A DNA stretch of 64,000 nucleotides. Source: Nocardioides jiangxiensis. Its GTDB lineage: Bacteria > Actinomycetota > Actinomycetes > Propionibacteriales > Nocardioidaceae. The stretch lies in NCBI RefSeq assembly GCF_030580915.1, contig NZ_JAUQTA010000001.1:806001-870000 (forward strand), read 5' to 3'. The notes beneath the pieces were generated by a model. The model searched no databases, was not told the DNA's origin, and saw nothing but the letters and a program-made list of their open reading frames with translations. Positions 1-64,000 of the stretch are shown one piece after another (positions within the stretch are counted from its first letter, which is position 1; each line of letters opens with the position of its first letter). The position numbers and the translations under genes were made by a program.

Positions 1-800
<800 letters not shown>

Positions 801-804
<4 letters not shown>

Positions 805-1190
805 CGGGTCTCCAGGTCGTGAGGGCCGAACGCGTCCGGCAAGAGGTCGGCCATCCGTCGTACGCCGGAGGTGGTGAGCACCTGCAGCGACGGGCCACCG
901 TGCTCGAAGAGGAGCTGGCGGCACCGGCCGCAGGGCATCAGCAGGGCCCCGCTGCCGTCGACGCAGACGAAGTGCGTGAGCTGCCCACCACCGCTCGCGT
1001 GGAGCGCCGAGACCAGCCCACACTCCGCGCAGAGGGTGAGCCCGTAGGAGGCGTTCTCCACGTTGCACCCGGTGACCACCCGGCCGTCGTCGACGAGGGC
1101 GGCGGCTCCCACGGGGAACCGCGAGTACGGCGCGTAGGCGTGCGCCATCACCTCGGTCGCGGCAGCGGTCAGGGCGTCCCAGTCCGCCAT
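801..1190 (-). CDS. cdd: Cytidine deaminase
   Basis: A 129-residue homotetrameric-type cytidine deaminase that hydrolyses cytidine or deoxycytidine to uridine or deoxyuridine with a zinc-bound water. The zinc and catalytic motif CAE lies at residues 54-56 (C54, E56) and the second zinc motif PCGRC at 86-90 (C87, C90). The substrate-binding segment GCNVENASYG lies at 41-50. Length is normal for the short bacterial class. The ATG shares one base with the stop of the upstream permease gene and the stop overlaps the deoA start. This places it between import and phosphorolysis, making uridine or deoxyuridine for the downstream phosphorylase. Confidence 0.97.
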
Positions 1191-2452
1191 CAGCCCGCCG
1201 ATCCCTTGCGGTAGGGCTGGCCGTCGGCGGCCGGCATCCGCAGGCTCTGCGACGCCACCGAGAGCACCAGCAGCGTGACGAGGTACGGCGTCATCCCACC
1301 GAGGTCGTCGGGGATCGTGTCGGTGAGCAGGAACCACAGCAGGAAGGCCACGCCGATCACGCCGTTGGTCACCGCGCCGCGGATGTTGCGCTGCCACAGC
1401 CGCCACAGCGTGAGCAGCACCAGGCCGATGGCGAGGAGCAGCAGCAGTGCGTGGAGCGAGGAGGCGCTGCGCAGGCGCAGGGCGTCGGCGTACCCGAAGA
1501 GGGCGGACGCGCCGAGCGCGCCGAAGGGGTTCCAGTTGCCGAAGATCATCGCGGCGAGTCCGATGTAGCCGCGCCCCTGCGTCTGCCCCACGGTGAAGGT
1601 GCTCGAGGCGACCGTCGAGAGGTACGCGCCACCGAGTCCGGCGAGACCGCCGGAGACCATGACCGCGATGTACTTGTAGCGGTAGACGCTGACGCCGAGC
1701 GACTCCGCGGCGGCCGGGTTCTCGCCGCACGAGCGCAGCCGCAGCCCGAACGTCGTCCGCCGGAGCAGCCACCAGCTCAGCACCGCCAGGCCGATCACCA
1801 TCAGCGAGACGTAGGAGATGTGGCTGACCAGCGCACCGAGCAACCCGGCGAGGTCGCTGAGCAGGAACCAGTGCCGGGCGTTGAGGTCGCTCAACCAGCC
1901 GTCGAGTCCCCCGATGTTGAGCGTCGGCAGGTCGTAGAGGCCGGAGAGGTTGCGCGGACCACCGTTGGGCGTGATGTCGCTGAAGAACGTCTTGGACAGG
2001 AACTCCACCGCTCCCGCGGCGATGATGTTGACCGCGACACCGGAGACGATCTGGTCGACGCCGAAGGTGATCGTCGCGACCGCGTGCAGCAGGCCACCGA
2101 CCACGCCGAGCGCGATGCCGCCGGCCAGGCCGGCCCACGGGCCGTAGTACCAGTTGAAGTACGCCGCACCCCAGGTGCCGAGCAGCATCTGGCCCTCGAG
2201 CCCGATGTTCACGATGCCGGCCCGCTCGGACCAGACGCCGCCGAGCGCAGCGAGGGCGATGGGACAGGTCGAGAGGATCGCCGCGGTGAAGGTCGTGGTG
2301 GCGGTCAGCGGTGCCGAGTCGGTGACCAGCCGCACGAACGGCACCACCACCAGGCCCGAGACGATGAGCACCCACATGAGGGGCGAGAGGCCGAGGACGC
2401 GCCGTCCGCGCGTCGCCTCCGAGAGGACCGTGGTCCGGGTCGTCGCGCTCAT
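1190..2452 (-). CDS. Nucleoside ABC transporter permease (YufQ/RbsC type)
   Basis: A 420-residue integral membrane protein of the branched-chain amino acid / ribose permease family (BPD_transp_2). A short cytoplasmic N-terminus is followed by about nine or ten hydrophobic helices. The conserved cytoplasmic loop near SAAESLGVSVYRYK-type residues and the helix-loop GIVNIGLEGQML are typical of permeases that work with BMP-type nucleoside lipoproteins. It overlaps the other permease by 4 nt upstream and cdd by 1 nt downstream. With the 366-residue permease it probably forms the heterodimeric membrane channel. Which nucleosides are carried cannot be read from sequence. Confidence 0.9.
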   Translation of the reverse strand: MSATTRTTVLSEATRGRRVLGLSPLMWVLIVSGLVVVPFVRLVTDSAPLTATTTFTAAILSTCPIALAALGGVWSERAGIVNIGLEGQMLLGTWGAAYFNWYYGPWAGLAGGIALGVVGGLLHAVATITFGVDQIVSGVAVNIIAAGAVEFLSKTFFSDITPNGGPRNLSGLYDLPTLNIGGLDGWLSDLNARHWFLLSDLAGLLGALVSHISYVSLMVIGLAVLSWWLLRRTTFGLRLRSCGENPAAAESLGVSVYRYKYIAVMVSGGLAGLGGAYLSTVASSTFTVGQTQGRGYIGLAAMIFGNWNPFGALGASALFGYADALRLRSASSLHALLLLLAIGLVLLTLWRLWQRNIRGAVTNGVIGVAFLLWFLLTDTIPDDLGGMTPYLVTLLVLSVASQSLRMPAADGQPYRKGSAG

Positions 2453-3548
2453 GCCGCCACCGCCTCGGGGACGGCCGCAGCGACCGCCTTCTGCTCGGAG
2501 CGTGCCCGGTAGCGCTGGACCAGCTCGTAGGCCACCACCACCGCCAGCACGCAGATGCCCTGGGTGATCTCGACGATCTGCGGGGCGATGTCGGTGTCGA
2601 TCTGGAGGGCGTCGGACTGGGAGGTCAGCCAGGCGAAGAGCAGCGCGCCGAACGCCATGCCACCCGCCCGGTTGCGGCCCAGCAGCGCGACGGCGAGGCC
2701 GGTGAAGCCGAGGCCGCCGGCGAAGCTGGAGTCGGAGTAGGTGTGCGCGTGCCCGAAGAGGTCGGGGATCCAGACCAGGCCCGCGACCGCACCGGAGAGC
2801 AGCATCGCGACGATCACCATCTTCCTCGCACTCACGCCGCTCGCCGCGGCGGCCGACGGGGAGAGACCGCTCGCCCGCAGGTCGAAGCCGAGGCGGGTGC
2901 GGTTGAGCAGCAGCCAGAACCCGACACCCACGGCGACCGCGAGCAGGCCGAGGGTCCAGACCTGACCGCCGTTGGCACCGTACGGCGCCCAGCCGGGGAC
3001 CGTGCTGGAGCCGGTGAGCGGGTTGGTCCGGACGTCGTAGCCGGTCTGCTCGCCGTACTTGTTGTGGAAGTGGGTGACGATGATCGGGGCGATCGCGTTG
3101 AGCATGAGGGTGGTGATCACCTCGCTCACGCCGCGGTAGACCTTCAGCAGCGCGGCGATGCCCGCCCAGGCAGCGCCGACGAGCATCGCGAGCAGCGTCG
3201 CCGCGATGATGTTGATCGGCCCGGGCAGGAACATGCCGCCGGCGAAGACAGCGGCGACGTACGCCGCGAGGCCGTACTGCCCCTCCACGCCGATGTTGAA
3301 CAGGCCCATCCGGAAGCCGATCGCCGCCGCAACGGCGGCGATGTAGAGCTCGACGCCGAGGTTGACGATGTTGACGATCGTCTGGTGCTGCGGCGCCGAG
3401 AGCATGACGCTCCAGAAGTCGCCGATGCCCGAGTCGCTGCCGGAGATCAGGATGACCAGGGAGGTCGCGACGACCGCGACCGCCACCGCCACCGCGGGGG
3501 CCAGCAGCGCGAGGCCGGCCCTCTTCACGAACCGCACGGAGAGCTCCA

Positions 3549-3549
<1 letters not shown>
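2449..3549 (-). CDS. Nucleoside ABC transporter permease (YufP type)
   Basis: A 366-residue multi-helix permease, paralogous to the gene immediately downstream and sharing the GLFNIGVEGQYG motif near residue 80. The N-terminus has a basic stretch before the first helix, as expected for a cytoplasmic start. The ATG overlaps the ATPase stop by one base, and its own stop overlaps the next permease start by 4 nt, so the transporter components are tightly coupled. It is predicted to form the transmembrane pore for nucleosides delivered by the BMP lipoprotein. Confidence 0.9.
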
Positions 3550-5066
<1,517 letters not shown>

Positions 5067-5097
5067 GTTCTCTCTCCTGACATGGAAAGCGGGAAAC

Positions 5098-5131
5098 GGG
5101 GCCCGGGAGACGAACCTATCTCCCGGGCCCC
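5098..5131 (-). terminator. Perfect 13-bp intercistronic hairpin
   Basis: Bases 5098-5110 (GGGGCCCGGGAGA) are perfectly complementary to 5119-5131 with an 8-nt loop. The hairpin lies 50 nt after the lipoprotein stop and 32 nt before the ATPase start, in the direction of transcription. A clean U-tract is absent. It probably attenuates read-through or protects the 3' end of the upstream message, so that the substrate-binding lipoprotein is made in excess over the transporter. Confidence 0.6.
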
Positions 5132-5180
5132 GCCCGCGGTACTACCGATCAGCCGCCCTGCCGGGCACCCGGCCGAAGGG

Positions 5181-6263
5181 TCACTTGACCGTCTTCGGGT
5201 CGGTCGGGACCTTGATCTGACCGTTCTCGATCTTGGTGGCGTACGCGTCGATCTTCGACTTGATGTCGTCGATGAAGCCACCGCTGTAGGAGAGGCCGAC
5301 GCCGTCGTTCTTGAGGTTGTAGGCGACGTAGCTGGTCTGCGGCTTGCCGTCCTTGACCGACGCGGCGAAGTCGTAGACACCGGTGTCGACGCGCTTGAGC
5401 GCCGACGTCAGGATGTGCGGCTGCTCCTCCTTGGTCGCCGAGCCGTACTGGTCGCCGTCGACGCCGATGGCCCACTTCCCGTCGCCGGCGGCGGCCACGG
5501 CCTCGAAGAGGCCCGCCCCGGAGAGGCCGGCGGCGTGGAAGATGACATCCGCACCGCCGTCCAGCATCTGCTGGGCGATCTGCTTGGCGTCGGTCGGGTC
5601 GTTGAAGCCCTTGTCACCGCTCTGGACGATGTACTTCGACTGGACCTTGATCGACGGGTCGACCGCGTGGACACCGGCCTTGTAGCCGGCCATGAACGGG
5701 TCGATGACCGCGCCCGGGACCGCGCCGATGACGCCGACGTTCTTCGTCTTCGTCTTGAGGGCGGCCGCCACACCGGCGAGGTACGACGACTCCTGCGGCG
5801 CGAACGCGTCGTAGGCGACGTTGGCGTTGGCGTTCTTGTCGGGGTCGAAGCCGTCGACGACGAGGAAGTTGACCTTGGGGTACTGCTGCGCGACCTCGTT
5901 GACCGCGTTGGAGTAGAGGTAGCCGACGCCGACGATGGCGTTGGCGCCCTTGTCCGCGAGCTGCTTGAGGCGGTCCGCACGCTGCGCGTCGGTCTCGCCC
6001 ACCGTCGCCTGGGCGTCGATGCAGCTCGCGCCGAGGTCGCTCACGGCCTTCTCCGCACCGGCGTACGCCGCGTCGTTGAACGAGTGGTCACCACGGCCGC
6101 CGACGTCGAACGCGATGGCCAGCTTGACCGGGCTGCTGTCGGTGAAGCCCTTGCAGACGTCCTTGGAGCCCGACGCCGAGGTGTCGTCGTGCTTCTTCCC
6201 ACAACCGGTCAGCGCGAGGGACGCAACGAGGCCCACCGCAGCGATCTTGCCGATGCTTCGCAA
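5181..6263 (-). CDS. BMP-family nucleoside-binding lipoprotein
   Basis: The predicted mature protein is a membrane-anchored extracellular solute-binding protein (Bmp / PnrA-like). From a TTG start preceded by AGGAGG, it has a basic n-region and a hydrophobic stretch, then the lipobox LALTGC with the lipidated cysteine at residue 21. The linker is followed by a PnrA-like domain that begins KLAIAFDVGGRGDHSFND and has a central GVGYLYSNAV segment. Length is 360 residues, normal for the family. It is the first gene of the nucleoside operon. An upstream ATG at 6350 is in frame but would bury the signal peptide, so the TTG is preferred. Confidence 0.92.
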   Translation of the reverse strand: MRSIGKIAAVGLVASLALTGCGKKHDDTSASGSKDVCKGFTDSSPVKLAIAFDVGGRGDHSFNDAAYAGAEKAVSDLGASCIDAQATVGETDAQRADRLKQLADKGANAIVGVGYLYSNAVNEVAQQYPKVNFLVVDGFDPDKNANANVAYDAFAPQESSYLAGVAAALKTKTKNVGVIGAVPGAVIDPFMAGYKAGVHAVDPSIKVQSKYIVQSGDKGFNDPTDAKQIAQQMLDGGADVIFHAAGLSGAGLFEAVAAAGDGKWAIGVDGDQYGSATKEEQPHILTSALKRVDTGVYDFAASVKDGKPQTSYVAYNLKNDGVGLSYSGGFIDDIKSKIDAYATKIENGQIKVPTDPKTVK

Positions 6264-6307
6264 GACTGCTCCTCCTGTTCGGCGCCGCGGGTCGGCGCAT
6301 GGAGCGC

Positions 6308-6313
6308 ACACTA
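6308..6313 (-). promoter_or_regulatory. Candidate -10 element for the nucleoside operon
   Basis: TAGTGT on the minus strand fits TANNNT and lies 45 nt before the lipoprotein start, which leaves room for its AGGAGG ribosome binding site. The -35 region is not clear. Confidence 0.4.
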
Positions 6314-6403
6314 GCCAGCGCTCCGGAGGGCGGTCCTCCCCCTGCGCCAAGTCGTTACCAAGTCGCAGCCAACCGGTCGCCTCGACGACACGGCGGGGAC
6401 CGG

Positions 6404-7384
6404 TCAGCCCTTGTCGTAGGCCGTGAGGATGCGGTCGGCGGCCTCCGGCGCGTTGATCTCTCCGGCCTTCACCAGACGCGCGATCTCGTCGCGCTCCGCC
6501 TTCACGTGCTCGTTGTGGCGCAGCCGCTGCTCGAGCTCGTCACGCACCAGGGCCCAGGTGAACTCGAGCTGCTGGTCGGCGCGCTTGGCGGCCAGCCCCT
6601 CGGGGCCGAGCTTCGCCTGATGCTTCTCGATCTCGCCCCAGACGACGTCGAGTCCCTTGTCGTGGAGGCCCGAGTAGGTCACGACGGGCGGGGCGCCGTC
6701 GGTGCCGCGGACCAGCCGCAGCGCACCGCTGAGCTCGCGGGCGGCGGCCTTGGCGGCGATCTCCTGCTCGCCGTCGTCGGCCTTGTTGACGCCGATGACG
6801 TCGGCGATCTCGAGGATGCCCTTCTTGATGCCCTGCAGCTGGTCGCCGGTGCGGGCGATGGTGAGGAAGAGGAAGGTGTCGACCATGCCGGCCACCGTGA
6901 CCTCGGACTGGCCCACCCCGACGGTCTCGACGAGCACCACGTCGTAGCCGGCGGCCTCGACGATCGTCATGGCCTGGGCCGTCGTGCGGGCGACGCCACC
7001 GAGCGTTCCCTCGCTGGGGCTGGGCCGGATGTAGGCATTGGGGTCGACCGACAGCCGCATCATGCGCGTCTTGTCGCCGAGGACCGAGCCACCGGTGCGG
7101 ACACTCGACGGGTCGACGGCCAGGACCGCGACCTTGTGGCCCTGCGCCGTCAGGTGGGTGCCCAGCGCCTCGATCGTCGTCGACTTGCCCACACCGGGCA
7201 CCCCGGAGATGCCGACGCGGATCGCCTTGCCGGCGTGGGGCGTGAGCCGGGCCAGCAGCTCACGGGCGAGCACCCGGTGGGCCGGCTTGCGCGACTCGAC
7301 CATCGTGATCGCGCGGCTCATCTGTGCGCGGTTGCCGGCGAGGACGCCGTCGACGAGCTGCTGCACCAGGTCCGTGTCGTTCAC
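6404..7384 (-). CDS. meaB: MeaB/ArgK-type GTPase, methylmalonyl-CoA mutase chaperone
   Basis: A 326-residue G3E-family P-loop GTPase that guards methylmalonyl-CoA mutase: it gates adenosylcobalamin loading and protects the enzyme from inactivation. Walker A GVPGVGKS lies at residues 61-68, and later segments VLAVDPSS, VETVGVGQSE and NKAD match the switch and base-recognition motifs of MeaB. The GTG start is chosen because TAACCT lies exactly 7 nt upstream, the spacing of a leaderless promoter, and because the longer in-frame reading has no family-like N-terminus. The mutase genes lie 3.5 kb upstream on the same strand, separated by unrelated small genes. Confidence 0.93.
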   Translation of the reverse strand: MNDTDLVQQLVDGVLAGNRAQMSRAITMVESRKPAHRVLARELLARLTPHAGKAIRVGISGVPGVGKSTTIEALGTHLTAQGHKVAVLAVDPSSVRTGGSVLGDKTRMMRLSVDPNAYIRPSPSEGTLGGVARTTAQAMTIVEAAGYDVVLVETVGVGQSEVTVAGMVDTFLFLTIARTGDQLQGIKKGILEIADVIGVNKADDGEQEIAAKAAARELSGALRLVRGTDGAPPVVTYSGLHDKGLDVVWGEIEKHQAKLGPEGLAAKRADQQLEFTWALVRDELEQRLRHNEHVKAERDEIARLVKAGEINAPEAADRILTAYDKG

Positions 7385-7391
7385 GCCGCTC

Positions 7392-7397
7392 AGGTTA
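7392..7397 (-). promoter_or_regulatory. -10 element, leaderless meaB promoter
   Basis: TAACCT on the minus strand, then 7 nt, then the GTG start of meaB. There is no ribosome binding site between them. Confidence 0.55.
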
Positions 7398-7469
7398 GTC
7401 GCGTCGGGGGTGGCTCCGGCCGCGGTCCCGCCGGGCGGCAGCCTTCGCCATCCCGGCAGAATGCATCCC

Positions 7470-7712
7470 GTGGTGAGCTTCCTGCTGTCGGTGACCTTCG
7501 CGTGCGGTGTCGTCATCGCCTTCGCCCACGTGGTGAACAAGCGGTTCGTCGCCCCGGTCTACGACGTCGTGCTCAACCTCGCAGCGTTCGCCTCCGCCAC
7601 GGCGGCGTCGCTGATGCTCGACCACCTGGTGCCGGCGACGTTCTCGGGGCTGGCGATCCTGTGCTGGCTCGTGCTGGCGCGGCGTACCGCGGTGGAGCGG
7701 CTCAGGGCGTGA
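7470..7712 (+). CDS. Small membrane protein, unknown function
   Basis: An 80-residue protein with three hydrophobic stretches (about residues 3-20, 28-48 and 55-70) and a basic C-terminus. I do not recognise a family. The GTG start is preferred because CAGAAT lies 7 nt upstream, like other leaderless starts here; an ATG three codons earlier is possible. The gene is divergent from meaB and converges on the YCII gene. Its length and lack of motifs make this a modest-confidence call, although the hydrophobic pattern and absence of stops are consistent with a real gene. Confidence 0.55.
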   Translation: MVSFLLSVTFACGVVIAFAHVVNKRFVAPVYDVVLNLAAFASATAASLMLDHLVPATFSGLAILCWLVLARRTAVERLRA

Positions 7713-7715
7713 GGC

Positions 7716-8015
7716 TCACGCCGTGAGCCAGGTGCGGACCTGCCAGCGCTCCACGACACCCTCGGTCACGAACGGGTCGGCGGCCGCGAACTCCTCCGCG
7801 GCGCTCCGGCTGGTGAAGACGTTCATGGCGCCCGGGGCGCCCTCCACCGGCTCGGCGAACGGGCCGGTCATCAGCAGCTCGCCCGGCCGGTCGGCCCGGA
7901 AACCCTCGGTGTAGGCGTGGTGGGCAGGGAAGACCGCGGGCACACGCGTGCGGCCGTCGGGACCGGAGAAGTAGAGCAGGACGAAGCGCTCCGACCAGGC
8001 GGGCATGCCGTCCAT
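7716..8015 (-). CDS. YCII-related domain protein
   Basis: A 99-residue protein resembling YciI-type dimeric alpha+beta barrel proteins, with the FVLLYFSGPD start, a central HHAYTEGF segment and a C-terminal EGVVERWQVR strand. The molecular function of such stand-alone proteins is mostly unknown; some relatives are small hydrolases or stress proteins. The ATG overlaps the stop of the upstream 160-residue gene by one base (TGATG), indicating coupled translation. Confidence 0.75.
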   Translation of the reverse strand: MDGMPAWSERFVLLYFSGPDGRTRVPAVFPAHHAYTEGFRADRPGELLMTGPFAEPVEGAPGAMNVFTSRSAAEEFAAADPFVTEGVVERWQVRTWLTA

Positions 8016-8497
8016 CAGTAGTCGCCCTTGATGACGAAGAACGAGCCGCGGATCTCCCCGGCGAGCTTCGACTTCTGGCGCGCGAACTTGAAGCCTGCCG
8101 CCGCGAGCTCCTCGGGCACCTCCATCCCCTGAGACAGCTTGAAGCCGACCGCGCGCTTGCCGCCCTCGGCCACGGTCCACAGCACGTTGATGACCAGGCC
8201 CGACTCGAAGTAGAACTCCGGCCACTTGATCGTGCCGGCCTTCTCGTCCTCGACCACGACGTCGGCCACCTCGAGCACCGGCGAGGCGATCTCGAGACCG
8301 CGCTCCTCCTTCAGGATGCGCTCCAGCCAGGCCACCAGGTCGGCAGCCTGGTCCGCCGGGACGGTGGCGTACTCGACCTTGTACTTGTTCGCGAAGTAGC
8401 GCGCCTCGTTGGCCCGCAGGCCGGCGAGTGCCTCCGCCACAGGGCTCGACTCGAGACCCTCCATCGAGACGTTGACGAAGTCGATGACGTGCGGCAT
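8015..8497 (-). CDS. Conserved-looking hypothetical protein, 160 aa
   Basis: A soluble 160-residue protein that I do not recognise. It has a clear ribosome binding site (CGAGGAG, 6 nt before ATG), an acidic N-terminal half and a basic C-terminal segment (FKFARQKSKL). Possible beta strands around residues 77-86 and 93-112 alternate with short charged stretches. There is no signal peptide, membrane helix or recognisable catalytic motif. It is translationally coupled to the YCII gene, so the two may act together. Confidence 0.65.
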   Translation of the reverse strand: MPHVIDFVNVSMEGLESSPVAEALAGLRANEARYFANKYKVEYATVPADQAADLVAWLERILKEERGLEIASPVLEVADVVVEDEKAGTIKWPEFYFESGLVINVLWTVAEGGKRAVGFKLSQGMEVPEELAAAGFKFARQKSKLAGEIRGSFFVIKGDY

Positions 8498-8535
8498 GGG
8501 TGCTCCTCGGTGCGGCGCTGCGGGACGTGCCGAGC

Positions 8536-9021
8536 CTAGAGGGCCGGGCCGACAAGCGGATCCGAGACCTGCAGCGGCGGCCCCACGAACTCCAGCCCGT
8601 ACGGCGCTCCCACCTCGTTCCACGCAGCCGGGTCACGGGGATCTGCACCCCGCGCCTGCCAGTCCTCGAAGAAGCGGTCGAGCCCGGACGGCGCAGTGAT
8701 CGCGAGCAGCCGACCGGGCTCGGCACCCACGTTCTGGAAGCAGTGCGCAATGCCCCGAGGGCCGTAGGCCAGACCGCCGGTCGAGGCGCGGAGGATCCGG
8801 TCCCCCGCCTTGAACCGGAACTCCCCGTCCACGACGAACCACAGCTCGTCCTCGCGGTGGTGACGGTGCAGGCGGGGCCCGTTGAGCGGCGCCACCAGGA
8901 TCTCGGTGATGCTCATCGCTCCCCCGGTCTCGGCCTCTCCGGCCATGACCACCAGGCCGTCGCCGGTCGGCGCCACGAACCTGCGCCCCTCTCCCGGCTG
9001 GCGCGCGAACGGCTCCACCAT
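8536..9021 (-). CDS. Cupin-domain protein
   Basis: A 161-residue single cupin. The first cupin motif is at about residues 51-70, with metal-ligand candidates in HRHHREDE and the conserved glycine of VVDGEF. The second motif, around AYGPRGIAHCFQN, supplies the last histidine. The C-terminus carries a Trp-rich tail resembling quercetin-dioxygenase-like or small-molecule-sensing cupins. The substrate is unknown. The ATG is preceded by GGAAGGGG. It lies 38 nt upstream of the 160-residue unknown gene and may be cotranscribed with it. Confidence 0.8.
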   Translation of the reverse strand: MVEPFARQPGEGRRFVAPTGDGLVVMAGEAETGGAMSITEILVAPLNGPRLHRHHREDELWFVVDGEFRFKAGDRILRASTGGLAYGPRGIAHCFQNVGAEPGRLLAITAPSGLDRFFEDWQARGADPRDPAAWNEVGAPYGLEFVGPPLQVSDPLVGPAL

Positions 9022-9096
9022 GGCGACCCCTTCCGACCTCTCGACGCTACGCGCGGGCGACCGGGTTGAACAGGGCCCCGGACCGCGGAAAACCCG

Positions 9097-9126
9097 TTGA
9101 GACGTCCGGCCCGCACGCCGTACCGT
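9097..9126 (+). promoter_or_regulatory. Candidate promoter for the IF-1 paralogue
   Basis: TTGAGA at 9097-9102 and TACCGT at 9121-9126 are separated by 18 nt. Transcription would start about 130 nt before the IF-1 ATG, giving an unusually long leader with small inverted repeats (for example CCTCA/TGAGG near 9194-9210). Confidence 0.4.
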
Positions 9127-9262
9127 CGGGTCGTTCCGTGACAGGCCCGAGGGGGTGAGCCCCGTGATCCCAGTCCCCATGTGGGCGCTCCCCCTCAGGT
9201 CACGTGAGGTCGGCTGACGCAGCGTCGCCGGGGTGCCCGCCGCACTCTCGAGAGGCACCGCC

Positions 9263-9493
9263 ATGACCCTGCATCCCACCGCGCACGGCATCGAGGCCGA
9301 GGGACGCGTCGTCGACTGCCTGCGTGCAGCTACCTTCCGCGTCGAACTCGACAACGGCCACACCGTGCTCGCCCACATCAGCGGCAAGATCCGCAAGAAC
9401 TACATCAAGATCGTGCTCGAGGACCGCGTGCTCGTCGAGCTCAGCCCCTACGACCTGACCCGCGGCCGGATCGTCTTCCGGTACCGCAACTAG
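9263..9493 (+). CDS. infA: Stand-alone translation initiation factor IF-1 paralogue
   Basis: A 76-residue OB-fold protein that matches IF-1 over its whole length: [25 protein letters not shown], the RKNYIKI segment and the C-terminal [15 protein letters not shown] are all characteristic. IF-1 binds the 30S A site during initiation. It lies alone, away from ribosomal protein genes, and departs from the usual actinobacterial form at the N-terminus and loop ([12 protein letters not shown]). It is therefore probably a second, conditionally used copy rather than the housekeeping infA. The ATG follows GAGAGG. Confidence 0.88.
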
Positions 9494-9519
9494 GCCGTAC
9501 GCCGCCGGGGTGGGCGGGG

Positions 9520-9900
9520 TCAGCGGCGCAGGAAGCCGCCGAGCACCTCGCCCATCCGGTAGCGGTCGTCCCACCGGGCGACCTTGCCGTCGCGGACGCC
9601 GAACGTGCCGCTCACGAAGAACGTCGAGCTCAGCGGGCCCCACGCGAGCGTGTCCTTGCGGTCGAACCGCACGGTGCCGCCGCCTAGGTCGGTGAAGTCG
9701 TAGTCGGTGGCGCTGAAGCGCATGCGCGCCTTCGGCAGGGCGGCGAGGATGCGGCGTACGCCCTTGCCGCGGACGGTCGGCAGGCCGGTGTTGAGCCAGG
9801 CGACGTCGTCGGTGAGCAGCGCGTTGGCGGAGGCCACGTCACCGTCGGTGAGCGCGGCGAAGAGCTCCTTGACGACGTGGATGTTCTCGTTGTGGGGCAT
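9520..9900 (-). CDS. SnoaL / limonene-epoxide-hydrolase-like protein
   Basis: A 126-residue NTF2-like fold protein. Its N-terminal helix, LFAALTDGDVASANALL, then VAWLNTGLPTVRG and a C-terminal DGKVARWDDRYR hairpin, are like limonene-1,2-epoxide hydrolases. The Asp/Arg residues of that hairpin are candidate catalytic groups. Related proteins hydrate small epoxides, but many NTF2-like members have other or no activities. The ATG lies 6 nt after TAGGAT, a leaderless arrangement. Confidence 0.8.
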   Translation of the reverse strand: MPHNENIHVVKELFAALTDGDVASANALLTDDVAWLNTGLPTVRGKGVRRILAALPKARMRFSATDYDFTDLGGGTVRFDRKDTLAWGPLSSTFFVSGTFGVRDGKVARWDDRYRMGEVLGGFLRR

Positions 9901-9906
9901 GGCCGG

Positions 9907-9912
9907 ATCCTA
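9907..9912 (-). promoter_or_regulatory. -10 element, leaderless promoter
   Basis: TAGGAT on the minus strand, 6 nt before the ATG of the epoxide-hydrolase-like gene. Confidence 0.55.
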
Positions 9913-9936
9913 CGGGCGGGCCCCACTGGCGGGCCT

Positions 9937-10015
9937 GCTGTTCACACGTTCGCCGCGCCGCAGCCGGCCCTGCCCGCCTGCCCGGCCCCGAGCCGGGCCT
10001 GAACGTGTGAACAGC
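9937..10015. repeat. Large intergenic inverted repeat, 15-bp arms
   Basis: GCTGTTCACACGTTC (9937-9951) and its exact complement (10001-10015) flank a 49-nt GC-rich core with further self-complementarity (CCGGCCC / GAGCCGGGC). It fills the gap between two minus-strand genes. It could be a terminator-like structure or a dispersed genomic repeat. Confidence 0.7.
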
Positions 10016-10031
10016 GCCTTCGGGACGGCGC

Positions 10032-10799
10032 TCAGGAGGGCGTCGTGGCGAAGATCGCGTAGGTCCCGAAGGGCAGGACGAGGGGCTCGTCGGCGGCGAC
10101 CCGCTCCTCGATCGCGGCGAGCAGCTCCTGCCGCGTCTCCACCGGAAGGCGCAGGTAGTCGCTGCGCGTCGCCAGCCGTCCGACCCAGTCGGCCGCGCTC
10201 AGCGTCTCGGTCCACGCGTACCGCCGCGTGGCGACGGTCGCGAACCGGCCGGACTCCTCGAGGCCGGCGGCGTACGGTCGCTCGGTCGCGACCACGTCGA
10301 CCACCCCGAAGTCGCGTCCCGGCGCCAGGCGTGCCTGCAGCTCCTCGACCACCTCGTGGAGCGGATGCGGCAGGGTGTGGTTCCAGAAGGGCACGAAGAT
10401 ACCACCGGGCACCAGCACCTCGGCCACCTTCGCCGCGCCGGCACCCGGGTCCACCCAGTGCCAGGCCTGGCCGCTGACGACCAGGTCGAACGTCCTCCCC
10501 TGCGGGTCCCATCCCTCGAGCGCGTCGACCTCGACGTCCACGCCCAGCGAGCGTGCCACCGCCGCCATCGCCGGGTCCGGCTCGACCCCCAGCACCGTGC
10601 GTCCCTCGCCGGCCAGCAGCCGGCTCGCCTTGCCGGTGCCCGCGCCGACGTCGAGCACGCGCCGGGGACGACGCGCGAGCAGGTCCGCGACCAGCTCCGG
10701 CGGGTACGACGGCCGGTACCGCTCGTACTCCGCAGCAGCGGCACCGAACGACTCGGCACGACCGCGGTCCCTGTGCATCTCCTCGTCGACGTGGCCCAC
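10032..10799 (-). CDS. Class I SAM-dependent methyltransferase
   Basis: A 255-residue methyltransferase with the SAM-binding glycine motif LDVGAGTGKASR near residue 50, acidic residue VEPD at the end of strand 2, and motif FDLVVSGQAWHWV near 105-117. The AWHWV segment is typical of the Methyltransf_11/UbiE-like subfamily acting on small molecules. The substrate is unknown. GTG 10799 follows TTTGAT by 6 nt. The in-frame ATG at 10778 has GAGGAG directly against it, too close to serve as a ribosome binding site. Confidence 0.85.
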   Translation of the reverse strand: MGHVDEEMHRDRGRAESFGAAAAEYERYRPSYPPELVADLLARRPRRVLDVGAGTGKASRLLAGEGRTVLGVEPDPAMAAVARSLGVDVEVDALEGWDPQGRTFDLVVSGQAWHWVDPGAGAAKVAEVLVPGGIFVPFWNHTLPHPLHEVVEELQARLAPGRDFGVVDVVATERPYAAGLEESGRFATVATRRYAWTETLSAADWVGRLATRSDYLRLPVETRQELLAAIEERVAADEPLVLPFGTYAIFATTPS

Positions 10800-10843
10800 G
10801 TCGCCATCAAAGCAGGCCCCTCAACGCCGGCCCCGGAATGCGC

Positions 10844-10879
10844 CGACGGGCGGCCACCCGCGAGGGTGACCGCCCGTCG
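10844..10879 (-). terminator. Terminator of mutA-mutB
   Basis: A 16-bp stem with one mismatch (10844-10859 with 10864-10879) and a 4-nt loop, 18 nt beyond the mutB stop. It has no strong U-tract, as is common in actinobacteria. Confidence 0.7.
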
Positions 10880-10897
10880 TACGACGTGAGCGTGGGC

Positions 10898-13054
10898 TCA
10901 GTGACCGAGCTGCTCCGAGAGCTGGCCGAGGATGTCGAGTGCCGACTCCGCGATGACCGTGCCGGGGAGGAAGACCGCCGCAGCGCCCATCTCCTTCAGC
11001 GTCGGGACGTCGTCGGGCGGGATGACGCCACCGATGACGACCATGATGTCCTCGCGGCCCTGGTCCTTCAGCGCCTGCTTGAGCGCGGGCAGCAGGGTCA
11101 GGTGACCGGCGGCCAGCGACGAGACGCCGACGATGTGGACGTCCGCGTCGACCGCCTGCTGCGCGACCTCCTCCGGGGTGGAGAAGAGCGGGCCCACGTC
11201 GACGTTGAAGCCGAGGTCGGCGAAGGCCGAGACGACGACCTTCTGGCCGCGGTCGTGGCCGTCCTGGCCCATCTTGGCGACGAGGATGCGCGGGCGACGG
11301 CCCTCGTCCTCCTCGAACTTCGCGGTGGCCTCGAGGACCTTGGCGGCGGCGGAGTCGTTGCCGACCTCGTTCTTGTACACGCCGGAGATGGTACGGATCA
11401 CGGCCTGGTGACGGCCGTAGACCTTCTCCACCGCATCCGAGATCTCGCCCACCGTGGCCTTCGCCCGGGCCGCGTTGACCGCGAGCGCGAGGAGGTTGGT
11501 CTCCATGTTCGTCGAGGTGCCGTTCTCGGCGGCCGCGGTCAGGGCGGCGAGCGCGCGGTCCACGTCCTCCTGGTTGCGCTCGGCGCGCAGGCGCTCGAGC
11601 TTGGCCACCTGCGACGCGTAGACCGCGGCGTTGTCGACCTTCAGGACCTCGAGCGCGTCCTCCTGCGGCAGGCGGAACGTGTTGACACCGATGACCTTCT
11701 GCTGGCCGGAGTCGATGCGCGCCTGGGTGCGGGCGGCCGCCTCCTCGATGCGCATCTTCGGGATGCCCTGCTCGATGGCCTTCGCCATGCCGCCGGCCGC
11801 CTCGGCCTCCTGGATGTGCTTCCAGGCGCGCTCGGCGATGTCGTGCGTGAGCTTCTCGACGTAGTACGAGCCGGCCCACGGGTCGATGATCTCCGTGGTG
11901 CCCGACTCCTGCTGCAGCAGCAGCTGGGTGTTGCGGGCGATGCGGGCCGAGAAGTCGGTCGGCAGCGCGATCGCCTCGTCGAGGGCGTTGGTGTGCAGCG
12001 ACTGCGTGTGGCCCTGCGTCGACGCCATCGCCTCGATCGCCGTACGGCCGACGTTGTTGAAGACGTCCTGCGCCGTGAGCGACCAGCCGGAGGTCTGCGA
12101 GTGGGTACGCAGCGACAGCGACTTCGGGTTCTTCGGGTCGAACTCCCGGACGAGACGGCTCCAGAGGGCGCGGGCGGCGCGCATCTTGGCGATCTCCATG
12201 TAGAAGTTCATGCCGATCGCCCAGAAGAACGACAGGCGCGGGGCGAAGGAGTCGATGTCCATGCCGGCCGCGAGGCCCGCACGGATGTACTCGACGCCGT
12301 CGGCCAGCGTGTACGCGAGCTCCAGGTCGTTCGTCGCCCCGGCCTCCTGCATGTGGTAGCCGGAGATCGAGATCGAGTTGAAGCGCGGCATCTTCTGCGA
12401 GGTGAACGCGAAGATGTCGGAGATGATCCGCATCGACCCGGCGGGCGGGTAGATGTAGGTGTTGCGGACCATGAACTCCTTGAGGATGTCGTTCTGGATC
12501 GTGCCGGAGAGCTGCTCGGGCGTGACGCCCTGCTCCTCCGCGGCGACGATGTAGAGCGCCAGCACCGGGAGGACGGCGCCGTTCATCGTCATGGAGACCG
12601 ACATCTGGTCGAGCGGGATGCCCTCGAAGAGCACGCGGGTGTCGTAGATCGAGTCGATCGCGACACCGGCCATGCCGACGTCGCCGCGCACGCGCGGGTG
12701 GTCGGAGTCGTAGCCGCGGTGCGTGGCGAGGTCGAAGGCGACCGAGAGGCCCTTCTGCCCGGCAGCCAGGTTGCGGCGGTAGAACGCGTTGGACTCCTCG
12801 GCGGTCGAGAAGCCGGCGTACTGACGGATGGTCCACGGCTGGGTCGTGTACATCGTCGGGTACGGGCCCCGCAGGAACGGGCTCAGGCCGGGCCAGGTGT
12901 CGAGTGCGTCGAGGCCCTCGAGGTGCTCCGGGCCGTAGACCGGGAGCACCGGGATGCCCTCGGGGCTCTGCCACGCCTCGCCACCGGTCGCGGGGCCGGG
13001 GGCCGGAGCGCCGCCGCCGAGCGGCAGGCCGGAGAAGGACGAAGGAATGCTCAT
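10898..13054 (-). CDS. mutB: Methylmalonyl-CoA mutase, large (catalytic) subunit
   Basis: The 718-residue catalytic subunit isomerises (R)-methylmalonyl-CoA and succinyl-CoA with adenosylcobalamin, linking propionate, odd-chain fatty acid and branched amino acid metabolism to the TCA cycle. The N-terminal TIM barrel carries the substrate-channel segment [15 protein letters not shown]. The C-terminal cobalamin domain begins near residue 590 with DGHDRG, whose His600 is the lower cobalt ligand, followed by GVSSLAAGH and the GG of VVIGGVIPP. The ATG overlaps the mutA stop by 4 nt (ATGA). An upstream in-frame extension lies inside mutA and is rejected. Confidence 0.98.
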
Positions 13055-14784
13055 GCGAGTGCCTCCCGCGTGCGGTTGAGGAACGCGAGGGCGTCGAGGC
13101 CCATCGCAGCGGAGTCGTCGACGGCGAGGTCGCCCGGCTTGCCCGCGAGGATCACGTACGCCGCACCGGCGCCGCGCAGCGCCTCGATGGCGGCGGCGCC
13201 CCACTCGGCGTACGCCTTGTCGGTGCCGGCGAGCGCGACGACCTTCTGGCCCTGGTAGGCCTTGACCAGGTCATCGGCCGACGCGGTGGCACCCGCGGCC
13301 TCGACGGCGATGCCGCCGGCGGCGAACAGGTTGGAGATGAACGTCGCACGCGCCGTGTGCTGGGCGACCGGGCCGAGCGTGGCCAGGAAGACCGGGCTGG
13401 TGGCCGGCTCGTCACGCAGCGCCTCGAACGACGCGCCGTAGCGGCGGACCCGCTCGTTGAGCGGGTCGGCGGCGCGCTGCGGGAGCTCCTCGGTCAGGTT
13501 CGGGAACTCGCTGACACCGGTGAGCGGGCGGCGGCGCGTGGCGATCTGCTGCTCGCGCTTCTCGATGACGATGGCCACGCGCTCCGAGAGGCCGGCGAGG
13601 CCGTCGGTCTCGAAGCGGCCGAGCTCCTCCCAGCCCGCGACGGCGAGGGCGTCGGTCAGCTTCTCGACGGCGTACGAGCCGCCGGCCGGGTCGGCGACCT
13701 TGGCGACGTGCGACTCGTCGATGAGGAGGTGCGAGGTGTTGCGCGCGATGCGGCGGCCGAACGCGTCGGGGCGGCCGTTGGCCGAGTCGAACGGCAGCAC
13801 CGTGACCGCCTCGGCGCCGCCGACACCCGCTGCGAACGCCGCGACGGTGCCACGCAGCATGTTCACGTAGGGGTCGTACTTGGAGAACATCGGGCGCGAC
13901 GTGACGCCGTGGATCCGCATGGTGCGGGCCTCCTCGGCGGCACCGGAGAGCTCCAGCACACGCGCCCAGAGGCGACGCGCGGCACGGAACTTCGCGATCG
14001 TCGGGAACTGCTCGTCGGTGGCGGCGAGGCGGAACTCGATCTGGCCGGCAGCCTCCTCGACGGAGAAGCCGGCGGCGGTCAGCGCACGGAGGTAGGCGAC
14101 GCCGACGCCCAGGCCGTAGCCGAGCTCCTGCGCGTCGGAGGCACCCAGGTCGTGGGCGACCGTGGCGTCGACGACGATGCCGCGTACGCCGAGGCCGCGG
14201 GCGATCTCGGCGACGGCGACCGCGGGAGCCGGGTCGGAGGCGTCAGCGAGGCCGCGGGCGAACGCGCCCAGCGGGTCGGCACCGAGGTTGGTGTCGGCGT
14301 GGAGGTCCTGGCCCTCGGCCAGGGCCGCGAAGGCCTGCGCGGCCCGGAGCGTCGCGGTGGGCGCGTCGAGGACGATCGGAGCGATCGCCAGGTCGACGCC
14401 CGCGAGGGTGGCCGCGAGGTCGGTCGAGTCGTCGGCCGCGATCCACAGCGAGGTCACGCCACCGTTGAGGTCGGCGAGGGCCGCCTCGTTGGCAGCCTTG
14501 GCCTCCGGGTCGGCGACGAGCGACCGGATGTCCCATGCGCCCTCGCGCGTGGGACGACCGGCGGTCACGAGGCCCTCGAGGTCGGCAGGCGTGCCGATCG
14601 GGGCGACGGAGATGCCGTCGAGGGTGGTGCGCGCCAGCTTCGTCCAGACAGCGGCGTCAGCGTCTTCGTCGGTCAGTCGACCCGACTTGCGCAGCACGGC
14701 AGCAGTGATCTTCTCCCAATCAGCTGCAGAGTGCTGGTCCTGCTCGGACGCAAGCGCAAGACGGTCCTCAATGGGGCCAGTCAT
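13051..14784 (-). CDS. mutA: Methylmalonyl-CoA mutase, small subunit
   Basis: The 577-residue non-catalytic partner of MutB. It has the same two-domain layout, but the C-terminal cobalamin-like domain lacks the DGHDRG histidine ligand, as expected for the beta subunit of actinobacterial heterodimeric mutases. At 577 residues it is somewhat shorter than many homologues. ATG 14784 is chosen because TATTGT lies exactly 7 nt upstream and there is no ribosome binding site, so the message is probably leaderless. It leads the mutA-mutB operon. Confidence 0.95.
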
Positions 14785-14791
14785 GCTGCGA

Positions 14792-14797
14792 ACAATA
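14792..14797 (-). promoter_or_regulatory. -10 element, leaderless mutA promoter
   Basis: TATTGT on the minus strand ends 7 nt before the mutA ATG. I could not find a convincing -35. The 83-nt gap to the divergent gene leaves no room for a cobalamin riboswitch. Confidence 0.55.
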
Positions 14798-14867
14798 GGC
14801 AGCAACAGGCTCACCTGCCACAACCTGTGACTTTTCCCGCCTGCTGGTACTGGGTACGGCCGATGAC

Positions 14868-15271
14868 ATGCAGGTCAACGATCCCAGTGGACACGTCTGG
14901 CGGGTCTCCCGACGCTGGATCCCGTGGCGACGACGGCAGGTCTCGGCAGCGGTCGAGCCGAGCCCCGACGGGCTCCCGTTCGTGCTCGTGCTGCTCGCGG
15001 TCGCCGTCCTCTACTTCGTCCCGGTCCTGCTGCTGGCCGTCGCGGTCGCCGCTCCGCTGCTGGTCTGCTGGTGGTCGTGCCGCTCACCCTCCTGCTGCGC
15101 ATCCCCTTCGACAAGGACTGGATCGTGGAGCTCAGGCGCGGGCGCGATCCATGGACCGAGCTGAGTGCGGGCGACTGGCGGGGCACGCACGAGCGCATCG
15201 AGCAGCTCGCCGACGCCGTACGCCGCGGCGACATCCCCCGGCGCACGCTGGGCCCCGACCCGTTCGGGTGA
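14868..15271 (+). pseudogene. Frameshifted small membrane protein, paralogue of the next gene
   Basis: Two reading frames together encode one protein like the next gene. From ATG 14868 the first frame gives an N-terminal DPSGHVWRVSRRW motif and a hydrophobic helix, then runs out of frame near 15065. The second frame resumes the second helix and the C-terminal DPWTELSAGDW and EQLADAVRRGDIPRR segments. Restoring one base near 15065 (GTCTG to GTCCTG) yields an unbroken protein of about 134 residues. It is either a recent one-base deletion or a sequencing error. Function is unknown. Confidence 0.8.
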
Positions 15272-15300
15272 TTCGCCGGGCGGGCGCGTCCCGCTCCACC

Positions 15301-15306
15301 TACGTT
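15301..15306 (+). promoter_or_regulatory. -10 element, leaderless promoter
   Basis: TACGTT, then 7 nt, then the GTG start of the 153-residue membrane gene. Confidence 0.5.
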
Positions 15307-15313
15307 GTGCACC

Positions 15314-15775
15314 GTGAAGGTGACCGATCCCTCCGGACAGACCTGGCGCGTGACGCGTCGATGGGTGCCGTGGCGTCGACGGGTCCGGTCGCGGGACGAT
15401 CTCTGGCTGGACTGGCTCGACCCGACCTACGCCACCGACCTCGATGACTTCGTCATCGGCCTGGCCGTGCTCGTGGCGGTGCTCGTGATCCTGGTGGTCG
15501 CACCGATCGTGCTGGTCGTCTTCTTCGCGGCGTTCGAGCTGGTCCTGCTGCTGGCCCTGCTGCCGCTCGTCGTCCTCCTGCGCGTGCTCTTCGGCATGAC
15601 CTGGACGATCGAGGTCCGTCGCGGGTTCACCCCCTGGGCGGAGCGGGAGGCCGGCGACTGGTCGGCGTCGCGCCTGGCCATCCACCGCACCGCGGACGCC
15701 ATCCGGCGCGGGGAGGTCCCGACACGCGCGATTCCCGCCGTGCGCTGGGGCCGCCTCGCGCGAACCGAGCAGTAA
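15314..15775 (+). CDS. Two-helix membrane protein of unknown function
   Basis: A 153-residue protein paralogous to the broken gene just upstream. It shows an N-terminal DPSGQTWRVTRRWVPWRRR motif, two adjacent hydrophobic segments (about residues 45-68 and 70-92) and a soluble C-terminal half with GDWSASRLAIHRTADAIRRG. GTG 15314 is chosen over TTG 15305 because it aligns with the paralogue's start and because TACGTT lies 7 nt upstream. I do not recognise the family; the shared basic and tryptophan-rich N-terminal motif suggests a small cytoplasmic domain anchored by a helical hairpin. Confidence 0.7.
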   Translation: MKVTDPSGQTWRVTRRWVPWRRRVRSRDDLWLDWLDPTYATDLDDFVIGLAVLVAVLVILVVAPIVLVVFFAAFELVLLLALLPLVVLLRVLFGMTWTIEVRRGFTPWAEREAGDWSASRLAIHRTADAIRRGEVPTRAIPAVRWGRLARTEQ

Positions 15776-15819
15776 GCACCCTCTGCGGCCCCGAGCTGGT
15801 GCTTACTGCTCGGTTCGCG
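15759..15819. repeat. 22-bp perfect inverted repeat containing a stop codon
   Basis: Arms 15759-15780 and 15798-15819 are exactly complementary with a 17-nt loop. The left arm contains the last codons and TAA stop (15773-15775) of the upstream gene. It may serve as a transcription terminator, but there is no U-tract. Confidence 0.75.
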
Positions 15820-15924
15820 GAAATCCCTCGCGGGGAACCACCGGTGACGAGCACCACGGAGCTGTTCACGACCAGTCCACCGGAGCACGGCATTCCGGAC
15901 ACCCGCACACGTCACCGTCGCGGC

Positions 15925-16992
15925 ATGAGGATCGCTGTCTCCGCCGAGGCCTTCTACCCGGCGACCGATGCCGACACCCGCACCGTCAAGGCGCTGGTGG
16001 ACCACCTCGTCGACGCCGGCCACGACGTCCTGGTGCTGGCCCCGGCCCCCGGGCTCGCCGACTACCGCGGCTGCACGGTCGCGCGGATCACCCTGCGCGA
16101 GGGGCGAGGCGTCCAGGTCCGTGAGGCCCTGGTCGGCTTCGGCGCAGACGCGCTGGTCGCGGTCTCCCCCACCAAGGTGGGACGCAAGGCGCTCAAGCAC
16201 GCCCGCAAGCTCGGCGTACGCACGCTGGTGCTGCAGGCCTCCCCCGTCAGCACCGTCGACGCCGAGGTCTGGAGCCGCACCGTCGCGCCCCGTGCCGACC
16301 GCCTCGTCGTCACGGCCGGATGGATGGTCGACCGGTGCGCCGCGCTCGGCGCCTCGTCCGCCGTCCACTGGCAGCCCGGCGTCGACGCGCGCGGGTTCAC
16401 GCCCGCCGTGCGCGACGACTACCTGCACGGCTCCTTCGCCCGTGCACGCGCCAAGGGCGGGCCGCGTGTCGTGGTCGGGCACGCGGGCGCGCTCAAGCGC
16501 AGGCACGGCGTACGCCGTCTGGTCGACGTCGCCCGTGTGCCGGGTGGACGCCTCGTGGTCATCGGCGAGGGCGCGCAGAAGGCCTGGCTGGCCGCGCAGG
16601 TCGATGACGCCCGGCTGACCGGCCACCTCTCCGACACCGAGCTCGCGGTCGCCCTGGCCAGCCTGGACGTGCTCGTCCAGCCGAGCGAGGTCGAGACCTG
16701 TGCCCACCTGCTGCGTGCCGGGATGGCCAGCGGGCTGGCGGTCGTCGCCCCCGCGGCGGGTGCCGCCGCCGAGATCGTCCGGCACGGCGAGACCGGCCTC
16801 CTCTACGACCCCGCGGACCCGGCGGCCCTTCGCCGCTCCGTCGCGCGCCTCGTCGCGGAGGCCGACCTCCGCGAACGGCTCGGGCACGCAGCGCGCGAGG
16901 ACGCGCTCACCCGGGACTGGACGTCGGCCCTCACCGAGCTGGTCGAGGCCCACCTCGCACCCTGTGTGGCCGCGGCCGGGACGGCCGCCTGA
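15925..16992 (+). CDS. GT4-family glycosyltransferase (PimB/MgtA-like)
   Basis: A 355-residue GT-B fold glycosyltransferase. The N-terminal Rossmann half starts MRIAVSAEAFYP and contains GHDVLVLAPAPG. The C-terminal half has the group-4 EX7E region: EVETCAHLLRAGMASGLAVVA, then AAEIVRHGETGLLYDP, with the nucleotide-sugar diphosphate site near HAGALKRRHGV. Relatives transfer mannose or glucose to phosphatidylinositol or diacylglycerol lipids in actinobacterial envelopes. The acceptor here is not determinable. The start is the ATG where homology begins; the longer in-frame upstream reading passes through the inverted repeat and is rejected. Confidence 0.87.
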   Translation: MRIAVSAEAFYPATDADTRTVKALVDHLVDAGHDVLVLAPAPGLADYRGCTVARITLREGRGVQVREALVGFGADALVAVSPTKVGRKALKHARKLGVRTLVLQASPVSTVDAEVWSRTVAPRADRLVVTAGWMVDRCAALGASSAVHWQPGVDARGFTPAVRDDYLHGSFARARAKGGPRVVVGHAGALKRRHGVRRLVDVARVPGGRLVVIGEGAQKAWLAAQVDDARLTGHLSDTELAVALASLDVLVQPSEVETCAHLLRAGMASGLAVVAPAAGAAAEIVRHGETGLLYDPADPAALRRSVARLVAEADLRERLGHAAREDALTRDWTSALTELVEAHLAPCVAAAGTAA

Positions 16993-17125
16993 GGGCCGCT
17001 CGGGGGTGGCGTACGACCGTGAAGCTGTGAGACCGGGGCAGAACCGACGAACGGGCAGGCCGGGTAGTTCCCGCACCCCGGGAAATGTCACACCGGTCAC
17101 TTCGCACGCCGGCGCCGGGTGACGG

Positions 17126-17131
17126 TAGGTT
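17126..17131 (+). promoter_or_regulatory. -10 element, leaderless sdhCAB promoter
   Basis: TAGGTT, then 7 nt, then the GTG of sdhC. A weak -35 (TTCGCA at 17101-17106) lies 19 nt upstream. Confidence 0.6.
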
Positions 17132-17138
17132 GACCCCC

Positions 17139-17843
17139 GTGGCAACCCCGACTCTCGTAAGTGGCAGCAAGTCGACCCGGTCGACCATTGCGCTCAAGAT
17201 GCTCATGGCAGTGAGTGGCCTGATCTTCATCGGCTTCCTCCTCGCCCACATGTACGGCAACCTCAAGGTCTTCGCAGGCCACGACGCGTTCAACACGTAC
17301 GCGGAGCACCTGCGGACCATCGGTGAGCCGATGCTCCCGCACGCCGGACTGCTCTGGATCCTCCGCGTCGGCCTCATCGCCGCGCTCGTGGTCCACGTGT
17401 TCTCCGCGATCGCACTGACCCGTCGCGCGCACCACGCGCGGACGACGAAGTACGTCGTGAAGAAGAACAAGGGCAGCTCCCTCTCCTCGCGCACGATGCG
17501 CTGGGGCGGCCTGGCCATCTTCCTGTTCCTCATCTGGCACCTGCTCAACTTCACCATCGTGAAGATCAACCCGAGCAACGGCACGACCGGCGGCCACGAC
17601 CCCTACGCGCTCGCCGTCGACTCGTTCGGCGTCTGGTGGATCACCGTGATCTACCTGCTCGCGCTGGTCGCCGTCGGCTTCCACCTGCACCACGGTGTCT
17701 GGAGCGCCTGCCAGACGCTGGGCTTCACCAACGCCGCGAGCTCGCGCAACCGCGCGAAGGACGCCGGCCTCGTGGTGGCGATCGTCATCGCGGGTGGTTT
17801 CGCCCTCGTCCCGCTGTCCGTCCTCTTCGGCATCGTCAAGTAA
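17139..17843 (+). CDS. sdhC: Succinate dehydrogenase cytochrome b558 subunit
   Basis: A 234-residue membrane anchor with about five transmembrane helices, of the Bacillus-type diheme cytochrome b558 family that carries both hemes on one polypeptide, so no separate sdhD is expected. Candidate heme-ligand histidines occur in the helices LAHMYGN, VVHVFSA, FLIWHLLNF and GFHLHHGVW. It anchors SdhAB to the membrane and passes electrons to menaquinone. The GTG start is fixed by the TAGGTT-N7 leaderless promoter. It is the first gene of sdhCAB, 15 nt before sdhA. Confidence 0.95.
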   Translation: MATPTLVSGSKSTRSTIALKMLMAVSGLIFIGFLLAHMYGNLKVFAGHDAFNTYAEHLRTIGEPMLPHAGLLWILRVGLIAALVVHVFSAIALTRRAHHARTTKYVVKKNKGSSLSSRTMRWGGLAIFLFLIWHLLNFTIVKINPSNGTTGGHDPYALAVDSFGVWWITVIYLLALVAVGFHLHHGVWSACQTLGFTNAASSRNRAKDAGLVVAIVIAGGFALVPLSVLFGIVK

Positions 17844-17858
17844 GGGATTCACTGACTC

Positions 17859-19903
<2,045 letters not shown>

Positions 19904-19907
<4 letters not shown>

Positions 19908-20659
19908 GCGGCACCATGAACCTGACCCTGAACATCTGGCGGCAGGCCAACGCGAACGCCAAGGGCGCGATGCACCGCTACTCGCTCGAGGGTGTCTCCG
20001 AGGACATGTCGTTCCTCGAGATGCTCGACGTGCTCAACGAGCAGCTCAACGCCAAGGGCGAGGAGCCGGTCGCGTTCGACAGCGACTGTCGTGAGGGCAT
20101 CTGCGGCATGTGTGGCCTGATGATCAACGGCCAGGCCCACGGCCCGGAGGTCACCACCACCTGCCAGCTGCACATGCGGTCGTTCAAGGACGGCGACGAG
20201 ATCACCATCGAGCCCTGGCGCGCGGACCCGTTCCCGGTCGTCAAGGACCTCGTGGTCGACCGCTCGGCGTTCGACCGGATGATCCAGAACGGTGGCTTCA
20301 TCTCGGCCAACACCGGCTCGGCGCCCGACGCCCACGCCGCCCCGGTCGAGAAGAAGCTCGCCGACCTGGCGTTCGACGTCGCGACCTGCATCGGCTGTGG
20401 TGCCTGTGTCGCCGCGTGCCCCAACGGTTCGGCGTCGCTCTTCCTCGGTGCCAAGATCACCCACCTCGGCTCGCTGCCGCAGGGCCAGCCGGAGCGCGAC
20501 ACCCGTGTCGTCTCCATGGTCGGCCAGCACGACGCCGAGGGCTTCGGTGGCTGCACCAACATCGGTGAGTGTGCCGCGGCGTGCCCGAAGGAGATCCCGC
20601 TCGACGTGATCTCGCGGCTCAACAAGGACCTTCGCACCGCGATGGCCAAGGGTTACTGA
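19904..20659 (+). CDS. sdhB: Succinate dehydrogenase iron-sulfur subunit
   Basis: A 251-residue subunit carrying three clusters: [2Fe-2S] ligands C62, C67, C70 and C87; [4Fe-4S] ligands C162, C165 and C168 with C227; and [3Fe-4S] ligands C172, C217 and C223 by homology. It transfers electrons from FAD to the heme and quinone site of SdhC. GTG 19904 is chosen because it forms a GTGA overlap with the sdhA stop and has GGAG 6-7 nt upstream; the in-frame ATG at 19916 would remove four residues and is also plausible. Confidence 0.96.
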
Positions 20660-20678
20660 GCCACCAGCTCCAACGGCG

Positions 20679-20710
20679 AAGGGCCGCTCCCCCACCGGGG
20701 AGCGGCCCTT
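20679..20710 (+). terminator. sdhCAB terminator
   Basis: A perfect 14-bp stem (20679-20692 with 20697-20710) and CACC loop, followed by CGTCATTCTTTCTG, lies 19 nt after the sdhB stop. It is the most canonical terminator in the window. Confidence 0.85.
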
Positions 20711-20722
20711 CGTCATTCTTTC

Positions 20723-20805
20723 TGTGCCGAGACGGGGCCTGTGCCGAGACGGGGCCTGTGCCCGGCACAAGGCCCGTCTCGGCGCGGCACAAGGCCCGTC
20801 TCGGC
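20723..20805. repeat. Intergenic palindromic repeat, double copy
   Basis: Two tandem copies of CGAGACGGGGCCTGTGCC (20728-20745 and 20745-20762) face two inverted copies GGCACAAGGCCCGTCTCGGC (20764-20783 and 20786-20805). The same unit recurs after mdh. Long alternative cruciform or hairpin structures are possible. Confidence 0.8.
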
Positions 20806-20821
20806 GGGAGAGGCGGTCGGG

Positions 20822-21052
20822 TCAGGCGTCCTGGTCGGCGGAGCGCCAGGCCTTCCAGCCGAGGGCGCCGAGGACGCCGGCGATGACGAAGTTCACGATG
20901 ATCAGGATCGTGTGGGCCACCCAGTAGCCGGTCGGGTGCTGCTCACCGCGCTCGTACGCCGCCGAGAGGTTCTTGATGAACGTGCCCCACGTCCAGACGT
21001 TCCACAGCGCGACGCCCATCAGCAGGGCGGCGTGCTTCTTCTCGAACTTCAT
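20822..21052 (-). CDS. SCO4848-family small membrane protein
   Basis: A 76-residue protein with two hydrophobic helices (about 9-24 and 45-65) separated by a polar loop KNLSAAYERGEQHPTG. It resembles the short actinobacterial membrane proteins named after Streptomyces SCO4848. Function is unknown. The ATG has GAGGAG 4 nt upstream. It is the last gene of the trpS / 2'-5' ligase / YihY run, as in related actinobacteria where the same neighbours occur near sdh. Confidence 0.78.
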   Translation of the reverse strand: MKFEKKHAALLMGVALWNVWTWGTFIKNLSAAYERGEQHPTGYWVAHTILIIVNFVIAGVLGALGWKAWRSADQDA

Positions 21053-21071
21053 CGTGCTCCTCGGGTAGGGA

Positions 21072-22232
21072 TCAGGTGCGCGGGCGGCCCAACAGCCGCC
21101 ACGCGAGGGCGCAGAGGGCGACGGCACCGAGGCCGACGCCTCCGGCTGCCGCTGCGGACTTGAGGGGCTGGGACGACGCGCGCCGCCACGCCTGGGGCGC
21201 ACCGACGGGCGCACCGACGGGCGTACCGCCGCGCCCACCGGCCGGCACGGCGACAGCCTCGTCGGCGGCATCGCGGCGCGACGCCTCGTCTGTGGAACGC
21301 TCCGGACCGGGCTCCACGCGCATGGCGGTCCGCGTCGCGTGCGGCGAGGTCTGGGCCCACGCCGCGGCGTACAGGACGAGCCGGCTGAAGTAGTTGATCC
21401 AGACCAGCAGGATCAGCGTGATCCCGAAGGCCTGGAACGCCGGCTGGCCCGCCGTCGCCTTGAGCAGGTACGTCGAGGCCTGCTTCAGCACCTCGAACCC
21501 GACCGCACCCAGCACCGCACCCGACCAGATCGCACCGCGCGCGAGTCTGGGTCGCGCGAGCAGCACGAACATCGCGGCGAAGAGCACCGCGTTGGCGGCG
21601 ACACCGAGCAACGGCACCAGGATCCGGACCAGCCAGCTGAGCTCGGTGCTCAGGCCGACCAGGTGCAGCAGCCGCGGTGCGATGCCGGCGACGACGCCGG
21701 AGACCGCCACGGAGAGCATGAGGACGCTGCCGAGCACCGCCAGGGCCGCGAGGTCGCGCAGCCGGCCGACGAGCCAGTTGGGCCGCTCGGCACGGGTCTC
21801 CTCGAAGACGACCAGCAGCGCGGTCTGCAGGCTGGAGAGCCAGCCCAGGCCGGACCACAGCGCGAGCGGCAGTCCGATGGAGAGGATCGCGGGAGCGGCG
21901 TCCTTGAAGGTCTGCAGGTCGAGGGCTCCGTCGATGGAGGGCTCCCCCGGCACCTGGACGATGCCGGGCAGGACCCCGTTGATCGCGCTGACCAGGGTCT
22001 GCTCCGCGTCGATGCCGGGCGGCAGCAGGCGCGCGGCGAAGCCGACCACGGCGAAGGCCAGGCCGAGGAGCGGGAAGACCGAGAGGAACGCCGCGAGCGT
22101 GACGCCGGCGGCGTACAGGCTGCCGTTGGTCGAGGAGTAGTGCTCGACCGTGCGGAAGGTGTGGTCGAGCGCGGGGACCCGCTCGCGCGCCTCCCGGACG
22201 GGCGCGAGGACTCGGTCCATCACGGAGGCCAC
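21072..22232 (-). CDS. YihY/virulence factor BrkB family membrane protein
   Basis: A 386-residue protein with six predicted membrane helices over residues about 35-290, including the family segments AAGVTLAAFLSVFPLL and ILLVWINYFSRLVLYAAAW. The cytoplasmic tail is Pro/Gly/Ala rich and contains a short 12-nt-encoded repeat (PVGA PVGA). BrkB proteins are integral membrane proteins of uncertain role. The start is uncertain: GTG 22232, just after the ligase stop, and ATG 22220 are both in frame. Confidence 0.85.
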   Translation of the reverse strand: MASVMDRVLAPVREARERVPALDHTFRTVEHYSSTNGSLYAAGVTLAAFLSVFPLLGLAFAVVGFAARLLPPGIDAEQTLVSAINGVLPGIVQVPGEPSIDGALDLQTFKDAAPAILSIGLPLALWSGLGWLSSLQTALLVVFEETRAERPNWLVGRLRDLAALAVLGSVLMLSVAVSGVVAGIAPRLLHLVGLSTELSWLVRILVPLLGVAANAVLFAAMFVLLARPRLARGAIWSGAVLGAVGFEVLKQASTYLLKATAGQPAFQAFGITLILLVWINYFSRLVLYAAAWAQTSPHATRTAMRVEPGPERSTDEASRRDAADEAVAVPAGGRGGTPVGAPVGAPQAWRRASSQPLKSAAAAGGVGLGAVALCALAWRLLGRPRT

Positions 22233-22233
22233 G

Positions 22234-22776
22234 TCAGGCCCCGGCACCGATCGACTGGCTCGCCAGGGGCACCGGCTCGAGCGGGAACGAACGGTCGATC
22301 CGCCAGCCGAGCTCCTCGTCGTGCACGTAGAGGTGCACGTCGTTGACGATGAAGCTGCCGTCGAACGTCGCGAGCTCGTCGAAGGCCCGGTCGAGGGCGC
22401 TGTCGTCGAGGTGGTGCCCGATGGTCACGTGCGGGTGGTACGGGAAGTCGGAGTCGCCCGCGAGCGGTCCGCGGCGCACAGCGGCATAGAGCAGCTCGCA
22501 CTCGGCGATGCCCTCCACGACGTTGACGAAGACGACCGGCGACACGGGACGGAAGGTACCCGTGCCCCGCAGATGGATGCGGAAGGCAGCGAAGCCCTCG
22601 GTGACGGCGGCCAGGTGCGCTTCGGCGGTCTCGAGGTCGTCGACCTCGGTCGGCGGGACGAGGGTGATGTGCGTGGGGATCTTCGCCGCGGTCAGGTCAC
22701 CGATCGACTGCCGGTACTCCTGGAGCTCGGTGGCCCAGGGCTCCGGGAGCGCGATCGAGACGCCGATGGTGGGCAT
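22234..22776 (-). CDS. 2'-5' RNA ligase family protein
   Basis: A 180-residue 2H phosphoesterase with the two HxT/S signature motifs, HITL near residue 36 and HVTI near 115. Relatives hydrolyse 2',3'-cyclic phosphates or ligate tRNA halves; the natural substrate in actinobacteria is not established. The ATG lies 6 nt after TAAGGT, whose TAA is also the stop of trpS. It is followed one base later by the yihY start, so it is both locally promoted and part of the trpS run. Confidence 0.88.
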   Translation of the reverse strand: MPTIGVSIALPEPWATELQEYRQSIGDLTAAKIPTHITLVPPTEVDDLETAEAHLAAVTEGFAAFRIHLRGTGTFRPVSPVVFVNVVEGIAECELLYAAVRRGPLAGDSDFPYHPHVTIGHHLDDSALDRAFDELATFDGSFIVNDVHLYVHDEELGWRIDRSFPLEPVPLASQSIGAGA

Positions 22777-22785
22777 GCGACGACC

Positions 22786-23847
<1,062 letters not shown>

Positions 23848-25092
23848 TCAGGTGGCGAGGGGCCGGTTGCGCACGTGGACCCGCGCGGAGACCAGCAGGA
23901 TCGCGAGACCCACGAGCGAGAGGGCGCCACCCACCAGTGCAGGCGCCCGGTAGCCCCAGCCCGCGGCGATGACGAGGCCGCCGAGCCAGGCACCCAGCGC
24001 GTTGGCGATGTTGAGCGCGGCGTGGTTCATCGCCGCTCCCAGCGTCACCGCGTCGCCGGCGACGTCCATGAGCCGCAGCTGCAGGTTGACCACAAGCACC
24101 GAGCCCACCGCGGTGACCAGGAACGCGACGGGCCACAGCAGCCAGCCGTGGGGCGCGGACCACCAGTAGACCGCCATCACGACCGCCCCAGCGGCCGAGG
24201 AGGCGATCAGGGAGCGGAACACCGACCATCCGGCGAGCTCGCCGGCCAGCCACGTGCCGACGACCATGCCGAGGCCCATGGCGAGCACGAAGACGGGCAC
24301 CGTCGACTCACCCAGGCCACCGACCTCGGTGACGGTCTTCGCGATGTAGGAGTAGACCGCGAAGAGCCCGCCGAAGCCGACGGCGCCGACGCCCATCGTG
24401 AGCCACACCTGCAGGTTGCCGAAGAAGGCACGGGCCTCCTCGCGGCCCCCGCTCGCCTCACGGGCCGTCGCCTGGTGCGGGACGAAGACGAGGACCAGTG
24501 CGACGGTCGCCAGCGCGAGCGCCCCCGCGAGCAGGTACGACGCGCGCCAGCCGGCGTGCTGCCCCAACCAGGTCGCGGCCGGTACGCCGACCACGTTGGC
24601 CACGCTCAGGCCGAGCATCACGCTGGCGACGGCACGCCCCCGCCGTTCGGGGACGACGAGGCCGGCGGCCACGAGGGAGGCGACCCCGAAGTAGGCGCCG
24701 TGCGGAAGCCCGCCGACGAAGCGGGCTGCTCCCAGCACCAGGTAGCCGGGGGCAACGGCGGAGGCGACGTTGGCCGCGGCGTACGCCGTCATCAGGCCGA
24801 CCAGCATCGCGCGGCGCGGGAGCCTGGCCCCGAAGAAGGCCAGGATCGGGACGCCGACCACGACGCCCAGCGCATACGCCGAGATGACCCGGCCCGCCGC
24901 GGGGACGCTGACGTCGACGCCCCGGGCGATCTCGGGCAGCACGCCCATCGTGAGGAACTCGGTGGTGCCGATGGTGAACCCGCCCATGGCCAGGGCGAGG
25001 ATCGCCAGGCCGACGTGCCGACGGCCGACCGCCCCGCTGTCCGGGGTCTCCGGGTGCGGGGCGGTCGACGGGGTCGCGCTCGTGGCAGTCAC
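23848..25092 (-). CDS. MFS transporter, DHA1 / AraJ-like
   Basis: A 414-residue major facilitator with twelve hydrophobic segments. The signature after helix 1, GGFTIGTTEFLTMGVLPEIA, and the loop 2-3 motif FFGARLPRRAMLV are characteristic of the DHA1 efflux group that includes AraJ- and sugar-efflux-like proteins. The likely role is proton-driven export of small molecules; the substrate is unknown. The start is GTG. It lies 25 nt upstream of trpS. Confidence 0.85.
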   Translation of the reverse strand: MTATSATPSTAPHPETPDSGAVGRRHVGLAILALAMGGFTIGTTEFLTMGVLPEIARGVDVSVPAAGRVISAYALGVVVGVPILAFFGARLPRRAMLVGLMTAYAAANVASAVAPGYLVLGAARFVGGLPHGAYFGVASLVAAGLVVPERRGRAVASVMLGLSVANVVGVPAATWLGQHAGWRASYLLAGALALATVALVLVFVPHQATAREASGGREEARAFFGNLQVWLTMGVGAVGFGGLFAVYSYIAKTVTEVGGLGESTVPVFVLAMGLGMVVGTWLAGELAGWSVFRSLIASSAAGAVVMAVYWWSAPHGWLLWPVAFLVTAVGSVLVVNLQLRLMDVAGDAVTLGAAMNHAALNIANALGAWLGGLVIAAGWGYRAPALVGGALSLVGLAILLVSARVHVRNRPLAT

Positions 25093-25160
25093 AGGGGCGC
25101 AACGGGCGCGGACGGGCGGTTCATTCCACCACCCGGGTCACGATCGGGTCACGGGGCCGG

Positions 25161-26267
25161 TCAGCCCCACCAGAGGGAGGCGGCGATGACGACGTAGACG
25201 CCGATCAGGGCCGCACCCTCGATCCAGTTCGACTCGCCGTCGACGGTGATCAGGGCTGCGACCAGGACCGACAGGAAGACCGCGACGACGAGCACGGGGC
25301 TGAAGACGAGGGTGAGCGCGGTGAAGCCGAGGACCGAGGACAGGATCACCAGCAGCGGCGCGAGCACGAGCGCGATCTGCAGGGGCGAGTTGATGATCAG
25401 CTGGAAGGCGTACTCGGACTGGTTGCGGGCCGCGAGCTGGATGCCGATGACGTTCTCGATCGCGTTGCCGGCGACGGCGACGATCACGAGGCCGGCGAAG
25501 GTCTCGTTGATGCCCCACGAGTCCATGGCGGGCTCGAGCCCGGCGACGAACCAGTCCGAGATGAAGGCGGCGGCGACACCCGCGAGCGCGAGCAGGCCGA
25601 TGGCGAGGCCGACCGACCAGCGCGGCGCCTCGTGCACGGTCTCCCCGCCGCTCATGCCGCTCGAGTCGTTGCGCTTGAGCGACGCGGGAAGGGTCAGCGC
25701 GAAGAGGCCCAGCAGCACGACCGAGACGATGATCGAGAGCGCCTGCTCGTGGCTGGCGGCGCCGTGGCCGGCCTGGGAGCCGGACTCGAGGGCGGTCAGG
25801 GACGGCGCGACCATCGCCACGACGGCGACGATCATCAGGACGGAGATCGTGCGCGCCCGCGAGGAGTCGATCTTCTGCAACCCGTGCCGCACGCCTCCCA
25901 CCACGAACGCCAGGCCCATCACCAGCAGCAGGTTGCTGAGGATCGAGCCGATCAGCGCTGCCTGCACGACCGCGACCTGACCGGCCTTGAGCGCGAAGAG
26001 ACAGATGAAGAGCTCCGGGAGGTTGCCCAGCGCGCTCTGGAGGACACCCGTCGCCCCCGGCCCGAAGCGGTCGCCGAGCTGCTCGACGCACAGGCCGACC
26101 AGGCTCGCGGCGAGACCGATGGCGAGCGCTGCGATCGAGAAGGCGAGCCAGCCGGCCCAGCCCGCGTAGTGCGCGATGCCGGCCAGCGCCGTGGCGCCGG
26201 CCGTCAGGCCCAGGAGGACGTAGTCGCTGCGGACGAAGGTCGGCGACGGGGCGGTCTGCGTGCTCAT
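25161..26267 (-). CDS. Calcium/cation:proton antiporter (CaCA family)
   Basis: A 368-residue antiporter with about eleven helices and the two alpha-repeat motifs of the CaCA superfamily: GNLPELFICLFALKAGQ in the first half and GNAIENVIGIQLAARNQ in the second. The acidic residues (E) in these helices bind the cation. It exports Ca2+ or related cations in exchange for protons. ATG 26267 is fixed by TAGGTT 7 nt upstream, a leaderless promoter; the apparent upstream TTG start is not needed. Confidence 0.9.
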   Translation of the reverse strand: MSTQTAPSPTFVRSDYVLLGLTAGATALAGIAHYAGWAGWLAFSIAALAIGLAASLVGLCVEQLGDRFGPGATGVLQSALGNLPELFICLFALKAGQVAVVQAALIGSILSNLLLVMGLAFVVGGVRHGLQKIDSSRARTISVLMIVAVVAMVAPSLTALESGSQAGHGAASHEQALSIIVSVVLLGLFALTLPASLKRNDSSGMSGGETVHEAPRWSVGLAIGLLALAGVAAAFISDWFVAGLEPAMDSWGINETFAGLVIVAVAGNAIENVIGIQLAARNQSEYAFQLIINSPLQIALVLAPLLVILSSVLGFTALTLVFSPVLVVAVFLSVLVAALITVDGESNWIEGAALIGVYVVIAASLWWG

Positions 26268-26274
26268 GGACGGC

Positions 26275-26280
26275 AACCTA
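26275..26280 (-). promoter_or_regulatory. -10 element, leaderless antiporter promoter
   Basis: TAGGTT on the minus strand, 7 nt before the ATG, just after the icd terminator. Confidence 0.6.
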
Positions 26281-26300
26281 GCCCAGCGTCGCCGAAATGC

Positions 26301-26338
26301 CTCGACGCCCGGCAGCCAGCTGGCTGCCGGGCGTCGAG
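26301..26338 (-). terminator. icd terminator, 38-bp perfect palindrome
   Basis: Two 19-nt halves (26301-26319, 26320-26338) are exactly complementary around CAGCTG, 8 nt beyond the icd stop. Confidence 0.75.
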
Positions 26339-26346
26339 GGGGTGCA

Positions 26347-28834
<2,488 letters not shown>

Positions 28835-29572
28835 ATGCCTGCTCCCCGCTTCAGTCCGGCCTCCCGCTGGACCGCCGAGTTCCTCGGCACCCTCGTCCTC
28901 GTCCTCGGCGGCTGCGGCACGGCCGTGCTCGCCGGCGACAAGGTCGGCTACCTCGGCGTCGCCCTCGCGTTCGGCCTCACCGTCGTCGCCGGTGCCTACG
29001 CGTTCGGCCACGTCTCCGGTGGCCACTTCAACCCGGCGGTCACCGTCGGCCTGGCCACCGCCGGCCGGTTCCGCTGGGCCGACGTGCCGGCGTACGCCGT
29101 CTCGCAGGTGCTCGGCGGCTCGCTCGGCGCCCTCATCCTGTGGGTGATCGCGTCCGGCAAGGACGGCTTCAGCACCGCTGACGGCTTCGCCACCAACGGC
29201 TACGGCGACCACTCCCCCGGCGGATACGGCCTGCTGGCCGTCGCGGTCTGCGAGGTCGTCCTCACGGCCGTCTTCATCCGGGTCATCCTCGGCGCCTCGG
29301 CGCGGGCGGCGACGCCCGGCTTCGCGGGGCTGGCGATCGGCCTGACGCTGACCCTGATCCACCTGGTCTCGATCCCGGTCAGCAACACCTCGGTCAACCC
29401 GGCCCGCTCGCTCGCGGTCGCCTGGTTCAACGCCGACGCCCTGGGCCAGGTCTGGCTCTTCGTGGTGGCGCCGATCGTGGGCGCGATCCTCGGCGCACTC
29501 CTCTACCGGGGCGAGGACGACGTCGCCGACGCCGTCGGCGGCCTCGTGGACGAGGTCGACGACCGCATCTGA
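28835..29572 (+). CDS. aqpZ: Aquaporin (AqpZ-like MIP channel)
   Basis: A 245-residue MIP channel with six helices and both NPA boxes, HFNPAVTVG near residue 65 and NPARS near 188. The arginine after the second box is the selectivity-filter arginine. The short loops suggest a water-selective aquaporin rather than a glycerol facilitator. The ATG is preceded by GGAGG at the right distance. A bidirectional terminator lies between it and the convergent katG. Confidence 0.93.
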
Positions 29573-29587
29573 CCGCTCCGTACGCCG

Positions 29588-29621
29588 AAGGGCCCGGCCA
29601 CCGTGAGGTGACCGGGCCCTT
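29588..29621. terminator. Bidirectional terminator, aquaporin / katG
   Basis: A 15-bp stem with one mismatch (29588-29602 with 29607-29621) and GTGA loop between convergent genes. Confidence 0.75.
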
Positions 29622-29686
29622 CGTGCGCTTGCTGCTGCCCTGAGTGCGCGGGCGGCCCGGACAGCCGCCGGCGCGCGCGGAGCGCG

Positions 29687-33534
<3,848 letters not shown>

Positions 33535-33536
33535 CC

Positions 33537-33607
33537 CCGAGACGGGGCCCGTGCCACAGCGAGACGGGGCTCGTGCCGGAGATCTCTCCGGCACGAGCCC
33601 CGTCTCG
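33537..33607. repeat. Intergenic palindromic repeat with 23-bp arms
   Basis: One unit (33537-33555) is followed by a perfect 23-bp palindrome (33560-33582 with 33585-33607). The unit CGAGACGGGGCYYGTGCC is shared with 20728-20762. It separates convergent mdh and the DUF3017 gene and may terminate transcription on both strands. Confidence 0.8.
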
Positions 33608-33633
33608 GCGTCTGAGGCAGCGGGCCCTGGGCC

Positions 33634-34041
33634 TCAGGGCTGGTCGGGAATGGTCGCGGCGAGGATGATCAGGACGACGCCGACCCCGGCCAGCAGCAGC
33701 GTGTCGAACCGCCGCCGCCGTACGCCGAGCATGCCGGCGTCGTCGCCGGGCAGCACCAGCCGCCCGCCGGTGGCCACGAGAAGTGCTCCCCCGAGCCAGG
33801 TCACGCCCAGGCGCCACGCACCCGCGGCACCGATCGCGATGCCCACCAGCGCCAGGCCGAGCACCACGAGGTAGATCACGCCGCCGATGGTGGAGGGCTG
33901 CTTGAGCCGCGCCACCTCGCGCAGCGGCGGGAGCGGGCCGCGCACCGCATCGACACCGGGGACCATGTCCCCGGGGAGGTCCGCGTCCTCGGGGAGGAGG
34001 GGTTCGGTTGCGTCGACCGGCTCCGCCGGCTCGTCGACCAC
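33634..34041 (-). CDS. DUF3017 membrane protein
   Basis: A 135-residue protein with an acidic N-terminal tail of about 45 residues and three hydrophobic helices after LKQPSTIGGVIYLVVLG. This is the DUF3017 pattern, a family often directly downstream of folD in actinobacteria, as here. The GTG start lies one base after the folD stop. Function is unknown. Confidence 0.8.
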   Translation of the reverse strand: MVDEPAEPVDATEPLLPEDADLPGDMVPGVDAVRGPLPPLREVARLKQPSTIGGVIYLVVLGLALVGIAIGAAGAWRLGVTWLGGALLVATGGRLVLPGDDAGMLGVRRRRFDTLLLAGVGVVLIILAATIPDQP

Positions 34042-34042
34042 G

Positions 34043-34894
34043 TCAGGCCAGCTTGCTCTCGGCGATGCTGACGACGTTGGCGAGGAGCATGGCGCGGGTC
34101 ATCGGACCGACGCCGCCGGGGTTGGGCGAGACCCAGCCGGCGACCTCCCAGACGTCGTCGGCCACGTCGCCGGTGACCTTGCCGTCGACACGGGAGACGC
34201 CCACGTCCAGGACGGCAGCGCCCGGCTTGACCATGTCGGCGGTGATGATGCCCGGGACGCCCGCGGCGGCCACCACGATGTCGGCCTTGCGGACGTGGGC
34301 GGCGAGGTCGACGGTGCCGGTGTGGCACAGCGTGACGGTGGCGTTCTCGCTGCGACGGGTCATCAGCAGGCCGAGGGGACGACCGACCGTGACGCCACGA
34401 CCGACCACCACGACCTCCTTGCCGGCGATCTCGACGCCGTGGCGGCGCAGGATCTCGACGATGCCGTAGGGCGTGCACGGGAGCGGGGCGTCCTTGCCGA
34501 GGACCAGCCAGCCGAGGTTCGTCGGGTGCAGGCCGTCGGCGTCCTTCGCCGGGTCGATCAGCCCGAGCACCTTGTTCTCGTCGCGACCGCGCGGCAGCGG
34601 CAGCTGGACGATGTAGCCGGTGCAGGCCGGGTCGTCGTTGAGCTGGCGGACGGCGTCCTCGATCTCCTCCTGCGAGGCGGTCTCGGGCAGGTCGATGCGG
34701 ATCGACTCGATGCCGACCTCGGCGCAGTCCTTGTGCTTGCCTCCGACGTACCACCGCGAGCCCGGGTCGTCGCCGACCAGGATCGTGCCGAGACCGGGCA
34801 CGACACCCTGGTCGCGGAGGGCAGCGATGCGGACCTTGAGCTCGTCCTTGATCGCAGCGGCGGTGGCGGTTCCGTCAAGCTTCTGTGCAGTCAC
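34043..34894 (-). CDS. folD: Methylenetetrahydrofolate dehydrogenase / cyclohydrolase
   Basis: A 283-residue bifunctional enzyme converting 5,10-methylene-THF to 10-formyl-THF, which supplies the formyl groups used by the nearby purN and purH products. The catalytic motif YVGGK (Y49, K53) matches the family numbering. [21 protein letters not shown] and PGGVGPMT complete the signature. GTG 34894 is fixed by TAGACT exactly 7 nt upstream; a longer in-frame reading through the GC-rich repeats is rejected. Confidence 0.96.
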
Positions 34895-34901
34895 GCGCGC
34901 C

Positions 34902-34907
34902 AGTCTA
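34902..34907 (-). promoter_or_regulatory. -10 element, leaderless folD promoter
   Basis: TAGACT on the minus strand, 7 nt before the folD GTG. Confidence 0.6.
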
Positions 34908-34991
34908 GGGAGTACGCCGCACGGTGCGACCCGCACGCCGCGATGGCGGGACGCCGCCGGCCACCAGCCGACGCGCGGGCGCGCCGCACGG

Positions 34992-35024
34992 GCGCACCGC
35001 ACGGCCGCACCGCACGGGCGCACC
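34992..35024. repeat. Short 13-nt tandem repeat
   Basis: About 2.5 copies of SCGCACCGCACGG (34992-35004, 35005-35017, partial to 35024) in the non-coding gap between folD and the cupin pseudogene. Confidence 0.6.
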
Positions 35025-35091
35025 CGCGGATCCACCCCAGTGATCGCCGTACGCCACTGACATCCCCCGGCGGCGGTGCGAGGCTCGGCCC

Positions 35092-35433
35092 ATGAGCGAC
35101 CTCGACCCTGCGGTCAGCAACCCCGACCACTACCGGGTGATCTTCGAGAACGAGCGTGTCCGCGTCCTGGAGTACCGCGACGAGCCCGGTGCGCGCACGA
35201 CGCCGCACGCCCATCCCGACAGTGTCATGTACACGCTGTCGTCGTTCCGTCGTCGACTGGTCTCCGGTGACGACCAGCGCGAGGTCGACATCCCCGCAGG
35301 TGTGGCCGGATAGCTCCCCGCGCGGCAGCACCACGGCGAGAACGTCGGCGACACCCCGACGCACGTGATCTTCGTGGAGCTCAAGGAGCCGGCGCCCTCG
35401 CCGGGCACCGGCGGGCTCGGCCCGCAGCACTGA
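35092..35433 (+). pseudogene. Small cupin-like protein interrupted by an amber codon
   Basis: From ATG 35092 the frame reads NPDHYRVIFENERVRVLEYRD, a cupin motif with HAHPDSVMY, then meets TAG at 35311-35313 (codon 74). The same frame continues for 39 codons as LPARQHHGENVGDTPTH and VIFVELKEP, which completes the second cupin motif with its histidines, and ends at TGA 35433. Related proteins have a tryptophan where the TAG falls (G-W-L-P-A), so a single TGG to TAG change explains the break. It is a recent nonsense mutation, a sequencing error, or a read-through product. Confidence 0.8.
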
Positions 35434-35472
35434 GCCGCTGCGACGACCTGCCGCGGCACCCCTCCATGCAAC

Positions 35473-35507
35473 GGGCCCCGACCCGCCACACCGGCGAGTC
35501 GGGGCCC
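35473..35507 (-). terminator. purNH terminator
   Basis: A 10-bp stem (35473-35482 with 35498-35507) lies 32 nt beyond the purH stop. Confidence 0.65.
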
Positions 35508-35538
35508 GGGGCCGTCAGGGCAGCAGCCCCGCGGTGGA

Positions 35539-37152
35539 TCAGTGGAAGAAGTGGCGCGTGCCGGTGAAGTACATGGTCACGCCGTGCTTCTTGCAGAGCT
35601 CGATGGTGAGCTCGTCGCGCACGGAGCCGCCCGGCTGGACGATCGCCTTCACGCCGGCGTTGATCAGGATCTCCGGGCCGTCCTCGAACGGGAAGAACGC
35701 GTCGGAGGCAGCGACCGAGCCACGGGCCCGCTCCTGGCCCTCGACGAGGGTGTTGGCGCGCTCGACGGCGAGCTTGCAGGAGTCGACGCGGTTGACCTGG
35801 CCCATGCCGATGCCGACGGCGCCGCCGTCCTTGGCGAGCAGGATCGCGTTGGACTTCGCGGCACGCACCGCGCGCCAGGCGAACGCCAGGTCCGCCAGCG
35901 TCGCCTCGTCGGCAGCCTCACCGGTGGCCAGGGTCCAGTTGGCCGGGTCGTCGCCCTCGGCCTGGAACTGGTCGACGTGCTGCATCAGCAGGCCGCCGGA
36001 GATCGGACGGGTCTCGACGCCACCGGTGGCCAGCGGCTCCGCGACGAGGATGCGGATGTTCTTCTTCCCCTGGAGGATCTCGACCGCGCCGTCCGCGTAG
36101 GAGGGAGCGACGATGACCTCGGTGAACACCTCGGCGACCTGCTTGGCCATCTCGACGGAGACCTCGGTGTTGGTGGCGATCACGCCGCCGAAGGCCGAGA
36201 CCGGGTCACACTCGTGGGCACGGCGGTGCGCCTCGGCGACGTCCGCACCGACGGCGACGCCGCACGGGTTGGCGTGCTTGATGATGGCGACCGTCGGCTG
36301 GTCGCCGTGGTCGTACGCCGCGCGACGGGCCGCGTCGGTGTCGACGTAGTTGTTGTAGGACATCTCCTTGCCGTGCAGCTGCTCGGCGCCCGCGAGGCCG
36401 GCGGAGCCGAAGCCCGAGCGGTAGAGCGCGGCCGGCTGGTGCGGGTTCTCGCCGTAGCGGAGCACCGCGGCCTTGTCCCAGGTGGCGCCGACCCACGCGG
36501 GGAACCCGGTGCCCTCGGAGGAGTCGGTGACGACGTTGCCCATCCAGGAGGCGACCTGCACGTCGTACGTGCCGGTGTGGACGAACGCCTTCGTGGCGAG
36601 GACCTTGCGCTCCTCGTAGGTGAAGCCGTCGCCCTGCGCGGCGGCGAGGGCCGCGGCGTAGTCGGCACCGTCGGTGACGATCGCGATGTTGGCGTGGTTC
36701 TTGGCCGCGGCGCGCACCATGGTCGGGCCGCCGATGTCGATCTTCTCGATGCAGTCCTGGATGCCGGCGCCCGAGGCGACGGTGTCGGCGAACGGGTAGA
36801 GGTTCACGACGACCATGTCGAAGGCCTCGATGCCCATCTCGGCGAGCTGGGCGACGTGGTCGTCGAGGCGGCGGTCGGCGAGGATGCCGGCGTGGACCCG
36901 CGGGTGGAGCGTCTTCACGCGGCCGTCGAGGCACTCCTGGAAGCCGGTGAGGTCCTCGACCTTGGTGACCGGCAGGCCGAGCGACTCGATGAGCGCAGCG
37001 GAGCCACCGGTGGAGACGAGCTCGACGCCCGCCTCCGCCAGGCCGCGGACGAGCTCCTCGAGGCCGGTCTTGTCGAAGACCGAGACGAGCGCGCGCTTGA
37101 TCTTGACCTTGTCGGGGGTCTCGATCTTGCTGAAGTCGATGGAGGAGCTCAC
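35539..37152 (-). CDS. purH: AICAR transformylase / IMP cyclohydrolase
   Basis: A 537-residue bifunctional enzyme for the last two steps of IMP synthesis. The N-terminal cyclohydrolase domain has [14 protein letters not shown] and [10 protein letters not shown]. The transformylase domain has [13 protein letters not shown] and the catalytic KHANPCGVA lysine-histidine pair. It uses 10-formyl-THF, which FolD makes. GTG 37152 overlaps the purN stop by 4 nt (GTGA); longer frames would run inside purN and are rejected. Confidence 0.97.
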
Positions 37153-37790
37153 AGTCCGAACCGGACCTTCCTGTCGGTGATGCGGAAACCTTCTCGGGCC
37201 ATGCGGCCCACTTCTGTGACGAGCATCCGGCGCTCGGCGACCTTGATCCGCTCGTGGAGCGTCGCGACGTCGTCGTCGTCCTCGACGGGCACGACCGTCT
37301 GCGCGACGATCGGGCCGGTGTCGACGCCGGCGTCGACGACGAAGAGCGTCGCGCCGGTGACCTTGACGCCGTACGCGAGGGCGTCGCCCGGGCCGTTGAC
37401 GCCGGGGAACGACGGGCACAGCGCGGGGTGGGTGTTGACCACCCGGCCCGCGAAGCGCTCGAGGAACGCCGGACCGACGAGCTTCATGAAGCCGGCGAGC
37501 ACGACCAGGTCGGGGTCGAACGCCGCGACGCGGTCGGCGAGGGCGACGTCCCAGGCGTCGCGCGAGGAGTAGTCCTTCAGCTTCGCGACGAACGTCGGGA
37601 CGCCCGAGCGGTCCGCACGCGCCAGCCCCTCGATGCCGTCACGGTCGGCGCCGACAGCGACGATCGCCGCGCCGTACGCCGGGTCGACGGCCGCATCGAG
37701 CAGCGCCTGGAGGTTGGTGCCCGAGCCGGAGACCAGGACGACCACGCGTGCGGGCGCGGTGGCAGGCTCGACGGCAGGAGAGGTGGACAC
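37149..37790 (-). CDS. purN: Phosphoribosylglycinamide formyltransferase
   Basis: A 213-residue GAR transformylase, the third step of purine synthesis, using 10-formyl-[13 protein letters not shown] at residues about 22-31 binds the phosphate. The catalytic histidine lies in [12 protein letters not shown] and the aspartate in [10 protein letters not shown], as in E. coli PurN. The GTG start lies 8 nt after TAAACT, whose TAA is the stop of the upstream membrane gene. It forms an operon with purH. Confidence 0.96.
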
Positions 37791-37798
37791 GAGTGCGG

Positions 37799-37804
37799 AG
37801 TTTA
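37799..37804 (-). promoter_or_regulatory. -10 element overlapping the upstream stop codon
   Basis: TAAACT, 8 nt before the purN GTG; its TAA is the stop codon of the PerM-like gene. Confidence 0.45.
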
Positions 37805-39268
37805 TCCGCGATCGGTGTCCTCTCCCGCCACGGTCTCGTCGCTCCCCCTGCGCCGGAGCAGGCGACCGAGCAGAGGGACGGTCGCCTCGGCGTCAGCCGC
37901 ACCGGCTCCGTCCGCTGCGGCAGCGCCCGTGACGACGACGGTCGGCTCGTCGTCGGAGCTCCCGGACGACGACCTGACGACGACGGTCTCCTCGCGGTCC
38001 TGGTCGACGGGGCCCGGGACGACGACGACCGGCGGCGGGTTGCGGCGGGTCAGCCAGGTGGCGAGCAGGCCGCCGACGAGGCCCCCGATCCCGAACGAGA
38101 CGATCGCGTGGAAGAAGCTCGAGGCGACCAGCGGACCGACGTCAGTCATCCGGCCCGGGCCCACCGCACCACCCGCGAGGGCGGCCAGGATGGCGAAGAG
38201 GACAGCCGCGAGGACGCCGGCCGACAGGCCGCGCACCGCGCCGATGTCCCAGTCGGTCGTCGGCCGACGGTGCCGGCCGCCGACCACGACGGCCGCTGCC
38301 AGGATCGGCGGCAGCGCGATCAGGAACGGCGTCCAGAACGGCGTCGGACCGTTGTCCGGCAGCGCGGCGAGCAGCGGGAACATCGGCACCGGTCCGAGCG
38401 CGACGACGGTCGGCGAGACCAGCGTGCCCGTGCCGACCGTGAAGCCGGGACCCAGCAGGTACGCACCGGCGCACGCCACGGCGTTGGGCACCACGAGGAG
38501 GCTGAGCGTCACGTAGACGACACCGCCCCCGAGGTTGGTGCCGAGCTGGGAGAGGACGTTGAGGGCGGCCGCGCCGTCCAGGAGCAGGGCGGCCAGGAAG
38601 ACGACGGTCGCGAGGACGAGGTACCAGCCGAGGATCCGCAGGGCACCGACGAGGGTTTCGCGCACCGACTCCGGCACCGCCCCGAGCCAGACCGCGGCAC
38701 GGCCCGATCCGACCGCGATCCCCGTGCCGCCCACCCCCGCGGCGAGCACGATGCACCAGAGCAGGACCGCGGGCAGGGAGGGCCGTGTGGAGAGGGAGCC
38801 CGCCACGACGGCGACGACGATCCCGACCACGACGTAGGAGGCCGTGAAGATCGCGACCCCCGCCGGGACGGTCAGGTCGCGCTCGCCGTCCGACAGCGCG
38901 TACGCGTCGGGACCGTGGCTGGAGAGCCGCTCCCCCGTGCGCAGCCCGGCCCGCGCCACGGCGTACCCGACGAGCGCGGTGAGGCCCAGCGGGAGCGCGG
39001 TGATCGCGGCCCCCTGGACGTGGATGCTGGAACCGTGCGCCATCAGCCAGGCGAGCGCGCCGACGCGGAGGGCGTCACGCGGTGCCCCGTGGGCCCCTCC
39101 GTCGGTGAGGAACCAGCCGACCAGGGCCACCGCCATCAGGGCCGACAGCGGCAGGGCGGCGGCGAGCACGCCGCCACGCACGGCCAGCAGTGCCAGGGAA
39201 CGCTGCTGCTCACCCCCGCTCTCGGGCGGCGACGGGTGATAGGCGGAGAAGCGGATGCGGCTCGACAT
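37802..39268 (-). CDS. DUF6350 / PerM-like multi-pass membrane protein
   Basis: A 488-residue protein with about ten to twelve hydrophobic helices and an acidic, Ser/Asp-rich cytoplasmic tail. Its position directly before purN-purH matches PerM (Rv0955) of Mycobacterium tuberculosis, an integral membrane protein implicated in cell division and persistence. The similarity is in topology and position; the function here is inferred. ATG 39268 is preferred, with GGGGAGG 12 nt upstream; ATG 39280 is an alternative. Confidence 0.8.
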   Translation of the reverse strand: MSSRIRFSAYHPSPPESGGEQQRSLALLAVRGGVLAAALPLSALMAVALVGWFLTDGGAHGAPRDALRVGALAWLMAHGSSIHVQGAAITALPLGLTALVGYAVARAGLRTGERLSSHGPDAYALSDGERDLTVPAGVAIFTASYVVVGIVVAVVAGSLSTRPSLPAVLLWCIVLAAGVGGTGIAVGSGRAAVWLGAVPESVRETLVGALRILGWYLVLATVVFLAALLLDGAAALNVLSQLGTNLGGGVVYVTLSLLVVPNAVACAGAYLLGPGFTVGTGTLVSPTVVALGPVPMFPLLAALPDNGPTPFWTPFLIALPPILAAAVVVGGRHRRPTTDWDIGAVRGLSAGVLAAVLFAILAALAGGAVGPGRMTDVGPLVASSFFHAIVSFGIGGLVGGLLATWLTRRNPPPVVVVPGPVDQDREETVVVRSSSGSSDDEPTVVVTGAAAADGAGAADAEATVPLLGRLLRRRGSDETVAGEDTDRG

Positions 39269-39324
39269 GACGGGGCTCATCCTCCCCGGTCGCGCCAACC
39301 AGGGGGACGAGGACGCGCCGGGGT

Positions 39325-39330
39325 AGGTTG
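39325..39330 (+). promoter_or_regulatory. Candidate -10 for the sigma-fusion gene
   Basis: TAGGTT lies about 10 nt before the ATG, predicting a leader of only a few nucleotides. Confidence 0.4.
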
Positions 39331-39339
39331 GTCCGCGCC

Positions 39340-41178
39340 ATGCGAGATCCGGGACAGTTCGACGCGTTCTACGCCGCCGCGCGCCAGCGCCTGCTGCTCC
39401 AGGCGTTCGCGCTCACCGGCGACCTCGCGGCCGCCAAGCGCTCGGTCCGCGACGGCTTCGTCGCCGCGTGGCACCACTGGCACAAGGTCGCCCGCCAGGA
39501 GGACCCCGAGGCGTGGGTGCGCCCGCTCACCTGGCAGCACGCGCAGCGCCGGCACACGGCCCACTTCTGGCACCGCGAGGGATCTCTCGCCCCGGAGCAC
39601 CGCGCGACCCTCGACGCGCTCGACGAGCTGACGTCGGTCCAGCGCCGTGCGCTGCTGCTGCACCTGCTCGCCGGACTGGAGAGCGACGACTTCTGCCACG
39701 AGGTCGGCCTGACCCAGGCGAGCGCGCGGCGCCAGCTCCGCCTCGCGACCGCCCAGTTCGCGATCCACCGCGACATCGAGCCCGACGAGGTCGGAGCGAC
39801 CCTCCTGGCTCTCGGCGACCCGCTCGAGGCGATCCGGCTCCCCCGCGCCTCGATCATCCGACGCAGCGGCACCGCACGCCGCCGTGCGCACACCTCGGTC
39901 GCCGTCGCGGCGGTCAGCGTCGCCGTCGCCGGTCTCGGCCTCGCCGTCAGCCACGACGCGACCGCCGTCGCCAGCATCGGCGGCCCCCGCGGGACCGCCG
40001 TCGTCGACACCGGCCCCGGTGCCCCCACCACGACCGCACACCTCGACCCGGCCGACCTCCTCGGTGGCAGCCAGGTCGCCCACCTCGCCGCCCAGCCGCT
40101 CTCGGAGACCAGCACCGGCAACAACACCGACGGCACGGGGCTCAACGTCCCCTGCCAGGCGCGCCGCTTCGCGGACCCCAAGGCCATGGCTGCCCTCGTG
40201 CGCCACTTCTCGACGCCGGTGGACCCGAAGAAGGGCAAGCCGACCGGGCTGGTGCAGGTCGTCGAGCGCTCGGCCGACGCGAAGGCTGCCGCCACGGCGT
40301 ACGACGCGACCCTCGGCTGGTTCTCCGACTGTGCCGGCACCCGCATGCAGCTGCTCGCTGCCTACCAGCTCGCGGGTGCGGGCGACGAGGCCGCGCTGCT
40401 GGTGGTGCGCGACTGGGCGTCGCCGGTCACGACGTGGACCATCGGCGTCGCCCGCACGGGCTCCCTGGTGACCACGCTCGCCCGCGACGTGGCCGACGAC
40501 CACGGTCCCGACCTCCCGCCGTTCGTGAGCACGGTGGGCGTGGCCGTCGACCGGCTCTGCACGGCCGACGGCGGCACCACCTGCGCGACGACGCCGCGGA
40601 AGACGCTCGGCGCACCACCGCCGGGGCCGTCAGCGCGGGGCATGCTCCAGGCTGTCGACCTTCCGCACCTCACGGGCATCTCGCTGCCGTGGGTCGGCAC
40701 CTCGCCGACGAAGGCGACGACCAACCCCGCCGCCACCACGTGCGACCACGCCGACTTCTCCGGGTCCGACGTCACCTCGTCGCAGACCCGCACCTTCCTG
40801 GTGCCCCAGGCCAAGCTGCCGACCCAGTTCGGGCTCAGCGAGACAGTCGGACGCTTCCGGTCCGATGCGAAGGCCGATGCCTTCGTCTCCGGCATCGAGA
40901 AGAAGATGAAGTCCTGCGAGGACCGCAACCTCACCGCGACCGTCGAGGAGTTCCGGCACCAGCCCGCGGGCCCGCTCGGCGAGACCCACGCCTGGCGCCT
41001 CTCGATCGACGTCTCCGACAGCCGCACGATCGACTTCTGGGTCGCCGTCGTCCGGCGGGGACCGGTGGTCGCCCAGGTCGGGTTCGTGCCGGTCGACAAG
41101 GCCCGGATCGACCAGGCCGACTTCCAGGCCCTCGTCGAGCGCGCCCTCGCACGGCTGGAGAACCTTCCCCCAGCCTGA
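39340..41178 (+). CDS. Sigma-like protein fused to a membrane helix and outer sensor domain
   Basis: A 612-residue protein with three parts. Residues about 5-80 resemble sigma region 2 of SigE-type ECF factors (RDGFVAAWHHWHKVARQEDPEAW is the recognisable core), and about 95-145 resemble region 4 with a helix-turn-helix. A single transmembrane helix lies near 185-205 after an RRR stretch. Residues about 210-612 form an outer region with two similar cysteine-containing units resembling PknH-type sensor domains. An ECF-like DNA/RNAP-binding module tethered to an extracytoplasmic domain is unusual. The two genes that follow are another sigma factor and a membrane partner. Confidence 0.75.
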   Translation: MRDPGQFDAFYAAARQRLLLQAFALTGDLAAAKRSVRDGFVAAWHHWHKVARQEDPEAWVRPLTWQHAQRRHTAHFWHREGSLAPEHRATLDALDELTSVQRRALLLHLLAGLESDDFCHEVGLTQASARRQLRLATAQFAIHRDIEPDEVGATLLALGDPLEAIRLPRASIIRRSGTARRRAHTSVAVAAVSVAVAGLGLAVSHDATAVASIGGPRGTAVVDTGPGAPTTTAHLDPADLLGGSQVAHLAAQPLSETSTGNNTDGTGLNVPCQARRFADPKAMAALVRHFSTPVDPKKGKPTGLVQVVERSADAKAAATAYDATLGWFSDCAGTRMQLLAAYQLAGAGDEAALLVVRDWASPVTTWTIGVARTGSLVTTLARDVADDHGPDLPPFVSTVGVAVDRLCTADGGTTCATTPRKTLGAPPPGPSARGMLQAVDLPHLTGISLPWVGTSPTKATTNPAATTCDHADFSGSDVTSSQTRTFLVPQAKLPTQFGLSETVGRFRSDAKADAFVSGIEKKMKSCEDRNLTATVEEFRHQPAGPLGETHAWRLSIDVSDSRTIDFWVAVVRRGPVVAQVGFVPVDKARIDQADFQALVERALARLENLPPA

Positions 41179-41278
41179 CGCGTGCCGCAGGATGGATCCG
41201 GGATGCAACCGGATGGCTCCTCCGCGCGTATCCCCGATGACAGCCTGGTGATGCAGGCTCAGGACCAGGGAGCAGTCG

Positions 41279-41773
41279 ATGGACGAACGCGAGTTCGACG
41301 AGTTCTACACGGCCTCGTTCGCACGCCTCGTCGGCCATCTGTACGCCCTGATCGGCAACCGGGACGAGGCGCAGGAGTGCGTCCAGGAGGCGTTCGTGCG
41401 CGCCTGGCAGCACCGCCGCACGCTCGAGCGGGCCGACCACCCCGAGGCGTGGGTCCGCACGACGGCCTACCGGCTCGCCGTGAGTCGCTGGCGGCGCGTG
41501 AAGCTGGGCCGCAGGCCAGCCGACCGGGCCGTCTCGCCGCCGGCGTGGACCGAGCCCTCCGACGAGTCCCGGGTCGCCCTCGTCGAGGCTCTCCGACAGC
41601 TCCCCGCGGCGCAGCGCCAGGCGCTCGTGCTGCACCACCTCTGCGACCTGCCGGTGCAGGCCGTCGCCCGGGAGACCGGCGTTCCCGAGGGCACGGTCAA
41701 GGCCCGCCTCTCGCGCGGTCGCGCCGCCCTCGCCACCCTGCTCTCCCCCGACTCCGGAGCCACCCATGTCTGA
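41279..41773 (+). CDS. SigE-family ECF RNA polymerase sigma factor
   Basis: A 164-residue ECF sigma factor. Region 2 spans about residues 10-75 with DEAQECVQEAFVRAWQHR and the WVRTTAYRLAVSRWRR -10-recognition helix. Region 4 spans about 100-155 with LPAAQRQALVLHHLCDLPV and the recognition helix GVPEGTVKARLSRGRAAL. ATG has AGGGAG 7 nt upstream. Its stop overlaps the next start by 8 nt, so it is coupled to a membrane protein that is probably its anti-sigma partner. Confidence 0.92.
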   Translation: MDEREFDEFYTASFARLVGHLYALIGNRDEAQECVQEAFVRAWQHRRTLERADHPEAWVRTTAYRLAVSRWRRVKLGRRPADRAVSPPAWTEPSDESRVALVEALRQLPAAQRQALVLHHLCDLPVQAVARETGVPEGTVKARLSRGRAALATLLSPDSGATHV

Positions 41774-42980
41774 CCGCGACCCCCTCGACCAGCTCGCCCG
41801 CTTCGGCAGCGGCGGGCCCGTCAGCCCCCTCCCGCCCGCCGAGGTACGCCGGCTCGGAGACCGCCGCCGCGCCCGTCGTACGGCGCTGACCGGTGTCGCG
41901 GGGGCCGTGGCGGTCCTCGCCGTCGTCGTCCCGGCCGGGCTCCACGCGCTGCGCGATGCCGGGCCGGCCCCGACGCCCCCGACCTCGTCCGGCACCGCGG
42001 CGGCGTCGATCCCCGACGACTTCCCGCTCGGCCTGGGTGCGCAGGACTACGGCAGCGACGGGCACGTCGAGGGTCCCGGCCGTGATGTCGCCGGCCCCAC
42101 CCCGACCCCGTGCGACGCCGACCCTCTCGGCTCCTCCCCGAGCACGGACCGGCTCGGCTTCGCCAACATCGCGGTCGAGTTCGAGGACTACCGCCACCTC
42201 AGTCTCTACGAGGACGAGCAGGCCGCGCGGGAGGTGATGCAGGCCGCGCGGGACGCCGTCGCGGCGTGTCCCACCGAGGCCTTCGACAGCATGACGCTCA
42301 CCTGGTGGAGCCGCACCGCCGACACCGGCTACGAGTCACAGACCTTCAGCCAGGGGGTCCGCAACGCGATCGGCGGGACGACGTACCAGCTCACGCGTGT
42401 CGGCCGCGCCGTGCTGACAGTGGCCTTCAGCGGCGAGGGCGTCGCCGCACCCCGCGAGCTCACCGCGATCACCCGGCAGATCGCACCGCACATGTGCGTC
42501 TTCACCGCCGGAGGCTGCGACGCGTCGGGGGCCAGCACGACGGCGACTCCCACGGCGACGACGCCGGACTGCCTCCGTGCGGACCTGAGCGTCAGCACCG
42601 TCCCCCTCGACTCGGCTGCGGGGAGCGCCTACGCCGAGGTCCGCTTCACCAACACCTCCGGGCACCCGTGCGCGCTCCACGGCACGACGACGCTGCGGGC
42701 AGTCACCGCGATCGGGCTCGGCCCCGGCGGCAACACGGCCACCACCGAGGCGTTCACGCTCCCACCGGGCACGTACGCCGCCGCCACCGTGCGGGACACC
42801 AACCCCGACAACTTCCCCGCCGCGGAGTGCACGCCGTCGACCGTCGTCGCGTGGCGGATCACCATCCCGGGCAGCGGCGACACCACCGACGTCGACCCGG
42901 CCGGCCACGACACCGCGTGCACCGAGATCGGCAACGTGTCGATCGATCCGTGGCGACTCGTGGCGGACGGCGGCACGTGA
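41766..42980 (+). CDS. Membrane-anchored DUF4232 protein, candidate anti-sigma partner
   Basis: A 404-residue protein: a short cytoplasmic N-terminus with RRLGDRRRARR, one transmembrane helix near residues 38-58, a sensor-like outer domain (about 75-250) with paired cysteines similar to the outer units of the sigma-fusion gene, and a C-terminal DUF4232 domain starting near CLRADLSVSTVPLD. The layout suits an extracytoplasmic sensor. No zinc anti-sigma motif (HxxxCxxC) is visible in the short N-terminus, so its anti-sigma role is inferred from coupling only. Confidence 0.8.
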   Translation: MSDRDPLDQLARFGSGGPVSPLPPAEVRRLGDRRRARRTALTGVAGAVAVLAVVVPAGLHALRDAGPAPTPPTSSGTAAASIPDDFPLGLGAQDYGSDGHVEGPGRDVAGPTPTPCDADPLGSSPSTDRLGFANIAVEFEDYRHLSLYEDEQAAREVMQAARDAVAACPTEAFDSMTLTWWSRTADTGYESQTFSQGVRNAIGGTTYQLTRVGRAVLTVAFSGEGVAAPRELTAITRQIAPHMCVFTAGGCDASGASTTATPTATTPDCLRADLSVSTVPLDSAAGSAYAEVRFTNTSGHPCALHGTTTLRAVTAIGLGPGGNTATTEAFTLPPGTYAAATVRDTNPDNFPAAECTPSTVVAWRITIPGSGDTTDVDPAGHDTACTEIGNVSIDPWRLVADGGT

Positions 42981-43249
42981 GCGGCGCGCGGGGCCGGACG
43001 CCGGGCCGCCCCGGCTGATGCCACTCGGAGGGCCGCGGACGACTGCGCGGATGTCCGGTCCCTGGCCGTACCTGCGCGGAGCGACACGTCGACGTGTCAC
43101 GACGTCGGAGCCCCCCGCGGGGATCACGGAACGTGACGCGCGTCAACGTGTCGGTTCCTGCAGGCCGGCCGGACGACGCGGCGGCGTACCACGAGATGGC
43201 GAAGGCCCCCGGGCGAACCCGGGGGCCTTCGTGGTTCCAGGACCGTGGA
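42981..43249. other. Non-coding gap with palindromes
   Basis: Between the convergent DUF4232 gene and sucD. It contains a 16-bp palindrome GACACGTCGACGTGTC (43083-43098), TGACGCGCGTCA (43134-43145) and the sucCD terminator. I see no gene. Confidence 0.6.
43201..43230. terminator. sucCD terminator
   Basis: A perfect 13-bp stem (43201-43213 with 43218-43230) with a CGAA loop, 20 nt beyond the sucD stop on the minus strand. Confidence 0.8.
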
Positions 43250-44164
43250 TCAGGCCTTGGGCTCGATGCCCAGGCCGACCAGGATCTCGCGCGCCAGGGC
43301 AGCGGTCGCGGACGGCGTCTTGCCGACCTTGACGCCGACGGCCTCGAGGGCCTCCTGCTTGGCGGCAGCGGTGCCCGCGGAGCCCGAGACGATGGCGCCG
43401 GCGTGGCCCATGGTCTTGCCCTCCGGGGCGGTGAAGCCAGCGACGTAGCCGACGACCGGCTTCGTGATGTTGGCCTTGATGTAGTCCGCGGCACGCTCCT
43501 CGGCGTCACCACCGATCTCACCGATCATGACGATCAGCTTGGTGTCGGGGTCCTCCTCGAACGCCTGGAGGGCGTCGATGTGGGTGGTGCCGACGATCGG
43601 GTCGCCGCCGATGCCGATGGCGGTCGTGAAGCCGAAGTCCTTCAGCTCGTACATCATCTGGTAGGTCAGCGTGCCCGACTTGGAGACGAGACCGACCGGG
43701 CCGGAGCCGGTGATGGTGTGCGGCGTGATGCCGGCCAGGGAGACCTCCGGCGTGATGATGCCGGGGCAGTTCGGGCCGATCATGCGCGTCTTCTTGCCCT
43801 GCAGGTACGACCAGACCTCGGCCGTGTCCTGGACCGGGACGCCCTCGGTGATGACCACGATGAGCGGCATCTCGGCGTCGATGGCCTCGATGGCGGCGGC
43901 CTTGGTGAAGGCCGGCGGCACGAAGAGGACGGACACGTTGGCGCCGGTCTCCTTCATGGCCTCCGCGACGGTGCCGAAGACCGGCAGCTCGACGTCGTTG
44001 CCGTCCTTGTCCTTGTGGGACACGGTGGTGCCGGCCTTGCGGGCGTTGACGCCACCGACGATCTCGGCGCCCGAGTCGAGCATGAGGGCGGTGTGCTTGG
44101 CACCCATGCCGCCCGTGATGCCCTGGACGATGATCTTGCTGTCAGCGTTGAGGTAGATGCTCAT
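43250..44164 (-). CDS. sucD: Succinyl-CoA synthetase alpha subunit
   Basis: A 304-residue alpha subunit that makes ATP or GTP from succinyl-CoA in the TCA cycle. The CoA-binding N-terminus has [14 protein letters not shown], and the phosphohistidine is H254 in [36 protein letters not shown] is also diagnostic. The ATG lies 20 nt after the sucC stop, so the pair forms an operon. Confidence 0.98.
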
Positions 44165-44184
44165 TGTTCTTCTGAATCCCTATC

Positions 44185-45351
44185 TCAGGCGTTCGCCAGC
44201 TCGGCGGCCTTGTCGGCCGCGCCATCCATGGTGTCGACGAGCGTCACCAGCGGGTGGTTGAGCTCGGTGAGGATCTGACGACCCAGCTCGACGTTGTTGC
44301 CGTCGAGGCGGACGACGAGCGGCTTGGTGGCCTTGTCGCCGAGGAGCTCGAGCGCGCCCTTGATGCCGTTGGCGACCTCGTCACACGCGGTGATGCCACC
44401 GAAGACGTTGACGAAGACCGACTTGACCTGCTCGTCGTTGAGGATGACGTCGAGGCCGTTGGCCATGACCTGCGCGTTGGCGCCGCCACCGATGTCGAGG
44501 AAGTTGGCCGGCTTCACGCCGCCGTGGTTCTCGCCGGCGTAGGCGACGACGTCGAGGGTGCTCATGACGAGACCCGCGCCGTTGCCGATGATGCCGACCT
44601 GGCCGTCGAGCTTGACGTAGTTGAGGCCGAGCTCCTTGGCCTTCGCCTCGAGCGGGTCGGCCTCTTCCTTGATCTCGAAGGCCTCGTGCTCCGGGTGGCG
44701 GACCTCGGAGGCGTTGTCGTCGAGCGACACCTTGCCGTCGAGGGCCTCGAGCTTGTCGCCCTCGAGGCGGGCCAGCGGGTTGACCTCGACCAGGGTGGCG
44801 TCCTCCTCGACGAAGACCTTGTACAGGTTCTCGATCATGGTGACGGCCTGCTCGAAGACGGCCTCCGGGAAGCCGGCCTCGGTCGCGATCTCGCGCGCCT
44901 TGGCGGCGTCGACGCCCGCACCGGGGTCGATGGCGATCTTCTTGACGGCGTCGGGGTTGGTCTTCGCGACCTCCTCGATCTCGACACCACCCTCGACCGA
45001 CGCGATGCAGAGGTACTGGCGGTTCGACCGGTCCAGCAGGAACGAGAAGTAGTACTCCTCCTGCGGCGGGGTCGCCGGGGTGACCAGGACGCGGTTGACC
45101 GGCAGGTCCTTGATGGTCAGGTTGAGGATGTTGGTGGCGTGCTCGAACGCCTCATCCGGGGTCTTGGCGATCTTGACGCCGCCCGCCTTGCCGCGGCCAC
45201 CGGCCTTGACCTGAGCCTTGATGACGGTCACGCCACCCAGCTCCTCGGCCGCCTTGCGCGCGTCCTCAGCGGTCTCGACGACCACACCGAGGGTGGTGGT
45301 CACGCCGTGCTTGGCGAAGAGTTCCTTCGCCTGGTACTCCATCAGGTCCAC
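44185..45351 (-). CDS. sucC: Succinyl-CoA synthetase beta subunit
   Basis: A 388-residue beta subunit with an N-terminal ATP-grasp domain ([33 protein letters not shown]) and a C-terminal ligase domain ([16 protein letters not shown]). GTG 45351 gives the MDL start found in most homologues; the in-frame ATG at 45342 would delete three residues. AAGGA lies 11 nt upstream. TACTGT (minus strand, 45401-45406) is a candidate -10, giving a leader of about 43 nt. Confidence 0.97.
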
Positions 45352-45653
45352 GATCTACCCAGTCCTTGTGTGTGTATGACTCCGGGGATTCCTTCGAGGC
45401 ACAGTAGACCCGCACGACCGCAGCGCACCATGTGGGCCGGGCACTGGACGCTCAACGTGGGGGATCCCACACCGGCTCTCACGACCTCACGTTGTACGCC
45501 GGTTCCCCGCGGGCCCACCGTTCACGAACGCACAATCGGCGAGTCGAACTCTCCGATTTCTGTCCACATGACCAGTCCGAGGATTGGGCGACGGGTCCTG
45601 TCGTCACCTACAGTCGTCCCCACTGTCTCGTTCCCGAACAGAGGATTTCACCG
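45352..45653. promoter_or_regulatory. Divergent sucC / M23 peptidase intergenic region
   Basis: A 302-nt gap. It holds the sucC -10 candidate (minus, 45401-45406) and a peptidase -10 candidate TACAGT (plus, 45609-45614) with TTGGGC about 19 nt upstream. The peptidase transcript would start only about 35 nt before its ATG, so it has no room for a c-di-AMP riboswitch. I see no gene in the middle of the gap. Confidence 0.55.
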
Positions 45654-46532
45654 ATGGGCGACCACCGAGCACCTCGCGGTGCGCGCGTTGCGCAGCGCAG
45701 TGATCGAGTCACCACCGAGTACGCAGGCGCGGGCAAGCGCCGCGCCGCCACGCACGCCGCTCCCCGTGGCCCGCTGGTCAGCGGACTCCCCTCTGCTCCG
45801 GTCCTCCTCGGCGTCGCCGCCCTCTCCGTCTCCGCAACGGGTGCGGTGAGCGCTGCTGCCGCCGACGCCAGCCAGGTCACCCACGACGCAGCCCCCGCAC
45901 GCTTCGCCGCCCCGGCCAACGCCCTCGGTGGCGAGAGCGTCGTCTCCGACTCCTCGCTCGAGGCCGAGCGTGCCGAGCTCGTCTCGCGTGACTCCGCCCG
46001 TGACGCGCTCGCCGACGCGTCGTCGCAGAAGCTGACCGACGCCGCCGAGGCGCAGGCCGCCCAGCGCAGCAGCGAGCTCGACAAGCTCGCGAGCGCCGCA
46101 CAGAAGCGTGCCAACGAGCTCGAGGCCGACCGCTGGATCCTCCCGGTGGCTCCCGGGTCCTACCGGATCACCGAGGGCTTCGGAGACGGCGTCTCCTGGC
46201 GCGGCTACGCGCACACGGGCCTCGACTTCGCGCTGCCGAGCGGCTCGCCCGTCTTCGCGGTGGCCAACGGCACCGTCTTCGCCGCGCAGTACGCCGGCGG
46301 CTGCGGCTACATGGTCGAGATCCGCCTCGACGACGGCACCGAGATCAAGTACTGCCACAACTCCTCGCTGGCCACCACGGTCGGCGCGAAGGTGCGGGTC
46401 GGCGACGTCATCGCCTACTCGGGCTCCACCGGCCACTCGACCGGTCCCCACGTGCACCTCGAGGTGCACCCCGGCGGCGGCGACCCGGTCGACCCGTACG
46501 CCGCGCTGGTCGCCCACGGCGCCAAGCCGTAA
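45654..46532 (+). CDS. Secreted M23 (LytM) family peptidase
   Basis: A 292-residue predicted cell-wall endopeptidase. A long basic N-terminus is followed by one hydrophobic segment near residues 43-65 (signal or anchor), then a coiled, Ala/Glu/Arg-rich helix (about 95-160), then the LytM domain. Zinc ligands are in HTGLDFALP and the HxH of GPHVHLEVH. Family members cleave peptidoglycan stems; the coiled coil is like that of division-regulated LytM factors. Its position beside sucC matches Rv0950c. The ATG follows AGAGG. Confidence 0.9.
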   Translation: MGDHRAPRGARVAQRSDRVTTEYAGAGKRRAATHAAPRGPLVSGLPSAPVLLGVAALSVSATGAVSAAAADASQVTHDAAPARFAAPANALGGESVVSDSSLEAERAELVSRDSARDALADASSQKLTDAAEAQAAQRSSELDKLASAAQKRANELEADRWILPVAPGSYRITEGFGDGVSWRGYAHTGLDFALPSGSPVFAVANGTVFAAQYAGGCGYMVEIRLDDGTEIKYCHNSSLATTVGAKVRVGDVIAYSGSTGHSTGPHVHLEVHPGGGDPVDPYAALVAHGAKP

Positions 46533-46592
46533 GCCCCCGCAGCGCCGGCCGCCACCGCACGCGCACGATCCCGTGCGGCTCCGACCCCTGGG

Positions 46593-47516
46593 TCAGTGCA
46601 TGCCGTGCTCGGTCGCGGCGTGGTGCCGCGGCTCGATCTGGAACGTCGAGTGCTCCACGTCGAAGCGCTGCTGCAGCCGCGACTGGACCTCTTCGAGCAG
46701 CTCCCCCGCGTGTCCGTCGCGGAAGCATCCGTCCTCGACAACCAGGTGTGCGGTGAGCGCCGGCAGGTCCGAGGTGATCGTCCAGGCGTGCAGGTCGTGG
46801 ACCTCCACGATGTGCTCGACCTCGAGCAGGCAGGACCGGACCGCGTCGAGGTCGACGTGCTCGGGCGCCCCCTCCAGCAGGACCCTGCCCGACTGCTTCA
46901 GCAGCCCCCAGGCGGCATGGAGCATGAGCCCGACCACCACCAGCGTCGCGATGGTGTCGGCGGGGGTCCAGCCGGTCCAGAGGATCACGAGGCCCGCAAC
47001 GGCCGTGCCGATGAAGCCGTAGAGGTCGGTGAGGATGTGCTGGTAGGCGCCCTCGACGTTGAGGCTGGAGCGGTTGGCCCTTGCGAGCAGCCAGACGGCC
47101 AGCACGTTGACGGCACACCCGGCCAGCGCCACCACGAGCACCGGGCCGCCGGCCACCTCGGGCGGGTCGACGAGGCGGCGTACCGCCTCCACGGCGAGCA
47201 TCCCGGCGACCACGAGGAGCGTGATGCCGTTGATCGCCGCCGTGAGGATCTCGGCACGCTTGAAGCCGTAGGTCCACACCACGGAGGCGGGCCGGGCGGC
47301 GAGCCGCATCGCCCACAGCGCGGCCGCGATGGCGCCGACGTCGGAGAGCATGTGGGCGGCGTCCGAGAGAAGGGCGAGGGACCCCGAGGCCAGCGCCACG
47401 GCGACCTCACCGACCATGAACGTCGCCAGCAGGGCCATCGAGGCCCACAGGAGTCGCCGGTCTGCGTCGGCCGAGACGCCGTGCTGGTGGCCTGCGTGGT
47501 CATGGTCTCCGCTCAT
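46593..47516 (-). CDS. CDF-family Zn/Co/Cd:H+ antiporter
   Basis: A 307-residue cation diffusion facilitator exporting divalent metal. It has a His-rich N-terminus, six helices (residues about 20-215) and a cytoplasmic ferredoxin-like C-terminal domain. The metal site has HMLSD in helix 2 and HILTD in helix 5, the pattern of zinc-transporting CDF proteins. ATG 47516 lies 6 nt after TAGGCT, a leaderless promoter. It lies downstream of pcrA on the same strand. Confidence 0.93.
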   Translation of the reverse strand: MSGDHDHAGHQHGVSADADRRLLWASMALLATFMVGEVAVALASGSLALLSDAAHMLSDVGAIAAALWAMRLAARPASVVWTYGFKRAEILTAAINGITLLVVAGMLAVEAVRRLVDPPEVAGGPVLVVALAGCAVNVLAVWLLARANRSSLNVEGAYQHILTDLYGFIGTAVAGLVILWTGWTPADTIATLVVVGLMLHAAWGLLKQSGRVLLEGAPEHVDLDAVRSCLLEVEHIVEVHDLHAWTITSDLPALTAHLVVEDGCFRDGHAGELLEEVQSRLQQRFDVEHSTFQIEPRHHAATEHGMH

Positions 47517-47522
47517 GGCATG

Positions 47523-47528
47523 AGCCTA
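47523..47528 (-). promoter_or_regulatory. -10 element, leaderless CDF promoter
   Basis: TAGGCT on the minus strand, 6 nt before the ATG. Confidence 0.55.
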
Positions 47529-47568
47529 GGACCGCACACCAGCCCGACCCCTGCCTCGCGGTGTCGGA

Positions 47569-50031
47569 CTAGAGCTTCTCGACCGGGGCGTAGCGCAGGA
47601 GCAGCCGCTTCACACCGTCGCTGCCGAAGTCGATGGACGCAACGGCCTTCTCGGCGGCCCCCTCGACGCTCACGACGGTGCCGAGGCCGAACGAGTCGTG
47701 CGTGACCCGGTCACCCGGGGCGAGCGACGGGATCGGGCGGGACTGCTTCGCCTTCGCGGCCGCGTCGAGCCGGAGGGCTGCCGACCCGAAGGCCCGGCGG
47801 CCACGGTCCGTGGTCGACGCTCCGAACGAGCTGCCCGAGCCGGTCGCCGAGCCCCACGAGCCCCCGCCGTCGTCGTAGGACGGACGGCGCCAGGAGGTCA
47901 TCGCCGACTCGGTGCGCTTCCAGTCGACCAGGGTCGCCGGGAGCTCGTCGAGGAAGCGGGAGGCCGGGTTGTGCGCCGGCGCGCCCCACGCCGAGCGCTG
48001 CACCGCGCGCGAGATGTGGAGCCGCTCGCGGGCACGGGTCAGGCCGACGTAGGCGAGGCGGCGCTCCTCCTCCAGCTCGGGGAGGTCGCCGAGCGCCCGC
48101 ATGTGCGGGAAGACGCCGTCCTCCATGCCGGTCAGGAAGACGACCGGGAACTCCAGCCCCTTCGCCGTGTGGAGCGTCATCAGCGTGACGACACCCCGCT
48201 CCTCCGCCTCGGGCGACTCGGGGATCTGGTCGGAGTCGGCGACCAGCGCGACGCGCTCGAGGAAGTCGCCGAGGCCGGGCGAGACGATGCCGGCGTCGAC
48301 GTCGGCGGGATCGGCCGACGGCCCGGCCTGCGGGTCGTCGCTGAACTCGCGTGCGACGGCGACGAGCTCGGCGAGGTTCTCCACACGGGTCTCGTCCTGC
48401 GGGTCGTCGGACGCCTCGAGCTCGGCAAGCATGCCCGAGCGGGTCAGCACCGTCTCGAGGATGACGTCGGCGCGCTCGTTGGCCGCGACCATCGACTGCA
48501 GCTCCTGGACCATGTCGGTGAAGCCGCGGATCGCGTTGAGCGAGCGGGTCGCGATGCCGTCGGCCCGCTGCGCGTCGAGCAGGGCCTCCCAGAAGGTGAT
48601 CCGCTCGCGCTCGGCGTACGCCGACACGCAGGCCTCGGCCCGGTCGCCGATGCCCCGCTTGGGCGTGTTGAGCACGCGCCGCAGCGAGATCTCGTCGGCG
48701 GGGTTGGCCAGCATGCGCAGGTAGGCCAGCGCGTCGCGGACCTCCTTGCGCTCGTAGAAGCGGACGCCGCCCACGACCTTGTAGGGCATGCCGTGGCGGA
48801 TGAAGATCTCCTCGAACACACGGCTCTGCGCGTTGGTCCGGTAGAAGACGGCGACGTCGCCCGGCTTGTAGTCGCCGGTGTCGACGAGGCTGTCGATCTC
48901 GCGGGAGACGAAGCGGGCCTCGTCGTGCTCGTCGTCGGCGACGTAGCCGACGACCTTCTCCCCCATGCCCGCGTCGCTCCACAGCCGCTTGGGCTTGCGG
49001 CCCTTGTTGTTGCTGATGACCGCGTTGGCCGCCTCGAGGATGGTCTGGGTCGAGCGGTAGTTCTGCTCGAGCAGGATCGTCGTCGCGTCGGGGAAGTCCT
49101 GCTCGAAGTCGAGGATGTTGCGGATGTTGGCGCCGCGGAAGGCGTAGATCGACTGGTCCGCGTCGCCGACGACCATCAGCTCGGCAGGCTCGATGCGCTC
49201 GCCGCCGCTGGTGCCCTCGTCCATCGGGTCGGCGCAGAGCTGGTGGATCAGCGCGTACTGGGCGTGGTTGGTGTCCTGGTACTCGTCGACGAGCACGTGG
49301 CGGAACCGGCGCCGGTAGACCTCGCGGACGTCGGGGAACGCCTGGAACAGGTGCACCGTCGTCATCAGCAGGTCGTCGAAGTCCAGCGCGTTCGCCTCGC
49401 GCAGGCGCCGCTGGTAGTTCGTGTACGCCGAGGCGTAGGCCCGCTCGAAGTCGTTGCTGGCGTCCTTCGCGGCGTCGTCGGGGTCCTTCAGCTCGTTCTT
49501 CTGGTTGCTCACCCAGGCCAGCACGGCGCGCGGCTGGAACTTCTTCGGGTCCAGCTCGAGGTCGTTGCAGACCAGCTGCATGAGCCGCTTCTGGTCCGAG
49601 GCGTCGTAGATCGAGAAGTTGCTCTTGAACCCGAGACGGTCGGACTCCTTGCGCAGGATCCGGACGCACGCCGAGTGGAAGGTCGACACCCACATGACCC
49701 GCGCGCGCTTGCCGATGAGCTCCTCGACGCGCTCCTTCATCTCGGCGGCAGCCTTGTTGGTGAAGGTGATCGCCAGGATCGACCCCGGGTGCGCCTTGCG
49801 CTCCTGGACCAGCCAGGCGATCCGGCGGGTCAGGACGCGGGTCTTGCCGGACCCCGCTCCCGCGACGACCAGCAGCGGCGGGCCGGCGTGGACGACGGCC
49901 GCACGCTGCGGTTCGTTGAGCCCCTCGAGCAGCGCCTCACGCGAGGGCGCGCGCGTGGGCGCGCCGCCGCCGGCGGCCTCGAGGCCCGGGATCGGAAAGG
50001 CGGTCTGACCGGGGATGGGAAACGCGTTCAT
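47569..50031 (-). CDS. pcrA: UvrD/PcrA-type ATP-dependent DNA helicase
   Basis: An 820-residue SF1 3'-5' helicase for repair and recombination. Walker A AGAGSGKT lies near residues 58-65, with motifs Ia (ITFTNKAA), II (LVDEYQDTN), III (VVGDADQSIYAFRG), IV (EQNYRST), V and VI (VALTMHTAKGLEF, YVGLTRARERL). A C-terminal tail carries a tandem Tudor-like segment. The extreme N-terminus repeats AFPIPG twice before the core. ATG 50031 lies 9 nt after TAGGCT, so the leader is very short. Confidence 0.97.
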   Translation of the reverse strand: MNAFPIPGQTAFPIPGLEAAGGGAPTRAPSREALLEGLNEPQRAAVVHAGPPLLVVAGAGSGKTRVLTRRIAWLVQERKAHPGSILAITFTNKAAAEMKERVEELIGKRARVMWVSTFHSACVRILRKESDRLGFKSNFSIYDASDQKRLMQLVCNDLELDPKKFQPRAVLAWVSNQKNELKDPDDAAKDASNDFERAYASAYTNYQRRLREANALDFDDLLMTTVHLFQAFPDVREVYRRRFRHVLVDEYQDTNHAQYALIHQLCADPMDEGTSGGERIEPAELMVVGDADQSIYAFRGANIRNILDFEQDFPDATTILLEQNYRSTQTILEAANAVISNNKGRKPKRLWSDAGMGEKVVGYVADDEHDEARFVSREIDSLVDTGDYKPGDVAVFYRTNAQSRVFEEIFIRHGMPYKVVGGVRFYERKEVRDALAYLRMLANPADEISLRRVLNTPKRGIGDRAEACVSAYAERERITFWEALLDAQRADGIATRSLNAIRGFTDMVQELQSMVAANERADVILETVLTRSGMLAELEASDDPQDETRVENLAELVAVAREFSDDPQAGPSADPADVDAGIVSPGLGDFLERVALVADSDQIPESPEAEERGVVTLMTLHTAKGLEFPVVFLTGMEDGVFPHMRALGDLPELEEERRLAYVGLTRARERLHISRAVQRSAWGAPAHNPASRFLDELPATLVDWKRTESAMTSWRRPSYDDGGGSWGSATGSGSSFGASTTDRGRRAFGSAALRLDAAAKAKQSRPIPSLAPGDRVTHDSFGLGTVVSVEGAAEKAVASIDFGSDGVKRLLLRYAPVEKL

Positions 50032-50040
50032 GCTGCGCCC

Positions 50041-50046
50041 AGCCTA
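50041..50046 (-). promoter_or_regulatory. -10 element, pcrA
   Basis: TAGGCT on the minus strand, 9 nt before the pcrA ATG. Confidence 0.5.
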
Positions 50047-50116
50047 CGGTCCGGGACCGACAGTCCCGACCTCCACGCCTGCTCGCGCCGGTGGGCGGGA
50101 ATGACGGCCACCGCGA

Positions 50117-50122
50117 TATAGT
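50117..50122 (+). promoter_or_regulatory. -10 element, luciferase-like gene
   Basis: TATAGT, 9 nt before the ATG; the best match to a TATAAT consensus in the window. Confidence 0.6.
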
Positions 50123-50131
50123 TGACGTGTC

Positions 50132-51154
50132 ATGAAGAAGATCGGGTTCCTGTCCTTCGGCCACTGGACGCCGTCGCCGCAGTCGCAGACGCGCTCGGCG
50201 AAGGACTTCCTGCACCAGTCCATCGACCTCGCCCAGGCGGTCGAGGAGCTCGGGGCCGACGGCGCCTACTTCCGGGTGCACCACTTCGCCCGCCAGGCCG
50301 GTACGCCGTTCCCGCTGCTGGCGGCGATCGGCGCACGGACCAGCCGGATCGAGATCGGCACGGGCGTGATCGACATGCGCTACGAGAACCCGCTCTACAG
50401 CGCCGAGGCCGCCGCGGCGACCGACCTGATCGCCGGAGAGCGGCTCCAGCTCGGCATCTCCCGGGGCAGCCCGGAGCAGGTCATCGACGGCTGGCGCTAC
50501 TTCGGCTACGCACCGGCCGAGGGCGAGGACGAGGCGGCGATGGCGCGACGGCACACCGAGGTCTTCCTCGAGATGCTCACGGGCCAGGGCTTCGCCCAGC
50601 CCAACCCCCGCCCGATGTTCGCCAACCCGCCGGGCCTGCTGCCGCTCGAGCCGCAGTCCCCCACGCTGCGCGACCGCATCTGGTGGGGCGCCGGCTCGGA
50701 CGCGACCGCCCGCTGGGCCGCCGAGAAGGGCATGAACCTGATGAGCTCCACGCTCAAGGACGACGAGACCGGCGAGCCGCTGCACGTGCAGCAGCGCAAG
50801 CAGATCGAGACCTTCCGCGAGGCATGGGCGGCCGCCGGCCACACGCGCACCCCGCGGGTCTCGGTGAGCCGGTCCATCTTCCCGATCATCGACGAGCGCG
50901 ACCGTGCCTACTTCGGTCACGACCGCAACTCCCGCGACCAGTTCGGCAACATCGACGAGAAGACGCGCGCCGTCTTCGGCCGCTCGTACGCCGACGTGCC
51001 CGAGCGCCTCGTCGAGGAGCTCGCGAAGGACGAGGCGATCGCGGCCGCCGACACCCTGCTGGTGACGATCCCGAACCAGCTCGGCGTCGACTACAACGCC
51101 CACGTGGTGGAGTCGATCCTCACCCACGTGGCGCCGGAGCTCGGCTGGCGCTGA
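50132..51154 (+). CDS. LLM-class flavin-dependent oxidoreductase
   Basis: A 340-residue TIM-barrel protein of the bacterial luciferase-like family, which uses FMN or F420. Diagnostic stretches include MKKIGFLSFGHWTP at the N-terminus, EELGADGAYFRVHHF, the RIEIGTGVIDMRYENP strand and LQLGISRGSPEQV. The substrate cannot be deduced. The gene stands next to pcrA and divergent from it; the position recalls Rv0953c in the mycobacterial block. Confidence 0.88.
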   Translation: MKKIGFLSFGHWTPSPQSQTRSAKDFLHQSIDLAQAVEELGADGAYFRVHHFARQAGTPFPLLAAIGARTSRIEIGTGVIDMRYENPLYSAEAAAATDLIAGERLQLGISRGSPEQVIDGWRYFGYAPAEGEDEAAMARRHTEVFLEMLTGQGFAQPNPRPMFANPPGLLPLEPQSPTLRDRIWWGAGSDATARWAAEKGMNLMSSTLKDDETGEPLHVQQRKQIETFREAWAAAGHTRTPRVSVSRSIFPIIDERDRAYFGHDRNSRDQFGNIDEKTRAVFGRSYADVPERLVEELAKDEAIAAADTLLVTIPNQLGVDYNAHVVESILTHVAPELGWR

Positions 51155-51168
51155 CACCCGGCAACACA

Positions 51169-51203
51169 CGAGGGCCCCGCATCCGACCGATGCGGGGCCC
51201 TCG
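51169..51203. terminator. Bidirectional terminator
   Basis: A perfect 15-bp stem (51169-51183 with 51189-51203) between the convergent luciferase-like and small membrane genes. Confidence 0.8.
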
Positions 51204-51228
51204 TCGTACCGGTGAAGGGGTGCGTGCC

Positions 51229-51573
51229 TCAGCGCCAGAGCACGGCGACGCAGACGTTGGCCACGACCAGGCCGGTGACCAGCCAGTAGAGGCCGTCGCT
51301 CAGGCCCTTGCGGCGGCGCGCCTCGAGAAGGCCGACCACCACCAGGGCGACGACCAGCTTCACGGCGAGCTTGGCGTTGGAGACGTCGGCATCGTCATCG
51401 GCCGAGACGAGGCCGGCGAGCGCGAGGCCGGCCACGAAGACGATCCGGGCGCCCCAGATCGTCGAGGTGTGGATCGCCTTCTGCGCCGCCTTGGCCTGGC
51501 CGAGGAGGCCGCCGAGCAGGGCCGCGAAGGCGACGAGGTGAACGACCAGGATGAGGTGACGCACGAAGTCCAT
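51229..51573 (-). CDS. Small four-helix membrane protein
   Basis: A 114-residue hydrophobic protein with about four helices and acidic loops (SADDDADVSN). The ATG lies 6 nt after TAGGAT, a leaderless start. I do not recognise a specific family; its small integral-membrane pattern resembles uncharacterised actinobacterial proteins. Confidence 0.7.
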   Translation of the reverse strand: MDFVRHLILVVHLVAFAALLGGLLGQAKAAQKAIHTSTIWGARIVFVAGLALAGLVSADDDADVSNAKLAVKLVVALVVVGLLEARRRKGLSDGLYWLVTGLVVANVCVAVLWR

Positions 51574-51579
51574 GGTCGG

Positions 51580-51585
51580 ATCCTA
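51580..51585 (-). promoter_or_regulatory. -10 element, leaderless promoter
   Basis: TAGGAT on the minus strand, 6 nt before the ATG. Confidence 0.5.
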
Positions 51586-51614
51586 CGGCGCCAGAACCGC
51601 GCCGCGGCACCGGG

Positions 51615-53045
51615 CTAGACGACCCTGACCCGGCCGGCCTGTGGTGCGCTCACGCCGTCCGCGACGGCCTCCCACGACGCCGCGAGCACGTCGACCGCGG
51701 CACGCAGCTCGTCCGCGGGCCTGGTCCACGGCAGCCGGATGAAGCGCTCCAGCCCACCCTCGACGGCAAACGCGGAACCGGGAGCGATCGAGGCGCCCTG
51801 TCGCTCCGCCTCACCCGCGAGCACCGTCGCGACGGGCGCCGGAAGCTCCACCCACAGGCAGAGCCCACCCGCCGGAACCCGGAAGCGCCACTCCGGCAGC
51901 CGGCCGCGCAGCGCCTCGACCAGCGCGTCGCGCTGCGTGCGGAGGCGGTCGCGCTGCACCGACGCGATCGGCTCGGGGTCGGCCAGCACGCGCGCGAGGA
52001 CCAGCTGCTCGACGAGCGGTGCACCCAGGTCGAGGCCGAGCCGAGCCGACGTGAGCTGCTCGATCCGCTCCCGCGGCGCGCGGATCCAGCCCAGCCGGAG
52101 GCCGCCCCAGAACTGCTTGCTCGCCGAGCCCACCGCGATCGCATCGGGCAGGAAGGACGCGAACGGAGGCGGCATCTCCACCGCGTCGAGCGCGAGGGCC
52201 TGGTGGGCCTCGTCGACGATCGCGACGACCCGGTTGCGGCGCAACGCGGCGGCGTACTCCTCGCGCTCGTCGGCGGCCATCACGTGGCCGGTCGGGTTCT
52301 GGAAGTCGGCCAGGACGAACGCCGCTCGCGGCGCCGCCTGCCGGACGGTCGCCACCATGCCGGGCACGTCGAAGCCCGCGGCATCGACCGGCGACGTGAC
52401 GAGCCGAGCACCACGGCTGGTGAGCGCACTCGTCGCGTTGGGGTACACCGGGCTGTCGACGAGCAGACGGTCTCCGGGCGAGGTGAGCGCCTGCGCGGCG
52501 ATCGCGGTCGCGGAGAGCGCACCGGCCGTGACGAGCACCTGGTCCGGCTCCGTGGGCAGTCCGCGCGCGGCGTACGTCGCGGCGACCTGCTCCTGCAGGG
52601 CGGGGAGCCCAGCCGGGAAGTAGCCGTGCCCGCCGAGGTACGCCGGCAGCTCCGCCACCGCCGCCTCGTAGTGCGCCGCGAGCCCGGTCGGAGCACCACC
52701 CGCCGCACAGTTGAGGTCGATCAGCTCGGTGGTGCCGGGCAGCGGCGCGAGTCCGCGGTCCAGCGTGGCCCGCCGGCCGCCGGGCAGCCGGGTGAAGGTG
52801 CCGGAGCCGGTCCTGGCCTCGGCGAAGCCCCGCTCCCGCAGGTCGGCATACGCGCGGGTCACGGTCGTCCGGCTGACGTCGAGGGCGACGGTGAGGTCGC
52901 GCTCGCTGGGCAGGCGCGCCCCGAGCGGGATCCGGCCCTCGCCGATGAGCAGGCGCAGGGCGTCGGAGAGGCCCGCGTAGGCGGGGCTGCGGTCGAAGCC
53001 GTCGACCAGCGTGGCTATGCGACCCGCCGTCATCACTGCGCTCAT
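51615..53045 (-). CDS. MocR-type regulator (GntR HTH + aminotransferase domain)
   Basis: A 476-residue two-domain regulator. A GntR winged helix (residues about 12-80, with LPSERDLTVALDVSRTTV) is linked to a fold-type I aminotransferase-like domain whose PLP lysine is in VGSASKQFWGGLRLG near residue 300. MocR proteins bind PLP or an aminated ligand and control an adjacent gene. The start is ATG 53045: TTGTAG-N17-GATAGT-N7-ATG is a good leaderless promoter. It is divergent from the YczE-like gene, the typical regulatory target. Confidence 0.9.
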   Translation of the reverse strand: MSAVMTAGRIATLVDGFDRSPAYAGLSDALRLLIGEGRIPLGARLPSERDLTVALDVSRTTVTRAYADLRERGFAEARTGSGTFTRLPGGRRATLDRGLAPLPGTTELIDLNCAAGGAPTGLAAHYEAAVAELPAYLGGHGYFPAGLPALQEQVAATYAARGLPTEPDQVLVTAGALSATAIAAQALTSPGDRLLVDSPVYPNATSALTSRGARLVTSPVDAAGFDVPGMVATVRQAAPRAAFVLADFQNPTGHVMAADEREEYAAALRRNRVVAIVDEAHQALALDAVEMPPPFASFLPDAIAVGSASKQFWGGLRLGWIRAPRERIEQLTSARLGLDLGAPLVEQLVLARVLADPEPIASVQRDRLRTQRDALVEALRGRLPEWRFRVPAGGLCLWVELPAPVATVLAGEAERQGASIAPGSAFAVEGGLERFIRLPWTRPADELRAAVDVLAASWEAVADGVSAPQAGRVRVV

Positions 53046-53052
53046 GCAGTCC

Positions 53053-53091
53053 ACTATCCCCAGATTGGCTATTTTCTACAAGGCCGATTGG
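53053..53091. promoter_or_regulatory. Divergent mocR / yczE promoter region
   Basis: On the minus strand GATAGT (53053-53058) is the mocR -10 and TTGTAG its -35. Two direct GATTGG copies (53063-53068 and 53086-53091, 23 nt apart, about two helical turns) lie between the divergent genes and are candidate MocR half-sites. Confidence 0.5.
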
Positions 53092-53106
53092 TCGGATGGT
53101 GGAGTC

Positions 53107-53808
53107 ATGACCGCGATCGTCCCCTCCGTGGCTCCCGCGCCCACCACCGCGCCGGGCCGGCAGCTCGCCTCCCTCACCCCGGGCGAGCAGCTCCGCGCGG
53201 GCCGGCTCCCGCGCCGGCTGCTCCAGCTCGCTGTCGGCCTCTGGCTGTACGGCGCCTCCATGGCGATGGTGATCCGCGGCGCGCTCGGCCTCGACCCGTG
53301 GGACGTCTTCCACGCGGGCGTCATGACCCACGTCGGGCTCACGTTCGGCGAGGTCGTGATCGTCGTGGGCTTCCTGGTGCTCCTGCTCTGGATCCCGCTG
53401 CGCCAGATGCCCGGCCTCGGCACGCTCGCCAACGTGGTCCTGATCGGCGTGGCGACCGACGCCACGCTCGCGGTGATCAGCGCTCCCGGCGGCCTGCTCG
53501 CCCGTGGTGCGCTCCTCGTCGGCGGCGTCGTCCTCAACGGACTGGCCGGCGCGCTCTACATCGGCGCCCAGCTCGGCCCCGGACCGCGTGACGGGCTGAT
53601 GACCGGCATGGCCCGGCGTACCGGTCGCTCGATCCGGCTGGTGCGCACCTCGCTGGAGGTGACGGTGCTCGTCGTCGGCTTCCTGCTCGGCGGGCAGGTC
53701 GGCCTCGGCACGGTCCTGTACGCCGTCGGCATCGGGCCGCTGGTCCAGCTGTTCCTGCCGTGGACGATCGTCGAGCTCGCGCCGCGCAGCGCGTCCCGGC
53801 CCGCCTGA
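53107..53808 (+). CDS. YczE/YitT-like membrane protein
   Basis: A 233-residue integral membrane protein with about five hydrophobic helices from residue 38 on, including GLWLYGASMAMVIRGALGLDPWDVF and LGTVLYAVGIGPLVQLFLP, the YczE pattern. YczE-type genes are common partners of divergent MocR regulators. The transported substance, if any, is unknown. The ATG has GGTGGAG just upstream; the N-terminal 37 residues are polar. Confidence 0.82.
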   Translation: MTAIVPSVAPAPTTAPGRQLASLTPGEQLRAGRLPRRLLQLAVGLWLYGASMAMVIRGALGLDPWDVFHAGVMTHVGLTFGEVVIVVGFLVLLLWIPLRQMPGLGTLANVVLIGVATDATLAVISAPGGLLARGALLVGGVVLNGLAGALYIGAQLGPGPRDGLMTGMARRTGRSIRLVRTSLEVTVLVVGFLLGGQVGLGTVLYAVGIGPLVQLFLPWTIVELAPRSASRPA

Positions 53809-53859
53809 ACGCCCGACCCCGGGCCCACGACCCAGCGCCCCGCCCACGAGCGGAGCGGG

Positions 53860-54498
53860 TCAGAGCAGGCGGCGGTCGGAGGCCCAGCGGGTCAGCTCGT
53901 GCCGACTCGAGAGCTGGAGCTTCCGGAGAACCGCCGACATGTGCGTCTCGACGGTCTTGACCGAGATGAAGAGCTCACCGGCGACCTCCTTGTAGGAGTA
54001 GCCGCGCGCGATCAGGCGCATCACCTCGCGCTCACGCTCGGTCAGCCGGTCGAGATCCTCGTCGACGGCCGCGACCTCGATCGTCCCGGCGAAGGCGTCG
54101 AGCACGAAGCCGGCCAGGCGCGGCGAGAAGACCGCATCGCCTCCGGCCACCCGGACGATGGCGTCGGCCAGCTCCGGACCGGTGATCGTCTTGGTGACGT
54201 AGCCGCGCGCGCCCGCCCGGATGGTGCCGATGACGTCCTCCGCTGCGTCGCTCACCGACAGGGCGAGGAAGCGGGTGGACGAAGGGCCGGTCCGGCGCAT
54301 CACCTCCGCGCCGCCCCCGCCGGGCAGGTGGACGTCGAGGAGCACCACCTCCGGCTGGTGCGCGGCCACCGCGGCCACCGCCGTGTCGACGTCCTCGGCC
54401 TCCGCGACCACCTCGACGAGCGGCGAGGCCGAGAGCTCCGCGCGCACACCGGCGCGGAACATGGCGTGGTCGTCGACGATCAGCACGCGGGTGCTCAT
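53860..54498 (-). CDS. NarL/LuxR-family response regulator
   Basis: A 212-residue regulator: a receiver domain with acidic pocket D9/D10 and phospho-acceptor D55 (VVLLDVHLPG) and a C-terminal LuxR helix-turn-helix with LTEREREVMRLIARGYSYKE and the recognition helix VKTVETHMSAVLRKLQ. The ATG overlaps the kinase stop by 4 nt. It is the partner of the PspC histidine kinase. Confidence 0.95.
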   Translation of the reverse strand: MSTRVLIVDDHAMFRAGVRAELSASPLVEVVAEAEDVDTAVAAVAAHQPEVVLLDVHLPGGGGAEVMRRTGPSSTRFLALSVSDAAEDVIGTIRAGARGYVTKTITGPELADAIVRVAGGDAVFSPRLAGFVLDAFAGTIEVAAVDEDLDRLTEREREVMRLIARGYSYKEVAGELFISVKTVETHMSAVLRKLQLSSRHELTRWASDRRLL

Positions 54499-55775
54499 GA
54501 CTTGTCCTCCAACGGCATGGTCAGCACCACCTCGGTGCCCTCCCCCGGACGCGAGCTGATGCGGGCGGTACCGCCGTGTCGCTCCATCCGGTCCTGGATC
54601 GATCCTCGTACGCCGTGGCGGTCCGGCGCCACCGCGTCGAGGTCGAAGCCGCGGCCACGGTCCTTGACGAAGACCTCGAGCCGCGTCGCGGAGGCCTCGG
54701 CGTAGACGTCGACGCGGGGTGCCCCGGAGTGACGGGCCGCGTTGACGACCGCCTCCCGGGTGGCCAGCAGGACCGGCTGCGTGCAGTCGTCGAGGACGAG
54801 GTCACCGACGGTGACGACCTCGACGGTCACGTTGTGGTCGGCCTCCACGTCGGCGGCGAGCGTCGCCAGTGCGGCCGACAGCGAGCCCGAGGGCCCGGCG
54901 TCCTCGAAGAGCCACGACCGCAGGTCGCGCTCCTGGGCACGGGCCAGACGCGCGACCTGGGCGGGGTCCGCGGAGTTCTTCTGGATCAGCGCGAGCGTCT
55001 GCAGCACCGAGTCGTGCAGGTGGGCGGCCACGTCGGCACGCTCCTGCGACCGCACCCGCTGGGCCCGCTCCTCGCCGAGGTCGTGGAGCAGCCGCAGCAG
55101 CCACGGGCCGGCGACCAGGACCACCCCGGCCAGGCCGAGGGCCGTCGCGACGAGCACATCGACGGCCAGCGAGATCCGCCCCGACCGGAGCGCGAAGAGC
55201 ACGAGCGCCGTGACCAGCATCAGGACGCCGATGACCAGCCGTGACCACGCCGCCCAGCCGCCGTCGCCGACGAGGGCACGCACCGGGTCGATCCGGCCGG
55301 TGCTGTCCCGCCAGCGCTCCCTGCTCGACTCGTCCGCCTGGCGCCAGATCAGCGCCACACCGCCCAGGCCCAGCACGAGTACCCAGAGCACGAGCCCCGT
55401 GCCGAACACCAGCTGGGCGATGAAGAGCGCACCGACCGCCAAGGCGGCGAGGGCCACGGCCGGGCCGATGTCGGCGAGACCGCGCCGCGTCGTACGCCGG
55501 CCGGCGCGCTCCGCAGCGGCCAGCCCGGGCGCGGGCTCCTCGGCGGCGAGGGTGGGCAGCCACAGCCAGAGCGCGGCGTACGCGAGGACGCCCGCACCGT
55601 TGGCGGCCGTGAGTGCGACGAAGGCGACCCGGACCCAGGCCACCGGCCACCCGAGGTGCGTGGCGAGCCCTGCCGCGACGCCGCCGAGGTAGCCCGCCTC
55701 GGGCTCGCGGAACGCCCGCCGCGGCTGGTACGCCGGAGCGGGACCGGTGGGCGGTGCGGGGGCTGCGGAACTCAT
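54495..55775 (-). CDS. PspC-domain histidine kinase
   Basis: A 426-residue sensor kinase. An N-terminal PspC domain (REPEAGYLGGVAAGLATHLG and YAALWLWLP) is followed by membrane helices (about residues 105-230), the HisKA_3-like dimerisation motif with phospho-His in AAHLHDSVLQTLAL, and a HATPase domain (AVVNAARHSGAP, DRGRGFDL). It should sense membrane or envelope stress and phosphorylate the NarL-type regulator. It is divergent from a PspC/LiaF-like gene, probably a target. Confidence 0.93.
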   Translation of the reverse strand: MSSAAPAPPTGPAPAYQPRRAFREPEAGYLGGVAAGLATHLGWPVAWVRVAFVALTAANGAGVLAYAALWLWLPTLAAEEPAPGLAAAERAGRRTTRRGLADIGPAVALAALAVGALFIAQLVFGTGLVLWVLVLGLGGVALIWRQADESSRERWRDSTGRIDPVRALVGDGGWAAWSRLVIGVLMLVTALVLFALRSGRISLAVDVLVATALGLAGVVLVAGPWLLRLLHDLGEERAQRVRSQERADVAAHLHDSVLQTLALIQKNSADPAQVARLARAQERDLRSWLFEDAGPSGSLSAALATLAADVEADHNVTVEVVTVGDLVLDDCTQPVLLATREAVVNAARHSGAPRVDVYAEASATRLEVFVKDRGRGFDLDAVAPDRHGVRGSIQDRMERHGGTARISSRPGEGTEVVLTMPLEDKS

Positions 55776-55918
55776 GGTGTGGCCATCGTGGCACGTGGCT
55801 GCGGCGCGCGGGATCGGGATCGCCCCCGACCCGACCCCGAGACGCAGGAAGCCACCCCGACGCAGGTTCAGGGTCGTCCCCGATGGCCCGGCGCGCCGGG
55901 AGGCGGAAGGCTGGGGCC

Positions 55919-57220
55919 ATGGACGAGAACATCACTCCCCCGGCGGGCGACACCCCGCCGCCCCCTCCGCCGGGCGGCCACGAGCACGCCGGCGACCAGC
56001 CCGGAGACGGCCCGACCGGCCCGCGCGTCTCCGGCGCCGACATCCGCGACGTGACCCGCCTGCTGCGCAGCACCAGCGACCGCCACGTCGCCGGCGTCGC
56101 CGGCGGACTGGCACGCCACCTCGACATCGACCCGATCCTCGTGCGCGTCGGCTTCGTCGTCCTCACCATCTTCGGCGGCGCGGGCCTCTTCCTCTACGGC
56201 GCGCTGTGGATCCTTCTTCCCGACGACAGCGCCGGTGACCGGGCGATGGTCGACCTCGACCCGCGCAACCGCTCGCTGGCCGTGCTGGTCGTGGGCGCGC
56301 TGGCGGCCGTCGGCTTCCTCGGGAACGTGCTCGGCTTCGGTGGCGACCACGACGGCGTCTTCTTCCCCGCCATCCCGCTCCTGGTGGTCGCCGGCATCGC
56401 GTTCGTCGTGATCCGCAAGCGGGAGTGGCGCCGCCAGATGCGCATGACCGGATCCGGCACGGACCCGGCGTGGACCTACGCCGCCGCGCCCGAGGCGCCG
56501 ACGACGCTGCACGAGGACGCACGCCGCAACCCCGAGAAGTACCGCGACATGCGCGCCTGGACGATGCAGGGCGACTGGCAGTCCGGCTACCGCTGGGTGC
56601 GCGACCCGCGCAAGAAGGGCCCGCTCCTCTTCTGGATCGCGCTTCCGCTGATCGCCGTGGCCCTGGGCATCCTCGGCGTCGTCGACCTCGGCGGCACGGA
56701 CGTCATCCCGGCGGCGTACCCCGCACTCGCCCTGGCCATCGTGGCCGCCCTGCTGCTCCTCGGCTCGTTCTGGGGCCGCGCGGGTGGCCTGATCTTCCTC
56801 GGCCTGCTGCTGATCCCGGTGACGCTGGTGAGCACCGTCGCCCACACGTGGGATGGCCGGGACATCACCTATGCACCGACGAGCCTCACCGCCCTCAGCG
56901 ACCACGGTTACAGCTACCACGAGGACACCGGCCGCCTGGTGCTCGACCTGACCCGGGTCGCGGACCCGGCATCGCTCGAGGGCCACGTGGTCGAGGCGGA
57001 CCTGGCCGTCGGCGAGATCGAGGTGATCGTCCCGGACGACATCAACGTCCGGGCCACCGCCAAGGTCAACGGTCCCGGCGGGTTCCAGGTCTTCGGCCAG
57101 GACGGCGGTGGCATCCAGACCTCCAACACCGCTGGCATCGGCGTCGACACGGACGACGCGCACACGCTGCGCATCCGTGCCGAGGTCAACGTCGGCCACA
57201 TCATCGTGAGGAGCAACTGA
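55919..57220 (+). CDS. PspC-domain protein with LiaF-like C-terminal domain
   Basis: A 433-residue membrane protein. A Pro-rich cytoplasmic start is followed by a PspC domain (TRLLRSTSDRHVAGVAGGLA and LFLYGALWILLP) near residues 40-100, several helices, and a C-terminal toast-rack-like beta domain ending with EADLAVGEIEVIVPDDINV, as in LiaF and related envelope-stress regulators. ATG 55919 follows GGAAGG. It is divergent from the PspC kinase and overlaps the next gene by one base. Confidence 0.88.
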   Translation: MDENITPPAGDTPPPPPPGGHEHAGDQPGDGPTGPRVSGADIRDVTRLLRSTSDRHVAGVAGGLARHLDIDPILVRVGFVVLTIFGGAGLFLYGALWILLPDDSAGDRAMVDLDPRNRSLAVLVVGALAAVGFLGNVLGFGGDHDGVFFPAIPLLVVAGIAFVVIRKREWRRQMRMTGSGTDPAWTYAAAPEAPTTLHEDARRNPEKYRDMRAWTMQGDWQSGYRWVRDPRKKGPLLFWIALPLIAVALGILGVVDLGGTDVIPAAYPALALAIVAALLLLGSFWGRAGGLIFLGLLLIPVTLVSTVAHTWDGRDITYAPTSLTALSDHGYSYHEDTGRLVLDLTRVADPASLEGHVVEADLAVGEIEVIVPDDINVRATAKVNGPGGFQVFGQDGGGIQTSNTAGIGVDTDDAHTLRIRAEVNVGHIIVRSN

Positions 57221-57477
57221 TGAACGAGAAGACGACGGTGATCCCGCCGCTCCCCGACGAGGCACCCGAGCCCGCTCAGCGCGGCGGCCGCCACCCGGTC
57301 AACATCGGCCACCTCGTGATGGGCCTCGCCTTCGCCGGCCTCCTGACGGTCTGGGCGCTCTACGTGAGCGACACCGTGCCGCAGGACGACCTGCGCTGGC
57401 TGCTCCCGGTGCCGTGGCTGGTCGGCGGTGGCGCCGGCCTGGTCGCAGCCGTGCTCACGCAGCGCAAGCGACTCTGA
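57220..57477 (+). CDS. Small two-helix membrane protein
   Basis: An 85-residue protein that starts on the last base of the PspC gene (TGATG). It has a polar, Pro/Glu-rich N-terminus and two helices (about residues 33-52 and 62-79). I do not recognise it. Its coupling suggests it serves the PspC-containing complex. Confidence 0.7.
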   Translation: MNEKTTVIPPLPDEAPEPAQRGGRHPVNIGHLVMGLAFAGLLTVWALYVSDTVPQDDLRWLLPVPWLVGGGAGLVAAVLTQRKRL

Positions 57478-57500
57478 CGCACACCCGCGTCACACGACAC

Positions 57501-57533
57501 GACGCCCCGGGACCCACGAGGTCCCGGGGCGTC
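57501..57533. terminator. Bidirectional terminator
   Basis: A perfect 14-bp stem (57501-57514 with 57520-57533) with a CACGA loop between convergent genes. Confidence 0.8.
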
Positions 57534-57549
57534 GCTGCGTCCGCAGAGG

Positions 57550-58290
57550 TCAGTCGCCCGCGATGAAGTACATCCAGGTGCCGTCGGCACGGATCCCCAC
57601 GCGCCAGCCGTAGTACATCTGCATCTCCTCGTACGACGCGAGGTCCGCGGGCTTGACGAAGGTCTCCAGCTCGCTCCGCTCGCTCGGGGTCAGCGACTGC
57701 CACCTCGCACGCACCGAGAGTGCCGGCCAGCCGACGTAGCCCTGGTTGCCGCCCTCCTTGGTCCCCTGACCCGGCGTCGTCGCCATCACCTTCAGCAGCG
57801 TGCCCAGCTCGCCCTTCCCCTCGCGCTCCCAGCGGCGCAGGTTGGTGATGCCGCCGTGCAGCCCGTAGCTGGTCGTGGCGTCGGCGCCGAGCGCCTCGAG
57901 GGCACTCAGGTCGCAGGCAGCGGCGGCGTCGACGATCTGCTGCCAGGTCCTCGCGACCGCCGGAGGCAGCCCGTCGGGCCGCGTCGGCTTCGCGACCCCG
58001 ATCGACGAGCAGGTCGTGCCGGGTGTCGACGGCGTCGGCTCGACGCTCGTCGGCGCGGGGCCCACCGGGGGCGCCTCCGAGGCGCTGCGCAGCCCGCCCA
58101 GCCCGATCGCCGCAGGCACGACGAGTGCGACCACCGCGGCGCCCGCGACCGCCCCTCCGGCGATCCGGCGACGCCGGATCGACCGGGCCCGCGCCCGCAC
58201 AGCGCCGAGGTCCGCCGGCGTGACCGGCACGCCCGACGCGCGCCCCTCGAGCGCCGCCGTCAGCTGCTGTTCCAGGTCCATGTCCATCAC
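57550..58290 (-). CDS. Membrane protein coupled to an ECF sigma factor
   Basis: A 246-residue protein with an acidic cytoplasmic N-terminus, a basic RRRR stop-transfer stretch, one transmembrane helix (about 44-65), a Pro/Thr-rich linker and an outer domain with two cysteines. It overlaps the sigma gene by 4 nt (ATGA), the usual sign of an anti-sigma or co-regulator. No zinc anti-sigma motif is visible, so its exact role is inferred from position. Confidence 0.75.
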   Translation of the reverse strand: MMDMDLEQQLTAALEGRASGVPVTPADLGAVRARARSIRRRRIAGGAVAGAAVVALVVPAAIGLGGLRSASEAPPVGPAPTSVEPTPSTPGTTCSSIGVAKPTRPDGLPPAVARTWQQIVDAAAACDLSALEALGADATTSYGLHGGITNLRRWEREGKGELGTLLKVMATTPGQGTKEGGNQGYVGWPALSVRARWQSLTPSERSELETFVKPADLASYEEMQMYYGWRVGIRADGTWMYFIAGD

Positions 58291-58850
58291 TGCTCCCCGT
58301 CCCCGGGCCGGGCCGGTCCTTCGTGGCTGTCAGGTCGTTCGAGGGCCGCGGGCACGCGGCTGCGCAGCGAGGCGAGGGCCCGGCTGCACTGCGACTTCAC
58401 GGTGCCCACCGAGATCCCCATGACCTGCGCGATCTCGGCCTCGGTGAGCTGCTCGTAGTAGCGCAGCACCACGACGGCACGGGCACGCGGCGCGAGCTCG
58501 CCGACGAACGCCCACAGCGCCGCCGCGGTGCCGTCGTCGTACGCCGGATCGATGGACGCATCGGGCAGCCGGTCGACCGGAAGCTCCCTGCGCCGCCAGG
58601 CCCGGCGCCACAGCGAGGTCACCTCGTTGGTGAGGATCCGTCGCGTGTAGCTGTGCACGGCGTCGTGCGCGCTGACCTTGTCCCAGGCCAGGTAGAGCTT
58701 CGCGAGCGTCGTCTGCACGACGTCCTCGGCGGTCGCCAGGTCACCCGTCATCAGGTACGCCGTGCGCAGCAGCGCCGCGCGCCGCGCCTCGACGTACGCC
58801 GAGAAGTCGTCGTCGCGCTGCCGTGGCACGGCGGACGGGTCGTCGAGCAT
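58287..58850 (-). CDS. SigE-family ECF RNA polymerase sigma factor
   Basis: A 187-residue ECF sigma factor: region 2 (about 20-85, with TAEDVVQTTLAKLYLAWD and VHSYTRRILTNEVTSLWRR) and region 4 (about 115-165, with LAPRARAVVVLRYYEQLT and ISVGTVKSQCSRALASL). ATG 58850 is preferred because GGGGAG lies 4-5 nt upstream; ATG 58871 lacks a ribosome binding site. It is coupled to a membrane partner, separately from the sigma locus at 39-43 kb. Confidence 0.92.
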   Translation of the reverse strand: MLDDPSAVPRQRDDDFSAYVEARRAALLRTAYLMTGDLATAEDVVQTTLAKLYLAWDKVSAHDAVHSYTRRILTNEVTSLWRRAWRRRELPVDRLPDASIDPAYDDGTAAALWAFVGELAPRARAVVVLRYYEQLTEAEIAQVMGISVGTVKSQCSRALASLRSRVPAALERPDSHEGPARPGDGEQ

Positions 58851-58936
58851 CGGGGCTCCCCACTTCGTCATGCACCAGGGACGCAGCGCAGGGCGGAATG
58901 GTTGCCATCATGGCGCCGCGGAGCGCCCGGGGCCTG

Positions 58937-60061
58937 TCAGCGCGCGGTGCGCAGGCGGCGTCGCTGCCCCGGAGTCGGCGGTGAGGAGGGCAGCCCACGG
59001 ACGGATGCGAGGTGATCGGCGCGGGCGGCCAGGACGAGGTCGGGGTTGTCGGTGATCAGCCCGTCGACGCCGGCCTCGAGCAGGAGCCGCGCCTCCGTCG
59101 CGAGGTCGCCGTGGTGGCCCGGCCGCTCGTCGGAGCGCAGCTCGAGGGGCAGCCACCGGTTCTCGACGCGCAGCGTCCAGACGTGCACGGTCAGCCAGGC
59201 GCGGTGCGCGTCGTCCACGACGGCGCCGATGCCGCTGGTGCGGCCCTCGGTGTCGCGCTCGAGCACCAGCTCCTTGTGCACCCCGACACCCTGCGCGTAC
59301 TCCCGGATCCCCGAGAGGCCGGCCGGCGTCAACAGGTCGGCGTACCGGATCTTCTCGCCGGCAGCCGCGAGGTCCGCCGGACGGCCCTTGCGGTCGAGCA
59401 GCTGGATGATCCCGACGCTGGACCGGGCCGCGACCTGGCGCAGCACCGTCGGCTCGAAGCACATCACCATGACCCGTGACCGGTCGTGGTCGACACCGTG
59501 GTCACGGAGGGTCGTGAGGAGAGGCGCCACGACGTCGAGGCCGCGCGCCGCGTAGTACGCCGCGTGCTTGAGCTCGATGAGCACGCCGATGGTGCGCTGC
59601 AGCAGCCGGGACTCGAGCGCCACCAGCGTCAGCACCTCGTCCAGGCTCGGGACCGCCAGCTGGCCGTGGAAAGCGGTGTTGGCGCGGCGCACCTTGCGGA
59701 AGCGCTCCCGCGCTCGCAGCGTCCGCAGCTCCTCGAAGGTGAAGTCCTCGACGAACCAGTCGTCGTGCTCCTCGCCGTCGACGACCCGCGTCGTACGCCG
59801 GTCGGCGAACTCGGGGTGGTCGGCGACGTCGGTGGTCGCGAAGAGCGTCGCGTCGTGACGGGCCACCAGGACTCCGTCCTTGGTCGGGACGACGTCGAGC
59901 TCGATGTCGTCCGCGCCCATGCGGATCGCGAGCCGGTAGGCGTCGAGCGTGTGCTCGGGCCGCTGGCCGCTCGCGCCACGGTGGCCGACGACCGCCGGCG
60001 TCGGGACCAGGCTCCGTCCCAGCGCCGCGGCGGGCACCGGGGAGATCTCCGGGTTGCTCAC
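58937..60061 (-). CDS. Glycerophosphodiester phosphodiesterase
   Basis: A 374-residue GDPD TIM-barrel enzyme that hydrolyses glycerophosphodiesters to glycerol-3-phosphate and an alcohol. Catalytic residues are H27 and R28 (GHRGASG), E54 and D56 (ELDVV) and H69 (ARHDATL). There is no signal peptide. A C-terminal extension of about 30 residues is basic. The GTG start follows AAGGGAG. Confidence 0.93.
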   Translation of the reverse strand: MSNPEISPVPAAALGRSLVPTPAVVGHRGASGQRPEHTLDAYRLAIRMGADDIELDVVPTKDGVLVARHDATLFATTDVADHPEFADRRTTRVVDGEEHDDWFVEDFTFEELRTLRARERFRKVRRANTAFHGQLAVPSLDEVLTLVALESRLLQRTIGVLIELKHAAYYAARGLDVVAPLLTTLRDHGVDHDRSRVMVMCFEPTVLRQVAARSSVGIIQLLDRKGRPADLAAAGEKIRYADLLTPAGLSGIREYAQGVGVHKELVLERDTEGRTSGIGAVVDDAHRAWLTVHVWTLRVENRWLPLELRSDERPGHHGDLATEARLLLEAGVDGLITDNPDLVLAARADHLASVRGLPSSPPTPGQRRRLRTAR

Positions 60062-60163
60062 GCTCCCTTGATCCCACGGCCGGGCGAACCCGGGGTGACG
60101 CGCAGATGTCGGGCGGACGTTCGGACCCGCACGTCTTCGTGCTCGCCCGTGGCGGGGGTCACC

Positions 60164-61399
60164 TCAGTGCGCGACAGGGCAGGTCCGCACCTGCATCTCG
60201 TCGACGCCGAACACGATCGAGGTCTGGCGGTACGCCGGAGTGCCCTGCACCTGCAGGTCGGGGAAGCGGCGCGCGAGCGCGGGCAGCGCGATCTGCAGCT
60301 CCAGCCGCGCCAGCTCGGCGCCCACGCAGCGGTGGATGCCGTGGCCGAAGGCGAGGTGCGAGGACGGTTCGCGGGAGGGGTCGAAGCCCGGCCGGCCGTC
60401 GTGGTTGGAGCCGGGGATCGAGACCATCACGACGTCGCCCTTGCGGATCCGCTGGCCGGCCACGACGACGTCCTGCTTCGCGAACCGCGGGAACGCGACC
60501 TGCACGACGGCGAGGTGGCGCAGCAGCTCCTCCACGACCGGCACCGGGTCGTCGCCCTCGGCCAGAGCCCGCCACCACTCGCGGTGCTCCAGGAGCAGTC
60601 CCGTGCCCAGCGCGAGCATGGCCGCGCTGGTCTCCATGCCGCCGGTGAAGACGCCGTCGGCGAGGCCGCCGAGGTCGTAGTCGGAGATCTCGGGGTGCTC
60701 GAGGACGAGGCGCCCGATCAGGCCGGGGCCCGGCTCGATGCGCTGCCGCTCGGTCGCCCCGATGAGGAACGTGCGCGACCCCGAGATCGCACCGAAGGCA
60801 CCCATGCCGCCCTGCGAGACGTCGAAGCGCGCTCCGCCGAGCTGGCGGAACGTCGCCCGGTCGTCGAGCGGCAGCCCGAGCAGCTCGCAGATCACCAGGA
60901 ACGGCACGTCGAAGGCGAACGTCGCCGCCAGGTCGACGGAGTCCCCCGCCTTGCCGCGGCGCTCGAGCAGGTCGAGCTGCTCCTCGACGATCTCCGCGAT
61001 GCGGGGACGCAGCGCCTCGAGCCGGCGCTTGGTGAACTCCGGCGCGACGAGCTTGCGCAGCAGCGTGTGCTCGGGCGGGTCGGTGAACCCGAGGCCGCCG
61101 ATGTCGCCGTCCGCAGCGCCGCGCGCGCCGACGTACGGCCGGATGTCGGTGGAGTACGCCGTCGGCTCGGCGAGGACGGCGCGACCGGCCTCGGCGTCGG
61201 TCACCAGCCACACCCCCATGCCGAGGACCGAGGCGAGCCTGCGCACCGACTGGCCATCAGCCAGTCGGGGGTCGACCTCGACCCCGTCACGCCGCAGCGG
61301 CCAGGCCAGCGACTCCGGCAGCCTGTCCAGACGGGAGAGATCCATCTTCCGGCTGCCCACACGGGCGGCGAGACGGACCAGCGGCGCGGCGATTCCCAT
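60164..61399 (-). CDS. Cytochrome P450
   Basis: A 411-residue bacterial-type P450 monooxygenase. The heme thiolate is C358 in [14 protein letters not shown]. The I-helix oxygen motif is GGMETSA and the ExxR charge pair is in EELLRH. No redox partner is fused or adjacent, so a ferredoxin must come from elsewhere. The substrate is unknown. ATG 61399 is the most family-like start; no strong ribosome binding site precedes it, and a longer frame would enter the divergent terC promoter. Confidence 0.93.
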
Positions 61400-61481
61400 G
61401 GCGACATGCTGCCAAGGTCGGCTGAGGAATGCGTGAATTTCGCACGCTTTTGCGGCCGCGCGCGCCGCAGCGGCCGGCAGG

Positions 61482-61487
61482 TAGACT
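61482..61487 (+). promoter_or_regulatory. -10 element, terC
   Basis: TAGACT. Transcription would start near 61494, at the 5' edge of the candidate riboswitch. Confidence 0.55.
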
Positions 61488-61493
61488 GTGCCC

Positions 61494-61622
61494 ACCTTGG
61501 AGGGGAGTATTCCTTCGCGGTGGCGTCGTCAGTACGGACCACGGGTCCCGGTGCCATCGGTCTGCGGCGGGGCCGTCAGGCGGAAGAGACCTCCGGAGTC
61601 AGTCCTGTACACACTCCGGAGG
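61494..61622 (+). ncRNA. Candidate yybP-ykoY Mn2+ riboswitch
   Basis: The leader has GGGGAGTA (61502-61509), GTCAGG (61575-61580) and GAGACC (61586-61591), landmarks of the yybP-ykoY manganese riboswitch. P1 can form between UUGGAGG (61497-61503) and CCUCCGG (61590-61596), and UUCC (61510-61513) can pair with GGAA (61582-61585). The same CCUCC also pairs, in a perfect 10-bp alternative (61590-61599 with 61613-61622), with the Shine-Dalgarno GGAGG. Aptamer formation would free the ribosome binding site, predicting an ON switch for the downstream Mn2+ exporter. Confidence 0.75.
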
Positions 61623-61635
61623 AAAAGGATTTCCC

Positions 61636-62697
61636 ATGGATGCACTCCTCGGCGACTCGGTCGCCTCCCCCACCGTATGGATCGCGACGCTGCTGGTCAC
61701 GCTCGGCATCGTCCTCGTCGACGTCGTCATCATCGGCCGCCGCCCGCACGAGCCCACGCTGCGTGAGGCCAGCCGCTACCTGACGTTCTACGTCGCGCTG
61801 GCAGTCGCCTTCGGCATCGGTCTCTGGGTCTTCGCCGAGCCGCACGCGCTCTCGCCCAGCCCCGGCCCGGAGTTCTTCGCCGGCTGGCTGACCGAGTACT
61901 CGCTCTCGGTCGACAACCTCTTCATCTTCATCATCATCATGGCCAGCTTCAACGTGCCGCGGCAGTTCCAGCAGAAGGCACTGCTGATCGGCATCGTGCT
62001 GGCACTGATCTTCCGCGGCGTCTTCATCGTGGTCGGAGCCGCGGCGATCAACGAGTTCAGCTGGGTCTTCTACCTCTTCGGGGCGTTCCTGATCTACACC
62101 GCGGTCAAGCTCGCCAGGGAGGGCGCGGAGGACGAGGACGAGTTCGAGGAGAACAAGCTGGTCGCGTTCGCCGAGAAGCGCCTTCCGGCCACGAAGGAGT
62201 GGCACGGCACGGCCCTCCTGGTCCGGCTCGGCGACAAGCGGGTGATCACCCCGATGTTCCTCGTCGTCCTCACGCTGGGCACGACCGACCTGCTCTTCGC
62301 GCTCGACTCGATCCCGGCGATCTACGGCCTGACCAAGGACCCGTACCTGGTCTTCACCGCCAACATCTTCGCCCTCATGGGCCTGCGCCAGCTCTACTTC
62401 CTCATCGGCGGACTGCTCGAGAGGCTCGTCTACCTCTCCTACGGCCTGGCGTTCCTGCTCGGCTTCATCGGCGTGAAGCTCGTCCTGCACGCCCTGCACG
62501 AGAACGAGCTGCCCTTCATCAACGACGGCCACCACGTGGCCTGGGCGCCGGACATCCCGATCTGGCTCTCGCTGGTCGTCATCATCGGCACCCTCGCGGT
62601 CACGACCGTCGTCTCCCTGGTCGCGAGCGCCCGGATGACCGCCGCCGAGCGCGACGAGGTCACCGGTCCCCGGCGCGACTGGGCGAACGACGACTGA
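61636..62697 (+). CDS. TerC-family integral membrane protein, candidate Mn2+ exporter
   Basis: A 353-residue TerC protein with about nine helices. Conserved acidic sites are in SVDNLFIF and FALDSIPAIY, the two metal-handling motifs of Alx/YkoY-type proteins. Recent work places riboswitch-controlled TerC proteins in manganese efflux. Older names link the family to tellurium resistance, but no ter cluster is present here. The ATG follows GGAGGAAAAGG, which lies inside the predicted riboswitch-controlled hairpin. Confidence 0.93.
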   Translation: MDALLGDSVASPTVWIATLLVTLGIVLVDVVIIGRRPHEPTLREASRYLTFYVALAVAFGIGLWVFAEPHALSPSPGPEFFAGWLTEYSLSVDNLFIFIIIMASFNVPRQFQQKALLIGIVLALIFRGVFIVVGAAAINEFSWVFYLFGAFLIYTAVKLAREGAEDEDEFEENKLVAFAEKRLPATKEWHGTALLVRLGDKRVITPMFLVVLTLGTTDLLFALDSIPAIYGLTKDPYLVFTANIFALMGLRQLYFLIGGLLERLVYLSYGLAFLLGFIGVKLVLHALHENELPFINDGHHVAWAPDIPIWLSLVVIIGTLAVTTVVSLVASARMTAAERDEVTGPRRDWANDD

Positions 62698-62710
62698 CCC
62701 TGTCGAAGCG

Positions 62711-62738
62711 GGGGCCCCACGGTTCGCCGTGGGGCCCC
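62711..62738 (+). terminator. terC terminator
   Basis: A perfect 12-bp stem (62711-62722 with 62727-62738) and TTCG tetraloop followed by CTCTGCATTTCC, 14 nt after the terC stop. Confidence 0.85.
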
Positions 62739-62775
62739 TCTGCATTTCCGATCACCACTAACTCATGTTTTTCAG

Positions 62776-62781
62776 TATGGT
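62776..62781 (+). promoter_or_regulatory. -10 element in an AT-rich promoter
   Basis: TATGGT, 8 nt before the ATG of the small ORF. Inverted CTCATG (62762-62767) and CATGAG (62789-62794) flank it and may be an operator. Confidence 0.5.
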
Positions 62782-62789
62782 TACTTGTC

Positions 62790-62957
62790 ATGAGCATGCG
62801 AGCCGTCCTCGACCGATGTCGCCGTCGCGATCGACGTACCTCCGTGGTCACCCCTGAGCCGCCGTCCGGGTCGGTGCGCCTGCCTGCGGAGGAGGCTGTC
62901 CCACCAACGGCCCCGCAGGCGGCCCATGGCCACCGTCCCGGACGGCACCGCGCGTGA
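62790..62957 (+). CDS. Small ORF (leader peptide?) overlapping the FAD protein start
   Basis: A 55-residue frame starting MSMRAVLDRCRRRDRR, then Pro/Ala-rich, ending at a TGA that forms a GTGA overlap with the next start. The leaderless promoter and the exact 4-nt overlap favour translation. The composition is Arg/Pro/Ala rich, which long spurious frames here also show, so it may be a regulatory leader or chance. I do not recognise a family. Confidence 0.45.
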   Translation: MSMRAVLDRCRRRDRRTSVVTPEPPSGSVRLPAEEAVPPTAPQAAHGHRPGRHRA

Positions 62958-64000
62958 ACGCCCGCCCCGTCGTCGCGATCCTCGGCGCCGGCGCCGCCGG
63001 CACCCTCACCGCGCTCCACCTCGTCCGCGAGTCCGGACGCCGCTCGACTCCCGTCGAGATCCTTCTCGTCGACCCGGCGGACCGCTGGGGACGCGGCACC
63101 GCCTTCGGCACCACCGACGACCAGCACCTGCTCAACGTCCCCGCAGCCGGCATGAGCGCCCTGCCCGAGGACCCCTCGCACTTCCTGCACTGGCTGCAGG
63201 ACCAGCAGCCCGACGCGCACGCCTTCACGTTCGCGCCACGGCGGACCTACGGCCGTTACCTCGACGAGCAGCTGACCGCTGCCGCGCGCGACATCCTCGT
63301 CGAGACCACCGTCAGGCACGTGCGCGCCACCGTGACCGACGTACGCCGCGACGGCGCCCGCGTCCGCCTCGGCCATGCCGGCTCACCGGACGGCCTGCTC
63401 GCCGATGCGGTGGTGGTGGCGGTCGGCCTCCCCACGACCGGCGAGGACTGGGCACCGCCCGCCCTCCGCGACTCGCCGTTCTTCGTCACCGACCCCTGGG
63501 CGCCCGGCGCCCTCGACCCGATACGCCGTGACCGCACCGGCCCCGCCGACGTGCTGGTCGTCGGCACCGGCCTGACGGCGGTCGACGTGCTCTTCTCGCT
63601 GGCGGGCACCCGGCCGGACCGGCGCCTGCACACGGTCTCCCGCTCGGGACGCCTGCCCTCGCGCCACGCGGACCGGCTCAAGCCGGCCGCGATCCCCGAC
63701 ATCAGCGGCTGGGGCGCGCGCCTCGAGGAGATCCGGACGGCCGTCGAGCAGCACCTGACCGAGGTCGCGAAGACGACCGGTGACTGGCGGCCGGCGCTCG
63801 ACGGGCTGCGGTTCCGCGTGGCCGAACTGTGGCAGCGGCTGCCGGAGGAGGACCGGACCACCTTCCTCCTCCGCGACGCCGCAGCGTGGAACCGGCTGCG
63901 CCACCGGATCCCCACGGAGAGCCACGAGCGCCTGGACGGGCTCGTCGGCAGCGGTGAGATCGTGCTCGGCGCGGCATCCGTCACGGCGGTCGAGCCGCTC
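62954..64000 (+). CDS. FAD/NAD(P)-binding protein (partial)
   Basis: The first 349 residues of a flavoprotein with an N-terminal dinucleotide motif, ILGAGAAGTLTALHLV, then WGRGTAFGTTDDQHLLNVPA, a family-specific segment, and a second Rossmann-like motif VLVVGTGLTAVDVLFSLAG near residue 197. This is the pattern of the actinobacterial FAD-NAD(P)-binding protein family (NAD_binding_9). No substrate is assigned. The C-terminus lies beyond the window. Confidence 0.9.
   Translation, partial: MNARPVVAILGAGAAGTLTALHLVRESGRRSTPVEILLVDPADRWGRGTAFGTTDDQHLLNVPAAGMSALPEDPSHFLHWLQDQQPDAHAFTFAPRRTYGRYLDEQLTAAARDILVETTVRHVRATVTDVRRDGARVRLGHAGSPDGLLADAVVVAVGLPTTGEDWAPPALRDSPFFVTDPWAPGALDPIRRDRTGPADVLVVGTGLTAVDVLFSLAGTRPDRRLHTVSRSGRLPSRHADRLKPAAIPDISGWGARLEEIRTAVEQHLTEVAKTTGDWRPALDGLRFRVAELWQRLPEEDRTTFLLRDAAAWNRLRHRIPTESHERLDGLVGSGEIVLGAASVTAVEPL

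What the first reader, a model, noticed from the sequence alone, without database searches (positions are those of the whole stretch)
61494..61636. Mn2+ riboswitch with a built-in Shine-Dalgarno competition upstream of terC
The terC leader contains yybP-ykoY landmarks (GGGGAGTA, GTCAGG, GAGACC). One strand, CCUCC at 61590-61594, can pair either with GGAGG at 61499-61503 (aptamer P1) or with the ribosome binding site GGAGG at 61618-61622 inside a perfect 10-bp hairpin. The two pairings exclude each other, so metal binding would expose the ribosome binding site. This gives a directly readable translational ON switch for a predicted Mn2+ exporter in a high-GC actinobacterium.
Basis: partly seen in the sequence, partly recalled or inferred. 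Interest (0 to 1): 0.72.

Follow-up and report, generated by a model that had tools for sequence, protein, structure and literature searches.

The report
Manganese-sensing RNA switch before terC
The start of this Nocardioides-type messenger RNA looks like a manganese sensor whose closing strand can either complete the sensor or cover the ribosome's landing site, so manganese should switch on a manganese-export protein; it belongs to a known riboswitch family, in a form that the standard family model misses.

Summary
The finding holds in essentials. Rfam's Mn2+ model RF00080 matches weakly (19.9 bits, cut-off 45), but it also scores E. coli mntP 44.9 and does not see E. coli alx. A model (R1) built from 54 terC leaders finds alx (39.7 bits) and matches in 77 of 396 genomes of the phylum. 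The first genes after 79 of these leaders include TerC (47), P-type cation ATPases (14) and GDT1 antiporters (7). The aptamer covaries (25 of 29 pairs) and lacks helix P2, as alx does. The strand exchange covaries beyond the ribosome-site core: own helices beat same-core swaps 28 to 7 in 39 one-per-genus cases. It is not universal: 56 of 166 distinct leaders lack six uninterrupted pairs. Against: a second possible ribosome site (AAGGA, 61625-61629) is open in both states, and no metal response was measured. Best reading: an alx-type yybP-ykoY riboswitch, translational ON; a new member of a known kind.

The parts
61482..61487 (+). -10-like hexamer TAGACT; predicted transcript start near 61494 (inferred)
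   Evidence: An N-A-N-N-N-T hexamer starts 13-17 nt before P1 in 144 of 171 distinct leaders, against 16 of 171 in two control stretches of the same width. No sigma-70 consensus promoter was found.
61499..61503 (+). P1 (P1.1) 5' strand, GGAGG
   Evidence: Pairs with 61590-61594; helix 97.5% paired in 88 sequences, 4 of 5 pairs with changes on both sides
61504..61510 (+). 5' side of loop L1 (GGAGTAT), tertiary-contact loop of the aptamer
   Evidence: AGGGGAGTA is invariant in alignment A1, built from leaders chosen by G[AG]GGAGTA; role by homology with the solved aptamers (PMC6754395, passages)
61511..61513 (+). P1.2 5' strand (UCC, pairs with 61582-61584)
   Evidence: helix 2: 98.0% paired, 2 of 3 pairs change on both sides
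61514..61517 (+). Short joint where, by position, helix P2 of the four-helix aptamer would sit; P2 is absent, giving a three-way junction
   Evidence: RF00080 alignment replaces a 17-nt paired element by 3 nt; consensus has three helices at the junction
61518..61528 (+). P3 5' strand (pairs with 61549-61559)
   Evidence: helix 3: 10 of 11 pairs change on both sides
61529..61535 (+). Metal-site loop L3 (UCAGUAC); A61531 corresponds by order of motifs to the Mn2+-contacting adenosine
   Evidence: CGUCA invariant in 54 of 54; mapped to UCA41 (L. lactis) / ACA48 (X. oryzae) of PMC6754395 (passages)
61536..61548 (+). P3.2 hairpin (61536-61540 with 61544-61548)
61549..61559 (+). P3 3' strand
61560..61581 (+).
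   Evidence: helix 5: all 5 pairs change on both sides; 92.9% paired
61582..61589 (+). P1.2 3' strand (GGA) and 3' half of L1 (AGAGA)
61590..61594 (+). Switch strand CCTCC: P1 3' strand in the bound state, anti-ribosome-site strand in the free state
61590..61599 (+). 5' arm of the 10-bp sequestering hairpin
   Evidence: fold; conserved with changed letters in relatives
61613..61622 (+). 3' arm of the sequestering hairpin; holds the Shine-Dalgarno GGAGG 61618-61622
61625..61629 (+). Second possible Shine-Dalgarno AAGGA, just outside the hairpin, 6 nt before ATG
   Evidence: mostly unpaired in both states, 0.70 and 0.73
61636..62697 (+). terC, predicted Mn2+ exporter
   Evidence: PF03741, 174.8 bits; 91% and 89% identical to the N. 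jejuensis and N. phosphati proteins

Best explanation
The leader is a Mn2+-sensing riboswitch of the yybP-ykoY family, in its P2-less three-way-junction form (like E. coli alx), with a translational ON output. RNA polymerase makes the aptamer first. With Mn2+ bound between loops L1 and L3, helix P1 (GGAGG 61499-61503 with CCUCC 61590-61594) is held shut, the 3' arm ACUCCGGAGG is largely freed, and the ribosome can use the GGAGG at 61618-61622, so TerC is made and Mn2+ is exported. Without Mn2+, strand 61590-61599 leaves P1 and forms the 10-bp hairpin that hides the Shine-Dalgarno. Shown here: the sequence elements, membership by homology, aptamer covariation, covariation of the exchange helix, and the predicted energy bias. 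Inferred: the metal as ligand, the direction of the switch, and that control is at translation.
For: Homology: R1, built from terC leaders alone, finds the E. coli alx leader at 39.7 bits, E 3.2e-8; alx is Mn2+-responsive (PMC9603457, passages). RF00080 also matches the window in the right place. Structure: 95.9% of cells paired, 25 of 29 pairs change on both sides, 0 of 500 shuffles as high, slid versions far lower (the alignment was fitted to the model). Gene context: TerC 47, E1-E2 ATPase 14, GDT1 7 of 79, although R1 was trained on terC leaders only. Switch: with Shine-Dalgarno sites called without looking at the switch strand, pairing at the four positions outside the core is 2.43 of 4 against 1.98 in permutations, 0 of 4000 (166 distinct leaders); one per genus 3 of 4000 reach the observed value (45), one per family 8 of 4000 (23). 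Helices of 8 or more pairs in 19 of 45 one-per-genus leaders against 2.9% for shuffled regions. Energies: hairpin state about 10 kcal/mol lower; Shine-Dalgarno unpaired 0.00 free, 0.53 with P1 forced. No terminator-like site in the leader. Mn2+ stabilising P1.1 against strand invasion is reported for the X. oryzae and L. lactis members (PMC6754395, PMC11087558; passages).
Against: No RF00080 match at gathering score. The AAGGA at 61625-61629 has better spacing to ATG (6 nt) and is about equally open in both states, so the hairpin may not gate initiation fully; the GGAGG spacing of 13 nt is unusual. Even with P1 forced, GGAGG is only about half free (0.53). 56 of 166 distinct leaders have fewer than 6 uninterrupted pairs between the switch strand and the pre-start region, including a Nocardioides group with an AGGAGC ribosome site. 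Whole-leader folding energy is not better than shuffles (z -0.75). A 10 kcal/mol bias is large for a ligand to overcome at equilibrium, so the switch would have to be kinetic. 15 of 106 terC leaders lacked the L1 motif, though two of these, L070 and L093, look like the aptamer with a changed motif.
Confidence: 0.8

Rival explanations
1. Real Mn2+ riboswitch, but the main output is transcriptional: when the leader is not translated, Rho stops transcription, or RNA stability changes.
For: E. coli mntP is reported to combine a translational riboswitch with Rho (PMC11647493, title and start of abstract in the listing; a term search of its text found nothing more). L204 and L208, two genomes of another family of the phylum, show GACC...GGTCTTTTTT terminator-like hairpins on the same switch strand.
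Against: No terminator-like site in 61396-61700; the exchange helix reaches the ribosome-site region in 110 of 166 distinct leaders with six or more pairs.
Confidence: 0.1
2. Real yybP-ykoY-type aptamer whose main signal is something other than Mn2+ (Ca2+, another divalent metal, or alkaline pH).
For: The alx leader, the closest studied relative found, also responds to alkaline pH (PMC9603457, passages); the pneumococcal mgtA member is reported to bind Ca2+ more tightly than Mn2+ (PMC9495176, passage). Na_Ca_ex matches 2 of 79 downstream proteins.
Against: The L3 adenosine for Mn2+ contact is invariant; the commonest downstream families are TerC, P-type ATPase and GDT1, and TerC, P-type ATPases and UPF0016 are named as Mn2+ exporters in PMC13274385 (passages; that GDT1 is the UPF0016 family is recalled).
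Confidence: 0.08
3. The aptamer is real but the GGAGG hairpin is incidental here; ribosomes use AAGGA 61625-61629 and control is weak or lost at this locus.
For: AAGGA spacing 6 nt; unpaired 0.70 and 0.73 in the two states. A Nocardioides group has no long exchange helix.
Against: The hairpin is kept with unrelated loops in near relatives such as L005-L008, L010, L011, L014, L034-L036 and L038-L045.
Confidence: 0.08
4. Not a riboswitch: chance landmarks in a GC-rich leader.
For: RF00080 below its cut-off; whole-leader fold unremarkable.
Confidence: 0.01

Closest known systems
E. coli alx leader (Mn2+- and pH-responsive yybP-ykoY riboswitch before a TerC-family Mn2+ exporter)
   Same: Gene family, landmarks, no P2 in the R1 alignment; found by R1 at 39.7 bits
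   Different: By eye, its P1 3' strand GACCTTGCC is complementary to GGCGAGGTC well upstream of the start, not to the Shine-Dalgarno
E. coli mntP leader
   Same: Family; described as a translational Mn2+ riboswitch (PMC11647493, start of abstract); 44.9 bits with RF00080
   Different: Not found by R1 at E up to 10; other gene family
L. lactis and X. oryzae yybP-ykoY aptamers (solved structures)
   Same: P1.1 as the switch helix competing with a downstream hairpin; L1/L3 motifs (PMC6754395, PMC11087558, passages)
   Different: Four-way junction; output is a transcription terminator
S. pneumoniae mgtA Mn2+/Ca2+ riboswitch
   Same: Reported three-way junction (PMC9495176, one passage; primary paper not held)
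   Different: mgtA, an ATPase transporter gene; output not checked here
C. glutamicum cg2157 (terC) yybP-ykoY leader
   Same: Actinobacterial terC leader already listed as RF00080 and observed by RNA-seq (PMC3890552, passages)
   Different: 49.13 bits in the Rfam data used there; its sequence was not examined here

Membership tests
yybP-ykoY / Mn2+ riboswitch (RF00080) | Rfam covariance-model match at gathering score | tested here: not met
   19.9 of 45 bits, E 0.0016. Calibration: the model scores E. coli mntP 44.9 and misses alx at E up to 1, so this criterion fails known members.
yybP-ykoY / Mn2+ riboswitch (RF00080) | L1 GGGGAGUA and 3' GAGACC closing on helix P1 | tested here: met
yybP-ykoY / Mn2+ riboswitch (RF00080) | L3 with the invariant metal-contacting adenosine, between P3 helices | tested here: met
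   CGUCA invariant in 54 of 54; assignment by order of motifs to A41/A48
yybP-ykoY / Mn2+ riboswitch (RF00080) | Secondary structure supported by covariation | tested here: met
yybP-ykoY / Mn2+ riboswitch (RF00080) | Helix P2 and four-way junction | tested here: not met
   Absent. Also absent from E. coli alx in the R1 alignment, so not obligatory in the family.
yybP-ykoY / Mn2+ riboswitch (RF00080) | Lies before Mn2+ homeostasis genes | tested here: met
   TerC here; TerC, P-type ATPase, GDT1 after 68 of 79 leaders if no protein matches two of them
yybP-ykoY / Mn2+ riboswitch (RF00080) | Mn2+ binding and Mn2+-dependent expression | not testable with these tools
   Needs probing and reporters
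Translational ON riboswitch by Shine-Dalgarno sequestration | Aptamer strand and Shine-Dalgarno pair exclusively, with conserved covariation | tested here: met
   not universal (56 of 166 distinct leaders below six uninterrupted pairs)
Translational ON riboswitch by Shine-Dalgarno sequestration | The sequestered site is the one the ribosome uses | tested here: inconclusive
   Second site AAGGA 61625-61629 open in both states

The most novel reading that the evidence does not exclude
Actinomycetota carry a large set of P2-less Mn2+ riboswitches that RF00080 does not report, before terC, GDT1 and P-type ATPase genes, and about two thirds of those examined share one output design: the P1 3' strand is itself the anti-Shine-Dalgarno, so P1 5' strand, P1 3' strand and ribosome site must evolve together. 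In another family of the phylum the same strand sits in terminator-like hairpins, so terminator and ribosome-site outputs are two uses of one exchange strand.
Probability: 0.6. Interest if true: 0.5.

Novelty: new member of a known kind. Interest (0 to 1): 0.4.

Why it matters
It gives a readable, directly testable translational Mn2+ switch in high-GC actinobacteria, where the public family model finds very few: over its cut-off in 1 of 396 genomes, and at E 1e-5 in 6 of 396, against 77 of 396 with R1 at E 0.001 (the thresholds differ and the RF00080 genome search used a limited first look). It also shows that RF00080 misses P2-less members, E. coli alx among them, so counts of Mn2+ riboswitches based on it are likely too low.

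Tried and rejected
Rejected: 'no riboswitch because RF00080 fails its cut-off' - the E. coli controls fail it too. Rejected: a claim that the three-way junction is new - E. coli alx aligns to R1 without P2 and S. pneumoniae mgtA is described with one (one passage). Rejected: GTCAGG as a landmark (mostly in variable P4). Rejected: an intrinsic terminator. A sub-threshold RF00080 match on the second contig (13.7 bits, 24 nt) was taken as chance. Whole-leader folding z-score was uninformative. Duplex energy against mononucleotide shuffles of the downstream region was weak per leader (p at most 0.05 in 44 of 87 and 45 of 90), so a test with blindly called Shine-Dalgarno sites was used; its first version dropped 45 of 177 leaders and called several starts wrongly and was replaced (3 of 177 dropped: L135, L186, L189). 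and 66 counts of 174 include 8 leaders that entered twice through two searches; one search recounts 166 distinct leaders. A first count of the -10-like hexamer added offsets that can overlap and was replaced by a count per leader.

Literature: ten searches listed no paper whose title or abstract start describes a ribosome-site exchange for an actinobacterial Mn2+ riboswitch. The library holds open-licence papers only; the two founding 2015 papers and the S. pneumoniae paper are not held, so absence from print is not claimed.

Full report
What is in the sequence. GGAGG 61499-61503 can pair with CCTCC 61590-61594; the same CCTCC starts CCTCCGGAGT 61590-61599, which is perfectly complementary to ACTCCGGAGG 61613-61622, whose last five bases are a Shine-Dalgarno 13 nt before ATG 61636. 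The ORF from 61636 is TerC (PF03741, 174.8 bits); a divergent cytochrome P450 gene lies upstream (60164-61396, minus strand, as scanned). GTCAGG is present but is not a landmark. None of 20000 shuffles of 61590-61612 contains the 10-mer complement.

Is it a Mn2+ riboswitch? Rfam at gathering score finds nothing in the window. With laxer settings RF00080 aligns end to end at 61495-61606 with 19.9 bits, E 0.0016 for 461 bases and all 4227 families; the alignment skips a 17-nt paired element (by position P2), which is 3 nt here. I then took 110 terC loci (30 from unnamed relatives; 80 named). After removing 4 duplicates, 91 of 106 leaders carry G[AG]GGAGTA within 450 nt and 15 do not; one of the 91 (L049) has a chance motif and no GAGACC, and two of the 15 (L070, L093) look like the same aptamer with a changed motif. 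Eight more pairs of the remainder were the same leader found twice. From 66 leaders in one orientation I kept 54 under 90% similarity, aligned them and obtained a consensus of 29 pairs, 19 with changes on both sides. The structure is P1, L1, P1.2, a three-way junction, P3 with L3 and P3.2, and P4. C-G-U-C-A of L3 is invariant; its A (A61531) is in the position of the adenosine whose N7 contacts Mn2+ (A41 in L. lactis, A48 in X. oryzae; PMC6754395, passages). This mapping is by order of motifs, not by a solved structure.

Calibration with known members. The covariance model R1 finds the E. coli alx leader at 39.7 bits, E 3.2e-8 in 39420 bases, over its full length and without P2; it does not find mntP. 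alx is annotated as a Mn2+ exporter and its leader responds to Mn2+ and to alkaline pH (PMC9603457, passages). RF00080 gives no match (E up to 1) to that alx leader and 44.9 bits, just under its own cut-off, to the mntP leader. So the missing gathering-score match in the window says little.

How widespread. R1 at E 0.001 matches 77 of 396 genomes drawn from the phylum and 78 of 98 of the genus; the window's genome has one match. RF00080 passes its cut-off in 0 of the 77 R1-positive genomes and in 1 of the 396 (6 of 396 at E 1e-5, none of them among the 77). These genome searches use a limited first look. Direct cmscan at gathering score gives 0 in 20 diverse loci, and at E up to 1 no RF00080 match in 20 others. 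Of 95 R1 matches, the window and 89 others were examined; the five weakest were not fetched, and two (L119, L134) stop at a contig end. First genes were scanned for 79 of the other 87 leaders (8 left out: no start called or a short frame): 47 match TerC, 14 P-type cation ATPase, 7 GDT1, 2 Na/Ca exchanger, 2 peptidase M50 and 1 DksA-type. R1 was trained on terC leaders only, so the ATPase and GDT1 genes are independent support; P-type ATPase, UPF0016 and TerC proteins are named as Mn2+ exporters in PMC13274385 (passages; GDT1 = UPF0016 is recalled). On 88 matches (87 loci plus L204) 95.9% of cells pair and 25 of 29 pairs change on both sides, against 74.1% and 19.5 in shuffles and 38-52% of cells for slid structures (the alignment leans to the model).

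The exchange. The strand after GA in GAGACC is the P1 3' strand. For each leader I called the start codon and Shine-Dalgarno without using that strand (177 leaders, 3 dropped, 174 used, 166 distinct). At the four positions just outside the Shine-Dalgarno core, own pairing is 2.43 of 4 against 1.98 (sd 0.052) when partners are permuted, 0 of 4000 (166 distinct); one per genus 3 of 4000 reach the observed value (45), one per family 8 of 4000 (23). The longest uninterrupted helix with the region before the start reaches six or more in 110 of 166 distinct leaders (66%, shuffled 12.8%) and eight or more in 74 of 166 (45%, shuffled 1.5%); one per genus 33 and 19 of 45. Exchanging the switch strand for ones with the same first five letters from other leaders gives on average a shorter helix in 28 and a longer one in 7 of 39 one-per-genus cases. 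Examples: CCUUCAACUG with CAGUUGAAGG (L126), CCUCCAGC with GCUGGAGG (L139), CCUCCACG with CGUGGAGG (L199), CCUCCGGCAG with CUGCCGGAGG (L128). At one position the P1 strands swap G-C for A-U in 36 of 88; among distinct leaders with the A-U pair the Shine-Dalgarno has A in 12, G (wobble) in 23 and C in 1, against A in 11 of 126 (a mismatch) with the G-C pair. Against: 56 of 166 fall short of six pairs, 34 of them in the terC set, including a Nocardioides group (for example L013, L016-L027) whose ribosome site is AGGAGC (25 distinct leaders have that site), where the exchange is about four pairs.

Energetics. For 61490-61665 the hairpin state has the minimum (-78.6 kcal/mol) and the P1 state is about 10 kcal/mol higher; the GGAGG is unpaired with probability 0.00 unconstrained and 0.53 with P1 forced. 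AAGGA 61625-61629 is open in both (0.70, 0.73). Over 92 leaders with a six-pair helix (counted before removing the doubles) the median bias is 9.3 kcal/mol towards the hairpin, positive in 89. Secondary-structure energies leave out metal and tertiary contacts; the size suggests a kinetic switch, in which P1 forms first and Mn2+ delays strand invasion. That fits the reported role of P1.1 in other members (PMC6754395, PMC11087558; passages), but is inference here.

Transcript start. An N-A-N-N-N-T hexamer starts 13-17 nt before P1 in 144 of 171 distinct leaders, against 16 of 171 in each of two control stretches; here TAGACT 61482-61487. So the aptamer probably sits at the extreme 5' end of the RNA, starting near 61494 (inferred).

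Comparison. It works like, and by the sequence tests other than Rfam's cut-off and P2 belongs to, the yybP-ykoY Mn2+ family. The absence of P2 is shared with alx and is not new. In alx the switch strand is complementary to GGCGAGGTC well upstream of the start rather than to the ribosome site (by eye). In L204 and L208, from another family of the phylum, the same strand lies in hairpins followed by T runs. An actinobacterial terC leader (C. glutamicum cg2157) was already listed as RF00080 in PMC3890552 (passages). I therefore file the locus as a new member of a known kind; the widespread ribosome-site exchange is the most novel part, and ten searches of an open-licence library that lacks the key 2015 papers listed no description of it.

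Noticed in passing
L158, L166, L173, L185, L196, L200 (downstream of the aptamer): In most of these leaders the switch strand forms a long hairpin (for example CTTCGACCG/CGGTCGAGG in L158) well before the called start, with in L158 a second possible hairpin near a later ribosome site; this may be a relay-type output rather than direct exchange.
   Followed up: no
L028, L029, L031, L083, L085, L095, L099 (terC leaders): A group of Nocardioides terC genes (N. luteus, N. albus, N. turkmenicus and others) lacks the aptamer motif and instead has a different conserved upstream region, in several with a TTAG(A/T)CT...TAA string, possibly a protein operator replacing the riboswitch.
   Followed up: no
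L204, L208: Within the same phylum, canonical-looking Mn2+ riboswitches carry a hairpin on the P1 3' strand (CCTTTGGC...GCCAAAGG) followed by a T run, i.e. a terminator-like output of the same strand; their downstream genes were not scanned.
   Followed up: partly
L013, L016-L027, L055 and others (terC leaders): A Nocardioides group keeps the aptamer but has a local GGCGTCC/GGACACC-type hairpin after P1 and an AGGAGC ribosome site with about four pairs to the switch strand; its output is unexplained.
   Followed up: partly
L214 3468-3558; L215 5372-5501 (E. coli K-12 controls): RF00080's gathering score just excludes mntP (44.9 of 45 bits) and the model does not detect alx at E up to 1, a weakness of the public family model.
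   Followed up: yes
window 61502-61514: GGGGAGTATTCC(CC) is itself a short inverted repeat in many leaders (GGGGA...TCCCC), so a local hairpin could compete with P1.2 in the unbound state.
   Followed up: no
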